30,434 nucleotides of DNA from a virus, in the IMG/VR virus record IMGVR_UViG_3300042691_045130, positions 1 to 30,434 of that record; one strand, given 5' to 3'. The notes under the pieces are model-generated. The model did no database searches. It saw nothing but the letters and a program-made list of their open reading frames with translations, and was not told the DNA's origin. The translations under genes and the position numbers were made by a program. This document shows positions 1 to 30,434 of this stretch, one piece after another (position 1 is the stretch's first letter; every line of letters begins with the position of its first letter).

Positions 1-65
1 GCAATGGCAGAAGACTGTAAATCTTCCCTCTTTCGAGTTCGTTGGTTCGAGTCCAGCTACTCCCA
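1..65 (+). tRNA. tRNA-Tyr (GTA), 5' truncated by the window edge
   Basis: The D-arm remnant, an anticodon arm with GTA, a variable arm, a T arm with TTCGAGT loop, and the 3' acceptor strand tactccc plus discriminator A are visible. The 5' acceptor strand and part of the D arm lie outside the window. CCA is not encoded. First member of a plus-strand tRNA array. Confidence 0.93.
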
Positions 66-68
66 CAA

Positions 69-130
69 AAATGATTGAAGTCCTGAGTGGTGTCAGGAGG
101 AAGTAACACAACCAAGTGTAACAATCATTT
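69..130 (+). ncRNA. Predicted three-way-junction RNA element inside the tRNA array
   Basis: It sits between tRNA-Tyr and tRNA-Met and starts 3 nt after the tRNA-Tyr discriminator. A perfect 9-bp stem (69-77 with 122-130) closes two hairpins: 81-86/93-98 (6 bp, loop GTGGTG) and 106-109/116-119 (4 bp, loop AACCAA). The two loops contain TGGT and ACCA, which are complementary and could form a 4-bp kissing interaction. There is no TTCGA T-loop and no plausible anticodon arm, so it is not an ordinary tRNA. Junction lengths and sequences do not fit a hammerhead core. Function unknown; the fold is worked out by hand. Confidence 0.5.
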
Positions 131-132
131 AA

Positions 133-206
133 GGACCCTTAGCTCAGTTGGTTAGAGCGGCTGACTCATAATCAGTAGGTCCACGGTTCAAGTCCGTGAG
201 GGTCCA
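133..206 (+). tRNA. tRNA with CAT anticodon (elongator Met or Ile2)
   Basis: Acceptor GGACCCT/AGGGTCC, D arm with GTTGGTTAGAGC, anticodon loop CTCATAA and T loop TTCAAGT are all present, with discriminator A206. CCA is not encoded. The acceptor has C4-G69 and C5-G68, pairs associated with recognition by the lysidine synthetase TilS, and its overall body resembles tRNA-Ile2 as well as elongator Met. The amino acid identity is therefore ambiguous. Confidence 0.93.
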
Positions 207-211
207 CATTA

Positions 212-282
212 TATCCTCTGGTGTAACGGTAACACAATTGGTTTTGGTCCAATTATTCAAGGTTCGAATCCTTGGGGGATAA
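212..282 (+). tRNA. tRNA-Gln (TTG)
   Basis: Acceptor TATCCTC/GGGGATA (one T-G wobble), anticodon stem ATTGG/CCAAT closing the 7-nt loop TTTTGGT with anticodon TTG, and T loop TTCGAAT. Discriminator A282; CCA not encoded. Confidence 0.93.
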
Positions 283-294
283 CAAATTTTTATT

Positions 295-378
295 ATGAAT
301 AATATTTGTGGAATTCACGGAACACTTTTAGACAAAGACGGACTTTGTCCGAAATGTTTAGAAGAAAATAACAGATAG
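295..378 (+). CDS. Putative 27-aa zinc-ribbon-like microprotein inside the tRNA array
   Basis: An ATG-to-TAG frame of 27 codons fills the gap between tRNA-Gln and tRNA-Arg. The peptide carries C-x2-H near the N terminus (ICGIH) and C-x2-C near the C terminus (LCPKC), an arrangement typical of a small zinc knuckle, followed by an acidic end. The TAG stop overlaps the first base of the following tRNA, so the frame exactly fills the spacer. No Shine-Dalgarno is visible, as elsewhere in the window. It may be real or a remnant of a larger gene; only the cysteine/histidine spacing and the tight fit argue for coding. Confidence 0.45.
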   Translation: MNNICGIHGTLLDKDGLCPKCLEENNR

Positions 379-450
379 GTCTTATCGTATAATGGATGAA
401 TACACTTCGCTACGGACGAAGAAATTTGGGTTCGAATCCTAGTAAGACCT
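378..450 (+). tRNA. tRNA-Arg (ACG)
   Basis: Acceptor GGTCTTA/TAAGACC, D stem GTAT/ATAC, anticodon stem CTTCG/CGAAG around loop CTACGGA (anticodon ACG), and T loop TTCGAAT on a weak T stem with two wobbles. The discriminator would be T450, unusual for Arg; CCA not encoded. Reading CGN codons with ACG would need the host A34-to-inosine deaminase TadA. Confidence 0.87.
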
Positions 451-463
451 CGTAAGTAATATG

Positions 464-536
464 GTGAACGTAGCTCAGTTGGAAGAGCACTAGCTTGTGG
501 CGCTAGTTGTCGTGGGTTCGAACCCCATCGTTCACA
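464..536 (+). tRNA. tRNA-His (GTG)
   Basis: Acceptor GTGAACG/CGTTCAC, D arm, anticodon GTG in a CTAGC/GCTAG-type stem, and T loop TTCGAAC. G463 could serve as the G-1 residue, but the base at the discriminator is A rather than the usual bacterial C. CCA not encoded. Confidence 0.93.
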
Positions 537-540
537 CAAA

Positions 541-625
541 GGAGAGTTGCCTGAGTGGTTAAAGGAGCAGTTTGCTAAACTGTGGTCGAGCAATTGGCCT
601 ATTGGTTCGAATCCAATACTCTCCG
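541..625 (+). tRNA. tRNA-Ser (GCT)
   Basis: Class II tRNA with acceptor GGAGAGT/ACTCTCC, anticodon loop TTGCTAA, a long variable arm, T loop TTCGAAT and discriminator G625. CCA not encoded. Last tRNA of the array. Confidence 0.94.
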
Positions 626-673
626 CAAAAAAAAGTTTACACTGCTAATTGACGATTCTGAAAAACTTTTCTA

Positions 674-681
674 TATTTATA
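674..681 (+). promoter_or_regulatory. TATTTATA phage promoter-like motif upstream of the lipoprotein
   Basis: A perfect TATTTATA copy 45 nt before the ATG at 727. The same octamer precedes many genes here, always in the coding direction; see the finding on this motif. It is interpreted as a -10-like element of a phage promoter. Confidence 0.45.
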
Positions 682-726
682 AACTCAAGACGTTATTAAA
701 ACATTAACAAAAAAAACAAAAAGAAA

Positions 727-897
727 ATGAAAAAAATCCTTGCAATCTTGTCAATCGTAGCATTGGCATCATGTGGAAACGGAGCAACATCAAACGAAGT
801 AAAAACCGATTCAACTGCTGTAGTAGCAGACTCAACATTGGTAGACTCTACAGTAGCTCCAGTTGTAGATTCTGTTAGAGCAGAAGAAGTAAAATAA
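727..897 (+). CDS. Small phage-encoded lipoprotein
   Basis: This 56-aa protein begins with two lysines and a hydrophobic stretch ending in the lipobox LASC (Cys16), a type II signal peptide. Lipidation at Cys16 would leave a 41-residue mature lipoprotein rich in Asp, Ser, Thr and Val, with repeated DST triplets. This is the style of short Bacteroidota cell-envelope lipoproteins. No enzymatic domain is visible. It follows the tRNA array and is closed by a strong terminator at 922-951. Small phage lipoproteins can act in superinfection exclusion or lysis, but that role is inference only. Confidence 0.85.
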   Translation: MKKILAILSIVALASCGNGATSNEVKTDSTAVVADSTLVDSTVAPVVDSVRAEEVK

Positions 898-921
898 TAT
901 ATTCTTCTACAACGAACTAAT

Positions 922-951
922 AAAAAACCCCTCATTTGAGGGGGTTTTTTT
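922..951. terminator. Bidirectional Rho-independent terminator
   Basis: A run of A, the stem CCCCTC/GAGGGG with loop ATTT, and a run of T. It can serve the lipoprotein gene on the plus strand and the peptidase gene ending at 950 on the minus strand, whose stop codon overlaps the T-run. Confidence 0.85.
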
Positions 952-2245
952 ATAATAGTCCTTTTATTCTTTTTATATTTTCTTGTAATTTACCTTCGTT
1001 TTGTTGTTTTTTCTTATTGAAAACTTTTTTGAAGGCGTTTGCAATCCATGGGTCGACATCTCTTTTTGAGTCCCAATCTTTCCACTTTTTTGTTTTGAGT
1101 TCACCTGTGTCCTTGTCGTATACATTTCCAAAAATCTTTTTTGGTAATAAAATCAAACCAGCAAGTGCAGGGTCCGAATATTGTCTATTACTACCTTTTA
1201 TATATACTTTCTTATTAGGCTCTTTCTCTTTTTGTTTATCAACAAAAGAATCAAATTTTTGCGGGTCTATATTTTTTCTATTATATGATTTGTCGAGAAA
1301 CAACACCTCAGCATTGTCCTTACTATCCATAGTTCCAATATCTTGACCTTGAGAAACAGGGTCACCATTATTTACTTTCTTGGTTGTCATTCCACAATAC
1401 TGTAAAAAAAACTGAGGTTGTGTTGATGACTCAATTGTCACCTCATTTTTACATCCTTGAACAAATCTTTTGTTGTTTACTACACCATCTATCGGACTTT
1501 TCACTCTTGGATTACTCGAACCAGGAATTACAATAGTTCCCATATTACTTTGGATGTTTTTTCCGAAACCTTCTTTAAGATTAAAAACCTTACTACCAAT
1601 GTCTTTAGCGACTAAGTAAAGTAATGGGTTTTGTTCTTCCGCACTTTTGGATTTTGATTTTGTTCCACCTATATTGATTTTTTCACCATAGGCACCTGCC
1701 TTGGTTGTGTCTGAAGTTCCATCTTCAGTTGAATCGTCTGAACTTGGTTGGTAGTTGGGGTCTACAGAAGACGGTGAACCAGTTGTATTTGAAACGTGAA
1801 CGTGATTATCGTGGCCTGCAAAACCGAAGGTCAAAACAGCTTTAGGATGTGATGAACCCTCAGCATTCTTATTGTAACCCATACTTAGAAGAGCATTTAC
1901 AAACTTGTCAACAACGTCTCTATTTTTTGGACTTACAACTTTTCCTCCTATATAGTCAATGTCTACGGCATTTTGAGACCAGTGTCTACTTACATTACCA
2001 CTTTTTGCATATTTGCCGTGGTCAGTCTTTGCGAAATCAATCGTGATGTCCAAACCTGTCATTTGAGATGCTTTTTGTAAGTCGTCCAATAAAGCTTTAT
2101 TTATCTCATCTTGTCTAGTTCTTTTAGCAAATTTCAAATTTGGATATAAAGACTCATCAGGTTTTATATAGACCTCAGAGACCATATCCTTATTCTTATC
2201 AAATTGATTATAAAGTTTTTGTATGTTAGTTAGTATGTTCGACAT
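950..2245 (-). CDS. M15-type zinc peptidase with degenerate LytM-like C-terminal domain
   Basis: This 431-aa protein probably cleaves peptidoglycan peptides. Its N-terminal part (about 25-155) has the pattern of M15/VanY-like peptidases: SRHWSQNAVDID (His88, Asp95) and GHDNHVHVS (His145/148/150), matching S-x-H-x6-D and H-x-H zinc ligands. A Ser/Asp/Thr-rich linker (155-205) leads to a second region (about 235-330) resembling a LytM/M23 fold: a SPIDGVV strand, an LQYCG strand, then a G-x-x-V-x-x-GQ-x-IG segment. The M23 HxxxD and HxH ligands are absent, so that half is probably binding or structural only. No signal peptide, as expected for a virion-associated lysin or holin-dependent endolysin. 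The C terminus is lysine-rich. The TATTTATA motif lies 6 nt before the start. Confidence 0.75.
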   Translation of the reverse strand: MSNILTNIQKLYNQFDKNKDMVSEVYIKPDESLYPNLKFAKRTRQDEINKALLDDLQKASQMTGLDITIDFAKTDHGKYAKSGNVSRHWSQNAVDIDYIGGKVVSPKNRDVVDKFVNALLSMGYNKNAEGSSHPKAVLTFGFAGHDNHVHVSNTTGSPSSVDPNYQPSSDDSTEDGTSDTTKAGAYGEKINIGGTKSKSKSAEEQNPLLYLVAKDIGSKVFNLKEGFGKNIQSNMGTIVIPGSSNPRVKSPIDGVVNNKRFVQGCKNEVTIESSTQPQFFLQYCGMTTKKVNNGDPVSQGQDIGTMDSKDNAEVLFLDKSYNRKNIDPQKFDSFVDKQKEKEPNKKVYIKGSNRQYSDPALAGLILLPKKIFGNVYDKDTGELKTKKWKDWDSKRDVDPWIANAFKKVFNKKKQQNEGKLQENIKRIKGLL

Positions 2246-2251
2246 AGATAC

Positions 2252-2259
2252 TATAAATA
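2252..2259 (-). promoter_or_regulatory. TATTTATA motif of the M15 peptidase gene
   Basis: A perfect minus-strand TATTTATA, 6 nt before the ATG at 2245. It lies just after the terminator T-run of the upstream DUF2061 gene, so terminator and promoter are joined. The spacing implies an almost leaderless transcript if this is a -10 element. Confidence 0.5.
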
Positions 2260-2269
2260 CATTTAAAAT

Positions 2270-2294
2270 AAAAAAAACCGAGATATCTCGGTTT
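2270..2294 (-). terminator. Rho-independent terminator after the DUF2061 gene
   Basis: Minus strand: a perfect inverted repeat AAACCGAGA/TCTCGGTTT followed by eight T. The stop codon of the DUF2061 gene is inside the 5' arm. Confidence 0.8.
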
Positions 2295-2658
2295 ATCTAT
2301 TTGAAGAATAATTTAAAACTTTTTTTCCTGATGATGGTTTCGGTGGAGGAGGTGGTTCAGTGATAGGTAAATCATACTCGTATACTTTTGGTTGTGATTT
2401 TATTTTACCTTCTGTAATTGAATTTTGCTTTCTTTTTTTATCACCCACAAGACCGAATTTAATGTATTTATACCAAATTCTTTCATGTATATAATATTGT
2501 AGAGGTTTGTAGATAAGTTCAACAATTCCAAAAGCAGCTCCGACTTTGATACTACCTGATGCCCACCACATGGCTAAAAAACCAATTGATGTACTTAGAA
2601 ATCTATAACTAATTGTTTTAGCTAAGTGTCTTTTATATGAAACTTTAATTTGACTCAT
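2293..2658 (-). CDS. DUF2061-family membrane protein
   Basis: This 121-aa protein matches the DUF2061 pattern of a short two-helix inner-membrane protein: KTISYRFLSTSIGF near residues 14-27, a second hydrophobic segment around GAAFGIVELIYKPL, then YYIHERIWYK. The C-terminal 40 residues are an added polar tail with a run of five prolines. The biochemical role of DUF2061 is unknown. Its start overlaps the end of the upstream HAD phosphatase gene by 14 nt, so the two are translationally coupled. Confidence 0.8.
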   Translation of the reverse strand: MSQIKVSYKRHLAKTISYRFLSTSIGFLAMWWASGSIKVGAAFGIVELIYKPLQYYIHERIWYKYIKFGLVGDKKRKQNSITEGKIKSQPKVYEYDLPITEPPPPPKPSSGKKVLNYSSNR

Positions 2659-3034
2659 AATTTTCTATGTTTGGTGGCCCACCAACCGAATCAAATCCAC
2701 CATTTCTTGTAAAGTTTATTCCTACTGCCCTATCTAAATTTGGGTTTTCGGGGTCTTTATCGTTAAATATCACACGAGTTCCTCTTCCACAGTCCATAAC
2801 CAATTTGTGGTATTTCAACCCTATTTTATTTAACTCACCTATCGTATAAGATTCATAAGAACTCGGTCTAGCTGTTGTGACAATTATAACCGCACCTTTA
2901 TCAAACTGAAGATTTAGATAGTCAATTACGTCTTGAATTGGCTCTAATACGGCTGTGGATAATTCGTTAAACTTTCTGTATTTGACAATTGTGCCGTCAA
3001 TGTCTACGAAGAATGTTGGATTTTTTGTTGTCAT
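2645..3034 (-). CDS. HAD-superfamily phosphatase
   Basis: This 129-aa hydrolase has HAD motif I FVDIDGT (nucleophile Asp11, acid/base Asp13), motif II VTTARP (Thr near residue 53-54) and a late acidic segment (FNDKDP, then DRAVGIN) suited to motif III/IV. The compact size resembles phage-encoded capless HAD phosphatases, including 3'-phosphatase domains of nucleic acid repair; the substrate cannot be read from sequence. The gene begins 5 nt after the T-run of a structured leader (3040-3128) that may attenuate it, and overlaps the DUF2061 gene at its end. Confidence 0.82.
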   Translation of the reverse strand: MTTKNPTFFVDIDGTIVKYRKFNELSTAVLEPIQDVIDYLNLQFDKGAVIIVTTARPSSYESYTIGELNKIGLKYHKLVMDCGRGTRVIFNDKDPENPNLDRAVGINFTRNGGFDSVGGPPNIENYESN

Positions 3035-3039
3035 AAAGT

Positions 3040-3128
3040 AAAAAAAAAGTGGTCAGGGACTGATGGGATGTTATACCTCGGAGTCGACTTCCTTAAACTA
3101 CTGCAGATAGTTTCATCAGTATGACCAC
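3040..3128 (-). promoter_or_regulatory. Structured leader with terminator-like hairpin before the HAD gene
   Basis: On the minus strand the outer stem GTGGTCA/TGACCAC (3122-3128 with 3049-3055) continues across a small internal loop into ACTGATG/CATCAGT (3114-3120 with 3059-3065). This encloses a 6-bp hairpin AAACTA/TAGTTT (3095-3100/3108-3113) and a GGA/TCC hairpin. The outer stem is followed directly by nine T (3048-3040), as in an intrinsic terminator, only 5 nt before the HAD start codon. The ACTGATGA strand can instead pair with TCATCAGT at 3191-3198 upstream. The two folds exclude each other, as in an attenuator or riboswitch. No known riboswitch class was recognised. Confidence 0.6.
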
Positions 3129-3134
3129 CACACG

Positions 3135-3206
3135 TTACGGATAGATTTTGTCATCATCACCAATCAAATAAAGTTCTACCAATATTCCGAACTGATGACT
3201 TTCCAC
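3135..3206 (-). CDS. Possible 23-aa leader peptide or gene remnant
   Basis: A GTG-initiated frame of 23 codons ends at a TAA 7 nt before the structured leader. The peptide ends GDDDKIYP and looks protein-like, but there is no ATG and no ribosome binding site. It contains the alternative pairing strand (3191-3198) of the switch-like leader, so translation here could influence that structure. It could equally be a decayed gene end. Confidence 0.25.
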   Translation of the reverse strand: MESHQFGILVELYLIGDDDKIYP

Positions 3207-3244
3207 AACGTTATAATTTATTGTGATAGAAATATAATTTATTA

Positions 3245-3436
3245 TTAAGTATTGTCAAAATTTTTTTTATTCAAATCATGTATAGTTATTTCATCATTTT
3301 TCCAATCTTCCCAAATTTTCCAATTCTTTAAATCTCTCAGAGTATTTTCATGAACTAATACAAATCCCTCAGGTGCAATCCCATCAAATTTTCTGATAGG
3401 ACCCTCTTCATCAATTAGTTTTTTTATATCAATCAT
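3245..3436 (-). CDS. Hypothetical 63-aa protein
   Basis: Unrecognised small, acidic, mixed-charge protein with Trp-rich centre (KNWKIWEDWKND). No signal peptide or membrane segment. It lies 25 nt downstream of the sulfotransferase gene on the same strand and probably shares its transcript. Coding is supported by tight gene packing only. Confidence 0.6.
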   Translation of the reverse strand: MIDIKKLIDEEGPIRKFDGIAPEGFVLVHENTLRDLKNWKIWEDWKNDEITIHDLNKKNFDNT

Positions 3437-3461
3437 TTTCTCTATTGCAATTATATTTCAA

Positions 3462-4082
3462 TTATTTTTCATATCCAAATAAATGGAAATGTGGTTTGAA
3501 TAATTTGTAAATTATTGATTTGTTTTCTGAAGTCAAAAAATCTTCTTTTTCTATTTCCAAATTTGTTTTGTTAATTTTCTTAACACACATTTTTTGTAAA
3601 ATACCGAGATGATTCAAATCGGATTCATTGATGAAATTAATTTTACAATAGTCTTCATATAAATTCTCTTTTCTGATAATATAAGTTGGGGGGACTTCAA
3701 TTACAAAATTGAGTTGTTTGAAATCATTACTTTCATCATTCAAACCATTGAGAAAATAACTGAAATCACTTGGTGAAACATTTTTGTTTAGTAAGTAATT
3801 CCTCGTGAATAAAAAAAAAGATAAAATTCTTTCGTAAGGGTTTCTTACGGTCAGAATTGTTTTCGGGTTTACTAATTCTTCTGGTATGAAACAATCATGG
3901 GGTTGAACGTGAGAGTTTGTAAAATCTTTGTGTGTTCCGTCATCATAAAAAATTCTTACATGAGATTCAAAGTCAAAGTATTTCAAAACCCAAGATACGT
4001 GAGTCGAAGCTGTTTTCATTGGCATTAACACACACGTATTGTGTGTATTAGAATACATCCAGTTTTTAGTTTTTTTGAACAT
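3462..4082 (-). CDS. Sulfotransferase-family protein
   Basis: This 206-aa protein carries both PAPS-binding signatures of the sulfotransferase fold: the 5'-phosphosulfate loop PMKTASTHVSWVL (about residues 21-33; Lys23, Thr24, Ser26, Thr27) and the 3'-phosphate motif TVRNPYERILSFF (about 78-90; Arg80, Arg85). It would transfer sulfate from PAPS to a hydroxyl or amine of a glycan or small molecule. It is close in size to a minimal Sulfotransfer_2 domain. No signal peptide, so it would act in the host cytoplasm. The acceptor is unknown; modification of host surface glycans or of phage components is inference. Confidence 0.85.
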   Translation of the reverse strand: MFKKTKNWMYSNTHNTCVLMPMKTASTHVSWVLKYFDFESHVRIFYDDGTHKDFTNSHVQPHDCFIPEELVNPKTILTVRNPYERILSFFLFTRNYLLNKNVSPSDFSYFLNGLNDESNDFKQLNFVIEVPPTYIIRKENLYEDYCKINFINESDLNHLGILQKMCVKKINKTNLEIEKEDFLTSENKSIIYKLFKPHFHLFGYEK

Positions 4083-4141
4083 TACTATTTATTATAAAAA
4101 TTCTGACTTAGAAATAAATTTGTAATACTATAATATGGACG

Positions 4142-4366
4142 ATGGTAAACAGAATAAAGACTTGGAAAAAAACTTTTCAAGACAATCTATCACAAATCTT
4201 TTTGATGTTGGCTCTGTTCTTCAATCCTTTTGGATTCGATGCCGTTCAGTATTCCCTAATATTACTGACAGGAGATTTATGGAAAGCGAACTTCGTTTTG
4301 TATTGTATTGCGGGATTATTTTTTGGGTTATATATCTATTTTCGAAGATTGTCTAAAGTGCCTTGA
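4142..4366 (+). CDS. Small two-helix membrane protein
   Basis: This 74-aa protein has a basic amphipathic N terminus (RIKTWKKTF), a hydrophobic segment around residues 18-31 (SQIFLMLALFFNPFG) and a second around 50-67 (FVLYCIAGLFFGLYIYF), then a basic end. An overlapping frame starting at 4135 also reads through, but this one has the better membrane-protein composition and codon usage. Its end overlaps the convergent gene ending at 4353 by 14 nt. A plus-strand TATTTATT lies at about 4087-4094. No family recognised. Confidence 0.7.
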   Translation: MVNRIKTWKKTFQDNLSQIFLMLALFFNPFGFDAVQYSLILLTGDLWKANFVLYCIAGLFFGLYIYFRRLSKVP

Positions 4367-5834
4367 GTTCCCCTTTTTTGAATGCATCAAAATTAGGACC
4401 TTTAATCAAGAAAAAATCCTTTCCAACTTTTCTGTATCCCAAAATACCGGCATTTTTAGCCGCAGCAAAAAATGACGAGTGTTGACCTCTTAAATCACGT
4501 GGCTTGTAAAAATGATTCCCTTTAGATTTTTTATAACCTTTTTGACCATCTTTAATTACAGGTTCAATATATCCAATATCCATAAGAAAATCTAATTTTG
4601 TTCCTATCTTTCCTTTGTCCAAATAATCAACAAGTTTTTTAACCCAACCTTTATTTTTACCAAATTTATATCCATACGTGGGTCTGAATACTTTTGTTGT
4701 TCCAGCAACCATTTGTATAAGTTTTTGATTGTTTACAATATGGTCTAAAACTCTATGTGCAATGTGTCTTCTAACACCTTCAGCGGTTTCTGCGGGGGTT
4801 TTACCAAGATAGTATGTCGCATCAATTCCCCACCCTTCAAGCCCAAGGTCTACAAAATCGTCACTTGAAACTTCATCAGTACTCCCAAAACCTATACTAG
4901 CTGTAAAGGTTTTTTCATCTTTAGATTTGTATGTGATAAAAATATTATATTCATCAATTAATTTGTTGTCTTCATCTGAACTTAAAGATATTGTTAAAAC
5001 ACCTTCTGTATGACCAAAACCTAAATCAGGTATGTTTTGAAATCCTCTAACAAGTGTTGATAAAGTATAAGTTGAGTTCAAGTAGTTTCTTTTATCTGCT
5101 GATGACTCACCAACTTTATCGAATGATTCTGCTAAAAACTTGTCGGTCATTGACCCCACATTCATGTTATAATCGGCTTTTATTACATCAACTATTTCGG
5201 GAAACGCGTAGTTAAAAATTGCAATTTCTCGTTCACTCATTGGAGAATCTTTCGAATCCCAATATCTCTCAGTTCCTAAGTTGTCAAAATGTATTGCAAT
5301 TTTTGAGTAATCTTTGTTTGTGGAATTGGCTTTGTTAATTATGTAATATAGTCCTTGCCTACCTGAGGTATATCTTTCGAAATGGTCAGGGGATTGTGCG
5401 GTTGTACACCACTTAGTATTCGAACCGTATTTACACGAAGCTTGGTGTGTTTTAGGTTTGATTACAAGAAATTTATCATCTTCGTAAATCTTATCTACCT
5501 GTTTTTCTAATTCTCTGTCTTTCTGTTTTTGGTGGATAGGGACTAAAACATTGTCTAATTCCTCAAAACCACTGTATTGATTAATATCTTTTTTTTCGAG
5601 TTGGGATTGATATTTGTCAAAACTTTTGATTAAATCAATACCAATTTCAACATCTCCGTCAACATAATCAGGATGTACATGTTTTAAAACAAAGTCCGTG
5701 TATTTGTGATTGAAATCTTTTAAATCTGCAATGTTCAATATCCAATCCAAAGTCTCTTCGTCAAACTTCTCGGCATATTTTTTCTTTAAATCTTCTTTAC
5801 GACCTTCCTTAAGTAAAATGGAAATAAACTTCAT
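4353..5834 (-). CDS. Large phage protein with YGxxTKWC motif
   Basis: This 493-aa protein of unknown function contains KYGSNTKWCTTA (about residues 135-146) followed by GLYYIINK. I have the impression this motif recurs in proteins of large phages, but no function is known to me. The N-terminal 120 residues are helical and charged. The C-terminal 100 residues are basic and could form a small winged-helix-like module (SSFFAAAKNAGILGYRKVG). The start was placed at the ATG at 5834, not at a further-upstream ATG, because a perfect TATTTATA motif lies 4 nt before it and the extra upstream 17 residues would overlap the preceding gene. Confidence 0.75.
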   Translation of the reverse strand: MKFISILLKEGRKEDLKKKYAEKFDEETLDWILNIADLKDFNHKYTDFVLKHVHPDYVDGDVEIGIDLIKSFDKYQSQLEKKDINQYSGFEELDNVLVPIHQKQKDRELEKQVDKIYEDDKFLVIKPKTHQASCKYGSNTKWCTTAQSPDHFERYTSGRQGLYYIINKANSTNKDYSKIAIHFDNLGTERYWDSKDSPMSEREIAIFNYAFPEIVDVIKADYNMNVGSMTDKFLAESFDKVGESSADKRNYLNSTYTLSTLVRGFQNIPDLGFGHTEGVLTISLSSDEDNKLIDEYNIFITYKSKDEKTFTASIGFGSTDEVSSDDFVDLGLEGWGIDATYYLGKTPAETAEGVRRHIAHRVLDHIVNNQKLIQMVAGTTKVFRPTYGYKFGKNKGWVKKLVDYLDKGKIGTKLDFLMDIGYIEPVIKDGQKGYKKSKGNHFYKPRDLRGQHSSFFAAAKNAGILGYRKVGKDFFLIKGPNFDAFKKGELKAL

Positions 5835-5838
5835 ATGG

Positions 5839-5846
5839 TATAAATA
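5839..5846 (-). promoter_or_regulatory. TATTTATA motif of the TKWC protein gene
   Basis: The minus strand reads GGTATTTATACC immediately before CATATG, with 4 nt between octamer and start codon. The spacing decides the start and implies an ultra-short leader. It lies between the genes at 5834 and 5851. Confidence 0.5.
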
Positions 5847-5850
5847 CCAA

Positions 5851-6201
5851 TTATTTCCAAAACAATTGAATACAAAGAACTGCAAAACTTAGAATGAGAC
5901 AAACTATAGTTTTGGTTGTTATTGGTTCTTTCAACATTATCCATGCCATGAAACTAAAGACAAACACACCGAAAACAAATCCTATGATTCTGTTTGGCCA
6001 AGTTTGTCCTCCATATAGACTTACCATTTCTCTACTTGCAAGAATTACAAAATAACCAACAGGGACACCCATTAAACTCATCAGGAAAGGGTGGTCTTTA
6101 ATCCATTTATTCCAAAGATGACCTTGTAGTTGATAAAATGTGAAAATTTGTGAAAAGGTGTAAACCGATAAAATAAAAAAAATTGTAACTAACTTATTCA
6201 T
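5851..6201 (-). CDS. Four-helix membrane protein
   Basis: This 116-aa integral membrane protein has four predicted hydrophobic helices near residues 4-24, 40-56, 72-93 and 97-114. The last two are joined by MLKEPITTKT, an arrangement seen in small multidrug-resistance/DMT-type transporters. The membrane-embedded Glu of SMR helix 1 is not evident, so transport activity is not supported. It starts 29 nt after the terminator of the TonB-receptor gene and ends 16 nt before the next gene. Function unknown. Confidence 0.72.
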   Translation of the reverse strand: MNKLVTIFFILSVYTFSQIFTFYQLQGHLWNKWIKDHPFLMSLMGVPVGYFVILASREMVSLYGGQTWPNRIIGFVFGVFVFSFMAWIMLKEPITTKTIVCLILSFAVLCIQLFWK

Positions 6202-6230
6202 TGAAAGAATGATAAGAAATTTTTGTTATA

Positions 6231-6260
6231 AAAAAAACCCCCATCCGAAGATGAGGGTTT
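6231..6260 (-). terminator. Terminator after the TonB-dependent receptor gene
   Basis: Minus strand: stem AAACCCTCATC/GATGGGGGTTT (one U-G wobble) capped by a stable C(UUCG)G tetraloop and followed by eight T. Confidence 0.9.
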
Positions 6261-6279
6261 AAAATTTTAATATTCGATA

Positions 6280-9200
6280 TTACTTACCGAAAGTATATCT
6301 AATACCTAACTGTGCACTCCATACGTCAAATACTGATGAGTTGAATTGGTAAGTTTGTTTTGCCAATACTGTTTGTCCATCAAGAATTTGAGTTGAAAGT
6401 CTGTAAGAAGGAACATTGTTCGCGTCTCTACTTACAAAGTTTAACAACTGAGGAACTGCCGCTCTTTGAGAAACACCCCACTTGTTATTAACCATGTTTC
6501 CGAAGTTAAGGATGTCAGCTCTGATTTGGAAAGTGTTTCTTTTTCCTTTGATTTTTATGAACACATCTTGAGCCACTGAAAGGTCAAATCTGTGTAACCA
6601 AGGAAGGAAAGAAGCGTTTCTTTCAGCGTACTGACCTCTTCTTGTAGAAAGGTAGTCATCTTGAGAAATAAATGATTCGAAAGCCGCTTGTTGTTCAGCT
6701 TCTGTATAAGTTCTTGTACCTACTGTTAAAGTTGAGAAACGAATGTCAGAACCATTTACAGGTACAAACATAAGTTCGTTGTCTCTAACTCTATCACCGT
6801 TAAGGTCACCCGCTACAGTGTAAGAGAATGGGTTATTTTGAGCACCTACGTAACCAATAGTGATTGTAGTTGCTCCACCGTATTTCTTACCATAATCAAA
6901 TCTATAACCTAATAAACCTACGATTCTATTCCTAACAACAAAGTCTGAAGTAGAAAGTTGTAAATCGTTGTTTCCGTTGATAGAACGAGCTGATTGCCAT
7001 GAACCACTCGCGATTGAACCAGCACTCATGTAATCTTCAGCTCTTGATGTAGTCCAAGCTGCATAACCCCAAACTCCTTTCGAAATTGGTTTTTCTAATT
7101 TCAATGTAAGAGACTTGTTGTAAGCACCTTGTTTGTTTGTTAAAACTGCTGCCATAGAAACATTATCATTTACTCTAACACCAGGGTCAGTATTTGCAAA
7201 CAATGCTCTTTTGTCAGGACCACCTAAAGTTCCTACAGGAACATCTTGGTTTGCGTTGTAGTAATGAACTGCGTTTATTGTCTTATTGTAAAGAACTTCA
7301 GCACTTGCCACTAAACCCAACCAAGGTAGTTTTTGGTCGATTGCTAAATTACTTCTCCATACTTGAGGGAACTTGTAATTTGCGTCAGTGAAAGCTAAAT
7401 CAAAAGTTGAAGGTAATGTTGGTGTTTGAGGAATAAAATATTGATTAGGATTTGTAGTAAATCCGTATTGTGATGCTTGAGCACCTGATACATCGATAAA
7501 TCCTGTTAATACACCGTTATTTCCGATTTGGTTTGATAAGAAAACAAATGGAGGTCTACCTGTGAAAATACCTGTACCACCTCTAATTTGAGTTTTCTTT
7601 TCACCTTTTAAATCATAGTTGAAACCGAAACGTGGTTCGAATAACAATTGTGTTTTCGGCATCACGCTCGTGTTTAATTTTTCACCACCACCAAATGTCA
7701 TTGATGTGATTGCAGGATTTTCAAGAGCTGTATTTCCAAGTGAAATTACGTTCGCTCTCAATCCCGTTGTTAATTTTAAATTCTTAGTAAGGTTATACTC
7801 GTCTTGAACATAAAGGTCTAAACGATTAGCTTCCAATACCTGCATTGGTTCAACCGCTCCAGGTAAAGCAGAATAACGAAACTGAAATCTCGCTGGTGCG
7901 AAAGCTGAAGGTCCTCCATTATTAGCAACTGATTGTTTAGCTGCAGTGTAGAAGTCATTCAAACTGTTGAAAATATATACACCGTTCGAAGCTGGGAAGA
8001 ATAAATTGTTTGATTGGTACATTTGATAGTTGAAACCACCCACCAAAGTGTGTTTTTCCAAATATTTTGTAACGTTGTTAGTAACGTTGAATGTCCAATA
8101 GTTCAATTTATTTCCTGGTGTGAATGGGTCAAAACCTACAGAAGTGTAAGTTGCTGAACCTTCTCTGATGTCAATTGTTGGGAACATTTGACTCATGTAA
8201 GCTCTGTCTTCAATTTGTTTGTCATAAGAGATAATCAAATTGTTGTGGAGTGTGTTTGAAAACTTAGAATTCAATTCTAATACACCTGAACGAGTATTAT
8301 CCATAATAATGTATCCACTGTTTTGGAAACTCATTGCGTTGAATTGAGTAGTTCTGTTTCCAGCACCCGCTGACTGAGAGTTAGAAATGTTAATCTCAGC
8401 GGATGAGTTGTGATTAACAAAACGTGCCATTAACTTGTGTTTTGGACTAATGTTCCAATCCAAACGAGTCATGAATTTTCTTGAATCGTTTGTGTTAGAA
8501 TAACCTTCAAAAGGACCTGTTTCATAACCTAAAGTATCTCTCATGAACTTCGAAAGTCTCACCATGTCATCGTATTTAACACGACTTACTTGTGAACCTG
8601 TCAAAGGAGAACCGGTAGAAATCCAAGTTGTGCCTGGTTCAGTTCTAACGATGCTTTCATAGTTTCCAAAAATGAATAATTTATTTTTGATGATTGGTGC
8701 ACCCAATCTAAAACCGAAAACTTTTTCATCAAATTTCTGAGCAGTTACTGTAGTTCCTCTAGCGTTGTCTCCCACATAAGTTTTTGAATTGTTTCTTTGT
8801 GTTTGATAAACACTTCCTTCAATTTCGTTAGTTCCAGAACGAGTAACAGCGTTAATACCTGCACCCACGAAACCACTTTGACGAATGTCAAAAGGAGCGA
8901 CGTTCACCTGTAATTGGTCAATCGCATCCAAAGAAATTGCTGAAGCACCTGTTCTACCACCAGCAGCCGCTGATGAACCCAAACCGAAGTTGTTGTTGAA
9001 CTGAGAACCGTCGATTGTAAAATTATTCAATCGAGAATCCTGTGCTCCAAAAGAACGACCATCACCAAAAGGATTGTATTTGGTAATTCCGTCAATTGTT
9101 CTTGCACCCGTAATTGGAATTGTAGTTAGTTCTCTACGTCCGAATTGTTGAGCTGCCCCTGTTTTGTCTTTTGAGAATAAATTGTTTCTCGTTCCAACAA

Positions 9201-9555
9201 TAGTAACTTCTTTCAACTCTTTTGATTCAGAAATAAGAGTTACGTCAACATTACTTGTAACCCCAAGAAGAGTGTTGATGTCAGTTAGTTCAGCTTTTCT
9301 GTAGCCTACGTAACTAACGTGAATAAGATAAGGTCCTCCTACACGTACAGCCGGAATTGAGTAGACACCCGTTTTGTTTGTGGTTGCACGGTATTCTGAA
9401 CCTGTTGGTTGGTGTACCGCATGAACTGTAGCACCTACCAAAGTCTCACCTTTTTCATTTTTAACTACACCTGACAGGGAAGAAGTTGTAATCTGCCCGA
9501 AAGATGTGATTGTCACGAATAAGGTTAAAAGTGACATCAAGATTGCTTTTTTCAT
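6280..9555 (-). CDS. TonB-dependent outer-membrane receptor (Oar-like)
   Basis: This 1091-aa protein is a complete TonB-dependent receptor. A signal peptide (1-21, ending FGQ) leads to a carboxypeptidase-regulatory-like domain (about 25-110: SLSGVVKNEKGETLVGATV, then NKTGVYSIP). A possible TonB box LKEVTIVG (114-121), a plug domain (about 130-245, with IDGSQF and INAVTRSGTNE) and a long beta-barrel ending in the aromatic strand LGIRYTFGK follow. Family members import large substrates across the outer membrane using host TonB/ExbBD energy. It is much longer than other genes in this region and resembles host receptors in full, with no frameshift, so it looks like a functional acquisition from a Bacteroidota host. 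A role in uptake, or in altering the cell surface against other phages, is inference. A terminator and promoter motif lie directly upstream. Confidence 0.92.
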   Translation of the reverse strand: MKKAILMSLLTLFVTITSFGQITTSSLSGVVKNEKGETLVGATVHAVHQPTGSEYRATTNKTGVYSIPAVRVGGPYLIHVSYVGYRKAELTDINTLLGVTSNVDVTLISESKELKEVTIVGTRNNLFSKDKTGAAQQFGRRELTTIPITGARTIDGITKYNPFGDGRSFGAQDSRLNNFTIDGSQFNNNFGLGSSAAAGGRTGASAISLDAIDQLQVNVAPFDIRQSGFVGAGINAVTRSGTNEIEGSVYQTQRNNSKTYVGDNARGTTVTAQKFDEKVFGFRLGAPIIKNKLFIFGNYESIVRTEPGTTWISTGSPLTGSQVSRVKYDDMVRLSKFMRDTLGYETGPFEGYSNTNDSRKFMTRLDWNISPKHKLMARFVNHNSSAEINISNSQSAGAGNRTTQFNAMSFQNSGYIIMDNTRSGVLELNSKFSNTLHNNLIISYDKQIEDRAYMSQMFPTIDIREGSATYTSVGFDPFTPGNKLNYWTFNVTNNVTKYLEKHTLVGGFNYQMYQSNNLFFPASNGVYIFNSLNDFYTAAKQSVANNGGPSAFAPARFQFRYSALPGAVEPMQVLEANRLDLYVQDEYNLTKNLKLTTGLRANVISLGNTALENPAITSMTFGGGEKLNTSVMPKTQLLFEPRFGFNYDLKGEKKTQIRGGTGIFTGRPPFVFLSNQIGNNGVLTGFIDVSGAQASQYGFTTNPNQYFIPQTPTLPSTFDLAFTDANYKFPQVWRSNLAIDQKLPWLGLVASAEVLYNKTINAVHYYNANQDVPVGTLGGPDKRALFANTDPGVRVNDNVSMAAVLTNKQGAYNKSLTLKLEKPISKGVWGYAAWTTSRAEDYMSAGSIASGSWQSARSINGNNDLQLSTSDFVVRNRIVGLLGYRFDYGKKYGGATTITIGYVGAQNNPFSYTVAGDLNGDRVRDNELMFVPVNGSDIRFSTLTVGTRTYTEAEQQAAFESFISQDDYLSTRRGQYAERNASFLPWLHRFDLSVAQDVFIKIKGKRNTFQIRADILNFGNMVNNKWGVSQRAAVPQLLNFVSRDANNVPSYRLSTQILDGQTVLAKQTYQFNSSVFDVWSAQLGIRYTFGK

Positions 9556-9575
9556 TGCTTTTTTGTTTATTGGTT

Positions 9576-9583
9576 TATAAATA
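9576..9583 (-). promoter_or_regulatory. TATTTATA motif of the TonB receptor gene
   Basis: A perfect minus-strand copy 20 nt before the ATG at 9555. Its first T belongs to the T-run of the terminator at 9584-9616, giving a fused terminator-promoter unit. Confidence 0.5.
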
Positions 9584-9616
9584 AAAAAATCCCGAGGACG
9601 CTAAGCCAACGGGATT
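9584..9616 (-). terminator. Terminator or attenuator ahead of the TonB receptor gene
   Basis: Minus strand: AATCCCG/CGGGATT (9610-9616 with 9588-9594), 15-nt loop, then a T-run. A 19-codon frame ends inside the loop, so a ribosome terminating there could block the hairpin. Confidence 0.65.
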
Positions 9617-9660
9617 CCGATATTACAAGTTTTGAAGTTCGTCAGTAAATAATATTTCAT
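9601..9660 (-). CDS. Possible 19-aa leader peptide upstream of the TonB receptor
   Basis: An ATG-to-TAG frame encoding a 19-residue peptide starting MKYYLLTNFK. It has GGAGAG 7 nt before the ATG, one of the few Shine-Dalgarno-like sequences in the window. The stop codon lies in the loop of the terminator at 9584-9616, and the last codons form the 5' arm of that hairpin. This is the geometry of a translation-coupled attenuator. It may instead be a very small phage protein. Confidence 0.35.
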   Translation of the reverse strand: MKYYLLTNFKTCNIGIPLA

Positions 9661-9744
9661 AAAATTGCTCTCCGACTAAAATAAGTATGGTCTTAATTTC
9701 CAAAGTCGTCTAAATAATATTAATAAATCTTTAACAAGTCAAAT

Positions 9745-9771
9745 AAAAAACCCCGAGAGTTTCTCGGGGTT
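9745..9771 (-). terminator. tmRNA terminator
   Basis: Minus strand: 10-bp stem AACCCCGAGA/TCTCGGGGTT followed by six T, starting 9 nt after the mature tmRNA 3' end. Confidence 0.92.
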
Positions 9772-9780
9772 AATCTGCTG

Positions 9781-10173
9781 TGGAGAAGACGGGAGTCGAA
9801 CCCGTGTCTTGTTCGCGACAACTATAAGTGACTACACGTTTATTACAACATTGTTTCTCAATGTTCCGAAATATTAGGTTTGATATATGTGAGAAACCCA
9901 CCTACAAACAACTTGGTCTCAGAATTATTTTAAACGAGCTCTGACCTGTGACCCGTATATTGGACTTCTGTTCCTAGGTTAATGTCCTAACCGACCCGAG
10001 TGTCGTGACTTAAATTAAGCAACAACAGTAGCTTCTTCAGCGATTAAACCGATAGCAGCCATCTTAGCAAAAGTATTGCCATTTGTTTTTTCAAATCAGT
10101 TGATAAAGGAGTTAACTCAGCTCCTACGTGCCACCTATAACTACACACGCCAATCAATTGCCATGACTTCCCC
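9781..10173 (-). ncRNA. ssrA: tmRNA with an atypical tag
   Basis: A 393-nt tmRNA that rescues stalled ribosomes and tags nascent chains for proteolysis. The tRNA-like ends pair as GGGGAAG/CTTCTCC with discriminator A at 9781, and the T arm CGGGTTCGACTCCCG is typical; CCA is not encoded. Helix P2 pairs TATAGGTGGC..ACGT with ACGTGTAGTCACTTATA. The tag frame ends at TAA 10015-10017 and reads AIGLIAEEATVVA at its C-terminal end. If the resume codon is GCT at 10066-10068 the tag is AKMAAIGLIAEEATVVA; GCT at 10057 is an alternative. It ends in VVA instead of the common LAA. Phage-encoded tmRNAs are known in some large phages and mycobacteriophages. The promoter at 10194-10224 is of host type. Confidence 0.94.
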
Positions 10174-10193
10174 AATATTTTCAAAGAACACAA

Positions 10194-10224
10194 CAAAGAT
10201 ATACATAAATATTAAATTTCCAAA
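10194..10224 (-). promoter_or_regulatory. Bacteroidota-type promoter of the tmRNA
   Basis: The minus strand has TTTGG (10220-10224) and TATCTTTG (10194-10201) with 19 nt between the TTG and the -7 element, matching the Bacteroidota primary sigma consensus TTTG-N19-TAnnTTTG. Transcription would start about 15-20 nt before the mature tmRNA 5' end. It points to expression by unmodified host polymerase. Confidence 0.7.
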
Positions 10225-10233
10225 TTAAAAGTC

Positions 10234-10241
10234 TATTTATA
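10234..10241 (+). promoter_or_regulatory. TATTTATA motif of the gene at 10246
   Basis: A perfect plus-strand octamer with 4 nt to the ATG at 10246. Divergent to the tmRNA promoter. Confidence 0.5.
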
Positions 10242-10245
10242 CGAT

Positions 10246-11292
10246 ATGGAACCAGGAGATAGTTTTTTTGCTTTAAGAAAATTTGTAAAAGGAAAAATTA
10301 ATCAGTATGAATTGGAAGGGGCGGATAAGTCCATTGGAAGAGTTATTGCGAGTAGGGAAAATCCTGCTTTGTCAAAAGTTATTATAGAATTCACAGACAT
10401 GAATGAGTTTGGAAAAATTATTGGTTTGGATGATGATGATATTTGGTTCGAACAGGCAATTAACAATCCGTACAATACTTACGATATTCAAGATTCAAGT
10501 GCATCCGAACAAGATTTTTTAGACGGGTATGGTCCTTGGTACAATTTCGATTCAGATAATAAAGAACTTTTACAAAGAATATCCAAACTTATATATAGTA
10601 AAAAATTTGACTACGAGGATGAAGAAGACAGAGCTGGTTTTGCAGTGTTTTTAGAAAAGTATTATCCCCGAGAGATTGGCTCAATAGTGATTGATTGGAC
10701 CCACGAAAAAAATATTGAAATAAGACACGTTGCATCTGAACATGTAAATTCGGAATTGAATAATTTTTTAGGGGATTTTGGTTTTCAGAGACATGGAGAT
10801 GGAATCAAAACAACTGTGGGTGATTTAATATCAAATTTCATTCAATATAATGTTCCACACGTGTCAATCAAAAAATTACTGAAAACTATATTCCAAGATT
10901 CCAATAGAACAATTGGTGGATGGGATGAAGATAGGTTTGAATATCAAGATGATGATGTATTCGACAATGAAAGTTTTAATAAAGAAGCAAATAGGTCGTT
11001 GGAAAAAATTTTGGAGAGAATTGAAGAAGATTATGAATCAGGTGATTCTAACACCTTTATGGATATGATTGATAGGGTTACAAAAAAACATAAAATCGGT
11101 ATATGGTATGAAATACCAAAAGGGTCGGATTTAATTTTTAGAATCGATGGTTTTGATAGGGAAACAAAAAAAATTGACATATCTTTGAAAAAGAAGAAAG
11201 GGATGTCGGGTATAAATAAATTCAAAATTTCTGAAGACGGTTTCAACAAATTACTTTATCAACCAGAATTATTTAATTTGGTTGAATTGTAA
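10246..11292 (+). CDS. Hypothetical acidic protein
   Basis: This 348-aa protein is rich in Asp and Glu with no signal peptide or membrane helix. The N-terminal 70 residues could form a small beta-domain (SIGRVIASRENPALSKVIIEF). An acidic helical middle (about 90-260) and a C-terminal beta-rich stretch with KKKKGMSG follow. No family or catalytic motif recognised. It begins 4 nt after a TATTTATA motif and ends 20 nt before the M20-like peptidase start, so the two may be co-expressed. Confidence 0.65.
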   Translation: MEPGDSFFALRKFVKGKINQYELEGADKSIGRVIASRENPALSKVIIEFTDMNEFGKIIGLDDDDIWFEQAINNPYNTYDIQDSSASEQDFLDGYGPWYNFDSDNKELLQRISKLIYSKKFDYEDEEDRAGFAVFLEKYYPREIGSIVIDWTHEKNIEIRHVASEHVNSELNNFLGDFGFQRHGDGIKTTVGDLISNFIQYNVPHVSIKKLLKTIFQDSNRTIGGWDEDRFEYQDDDVFDNESFNKEANRSLEKILERIEEDYESGDSNTFMDMIDRVTKKHKIGIWYEIPKGSDLIFRIDGFDRETKKIDISLKKKKGMSGINKFKISEDGFNKLLYQPELFNLVEL

Positions 11293-11312
11293 TTTTGTCA
11301 TATATTTGCAGT

Positions 11313-12158
11313 ATGACAAAAAGTTTAGAGTTACTCAAAGAAGTTTTAAGTGTTCCAACACACACATACAAAGAAGATTTAATGGTTCTTTATCTAACCA
11401 AATGGTTGGAAGAAAATCAAATCGAATATTATCTCGATGAAAAAAATAATGTGTATGCAACAAAGAAACCGGTTGGGGATTTACCTGAAGGTTTTTATTT
11501 CCCTTGTGTAATATCTCACACAGACACTGTACACAAACTTGACACGATTAACGTTGTTGAAGAAAATCTTCCAAATGCTCAAGGAGCACTCAAATTATCT
11601 TTAAAGGCATATAACGACCAAGGTAATCCCACTGGTATAGGTGGAGATGATAAATGCGGAGTGTTTGCATGTCTTACATTACTCAAAGAACTTCCATATT
11701 TGAAAGCAGCGTTTTTCGTTTCTGAAGAAACAGGTTGTCACGGTTCAAGAAACGCAGACCCTGAATTTTTCGAAAATGTTGGATATGGAATTCAGTTTGA
11801 CGCACCTGAAAACTGGATGATTACTGAAAAATGTTTCGGTCAAATTCTATTCGATAGAGATACGGACTTTTTTAAGGCGTGTGACAAAGTACTAACTGAA
11901 GGTATGGTCCCAACGGATATGGAATATATGGTCCATCCATATACAGATGTTTATGCCTTGAGAGGAAAGTTTGATTTTTCTTGTATTAATTTCTCAATAG
12001 GGTACTATGATTACCACACAAAAAATGAATACGTTGTTGTGGAAGATGTTTACAATGGAATCGATATGGGAAGAAAAATGATTGAAGAACTTGGGTACAA
12101 ACTACATTTTAAAAAGGCTAAGGAATATAGTTACAACCAAAACCCTTATAAGGTTTAG
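11313..12158 (+). CDS. M20/M42-like zinc peptidase
   Basis: This 281-aa metallopeptidase has the dinuclear zinc signature of the MH clan: ISHTDTV (His69, Asp71), GIGGDDKCG (bridging Asp112 or 113), SEETG (catalytic Glu138, zinc Glu139), a possible Asp163, and His235 in DYHTKNEY. Relatives (peptidase T, M42 aminopeptidases, M20 deacylases) trim peptides or amides. At 281 residues it is shorter than typical M20 proteins (about 370-450), suggesting the dimerisation (lid) domain is missing or reduced. The start was set at the second in-frame Met (11313), since TATATTTGC, a Bacteroidota -7 element, lies just before it. The gene is convergent with, and overlaps by 4 nt, the HExxH protease gene. It could finish degradation of Clp-generated peptides (inference). 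Confidence 0.82.
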   Translation: MTKSLELLKEVLSVPTHTYKEDLMVLYLTKWLEENQIEYYLDEKNNVYATKKPVGDLPEGFYFPCVISHTDTVHKLDTINVVEENLPNAQGALKLSLKAYNDQGNPTGIGGDDKCGVFACLTLLKELPYLKAAFFVSEETGCHGSRNADPEFFENVGYGIQFDAPENWMITEKCFGQILFDRDTDFFKACDKVLTEGMVPTDMEYMVHPYTDVYALRGKFDFSCINFSIGYYDYHTKNEYVVVEDVYNGIDMGRKMIEELGYKLHFKKAKEYSYNQNPYKV

Positions 12159-12763
12159 ATAAAGTTTTCTAATCTTTCAATATGTGTTTTAACCATCGGG
12201 TGGTCTTGAATATCATTAAATTCACCACCCGATTTTTTTATATGTCGAATTGTGTCTACAATTGACCTGAGGGACATCTGAACACTTTTTGACATCGATG
12301 GATATTGTTCGATATAGTGTGATAAATTGAACTGCCCTTTGGCAAACCAAATGGGTATTTCTAATTTAATAACTAATTTGGCAATCATATTTTTTGCAAA
12401 CTGGTCTGCATCCAGTTCCATTTCCCAGTATTGATTATATAGTTTTTCAAAATCCTCCAAATCATAATCGGTTAAGGGATTATCCATCTTAATATCTCGG
12501 ATTTGTTTTTCGTGACGTATTTCGTGAAATATGGTATAAAGAAAATCACCAATTGTTCTCATGTTCATTGGCGAACAAATGATTACTTGTTCTTTGGTTC
12601 TTACCCCACTGAAACCGGTTCCACATGAATTCAAAAACTTGATTGTGATTTTGTTTTTATTAATATAATCAACAACAAATTTTTCGATAATGTCAACTTT
12701 TGATTTAAATTCATCAGGAAACTGTTCTTTGAACTGACCTAATAATCTTGAAAAATTACTCAT
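12155..12763 (-). CDS. HExxH zinc metalloprotease-like protein
   Basis: This 202-aa protein contains FHEIRHEKQ (His80, Glu81, His84), the HExxH zinc-protease motif, and ELDAD (Glu116 to Asp120), about 32 residues later, fitting the third ligand Glu of gluzincins such as the ImmA/IrrE (M78) type. No signal peptide, so it is cytoplasmic. It has no helix-turn-helix domain of the ImmA/IrrE regulators. It lies downstream of the ClpC-like gene behind a terminator and with its own TATTTATA motif only 3 nt before the start. Substrate unknown. Confidence 0.72.
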   Translation of the reverse strand: MSNFSRLLGQFKEQFPDEFKSKVDIIEKFVVDYINKNKITIKFLNSCGTGFSGVRTKEQVIICSPMNMRTIGDFLYTIFHEIRHEKQIRDIKMDNPLTDYDLEDFEKLYNQYWEMELDADQFAKNMIAKLVIKLEIPIWFAKGQFNLSHYIEQYPSMSKSVQMSLRSIVDTIRHIKKSGGEFNDIQDHPMVKTHIERLENFI

Positions 12764-12766
12764 ACT

Positions 12767-12774
12767 TATAAATA
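12767..12774 (-). promoter_or_regulatory. TATTTATA motif of the HExxH protease gene
   Basis: The minus strand reads TGTATTTATAAGT then ATG: 3 nt between octamer and start codon. The terminator T-run of the ClpC-like gene touches it (12776-12782). If this is a -10 element the mRNA must be leaderless. Confidence 0.55.
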
Positions 12775-12775
12775 C

Positions 12776-12801
12776 AAAAAAAGGGGGAATATCCCCCTTT
12801 T
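12776..12801 (-). terminator. Terminator after the ClpC-like gene
   Basis: Minus strand: AAAGGGGG/CCCCCTTT stem with loop ATATT and a T-run, 4 nt after the ClpC stop codon. Confidence 0.9.
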
Positions 12802-12804
12802 CTA

Positions 12805-14820
12805 TTATCTTCCTTTCTTAACAACCTTAACAGTATCTTCTTCTACTTTGACAATATAGTTTTTTCCTTCTACTAATTTGTCGGTCAAAACTTCTTCTGA
12901 AATCAAATCCTCGACTTTATCTTGGATTGCTCGTTTGAGAGGTCTTGCACCATATAGTTCATCGAATCCAACTTTTGCGAGATGTTCAGTCAAGGTCTCA
13001 TCGTATGTGATTTTATAATTCATTTCGTTGAGACGTGAGATTAACTTATCAAGTTCAATCTTAGTGATTTTTTTAATATCATCTTGACTAAGAGAGTTGA
13101 ATACAATTGTATCGTCAATACGATTCAAAAACTCAGGAGAGAAGAAATTTTTCATTTCCTTCATCAATACTTGTTTCTTGGCCTCTTCATTACTATAAGT
13201 GCTAGAACCAAACCCAATACCTGTTCCAAAATCTTGTAATTTCTTTACACCGAGGTTTGATGTCAAAATAATCAAGGTATTTTTGAAATTGATTTTACGA
13301 CCTAAGCTGTCAGTTACATGTCCATCATCTAAAATTTGAAGAAGAATTGTGAACACATCTTTGTGCGCCTTTTCAACTTCGTCGAAAAGAATAACTGAGT
13401 ATGGTTTATTTTTTACCTTTTCAGTCAACTGTCCACCTTCTTCGTAACCTACGTAACCTGGAGGAGCACCTACTAATTTAGATACGGTATGTTTTTCTTG
13501 ATATTCACTCATATCAACTCTGATTAGGGAGTCTTCACTTCCAAACATTTCTTTTGCCAATTGTTTAGCTAAGTGAGTTTTACCCACACCTGTCGAACCC
13601 AAGAAAACAAATGAACCGATGGGACGATTTGGGTCTTTGATACCAAGTCTGTTTCTTTTGATTGCCTTAGCAATTTTCCTAACAGCATCGTCTTGTCCAA
13701 TGACTTTACCTATTAATTCCTTATCCAAATTGACAAGAGCTTTAGTGTCATCAACACTCATTTTATTCACAGGGATTTTGGTCATAGAAGAAACCACATC
13801 ATACACATCCTCAACGGAAATTTGTTGTTTGTTGTTAATCATTTCTTCTTCGAATTTCTTCTTCTCAGTATCCAATTTGTCCAACAATTTCTTTTCCTTA
13901 TCGCGTAACTGTGCCGCTTGTTCGTAGTTCTGTTTTTTTACTACATCAACTTTTAACTGACGTATTTCAGCCGCCTTCTTTTTCAATTCTTCGATTGATT
14001 CAGGGACCTTGAGTTCTGTCTGCATTCTTGCACCTACTTCATCCAAGATGTCGAATGCTTTATCAGGGAATTCACGGTCGGTGATGTATCGGTCTGCAAG
14101 TTTAACACATGATTCGATGACCTCATCCGAATATGAAACCTTGTGATAACTTTCATATTTCTCACGGATGTTTTTGAGAATTTGGATTGTTTCAACAACT
14201 GTTGATGGGTCAACAACAACTTTTTGGAATCTACGCTCTAGTGCCCCGTCTTTTTCTATATTCTTTCGGAATTCATCGAGGGTTGTAGCACCGATAATTT
14301 GAATCTCACCGCGTGAAAGAGCGGGTTTGAAAATATTGGAACCATCCATAGACCCCGCCGAGTTACCAGAACCAACCAATGTGTGTACTTCATCAATGAA
14401 TACAACAACGTTCGGATTGGATTGTAGTTCTTCGATGATAACTTTCATTCTTTCCTCAAATTGGCCGCGATATTTTGTTCCTGCGACAACAGAGGTAAGG
14501 TCTAAGTTTACGATACGTTTGTCAACTAAGTTACGGGGACAATCACCACTTACAATTTTCATTGCCAGTCCCTCAACAATTGCGGTTTTACCACAACCTG
14601 GTTCTCCGATAATAATTGGATTGTTCTTTTTTCTTCTTGAAAGAATTTGTGCAATTCTCAAGATTTCTCTGTCGCGACCTATAACTGGGTCCAACTTACC
14701 TTGTTCTGCGAGCTTATTTAAGTCTCGACTAAAATTATCCAACACAGGGGTTGGACTGTCTGATGATTGTTTTTGTTTCTTGCTCATCATTTTTTCGTCG
14801 TCATCCATTAAATCATTCAT
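12805..14820 (-). CDS. ClpC-like AAA+ unfoldase lacking the N-domain
   Basis: This 671-aa Hsp100 ATPase has two AAA+ modules. D1 shows Walker A GEPGCGKT (72-79), Walker B VFIDE (140-144) and arginine finger LERRF (194-198). D2 shows GSTGVGKT (408-415), ILFDE (477-481), arginine finger NRIDD (566-570) and GARPLKRAIQ. Between them lies a UVR-like coiled coil (about 295-330: KKQNYEQAAQLRDKEKKLL), typical of ClpC. The double Clp_N repeat of host ClpC (about 140 residues) is replaced by a 28-residue Asp/Met/Lys-rich tail. Residues 535-537 are IGF, the tripeptide that docks into ClpP, so it probably feeds host ClpP rather than acting as a ClpB disaggregase. It is divergent from the Hsp20 gene. Loss of the N-domain should change adaptor and substrate choice (inference). 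Confidence 0.93.
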   Translation of the reverse strand: MNDLMDDDEKMMSKKQKQSSDSPTPVLDNFSRDLNKLAEQGKLDPVIGRDREILRIAQILSRRKKNNPIIIGEPGCGKTAIVEGLAMKIVSGDCPRNLVDKRIVNLDLTSVVAGTKYRGQFEERMKVIIEELQSNPNVVVFIDEVHTLVGSGNSAGSMDGSNIFKPALSRGEIQIIGATTLDEFRKNIEKDGALERRFQKVVVDPSTVVETIQILKNIREKYESYHKVSYSDEVIESCVKLADRYITDREFPDKAFDILDEVGARMQTELKVPESIEELKKKAAEIRQLKVDVVKKQNYEQAAQLRDKEKKLLDKLDTEKKKFEEEMINNKQQISVEDVYDVVSSMTKIPVNKMSVDDTKALVNLDKELIGKVIGQDDAVRKIAKAIKRNRLGIKDPNRPIGSFVFLGSTGVGKTHLAKQLAKEMFGSEDSLIRVDMSEYQEKHTVSKLVGAPPGYVGYEEGGQLTEKVKNKPYSVILFDEVEKAHKDVFTILLQILDDGHVTDSLGRKINFKNTLIILTSNLGVKKLQDFGTGIGFGSSTYSNEEAKKQVLMKEMKNFFSPEFLNRIDDTIVFNSLSQDDIKKITKIELDKLISRLNEMNYKITYDETLTEHLAKVGFDELYGARPLKRAIQDKVEDLISEEVLTDKLVEGKNYIVKVEEDTVKVVKKGR

Positions 14821-14870
14821 AGTAGATATTTTTACAAATTAACATCAAATTTGAGACACAAACAAATGTT

Positions 14871-14927
14871 TTGACAAATTGACAGGATTTATTTTTTTTA
14901 TTGACACTTTGTCATATTATCTATAAT
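14871..14927. promoter_or_regulatory. TTGACA-rich regulatory region between ClpC-like and Hsp20 genes
   Basis: The divergent intergenic region (14821-15018) has three TTGACA copies (14871, 14879, 14901), a TGACActtTGTCA inverted repeat (14902-14914) and a TATAAT (14922-14927), 15 nt after the third TTGACA. It may hold host-type promoters and an operator controlling both chaperone genes. This is pattern recognition only. Confidence 0.35.
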
Positions 14928-15018
14928 TCCACTTACAAATTGTCATTTGTGGTGGTTTGGTATCAAAGTTGACTACTCAAAAATAAATAATAAATTTATA
15001 AAACAAAAATTAAAAATT

Positions 15019-15417
15019 ATGTATTACTCAAATTTCTCAAATTTTGAAGACCTTATGGATTCATTCTTTAACAACAAAAGGGGAAATTACAATTTCACCA
15101 CCTCAGTGTTAAAAAATAATTCTGAAGAAAATTATGAAATAAACCACACCAAAGACGGTGCTTATCTTTTTTTCGAAGCACCAGGATTCAACAAAACAAA
15201 TTTGAAAGTAGAAATGGAAGATGGTGTTTTACATATTGACGGAATGAGAAACTATAAACTGAATGGTGAAGAAAAAACCAAGAAAATTTCTAAGGAATTT
15301 AAAATTGGTGAAGGTTACAATCCTTCATCAATCGAAGCAACAATTGAAGACGGCATGTTAACAGTTTTTGTTCCCAATTATATAAAACAAGAAAAGAAAA
15401 GAATTAGTATTCTATAG
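15019..15417 (+). CDS. Small heat-shock protein, Hsp20/alpha-crystallin family
   Basis: This 132-aa holdase binds unfolding proteins without ATP. The alpha-crystallin domain covers about 38-120, with the conserved late strand DGMLTVFVPN (111-120, equivalent to the G-V-L motif). The C terminus carries the I-x-I oligomerisation motif (Ile129, Ile131). The N-terminal region is short and Asn/Phe rich, as in bacterial small heat-shock proteins. The start is the ATG at 15019; a longer TTG-initiated reading would add 24 atypical residues. AATTTATA, one mismatch from the phage motif, lies 18 nt upstream. It is divergent from the ClpC-like gene and followed by a terminator. Confidence 0.93.
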   Translation: MYYSNFSNFEDLMDSFFNNKRGNYNFTTSVLKNNSEENYEINHTKDGAYLFFEAPGFNKTNLKVEMEDGVLHIDGMRNYKLNGEEKTKKISKEFKIGEGYNPSSIEATIEDGMLTVFVPNYIKQEKKRISIL

Positions 15418-15439
15418 GCTCTGAAAAGGAACATCCATA

Positions 15440-15468
15440 ACCCTCGTTATCAATGGCGGGGGTTTTTT
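15440..15468 (+). terminator. Terminator after the Hsp20 gene
   Basis: Stem ACCCTCG/CGGGGGT (one U-G wobble) with a 10-nt loop and six T. It overlaps the stop of the convergent gene at 15467. Confidence 0.85.
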
Positions 15469-16048
15469 ATATGTCCAAACATTTCAATTTACCATCCTTA
15501 CTATAACCAAAATTGTAACGATGTGCATCAACAAGTGTCTCATGACCAACAATTTTTTCAATAGCTCTTTCACAATCTTTGAAAAGTTTAAAATATTTGA
15601 TAAAAAGACTATAGGTTTGTTTGTCGTAATCTCTCAGTTTCTCTGAAATTTCTGTTATTGTTTTTTGGTCATGCCCATGATTGGTGTATATGTCGGTAAT
15701 ATCTCTTCCGTATGAACCATCTTCAGAATCGATAATTCCAATTTCTTCTAATTTTTCTTCAATTTGTTGCCATTCGTTTAAAACCCTATTTGTTTCCAAT
15801 TTTTCTATCTCGGCGTAATAATTCCATTTATCCAATTTTCCTGTTCTGTAAACTTGTGCAAAAATATCAGGATTTGAACGGAATACTTCGACCCAATATC
15901 CTACACCCTCATCTCCCACTTTGAATAGTCTATCGGGGTTAGATTTGGATGCATATATTCTATGTTCCATACCACGATTGAATTCGTCTTTTTTTTGGGT
16001 TCTTACCTCAATTAAAACTTTTTTTATTATTTTTTCTAAAGATGACAC
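15467..16048 (-). CDS. Minimal protein-kinase-like protein
   Basis: This 193-aa protein (GTG start) shows kinase-fold active-site spacing at its C terminus: Asp174-x-His176-x-x-Asn179, then 13 residues on to Asp192 in CLDI. In protein kinases the catalytic Asp and metal-binding Asn are 5 apart and the Asn and DFG Asp 13 apart, exactly as here. An N-terminal RLFKVG (Lys43) could supply the ATP-binding lysine. The chain stops one residue after Asp192, so the usual activation segment and C-lobe are missing. It may be an ancestral or reduced kinase, a pseudokinase, or act on a small molecule. It is divergent from the gene at 16091; both have TATTTA-type motifs in the 42-nt gap. Confidence 0.5.
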   Translation of the reverse strand: MSSLEKIIKKVLIEVRTQKKDEFNRGMEHRIYASKSNPDRLFKVGDEGVGYWVEVFRSNPDIFAQVYRTGKLDKWNYYAEIEKLETNRVLNEWQQIEEKLEEIGIIDSEDGSYGRDITDIYTNHGHDQKTITEISEKLRDYDKQTYSLFIKYFKLFKDCERAIEKIVGHETLVDAHRYNFGYSKDGKLKCLDI

Positions 16049-16054
16049 GATATT

Positions 16055-16087
16055 AGTAAATAGTAATAATCATCAGAACTATTTAAC
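16055..16087. promoter_or_regulatory. Divergent pair of TATTTA-type motifs
   Basis: TATTTACT on the minus strand (16055-16062; 6 nt to the GTG at 16048) and TATTTAAC on the plus strand (16080-16087; 3 nt to the ATG at 16091). Both are mismatched versions of the phage motif. Confidence 0.35.
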
Positions 16088-16090
16088 AAT

Positions 16091-16393
16091 ATGGAACTAT
16101 GGAAAAAATTTGTTGAGGATAATTCCTCCTTCCAAGAAATCTTAGAAAAATACTTGGAACTTAGAATTATATTTCAAGAACAAGGTTATTCTGATAAGTC
16201 TCTTGAAAGTGTATCGTCTGGTCCAATCCGAATTTTTGAAATCAGAGCAGAAATATCCATGCTTGCAGACAATCTTCAAAAACAATTAAAAAATTATGGG
16301 TTTGATGTTTCTCATGATGATTTCATACTTTATTTAAAACCTAAATTATCTAAAATTGATTCATTAACCCCACTCGAAAATGGCAATAATTAA
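16091..16393 (+). CDS. Hypothetical 100-aa helical protein
   Basis: Charged, mostly helical small protein with no recognised motif, signal or membrane segment. It ends inside the first codons of the KTSC gene (14-nt overlap), indicating translational coupling. Confidence 0.65.
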   Translation: MELWKKFVEDNSSFQEILEKYLELRIIFQEQGYSDKSLESVSSGPIRIFEIRAEISMLADNLQKQLKNYGFDVSHDDFILYLKPKLSKIDSLTPLENGNN

Positions 16394-16622
16394 AGAAGAA
16401 ATTAAAGGAACAAAGATTTTGAATGAAATAAAATCTTCAAATATCAAAAAAAGCGAATATGATACTGAAACTAAAAAAATGATTGTTGAATTTAACAACG
16501 GGTTTCGATATGAATACGATGAAGTTCCACATCAGATTTACACAAAGTTCAGAAAATCAGAATCACAAGGAAAGTTTTTCACAACTGATATTTCAAAAAA
16601 ATTCAAATATAAAAAACTATAA
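16380..16622 (+). CDS. KTSC-domain protein
   Basis: This 80-aa protein fits the KTSC domain: a YD..TKKMIVEFNNGFRYEYDEVP strand-turn pattern, then YTKFRKSESQGKFF and a basic end. KTSC domains are short modules found alone or fused to RNA- and translation-related proteins; function is not established. It overlaps the preceding gene by 14 nt. Confidence 0.78.
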   Translation: MAIIKEEIKGTKILNEIKSSNIKKSEYDTETKKMIVEFNNGFRYEYDEVPHQIYTKFRKSESQGKFFTTDISKKFKYKKL

Positions 16623-16643
16623 CACTCTGACTATTTATTTAGG

Positions 16644-17387
16644 ATGAGTAATTTTCAAAAAATTATAAGTAGTTTTTCGGTTCGTGATACTTTGAATCCA
16701 AAAATTTGGGAAAATCCAAATGACCCAAAGGAGGCAACTTTGAAACCTAAAATCAGAAAAGGGTTAATGAAGATTGCTGAAGAATTTGTGGATGATTTAG
16801 GTGATGATGTTTTTGTTGAAGACGTGTTTCTAATGGGTTCTTTGGCAAACTACAATTGGTCTGAGTTTTCAGACTTTGATTTACACGTTATTATAGATTT
16901 TGAGAGATACGGAAAAGAAAAAGAACTTTACGTAGAACTATTTGACTTAAAAAAGAAAATATTCAATTCCAAACACAATATCAAAATTTATGGATATGAT
17001 GTGGAAGTCTATGCGCAGGGTGAATCTGACGAACACCACAGTGATGGTGTATTTTCAATAATGAATGACGAATGGATTCATAAACCTGAAAAAAAGGAAT
17101 TGAAGCTTAATATGTCAGTTTTGAAAAATAAAATCAAATGTTGGACTGAAAAAATTGACGATGCTGTTGAAGACGCTAAATCAACAGGTAAAACTGAAGA
17201 GTTGAAAAAATTGAAAGAAAAACTCAAAGACTACAGACAATCAGGTTTAAATAAAGACGGTGAATTCTCATATGAAAATTTAGTTTTCAAATTTTTGAGA
17301 AGGTCAGGACACATTGGAAAATTATTCGATGAAAAAACGAAAATCAAAGACAAAGAACTTTCAATTGAAATTAAGTCTCTTGATTGA
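16644..17387 (+). CDS. Pol-beta-type nucleotidyltransferase
   Basis: This 247-aa protein has the NTase signature: MGSLANYNWSEFSDFDLHV, with Gly65-Ser66 and the metal ligands Asp77 and Asp79. A later carboxylate lies on a DVEVY strand (Asp119/Glu121). The C-terminal half is helical and highly charged. Such enzymes transfer NMP to RNA ends, proteins or small molecules. Related NTases include tRNA nucleotidyltransferases and toxins (MNT type), and this sequence does not settle which. A TATTTATT motif lies 4 nt before the ATG. Confidence 0.78.
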   Translation: MSNFQKIISSFSVRDTLNPKIWENPNDPKEATLKPKIRKGLMKIAEEFVDDLGDDVFVEDVFLMGSLANYNWSEFSDFDLHVIIDFERYGKEKELYVELFDLKKKIFNSKHNIKIYGYDVEVYAQGESDEHHSDGVFSIMNDEWIHKPEKKELKLNMSVLKNKIKCWTEKIDDAVEDAKSTGKTEELKKLKEKLKDYRQSGLNKDGEFSYENLVFKFLRRSGHIGKLFDEKTKIKDKELSIEIKSLD

Positions 17388-17416
17388 TAATAATTAGTTA
17401 TTTTATATAAATCGTA

Positions 17417-17424
17417 TATTTATA
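17417..17424 (+). promoter_or_regulatory. TATTTATA motif at the start of the virion gene block
   Basis: A perfect octamer 12 nt before the ATG at 17437. The copies at 27462 and 28458 have the same 12-nt spacing. Confidence 0.5.
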
Positions 17425-17436
17425 AAGAAAAATTAG

Positions 17437-18447
17437 ATGGCTTTAGTTACATATCTTATTGGTGCTTGTAGTGGCGGTCCAGCGATACTAGTCGATTTTG
17501 ATAGTTCAAATCTCCCTGCGGTAAACGGGAATTACTTTTTAAGATTCACAGGAGCTACAGCTGAGGGTTGTTATGACATTATCGATAATGCTGAGCCTAC
17601 AACAGGTTTGGATGTGGTTAGTTTCATGTCATCTGATTATGGTGATTGTGCAACATGTCAAGCGGTTGTCACCCCAACGCCTACACCATCAGTTACCACA
17701 ACTCAAACTCCTACGGTAACATCAACACCTCCTGTAACAGGAACTCAAACACCTACTCCAACAAGAACTCCTTCAGTTACGTCAACACCAACTCCGTCGG
17801 TAACGGCAACAAACACACCAACGAATACCAATACAGGAACACCTGCTCAAACATCAACACCTACACCATCAGTATCGGCAACATTAACTCAAACACCAAC
17901 AAACACAGGAACTCCAGCGGTTACACCGACAACAACAACTACACCTACTGTGTCTCCGACTGTAACATCAACGCCAACAGGAACACCACCTGTGACACCA
18001 ACAAACACAACAACACCTACGCCAACAAGAACTCCAACTCCAACACCTCCAGGATTCTGGTTAATTACGGATTGTATTGGAACAACATGGAGTGTAGAGA
18101 TTTCAGGAGTTTCACCAACTATTGGTGAAATGTATTTATTCACGTTTGATAACAACAATTTAGATTATAACTGTTATTTCATAACTGATACAAGTTATGG
18201 TCCAATCGTTGCAACTGCAACATTTGTAGACGGTCCATTTGTTGATTGTGCAGATTGTGGTGTGGTTTATACTGGAACTTCTGTAAACCAAAATTATGAA
18301 TATACTGCTGAAATGTTAGGTTCGTTCAGTGGCGGGACATTACCTGCAGGAACACAAGTACCTCATCCAGCATACGCAACCGAGAATGGCATTGCGATAC
18401 AACTAAACGCAATAACCTTAGGAGGGTTTAACGGATTAAACAACTAA
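17437..18447 (+). CDS. Virion-type surface protein: duplicated Cys domain with Thr/Pro linker
   Basis: This 336-aa protein consists of a roughly 75-residue domain (1-78), a Thr/Pro/Ser linker of about 127 residues (79-205), a second copy of the domain (206-280) and a 56-residue tail. The copies align from YLIGACSGG/WLITDCIGT through a GCYDIID/NCYFITD strand to GDCATCQAV/VDCADCGVV, showing an internal duplication with conserved cysteines. The linker is mucin-like and should be extended and flexible. It is the first gene of the virion block, so it could be a neck, head-fibre or tail-fibre component. No signal peptide. No named family was recognised. Confidence 0.65.
   Translation: MALVTYLIGACSGGPAILVDFDSSNLPAVNGNYFLRFTGATAEGCYDIIDNAEPTTGLDVVSFMSSDYGDCATCQAVVTPTPTPSVTTTQTPTVTSTPPVTGTQTPTPTRTPSVTSTPTPSVTATNTPTNTNTGTPAQTSTPTPSVSATLTQTPTNTGTPAVTPTTTTTPTVSPTVTSTPTGTPPVTPTNTTTPTPTRTPTPTPPGFWLITDCIGTTWSVEISGVSPTIGEMYLFTFDNNNLDYNCYFITDTSYGPIVATATFVDGPFVDCADCGVVYTGTSVNQNYEYTAEMLGSFSGGTLPAGTQVPHPAYATENGIAIQLNAITLGGFNGLNN
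17671..18051 (+). repeat. Imperfect repeat region coding for a Thr/Pro/Ser linker
   Basis: Short imperfect repeats built from codons such as acaccaac, actccaac and gtaacatca encode TPTPS/TPTNT-like peptides. The repetitiveness makes length change by slippage likely between strains. Confidence 0.8.
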
Positions 18448-18466
18448 AAAAATTATAATTTAAGAT

Positions 18467-19792
18467 ATGGCAGACTTAAAACCAATTGGAAGTGAAAAGC
18501 TCACAGGCCAAGAAAAAATTAAAAGAATTATGGAAATAGCTCGTTTCAATGAGTCTATTCCTAATCAAATTAATGAGACAAGTAGAAGCGAATATTCTAT
18601 CGGTCTAGCTGACGGTAATTCTTATGAGATTGTAAAAGAAAGACAAGGTTACATCATTAAGAAAATGGTATCTGAAGGTCAGACAGATTACATCGAGCCG
18701 ATGAAGAATAGAAAATATTATTCATCATATTCTCAAGCATTCAAAAGATTGAATTTATTGGCGGGAGAGTTGAATAGAATTAACGAAAACGAAGAAGGTG
18801 TCTCACTTTATGGTGAGCAAAAAAAAATCGTTTTAAAGACTCCAAAACCCGTTGCTGAACCACAGGATGTTCCACCAGCTGAACCACCTGCAGTTCCATC
18901 TCCTGAATTACCACCATCACCTGATGCTGAAGTTTCTGCCGCAGATGCACCAGATGCAATTGGCGGTGAAGAAATGGGAATGGAAGACATGGGGGCTGAT
19001 GAAATGGGTGCACCTGAAGGTGAAGTTGAAATGGATGCTGAAGTAGAAATTGGTGGAGAAGAGAAAGTTACATTCAAAACAATACAAAAACTTACTGGTA
19101 AACTCACACAAAAAATAAGAACTCTTGATAGTGAAGAAGGTATGACATCTGAAAACGTGAAATACGTTATCAACATGGTTTTATCTTCATTGGATTTAGG
19201 TGTTTTAAGTGAAGAAGATAAAGAAGATATTTTATCTAAATTTGAAGAGGTTGAAGGTGAAGATGAAGAAATGGGTATGGAAGAACCATCAGCAGAGGAA
19301 GATATTACTTATGATACTGAAGTAGAAGATATCCAAACAGATATGGACATTCCAGTTGAAGGTGAGGTAGGTGAACAATGGGATACAATTGCAAGAGCAG
19401 CGGCACCTGTAGTAGCATCTTATGTAACTTCGAAACTAACACAATCAGACGAGCAAGAAAAGAAATCTACTAATGGAGCAATTTTTGACAGTATTTTTGG
19501 TGAATCCAAAATCGACAAAGTTATTTCGAAATATTTCGAGATTAGTAAAAAAGAAATATTGGAGAATAGAGAAAAATTTGGTGAGAGAAAAAAACAATCT
19601 ATGATTTCTTTGAAAAGACAGATGACCGAAGTCAAAAGACTTGGTGAATCTATCGAACAAAAAATGGCAGCAAAAAAGTTTTTAGAAGAAAACATTAACG
19701 CAACCATCATAGGTAAAAGTAACAAAAAAAACTTAGTTTTTGAAAATAAAGGAAAACAAGTTAAAATTTCACCTGAAGGATTATTAGTATGA
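18467..19792 (+). CDS. Acidic phage protein, candidate internal head or core protein
   Basis: This 441-aa protein has a charged helical N terminus, a Pro/Glu/Ala/Met-rich low-complexity region (about 127-200), a helical domain (about 205-250), a second acidic stretch and a lysine-rich coiled C terminus (about 355-420). No enzyme motif. It heads a tightly packed run (4-nt ATGA overlap with the next gene) leading to the terminase, so it is probably a virion or assembly protein. Exact role unknown. Confidence 0.65.
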   Translation: MADLKPIGSEKLTGQEKIKRIMEIARFNESIPNQINETSRSEYSIGLADGNSYEIVKERQGYIIKKMVSEGQTDYIEPMKNRKYYSSYSQAFKRLNLLAGELNRINENEEGVSLYGEQKKIVLKTPKPVAEPQDVPPAEPPAVPSPELPPSPDAEVSAADAPDAIGGEEMGMEDMGADEMGAPEGEVEMDAEVEIGGEEKVTFKTIQKLTGKLTQKIRTLDSEEGMTSENVKYVINMVLSSLDLGVLSEEDKEDILSKFEEVEGEDEEMGMEEPSAEEDITYDTEVEDIQTDMDIPVEGEVGEQWDTIARAAAPVVASYVTSKLTQSDEQEKKSTNGAIFDSIFGESKIDKVISKYFEISKKEILENREKFGERKKQSMISLKRQMTEVKRLGESIEQKMAAKKFLEENINATIIGKSNKKNLVFENKGKQVKISPEGLLV

Positions 19793-20181
19793 GTCAATTG
19801 ATATTTGTAAACGGATTAGGTCCCAACTATAAAGGAGACAACCTTTACGAATTCATTTTCTCAGATACTTTGGATGTGTGGGGAGAATATTGGGAGAGTA
19901 AACCATCTAATGGATACCCGACACCACCTGAGTTAAAATATATAAAGAAAGTAGGAGTTCTGAGAAATACCGAGATAAAATTGGATTTGATTCAGAACTC
20001 CGATTTTTTTTCTATGGTAGATGCAATTGATGACGTAGTCTCGTTAGCTTGGGAGTCTGATGATGAAAATAAAAAAAGATTAGTCTTCAGATTTGGTGAA
20101 ACAGAACAACAAATAAAAGACAAACTCTACGAAAGAGATTTGATTTTAGAATTTGAAAAGAAAGTAGTTTATGAAAACTGA
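19789..20181 (+). CDS. Conserved T4-type phage protein of unknown function
   Basis: A 130-aa protein with features I associate with a conserved small protein near the terminase in T4-like marine phages: FVNGLGPNYKGDNLYEFIF, a YIKKVGVL strand and a LAWE segment. Compact alpha/beta, no signal peptide. Overlaps the upstream gene by 4 nt and the downstream gene by 11 nt, so expression is coupled. Confidence 0.6.
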   Translation: MSQLIFVNGLGPNYKGDNLYEFIFSDTLDVWGEYWESKPSNGYPTPPELKYIKKVGVLRNTEIKLDLIQNSDFFSMVDAIDDVVSLAWESDDENKKRLVFRFGETEQQIKDKLYERDLILEFEKKVVYEN

Positions 20182-21049
20182 AATAAAGATTAAAAAACTG
20201 ATAGAGAAGGGTCTTACTGAAAAGACACTTTCTAAATTGAGCGAAAGCCAAATTGATATTCTTGTTGATAGATTTGTAATTAGTGAACAAGTTAAACAAG
20301 AAAAAAAACAAATCACAAAGACAACTATACCTGCGGCAACTGCAAGGACTACGGGTGCTAATGTTGATGGAGTATCTATAAAGATGGATGCTGCGGGTAA
20401 TGTGGTTGCATCTCAAACAACCGAAGGAGAATTAGATGAGACTGAAACAGATGATGTAACTGACCAAAACGCCTTGGGTGCGGATGCGTTACAATCACTT
20501 ACAGGTCAAGAGGCACCTCATGATGCAAATGATATGGCTCCTGACGGAATGGATAATGATTCTGATAATAATAGAAAAATGATGGGGATGTCGGAAGAGA
20601 AGACAAAGAAAAATCCATGGGCTATCTGCACTGCACAATTAGGAAAAGAATTTGGAACAAAGGAAAGACATCTTTGGAGTGCTAAAGAAAAAAACAAATA
20701 CGAAAGATGTGTAAAGGATGTAAAAAAGTCTTTGAAGGAAGGAAAAAATCCTGTATCTTTATTCTTAGAAAACGAAATTATGAAGATAGTAGAAAAAAAC
20801 TTGCCTCCAAGAATAACTAAAGGTGATTTAGTTAAATATATCTCGGAACAAGGACCTTCAACAGCTCCTACCAAACCAAAAACACAACCTGGCACGAAAC
20901 CTGGAAAACCTGCCCCGAGACCAAGACCAAAACACCCTGGACAAAATCCTAACCCTGGTGAAAATCCAGCACCTAAAGCTAAAAAGGTTTCCGCTAAGTC
21001 TGCTAAAGATGAGGTGATTGACTTAATTATGAATCTATTAGAAAAATAA
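20171..21049 (+). CDS. Phage protein with Cys-containing NPWAICTAQ domain
   Basis: This 292-aa protein has a helical N terminus (1-40), a low-complexity acidic middle, a compact domain about 148-190 (NPWAICTAQLG ... KYERCV, with Cys153 and Cys180), then a basic Pro/Lys tail (about 230-270) and a C-terminal helix. The Cys domain seems to recur in proteins of T4-like and jumbo phages. Its position between two coupled genes suggests a virion or assembly role. Function unknown. Confidence 0.6.
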   Translation: MKTEIKIKKLIEKGLTEKTLSKLSESQIDILVDRFVISEQVKQEKKQITKTTIPAATARTTGANVDGVSIKMDAAGNVVASQTTEGELDETETDDVTDQNALGADALQSLTGQEAPHDANDMAPDGMDNDSDNNRKMMGMSEEKTKKNPWAICTAQLGKEFGTKERHLWSAKEKNKYERCVKDVKKSLKEGKNPVSLFLENEIMKIVEKNLPPRITKGDLVKYISEQGPSTAPTKPKTQPGTKPGKPAPRPRPKHPGQNPNPGENPAPKAKKVSAKSAKDEVIDLIMNLLEK

Positions 21050-21050
21050 C

Positions 21051-22358
21051 ATGGCAAAGAGAATTAAAGAACAAATCAATTACGGTGGGAGAAGCGAAAG
21101 AATGGACCCTAGTCTTGAAAGAAAATTGAAAGACCCTGAAGGTCTTTATGCAAAAAATCCTGCACTGAAAAAGGGGACTGAAGATGTTCAAAGGTTAGTG
21201 AGTTCCCGTTTCGGAAAAGTAGCCGATAAGTTGAGAGAAGTTACTGGAAATAGAAATATAAGTTCAAAACAGGTTCAAGGCATGATTTATCAGGAAATGA
21301 TGAGTCGTTTACCTAACATAATGAGAATCGAATCTCAACACAGGGATGAGTTAGAGCAGTTAGCTGTTGAGGCGTCTTTAGATGAGACCGAAATTCCTGC
21401 TGGTTGGTTTACTATAAAGCCATATCTTAATAGGGAACCAATCGATGTTTCTAACTTCAGATATGAACCTGAAGAAGACGAAGAAGAAGAAAAGGAAAAA
21501 AAACCTCAAATGCCACAAATTTCTTTTGATGTTGAAGATTTGACAGATGAAGAACAATTAGAACTTGAAAAACACAAAAGAAACATCATTAATGCTATAA
21601 TTCAAGGGGCGGCAAAAAAAGGACACTACGTTTTTCAAAAACCTGAAATTAAAGAAAGGTTGGATGCAATTGACCCATCTCTATATAGGGATTACTTGGG
21701 TATAATGGCAATCAATGATTTCATGTATTTCACTATGGAACAAATGATTGAGATGATGAGCCAAACAGGTCAAGGCGTAGCTGGAAAGGTCGAATTAGGA
21801 AACTCTGACAATGATGATGAAGAAGGAGATGAAGAAGGAGAATCTGAAGAAAAACCAGATACTGTAATAAACGCCTTTGGTATGATTTTCCCAATCTTGT
21901 GTCATGAAATTATAAAAGGTATAGAAGAAGCTAAAGGTAGATATGGTCTACCTGAAGACCCGGACATGAGACAAAAGGTTCAAGGTCAAGTTGATATTTT
22001 ATCTAACGAACCTATGCAATTAAGAATAGGTCCTGAAATCGTAGAAAAAATCAGATTCGCATTACCCGATGAAATGTTTGAAGAGGAAAACAAGGGTCTA
22101 ATAAACTGGTTCCACATTCAGTTATACCAAATACCTGCCGAAGAATTTTTGGAGATTATCGGAAACGCTATTTCCGAAGACCAATCAAAAGTGAAAAAAG
22201 CAACTCAAAGATTCGATGAAATCATGAAAGAAGCTAAAGAACTCAAAAGAGAGTTTGATGACTACAAGGAAGAAACTGGGTCAGACTCTGAAGATGAGGA
22301 TGACGAAGATGACTTAGATGATTTCTTAGGTAGTTTAGGTATATCAAGACCTAAATAA
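21051..22358 (+). CDS. Structural or assembly protein upstream of the terminase
   Basis: This 435-aa protein is helical and acidic, with acidic spacers at about 143-152 and 255-272 and a strongly acidic C terminus (about 408-425, SDSEDEDDEDDLDD). One nt separates it from the preceding gene, and 8 nt from the terminase. No catalytic motif. By position it may be a terminase-partner or neck protein, but no homology to T4 gp16 is claimed. Confidence 0.6.
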   Translation: MAKRIKEQINYGGRSERMDPSLERKLKDPEGLYAKNPALKKGTEDVQRLVSSRFGKVADKLREVTGNRNISSKQVQGMIYQEMMSRLPNIMRIESQHRDELEQLAVEASLDETEIPAGWFTIKPYLNREPIDVSNFRYEPEEDEEEEKEKKPQMPQISFDVEDLTDEEQLELEKHKRNIINAIIQGAAKKGHYVFQKPEIKERLDAIDPSLYRDYLGIMAINDFMYFTMEQMIEMMSQTGQGVAGKVELGNSDNDDEEGDEEGESEEKPDTVINAFGMIFPILCHEIIKGIEEAKGRYGLPEDPDMRQKVQGQVDILSNEPMQLRIGPEIVEKIRFALPDEMFEEENKGLINWFHIQLYQIPAEEFLEIIGNAISEDQSKVKKATQRFDEIMKEAKELKREFDDYKEETGSDSEDEDDEDDLDDFLGSLGISRPK

Positions 22359-22366
22359 CCTTACCT

Positions 22367-24124
22367 GTGACTAAAGAACAATTAATTATAGAGGTTACGA
22401 AGTGTGTTAGGAGCACTCCTTATGCACTTCGAACTTATTTACAAACATACGACAACACTGTTCAGAAGTATGTTCCATTAGATTTATTCCCTGACCAAGT
22501 CTCACTGATAGAAGATTACGATAAGTATAATGAAAATATTGCCTTAAAGTATCGTCAGGCTGGAGTATCAACAGTGACTGCTGCTTGGGCATCAAAAAAA
22601 TTAGTATTTGCAAAAAAGAATAAGCCAGAAAAAATTCTCATTATCGCTAACAAACTCGATACATCTGTCGAGATGGCAAACAAAATCAGGGGATTCACTG
22701 AACAATGGCCATCATGGGTTGGTGTTGGATTTTCCGCTGAAAAAAATTCTCAACGACATTTCAAACTCACAAATGATTGTGAAGTAAAAGCGGTTGCAAC
22801 ATCAAGAGATGCCCTGAGAGGTTATACCCCTACTATACTTGTATTTGATGAAGCGGCGTTCATTGAAGCCGACAACGACTTTTGGTCCGCTTGTATGGCA
22901 TCACTCTCCACGGGTGGTAAGGTGATTGTAATATCAACTCCAAACGGTTATGACCCAATTTATTATGATATCTATGACCAAGCCTTGAGAGGAATGAATG
23001 AATTCAAAATCTCTGAGATGTTTTGGTATAGAGACCCAAGATATACTAAAGACCTGTATATGGTGAAAACGAATGACTTAGTTCATTTTCTGTTGAATAG
23101 GGAGGATTATCCTGCCGATACAGTTTTAGATTTATCTGTAGAAAACCCTTATGAAAGGGACCATACAACAACAACAGATTATATTGCTAAAGGATACAAA
23201 CCTTGTTCTGCTTGGTTTGAGGGTATGGTAAAGAAACTCAAATTCGATAGAAGAAAAGTTGCTCAGGAATTGGAATGTAACTTCTTGGGTTCAGGTGATA
23301 ACGTTTTCGAATCTGATTTGATGCAAGAAATCTCACATAACACTCTAAGGGAACCATCAGCAAAACTAATGGGGGGTGCGTTATGGATATTCAAGGAACC
23401 CGAAAATAATCACAAATATGTTATGGGTGTTGACGTATCACGTGGAGATTCTGAGGATTTTTCGTGTATACAAATAATCGATTTTGATGAAAGAGAACAG
23501 GTATTAGAATATGTTGGTAAAGTCCCACCTGATGTAATTGCAGAAATAGCATTCAAATGGGGTTCAATGTATAATGCATATTGTGTTATAGATATAACAG
23601 GAGGGATGGGGGTTTCAACTGCAAGAAAAATGCAAGAGATGTCTTATCCTGCAGGACTATATGTTGATAATGTAGATACAACCAACAAATGGAAATGGGA
23701 CCCCAAACTGAATGAAAAAATTCCAGGAATAAATTTCAATTCCAAGAGAGTTCAAATTATTTCATCATTTGAGGAAGCGGTTAGACACAAATTCAAAATA
23801 TATTCACATAGATTATACAACGAAATGAATACGTTCATTTATGTAAATGGTAGACCCGACCATCAAAAGGGACATCACGACGACTGTATTATGGGGATGT
23901 CAATGGCAATTTATGTTGCGGAAAAATCATTTCAATCATTACAGAAAGTCGTAAATCATACTAAGGCAATGTTGAATTCATGGACATCAGTTGTAAATGA
24001 AAACAAAAATACTTCAGAATTTTTCAATCCTTTCGTGCCACAAATGGGAAGGCAACACCCAAATAATCAGGGTCCTTCTAAACAGGATTATCAAAAATAT
24101 GGGTGGTTATTTGGTGCCAAATAA
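22367..24124 (+). CDS. Terminase large subunit (T4 gp17 type)
   Basis: This 585-aa DNA-packaging motor has an ATPase domain with a variant Walker A, RQAGVST (63-69), Walker B ILVFDEAAF (157-165) and coupling motif ISTPNG (189-194). An RNase H-like nuclease domain follows, with Asp356 (GVDVSRG), Asp409 (DITGG) and Asp505/506 (HHDDCIMGMSMA), equivalent to the T4 gp17 catalytic triad. It pumps DNA into the prohead through the portal and cuts concatemers. Start codon is GTG. The portal gene follows after 37 nt. Confidence 0.96.
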   Translation: MTKEQLIIEVTKCVRSTPYALRTYLQTYDNTVQKYVPLDLFPDQVSLIEDYDKYNENIALKYRQAGVSTVTAAWASKKLVFAKKNKPEKILIIANKLDTSVEMANKIRGFTEQWPSWVGVGFSAEKNSQRHFKLTNDCEVKAVATSRDALRGYTPTILVFDEAAFIEADNDFWSACMASLSTGGKVIVISTPNGYDPIYYDIYDQALRGMNEFKISEMFWYRDPRYTKDLYMVKTNDLVHFLLNREDYPADTVLDLSVENPYERDHTTTTDYIAKGYKPCSAWFEGMVKKLKFDRRKVAQELECNFLGSGDNVFESDLMQEISHNTLREPSAKLMGGALWIFKEPENNHKYVMGVDVSRGDSEDFSCIQIIDFDEREQVLEYVGKVPPDVIAEIAFKWGSMYNAYCVIDITGGMGVSTARKMQEMSYPAGLYVDNVDTTNKWKWDPKLNEKIPGINFNSKRVQIISSFEEAVRHKFKIYSHRLYNEMNTFIYVNGRPDHQKGHHDDCIMGMSMAIYVAEKSFQSLQKVVNHTKAMLNSWTSVVNENKNTSEFFNPFVPQMGRQHPNNQGPSKQDYQKYGWLFGAK

Positions 24125-24125
24125 C

Positions 24126-24133
24126 TATTTATA
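24126..24133 (+). promoter_or_regulatory. TATTTATA motif upstream of the portal gene
   Basis: A perfect octamer 28 nt before the ATG at 24162, immediately after the terminase stop codon. Confidence 0.45.
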
Positions 24134-24161
24134 TTATTGACGTAATAAGTTAAATTGTAAT

Positions 24162-26000
24162 ATGGCTGAACAAAAAATGACAGTTTGGCAACGACTGTCG
24201 AAAACTTTTGGACCTAATTCTTTACTGAATCAAGATTATCCTACATTCAAGTTTGATAAAAAAGAATTACTACGCACCAAAAGTAGAGAGGAATACGAGG
24301 TTGAAAAACTTCAAGCACAACAGACTTACTACTTGGCTAATCAGTGGGCTAAGGTAGAGAATAATTTATATTCTCAAGCAATCTACTACGAACCAACAAG
24401 ATTGTCTGCTCAGTATGACTATGAGTCAATGGAGTATACACCCGAAATTTCAGCCGCTTTGGATATATACGCAGAGGAGTCGACAACTACAAATGAGGAT
24501 GGTTTTATTCTTCAGATATATTCTGAGTCAAAAAGAATCAAAGGAGTTTTGGCGGATTTATTCAATAGTAATTTAGACATCAACACCAACTTGCCAATGT
24601 GGACAAGAAACACTTGTAAGTATGGTGATAACTTTGTTTATTTGAAACTGGACCCTGAAAAGGGTGTTGTAGGTTGTCAACAACTACCAACAATTGAAAT
24701 AGAAAGACATGAGGTTGGAGTTAGTGCAAAAATCTCAGTTGATATTACACAAGAATTAGATAAAGACAAAAAAGCCCTTCATTTTACATGGAAGAACAAG
24801 AATATGGAATTCCAATCTTGGGAAATGGCTCACTTTAGATTATTAGGTGATGACAGAAAACTTCCTTATGGAACATCTATGTTGGAGAAAGCGAGAAGAA
24901 CTTGGAAACAACTTCTTCTTTGTGAAGATGCGATGTTGATTTATAGAACCTCAAGAGCACCTGAAAGAAGAATTTTCAAGGTGTTCGTAGGGAATATGAA
25001 CGATGACGATGTTGAAGCATATGTTCAACGTGTGGCCAACAAATTCAAAAGAGAACAAATTGTTGATAGTAAGACAGGTAATGTAGACATGAGATTCAAT
25101 CAAATGGCGGTTGACCAAGACTACTTTGTTCCTGTTCGTGACCCTGCGGCACCTAGTCCAATCGATACATTACCAGGTGCAACGAACCTATCAGAGATTG
25201 CCGATATAGAGTATATTCAGAAAAAGTTACTCACTGCACTCCGTGTTCCAAAGGCGTTTTTAGGTTTCGAGGAAGTAGTTGGAGATGGTAAAAACTTAGC
25301 CTTACAAGATATTAGATTTGCTAGAACTATCAACAGAATTCAGAAGAGTATGTTGGCGGAACTTAATAAGATTGCAATTGTTCATCTGTTCTTATTAGGA
25401 TTCGAAGATGAATTGAATAATTTTACTTTAGGACTAACTAACCCATCAACTCAAGCTGACTTATTGAAAGTTGATGTTTGGAAAGAAAAAGTTCTTCTAT
25501 ATAAAGATTTGGTTGCAGATACTGGATTTGGTATTGCGGCAACTTCTGCAACATGGGCTAAGAAACACATATTTAATTGGTCTGATGAAGAAATCAGACT
25601 CGATTTACAACAACAAAGAATCGAAAGAGCAGTTGGTGAAGAATTGAAAGCAACACCTACTGTTATAAGTAAAACAGGGTTATTTGATAATATTGACAAA
25701 TTATATGGTAGCTCTTCAGGTAGCACACCTTCCGCAGGTGCTTCAACAACACCAGGCGGAGAAGAAGAACTTGCACCTCCACCACCACTTCCTCCAGGGG
25801 GAGGTGAAGAGTTAGGGGCTGCTCCTCCTCCACCACCACCTACTGAGGGGGGTGAGATTACTCCTGAATCGAAAGAGAAAGAACTTAATATTTTATTGGA
25901 AAATGACATGATTAAAGGGAAGAGTTCCCTCAATCTTGGTATTGCACAACAATCTTTGGGTGAAATTGAAAAAGAATTGGATAAGTTGTTGAACTCATAA
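24162..26000 (+). CDS. Portal protein (T4 gp20 type)
   Basis: This 612-aa protein forms the dodecameric portal vertex. It has T4 gp20 hallmarks: a YTPEISAALDIYAEE region, RAPERRIFKVFVGNM, the DFWLPR-equivalent DYFVPVRD, and the LPGATNLSEIADIEYIQKKL helix with LRVPKAFLG. Unusually, a Gly/Pro/Glu-rich segment (about 515-570, with PPPPLPPGGG and a run of six prolines) is inserted before the last helix. Adjacent to terminase, prohead protease and scaffold in T4 order. Confidence 0.95.
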   Translation: MAEQKMTVWQRLSKTFGPNSLLNQDYPTFKFDKKELLRTKSREEYEVEKLQAQQTYYLANQWAKVENNLYSQAIYYEPTRLSAQYDYESMEYTPEISAALDIYAEESTTTNEDGFILQIYSESKRIKGVLADLFNSNLDINTNLPMWTRNTCKYGDNFVYLKLDPEKGVVGCQQLPTIEIERHEVGVSAKISVDITQELDKDKKALHFTWKNKNMEFQSWEMAHFRLLGDDRKLPYGTSMLEKARRTWKQLLLCEDAMLIYRTSRAPERRIFKVFVGNMNDDDVEAYVQRVANKFKREQIVDSKTGNVDMRFNQMAVDQDYFVPVRDPAAPSPIDTLPGATNLSEIADIEYIQKKLLTALRVPKAFLGFEEVVGDGKNLALQDIRFARTINRIQKSMLAELNKIAIVHLFLLGFEDELNNFTLGLTNPSTQADLLKVDVWKEKVLLYKDLVADTGFGIAATSATWAKKHIFNWSDEEIRLDLQQQRIERAVGEELKATPTVISKTGLFDNIDKLYGSSSGSTPSAGASTTPGGEEELAPPPPLPPGGGEELGAAPPPPPPTEGGEITPESKEKELNILLENDMIKGKSSLNLGIAQQSLGEIEKELDKLLNS

Positions 26001-26023
26001 TATTTATTTGAAAATACACCAAG

Positions 26024-26722
26024 ATGACTTTCGGTAAAGTAAAATCAATCATTGAAAAAAACTTGCTTGAATCTTACAGAGATGAAGCACAATTTAAGAA
26101 AAACATTAGAGAATTCAAACACAATGTTTTGAATAATAAATCATTGTCAAAAGCCTACTCAATTTATGACCAATTGAGTTCACCTCAAGGGTTGTCAGAA
26201 TCTCAAGCTAAAGAATTTTTGGAAGAAGGAGTTTCTCTACTACAGAGAATATTACCGAATATCAAAATGCCTAAGTCATTACAAGAAAGTATTGAAAACA
26301 AATACAAAGATATTGATACCTTGGTTTATACTAAAAACATAAGTTTGAAAGAAAGAATTACGGCTAAAGAAAATATTGTTTCAGTTCTAAAAGAGGAGAT
26401 GAATACAATAAAAGAATCTATCAATATTCCTGTAAGTTCCATGGTCAAAATTGCGAATCAAACTTTAATGAATTTTATTGAAACTATGGACGAAAATTCC
26501 AAAAAGGAATTTTTTCAAATAATTTCTGAAGACAACAAAACTTTGGAGAATAAGTTTGAAGAACTTAAGACAAAAACTATAGTAAAATTAGAAAGCATTT
26601 TAGAACAAGAAAAAGAAAATGAAGTCAAAGAAAAAATCAATGAAACAATTGTTAAATTGAAAGATGAAAAATTTGACCAAATTAACTTTATGAAATTGAA
26701 AGACTTAGAGAATTCTATTTAA
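26024..26722 (+). CDS. Helical prohead-core candidate (gp67/68 position)
   Basis: This 232-aa, almost entirely helical, Lys/Glu-rich protein sits between portal and prohead protease, where T4 encodes core proteins gp67 and gp68. No sequence similarity to these can be asserted. A TATTTATT motif lies 15 nt before the ATG. Its TAA overlaps the stop codon of the convergent bS21 gene. Confidence 0.65.
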   Translation: MTFGKVKSIIEKNLLESYRDEAQFKKNIREFKHNVLNNKSLSKAYSIYDQLSSPQGLSESQAKEFLEEGVSLLQRILPNIKMPKSLQESIENKYKDIDTLVYTKNISLKERITAKENIVSVLKEEMNTIKESINIPVSSMVKIANQTLMNFIETMDENSKKEFFQIISEDNKTLENKFEELKTKTIVKLESILEQEKENEVKEKINETIVKLKDEKFDQINFMKLKDLENSI

Positions 26723-26904
26723 GATTTTCTCTTTTTTTCTATGTAGATTGCTTTAAGTATTTCTGACCTTTTTTTAATTGAGGGTTTGGTATATTCTTTT
26801 CTTTCAAACAAAATTTGATTCTGTTTGGTTTTAATTACTTTTGATTTAAGGGTTTTGAGTGCCTTTTCGATATTCTCGTTTTCTTTTATATTAATAATCA
26901 ACAT
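26719..26904 (-). CDS. rpsU: Ribosomal protein bS21
   Basis: This 61-aa protein matches bS21, especially of Bacteroidota: MLIINIKENENIEKALKTLK, a basic helix, YTKPSIKKRSEI and AIYIEKK at the end. bS21 joins the 30S platform close to the 3' end of 16S rRNA. In Flavobacterium, bS21 with bS18 and bS6 hides the anti-Shine-Dalgarno tail, and a tyrosine near position 54 takes part; this protein has Tyr54. It is on the minus strand inside the plus-strand head block, with overlapping stop codons with the gene before it. bS21 is the ribosomal protein most often found in phages. No Shine-Dalgarno precedes it. Confidence 0.9.
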   Translation of the reverse strand: MLIINIKENENIEKALKTLKSKVIKTKQNQILFERKEYTKPSIKKRSEILKAIYIEKKRKS

Positions 26905-26916
26905 ATATTACATATA

Positions 26917-26936
26917 TTTGGAATTATTCCAAAAAT
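26917..26936. promoter_or_regulatory. Inverted repeat upstream of bS21
   Basis: A perfect 7-bp inverted repeat TTTGGAA/TTCCAAA with a 3-nt centre, about 15 nt before the bS21 ATG on the minus strand. It would form a hairpin in the bS21 leader or be a protein-binding operator. It is a candidate for autoregulation by bS21, or a weak terminator. Confidence 0.4.
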
Positions 26937-26944
26937 TCATTTTT

Positions 26945-26973
26945 TTGACATTACTGATTATATATAGTATTTT
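26945..26973 (+). promoter_or_regulatory. Possible promoter of the gene at 27007
   Basis: TTGACA at 26945-26950 and a TATTTT 17 nt later on the plus strand. No perfect phage octamer is present in this gap. Weak call. Confidence 0.25.
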
Positions 26974-27006
26974 TTTACAAAATAAACTAATATAATATGA
27001 AACTTA

Positions 27007-27456
27007 ATGAAGAAAGGAAAAAGTGTCAAGTTGAAGCTATTTCAACCCATCAAAACAATGTATGGAACAGTAGACTCTAAAAACTTAAAATCTTTATACA
27101 TAAACATACAGTCTTGGGTAACTCCAAAAAATGAAAATGATAATTGGAATAGAGTTGTATGTAACCTCAGTCGAGAGATAAAACACTCAGTATTTAATTC
27201 AATAGATACTGAAATATTCAGAGAACAAAGTATTGTTGATTTAGACTTAAGAACAAGTGGAATATCATCAGGAAAAAAATCATTCTTCAATTTAGAAGTA
27301 AATCTTTTCACAAAGAACACATTAGATTTTAAGTCTAAAGAATTAAAAGATTCTATCAAATCAATTGTAAAATCAATTTATAAAAATAACATTTCAAATA
27401 ATAATCATTTCATTTTTATGATTACTAAGAAGGCTGAACAAACAAACTTGGATTAA
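27007..27456 (+). CDS. Hypothetical basic protein in the head block
   Basis: This 149-aa alpha/beta protein is of unknown function, basic at its ends, with no signal or membrane helix. The ATG at 27007 gives the long frame; a closer ATG at 26997 gives only 27 codons in another frame. It lies between bS21 and the prohead protease. Confidence 0.65.
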   Translation: MKKGKSVKLKLFQPIKTMYGTVDSKNLKSLYINIQSWVTPKNENDNWNRVVCNLSREIKHSVFNSIDTEIFREQSIVDLDLRTSGISSGKKSFFNLEVNLFTKNTLDFKSKELKDSIKSIVKSIYKNNISNNNHFIFMITKKAEQTNLD

Positions 27457-27461
27457 CAATA

Positions 27462-27469
27462 TATTTATC
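27462..27469 (+). promoter_or_regulatory. TATTTATC motif of the protease gene
   Basis: One mismatch to the octamer, with the same 12-nt spacing to the ATG (27482) as the copies at 17417 and 28458. Confidence 0.4.
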
Positions 27470-27481
27470 CTAAAAGACTTA

Positions 27482-28198
27482 ATGAAAAATTTACGTATAT
27501 TAGAAGCAAGTGAACTCGGTCATGGTATTCTCATCGAAATGGATGCGGGATATGTTTCACCAAAAGATGAAAATAATTTTAAGATACTACAAGAATCTGC
27601 AAAATTAGATTATAAGAACCCATTTGAGTTTTATGCTGTTTTACAAAAGTATGACACACCAAATAGGAACGGTAGATTTTATCCTGAAAGAATTCTGAAA
27701 AGAGAAGCTGACAATTATAAAAAAATAATTTCTAAGGGTTTGTCTACTTCTGAGTTGAACCATCCCGAATCCTCTCTAATTGATTTGGATAGAGTATCAC
27801 ATTTAATTACAGACATTTGGTGGGATAAAAATATTTTGATGGGTAAGTTAAAATTACTTACCACACCAGGTTTTCATGAGAGAGGTATAGTATCATCCAA
27901 AGGTGACGTAGCTGCAAATCTCATGAGACAAGGAGTTACTTTGGGTATATCATCTCGTGGAGTTGGTTCATTAAAAAAAGTAGGGGAAAGAAATGAAGTT
28001 CAAGACGATTTTGAATTAATTTGTTTTGATTTAGTTTCATCACCATCGACACCAGGTGCTTACTTGTTCACGAATCCTGAGGACAGAATTAAATATGAAG
28101 AAAATTTGGAGGAGGAAAAAAAGTCAAGAGAAGTTACTGATACCAAGGACAAGTCTATTGACTTAATGAAAAAACTTACTCATTATTTAGGAAAATAA
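27482..28198 (+). CDS. Prohead core protease (T4 gp21 type)
   Basis: This 238-aa serine protease matures the prohead. Conserved elements are NRNGRFYP (61-68), TSELNHPES with catalytic His94, and GISSRGVGS with catalytic Ser157 or 158, as in the His/Ser pair of the gp21 family. The later PSTPGAYLF also fits. It would cleave scaffold and capsid proteins at the end of assembly. The C-terminal 30 residues are charged and may be self-cleaved. Confidence 0.94.
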   Translation: MKNLRILEASELGHGILIEMDAGYVSPKDENNFKILQESAKLDYKNPFEFYAVLQKYDTPNRNGRFYPERILKREADNYKKIISKGLSTSELNHPESSLIDLDRVSHLITDIWWDKNILMGKLKLLTTPGFHERGIVSSKGDVAANLMRQGVTLGISSRGVGSLKKVGERNEVQDDFELICFDLVSSPSTPGAYLFTNPEDRIKYEENLEEEKKSREVTDTKDKSIDLMKKLTHYLGK

Positions 28199-28202
28199 AT
28201 TT

Positions 28203-28415
28203 ATGGACGAAAAGTATTTTGTAGCAAAAATTCAATATGAATTACCTGACGATAGCACAGGAAAAATCAAAAAAATTAGAGAGGAAAAATTAGTAAAAGG
28301 TTTTTCTGTAACCGATGTGGAAGCTAAAGTTACCAAAAGATATGAATCATTTTCATATGATTGGAGGATAACCTCAGTTTCCGAAAGTAAAATCGATGAA
28401 GTAATCGAAAAATAA
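28203..28415 (+). CDS. DUF4494-like small protein
   Basis: This 70-aa protein resembles DUF4494, a family of short Bacteroidota proteins: YFVAKIQYELPDDSTGKIKK, a KLVKGFSVTDVEAKVT helix, then strand WRITSVSES. No function known. It starts 4 nt after the protease stop, so it is cotranslated, and it ends before a strong terminator. Confidence 0.65.
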   Translation: MDEKYFVAKIQYELPDDSTGKIKKIREEKLVKGFSVTDVEAKVTKRYESFSYDWRITSVSESKIDEVIEK

Positions 28416-28418
28416 TTC

Positions 28419-28448
28419 AAAGTGGTCAAATTTGACCACTTTTTTTTT
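28419..28448 (+). terminator. Terminator in the head block
   Basis: AAGTGGTCAAA/TTTGACCACTT stem followed by nine T. The 3' arm plus T-run (TGACCACTTTTTTTTT) is identical to that of the switch-like leader at 3040-3055 on the minus strand. Confidence 0.9.
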
Positions 28449-28457
28449 GTAATAACA

Positions 28458-28465
28458 TATTTATA
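28458..28465 (+). promoter_or_regulatory. TATTTATA motif after the terminator
   Basis: A perfect octamer 12 nt before the ATG at 28478 and just 9 nt after the terminator T-run; a terminator-promoter unit. Confidence 0.5.
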
Positions 28466-28477
28466 AAGAAAATAAGT

Positions 28478-28801
28478 ATGCTATTCAATTTATCCTATAA
28501 AGACTCTCAGAATACTCTACACCTCGTGAATTTAAGTGGTAGTAGTATGTCCGCAGCAATTTTGTATTGTGACTCAAACAATTTTATACCTCAGGCAATT
28601 TCAAATTTCGATACGGAGGTTATTCTCAATGAACCATCGTCACAGGTTTGTTACAGTGTGATTTTATTGAACCAAAGTAATCTACAACAATCATATTTGA
28701 TTTATGACACATTATCTAATGTGAATAGTTGGATTGCTAATCAGACTGACAAAACATTGAATTCTTTATCAAAACAAAATAGGGCTTTTATACAAGCCTA
28801 A
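28478..28801 (+). CDS. Hypothetical 107-aa protein
   Basis: A neutral, Ser/Asn/Leu-rich small protein predicted to be beta-rich, then helical at its C terminus. No recognised family. It lies between protease and scaffold genes, flanked by promoter motifs on both sides. Confidence 0.65.
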   Translation: MLFNLSYKDSQNTLHLVNLSGSSMSAAILYCDSNNFIPQAISNFDTEVILNEPSSQVCYSVILLNQSNLQQSYLIYDTLSNVNSWIANQTDKTLNSLSKQNRAFIQA

Positions 28802-28824
28802 ATAAACTTTTTATCTTTTGACAC

Positions 28825-28832
28825 TATTTATA
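28825..28832 (+). promoter_or_regulatory. TATTTATA motif upstream of the scaffold gene
   Basis: A perfect octamer 23 nt before the ATG at 28856, in a TTTTGACAC-TATTTATA context. Confidence 0.45.
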
Positions 28833-28855
28833 AGGTAAAATAAATATATTTTTTC

Positions 28856-30433
28856 ATGCAAGAAAATAAAAATTTAGTACAAGAGGCTCTTCTTCAAATG
28901 AAGAATGTTGAAGAAGCTATTGCCCAAAATGCAAAAGGAATACTTGCTTCTACTATGAAGGAAGAAATCAATCAATTAGTAAAAGAATCTCTTTCAGAGC
29001 AAGACGATGAAGAAGAGGTTGATGCAGAGGTAGACATGGAAGTCGGAGACGTTGAGTCAGACGACGAGATGGATACTGATAATGATGATGAAATGGACAT
29101 GGATGTAGAATTAGACATGGACATGGATTCTGATGAAACTCCAATAGATTTAACTGACGCTTCTGACGAGGAAATTCTAAGAGTCTTCAAAGCTATGGGC
29201 GAAGAAGACGGAATTATTGTTAAAAAAGATGGTGAAGACATTCACCTTAAAGATAACGATGCTGACACAGAATATCTTGTAAAGCTTGGTGAGTCTGAAG
29301 AAGACCAAAACTTAGAAGAAATGGAAATGGACGAAATGGAAGACGTTGATACTCAAAAAGTTATTGACGCAATCTTCTCAAATGACGGCAACGACTTTGA
29401 AGTTGACCAAGATGAAGAAGAAGTTATGTATGAAATCGAATTCGATGAAGAAGAGGAAGAAATGGACGAACAACCCATGGACACTGAACTTGACATCGAG
29501 TCATCTTTAGAAGAAGATGAAGACATGATGGACGAATCTGAAGAAATGGATGAGGATGAAGACATGATGGACGAATCTGAAGAAATGGACGAAGAAGATG
29601 AAGACATGATGGACGAATCTGATGACATGGATGATTCTGAAGAAATCGAAGAAGATGATGATATGTTGGACGAAGCATACAACCACAAAAAAGCTCATAA
29701 GGGCTTGAAAAAGTCTGAGACTAAAGAGGGTAAAAAAATGTCAGTAAAACCTAAAGGGGTTGGAATTGGTAGCGGTCCTAAATTCAAATACAAGGACAAA
29801 GCAGCTGGTGGATTCAAAGAGGACAAAAAAGAAGGTCCTAAAACAATGGGCACTGGTAAAGCTAAATTCGACTACAAGAAAGGCGAAAATATGGAAGGAA
29901 AATCCAAAGTTATTAAAAAGGCAGAAACTAAAGAAGCTGCAAGAACTTACGGAATGGGTTCAAAAGAAGGTAGAGGTCTAAGAAAAATTACACCAAACAG
30001 AAACTTTGTTTATGGTAAAAATGGTGTGAAAGTAGAATCTACAGAAGCTGAAGTAACAATGTTGAGAGAGAAAAATGAAGAGTATAGAAAAGCGCTTAAT
30101 GTATTCAGAGAAAAACTGAACGAAGTTGCAATCTTCAATTCAAACTTAGCATATGCTACAAGATTGTTTACAGAACATTCAACAACTAAAAAAGAGAAAA
30201 TTAATATTCTAAGAAGATTTGACGACGTTGAATCATTGAAAGAATCGAAATCTCTTTATAAGTCAATCAAAGATGAGTTGGGTAAGACTGAATCAAAGTC
30301 TATCAACGAATCAGTTGAAAAGAAAATTAACAATACTGTTTCATCAGGTTCAGCGACAAATTTGATTGAATCTAAAACATACGAAAATCCTCAATTCTTA
30401 AGAATGAAAGACTTAATGTCTAAGTTGGGGTAA
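28856..30433 (+). CDS. Acidic scaffold / prohead core protein (gp22 position)
   Basis: This 525-aa protein is positioned as T4 gp22, between prohead protease and the expected major capsid gene. The N-terminal 45 residues are helical. About 50-280 is extremely Asp/Glu/Met-rich and includes tandem repeats of a 13-14-residue unit (DMMDESEEMDEDE). About 280-385 is Lys/Gly-rich and basic. About 395-525 is a coiled-coil-prone helical domain (LREKNEEYRKALNVFREKL). The charge blocks and coiled coil suit a temporary internal core that is digested by the gp21-like protease. The stop codon is the last full codon of the window. Confidence 0.75.
   Translation: MQENKNLVQEALLQMKNVEEAIAQNAKGILASTMKEEINQLVKESLSEQDDEEEVDAEVDMEVGDVESDDEMDTDNDDEMDMDVELDMDMDSDETPIDLTDASDEEILRVFKAMGEEDGIIVKKDGEDIHLKDNDADTEYLVKLGESEEDQNLEEMEMDEMEDVDTQKVIDAIFSNDGNDFEVDQDEEEVMYEIEFDEEEEEMDEQPMDTELDIESSLEEDEDMMDESEEMDEDEDMMDESEEMDEEDEDMMDESDDMDDSEEIEEDDDMLDEAYNHKKAHKGLKKSETKEGKKMSVKPKGVGIGSGPKFKYKDKAAGGFKEDKKEGPKTMGTGKAKFDYKKGENMEGKSKVIKKAETKEAARTYGMGSKEGRGLRKITPNRNFVYGKNGVKVESTEAEVTMLREKNEEYRKALNVFREKLNEVAIFNSNLAYATRLFTEHSTTKKEKINILRRFDDVESLKESKSLYKSIKDELGKTESKSINESVEKKINNTVSSGSATNLIESKTYENPQFLRMKDLMSKLG
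29522..29640 (+). repeat. Tandem repeat in the scaffold gene
   Basis: The core gacatgatggacgaatctga occurs at 29522, 29561 and 29603, giving repeat units of 39 and 42 nt (13 and 14 codons) in frame. Confidence 0.85.
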
Positions 30434-30434
30434 A

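Follow-up and report, generated by a model that had tools for sequence, protein, structure and literature searches.

What is the segment between positions 3,040 and 3,206 of this phage DNA, which lies just upstream of a gene for a HAD-like phosphatase? An earlier note on the window (the whole 30,434-nucleotide stretch that was analysed) had read it as a switch-like leader with two mutually exclusive folds, in which a segment B pairs either with a segment A or with a segment C. Judged by comparison with related phages, the B-C fold, composed of two helices (P1 and P2), is the core of a new family of structured phage RNAs. We read the segment, with a probability of about 0.6, as encoding a small structured RNA of the phage that pairs with itself and is usually its own transcript, rather than as a switch-like leader of the HAD gene.

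The locus and the proposed two-state fold

3245..3436, minus strand: ORF of 63 aa that always precedes the RNA (IMG/VR relatives)
3135..3206, minus strand: small ORF, GTG start, 23 codons, VESHQFGILVELYLIGDDDKIYP (coding-like substitution in relatives)
3198-3191, minus strand: segment A, TCATCAGT (string check)
3128-3122 / 3055-3049, minus strand: GTGGTCA/TGACCAC stem, P1 (string check, covariation, predicted ensemble)
3120-3113, minus strand: segment B, ACTGATGA (string check)
3065-3059, minus strand: segment C, CATCAGT (string check)
3048-3040, minus strand: nine T (U9) after P1, intrinsic-terminator-like (string check)
3034-3032, minus strand: ATG of the HAD gene (string check)
2645..3034, minus strand: HAD-like phosphatase gene, just downstream (PHROG matches)

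A base-by-base check placed the three segments, the P1 stem, the start codon and the run of nine T exactly where the earlier note had put them on the minus strand, and the 23-codon frame with its GTG start is present at 3206-3135. The claim that the B-C fold and the U-run behind it resemble an intrinsic terminator also holds in the window, where a GC-rich stem (P1, 7 bp) is followed by U9. A consensus terminator scanner, which allows loops of 3-8 nt only, did not list P1-U9 of the window.

The second fold is a different matter. The 8-bp match between A and B is a real string match in the window (duplex z of -3.8 versus shuffles), but an A-like complement of P2, sought in the upstream regions of 30 homologues, was found in none of them, and the mean z of the A-B duplex over all 31 copies was +0.17 versus shuffles. 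Covariation among homologous leaders and the energies of the two folds had been proposed as checks; covariation is strong for the B-C fold and the A-B pairing is confined to the window. In the window's predicted ensemble the A-B fold has a probability of 0.00. When forced, it is 14.7 kcal/mol worse, and it is still 3.8 kcal/mol worse before C has been transcribed. Segment A pairs instead with TGATGAC just downstream, inside a hairpin of its own. An A-B antiterminator was rejected because it lacks support from homologues and its fold energy is unfavorable, and the U-run is absent from several copies, which means that what is conserved cannot be a terminator switch. Thus, a two-state switch is not supported. 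Competition of A and C for B that is tied to translating the 23-codon frame is already refuted as a conserved feature, and overall we give this switch a very low probability.

The segment is also not a leader specific to the HAD gene. Regulation of that kind was ruled out by the variable gene that follows the RNA: the next gene is often PspC-like and sometimes a tRNA gene or DUF2061, and many copies have a promoter of their own. The HAD-like gene, which matches a PHROG polynucleotide kinase family (E of 3.6e-9) and another HAD-type family (E of 1.5e-13) and is far below the cut-off of TIGR00099, is not a constant partner. The order of the operon 3' of the RNA is broadly kept, even where single genes are lost. 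A gene for a PspC-like membrane protein of 60 aa is the usual next gene (L063, L095, L116, L203); the window lacks it.

A conserved four-way junction in related phages

All searches combined found the RNA at 35 phage loci (34 distinct sequences), constantly placed between the 63-aa gene and whatever gene comes next. In IMG/VR, 20 relatives of the HAD protein were found. The window's leader is unchanged at five of these loci (L001-L004 and L012), the L006-L009 group has a diverged copy, and the others have none. A search anchored on the 63-aa gene (3245-3436) returned 80 IMG/VR loci; this gene matches neither Pfam nor PHROG families, and no relatives of it turned up in isolate phages or GTDB genomes. 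The first six copies served to build a covariance model, which gave 38 matches at an E of 1e-13 or better; wherever the 63-aa gene was the anchor, the match lay shortly downstream of it. Matches of the core had E values of 1e-14 to 1e-28. Degenerate-pattern scans contributed further copies, and several of their matches were discarded as chance occurrences within genes.

The family is new to the databases searched. The earlier statement that no known class was recognized agrees with the Rfam searches: Rfam 15 (GOLLD, ROOL and OLE included) gave no covariance-model match to the window element above threshold, a permissive threshold gave only weak unrelated matches around it (E up to 10), and in four homologous loci it found only a tRNA. 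The RNA was found neither in phage isolates nor, by pattern scan, in GTDB species genomes. There was no convincing second copy per genome in 14 whole records (11 matched, one weakly), and in 14 records without the RNA at the locus a covariance-model search found no copy elsewhere. Two further classes were rejected. CUGAUGA resembles a hammerhead by eye, but the string is not conserved (CTGATG, GTTGGTG and ACAAGTG all occur) and hammerhead models give no match; nor is the cloverleaf likely to be related to tRNA or tmRNA, as there was no ARAGORN call and no T-loop was seen.

3049..3128, minus strand: conserved RNA core, four-way junction with P3, P4 and P5 (covariance model, covariation, RNAalifold)
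3120-3114 / 3065-3059, minus strand: P2 (covariation, predicted ensemble)
3095..3113, minus strand: hairpin P3, loop U-CUGCAG, palindrome at 3106-3101 (stem covaries)
3080..3092, minus strand: hairpin P4, loop A-GUCGAC, palindrome at 3088-3083 (loop covaries)
3066..3077, minus strand: small variable hairpin P5 (GG..CC closing pairs, variable length, 93% of cells paired)

All 31 aligned relatives retain P1 and P2, in which compensatory changes are numerous (99.5% and 100% of cells paired, respectively), and the pairing probability of the two helices is at least 0.98 in the window's predicted ensemble. The 31 copies were aligned with MAFFT blind to structure, and RNAalifold on this alignment recovers the same four-way junction. 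When P1-P5 and both loop palindromes, written as pairs, are counted (31 pairs), 96% of cells are paired. Changes on both sides occur in 18 of the 31 pairs (0 of 500 shuffles), and there are 111 compensatory cells versus 31 in shuffles (0 of 500); sliding the 3' partners abolishes the signal. The minimum free energy of the window sequence by itself is unremarkable (z of -1.9), so the case is carried by comparative evidence. P4 in particular is weak in single-sequence folding, with a probability of 0.3-0.4. Comparison among relatives establishes both the family and the fold on the transcribed strand.

The pattern of change also bears on whether the element works as RNA or as DNA. In a rough tally of the pair table there are about 32 G-U cells and 2 A-C cells, and this excess indicates that the fold belongs to an RNA of this strand. 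A DNA element, with the palindromes as protein-binding sites and the stems as DNA hairpins (e.g., of an origin), would fit loops that are perfect DNA palindromes. However, the predominance of G-U over A-C marks the RNA of one strand, the element has a single strand-specific position downstream of the 63-aa gene, and it is flanked by promoter and terminator, all of which make a DNA-level role very unlikely.

Window positions 3121 and 3093 (alignment columns 10 and 38) tend, by eye, to change together, U with A and A with C (T10/A10 and A38/C38; exceptions L108 and L070). This might be a non-canonical tertiary contact.

Transcription unit and neighboring genes

3229..3259, minus strand: Bacteroidota-type promoter, TTTG (3259-3256), 19 nt, TATATTTC (3236-3229) (consensus match)
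3202..3211, minus strand: 5' arm of P0, an optional closing helix, ACGTTGTGGA, pairs with 3132-3141
3132..3141, minus strand: 3' arm of P0, TCCGTAACGT, pairs with 3202-3211

Most copies of the RNA appear to have their own promoter. For promoters of Bacteroidota, the literature employs TTTG-N18/19-TAnnTTTG as a consensus; the window fits nine of its ten positions, and at least 15 of the 31 copies have a perfect match at the corresponding place. About two thirds of the copies (~20 of 31) have a promoter of this type upstream, and the mean score over the 31 copies is 9.0 versus 7.7 in shuffles. A sigma70-like scan of the window also finds TTGACA-16-TATATT at 3258-3231. No obvious promoter was seen in L191, L193, L195, L203, L080 and L140, where the core is embedded between two genes of a single operon.

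The phages that carry the RNA appear to be an uncultured T4-like lineage: T4-like proteins include the large terminase, the portal and the head protease, and the terminase shares 25% identity with its counterpart in Flavobacterium phage immuto, with a metagenomic phage slightly closer. The promoter type, the gene for an outer-membrane protein and the match to immuto suggest that the hosts are probably Bacteroidota. The outer-membrane protein (window 6280-9555) is a cellular-looking beta-barrel of 1091 aa with a carboxypeptidase-regulatory-like domain, in a phage contig. Elsewhere, the window carries a phage-borne tmRNA gene (9780-10173; tag AEEATVVA, the same as that of a tmRNA in the relative L063) and a gene for a ClpA/ClpB-like ATPase (12805-14820; PHROG ATP-dependent protease, E of 6.8e-246). 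At 4135-4366, two overlapping plus-strand frames of 73 and 74 aa end against a minus-strand gene. Both are open in L022, L028 and L032, L203 is similar, and one of the two products, if not both, resembles a small membrane protein.

Between promoter and core there is moderate evidence for an optional 5' domain, made up of P0 and a hairpin with the loop GUAGAA. P0 has a pairing probability of 0.89-1.00 in the window and is kept in the 21 copies examined (94.6% of cells paired versus 90.2% when shuffled, with hand-picked arms); it is absent from several copies. The 5' domain usually spans the small ORF, which is the window's version of a small acidic protein ending in ..W(E/D)xxGDNxxF. Its frame in relatives has a third-position bias (mismatch of 0.53 versus 0.32 and 0.30), by which the small ORF is protein-coding in most of them. 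A small acidic protein of ~25-40 aa (VELDPN...EEWExGDNVTF) is found in L095, L063, L109 and others. In L010 (~1855-1990) and L028 (~12030-12118), homologues of the 63-aa gene that lack the promoter may reach a small C-terminal ORF (..WEQYNDNITF) by -1 frameshifting; candidate sites are A_AAA_AAC (L010 group) and A_AAA_AAA_G (L028 group).

In another reading, the core is an elaborate constitutive 3' terminator or stabilizer of the small-protein mRNA and the tRNA transcript, with loops that bind a phage protein. The core does begin only a few nucleotides past the stop codon of this coding-like ORF, and most copies have a U-run after P1. However, the RNA persists without the ORF in the L116 and L191 groups (in the former the ORF is broken and the RNA retained), the ORF occurs without the RNA in L010, some copies have no U-run, and the loop palindromes would have no explanation. 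We regard this role as improbable.

A cis-acting attenuator or riboswitch, in which the junction is an aptamer or protein site, P1-P2 also acts as the terminator and expression of the downstream operon depends on read-through, is somewhat less improbable, and still unlikely. The operon in question (PspC-like, HAD, DUF2061, peptidase) has a broadly conserved gene order, most copies have the U-run, and the distance to the following start codon is usually 10-28 nt. What speaks most for a role in cis is the L191/L203 group, which is embedded in the operon and has neither promoter nor U-run. On the other side, no alternative pairing is conserved, and the U-run is missing at about 10 of 35 loci (L109, L065, L058, L059, L074, L125, L191, L193, L195 and L203); in three to four of these, P1 too is short. 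Some copies adjoin a tRNA gene at the 3' end and some have neither U-run nor tRNA; tRNA-Thr directly precedes or tRNA-Gly directly follows the RNA in several phages, and tRNA genes can intervene between the RNA and the next ORF. Attenuation also leaves the covariation of the palindromes unexplained.

Self-complementary loops and known systems

Both hairpin loops have kept their self-complementarity in comparisons across the family, P4 through sequence change. The P3 loop is CUGCAG in all 31 aligned copies, an invariance partly conditioned by the search, since CTGCAG was part of some scan patterns. The P4 loop has seven nucleotides and reads A-GUCGAC, A-GUGCAC or U-GCUAGC, plus one GUCGGC (the L092/L045 copy), which is self-complementary only through G-U; the loop is thus strictly self-complementary in 30 of 31 copies and in all 31 when G-U is allowed. 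Columns 43-48 are 100% self-complementary with double changes (0 of 500 shuffles). The neighboring columns 45/46 are CG in 16, GC in 8 and UA in 6 copies and never mismatched; being adjacent, they cannot covary as an intramolecular pair. When all hexamer columns were scanned, only the P3 and P4 loops were self-complementary family-wide. The state of the P4 loop changed 7-8 times on the best tree, which is poorly resolved. P4 was unconstrained in the protein-anchored search and in one later pattern scan. In the last four copies to be found, the P4 loop is again self-complementary (GTGCAC), although one of the scan patterns admits only GT[CG][CG]AC.

We infer that the RNA pairs with itself through two kissing loops. 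Structure-blind covariation, palindromic loops, a promoter of its own, nearby tRNA genes and a variable next gene argue for a self-pairing RNA that would be expressed and act in trans. Against it stand the promoterless, operon-embedded copies, which also fit a cis element, the few P4 states and the weak tree. In the window, the RNA would be ~180 nt, from the promoter near 3260-3229 to the U-run at 3040. The four-way junction closed by P1-P2 would present two self-complementary six-base loops on two hairpins, and two or more copies could pair loop to loop, P3 with P3 and P4 with P4, to give a dimer, or a ring or filament if the two interfaces join different partners. The 3' end would be set by an intrinsic terminator in most phages, and a flanking tRNA gene could set an RNA end via tRNA processing in others; in the L191/L203 group the core would simply lie within the operon mRNA. 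We suggest, tentatively and with some doubt, that a minimal RNA of ~90 nt self-assembles in this way into closed dimers, rings or filaments as a tiny counterpart of the GOLLD and ROOL cages, released by promoter and terminator or by tRNA processing. As for its job, our guess, by analogy with the larger GOLLD and ROOL, is that infected cells make it as a scaffold or to sequester other molecules.

To our knowledge, natural RNA homo-oligomers have rarely been observed, and the phage ones that have been shown, GOLLD and ROOL, are very large. These RNAs range from ~580 to more than 800 nt and have many helices, in contrast to a core of ~90 nt here (~180 nt with the 5' domain). The absence of an Rfam match to GOLLD or ROOL indicates that the new RNA is a member of neither. 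It resembles them in being phage-encoded, often near tRNA genes, and without a known protein partner or function, and in having palindromic loops, which form symmetric kissing contacts there and would do so here. A 2025 Nature study of OLE, ROOL and GOLLD (PMC12286853) notes that phages carry GOLLD and ROOL close to tRNA islands. For OLE and GOLLD it reasoned, as we do here, from adjacent-base covariation between palindromes to kissing loops between molecules, and cryo-EM proved the contact. In loop L9.3 of the OLE dimer the inner tetranucleotide switches between palindromes (PMC12286853), as it does here among UCGA, CUAG and UGCA. OLE differs in being large and bacterial, and no sequence or structural relation to the phage RNA was found.

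The retroviral dimerization initiation site (DIS) of HIV-1 likewise presents a palindrome of six bases in a hairpin loop; in one subtype this is GUGCAC, which is also one state of the P4 loop. The DIS is a single loop in a genomic RNA, whereas the RNA of this DNA phage has two, both on a four-way junction. If our reading is correct, a ~90-nt core with self-complementary loops would be a compact system for the role of RNA assembly in infection, of a size that suits chemical synthesis, compensatory mutation, and crystallography or NMR. Like intrinsic terminators and attenuators, the window has a GC-rich stem, U9 and a start codon close behind; unlike them, the U-run and antiterminator are not conserved here, and an elaborate conserved junction lies inside the stem. 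Thus, a leader that looks like an attenuator can prove to be something else once homologues are compared.
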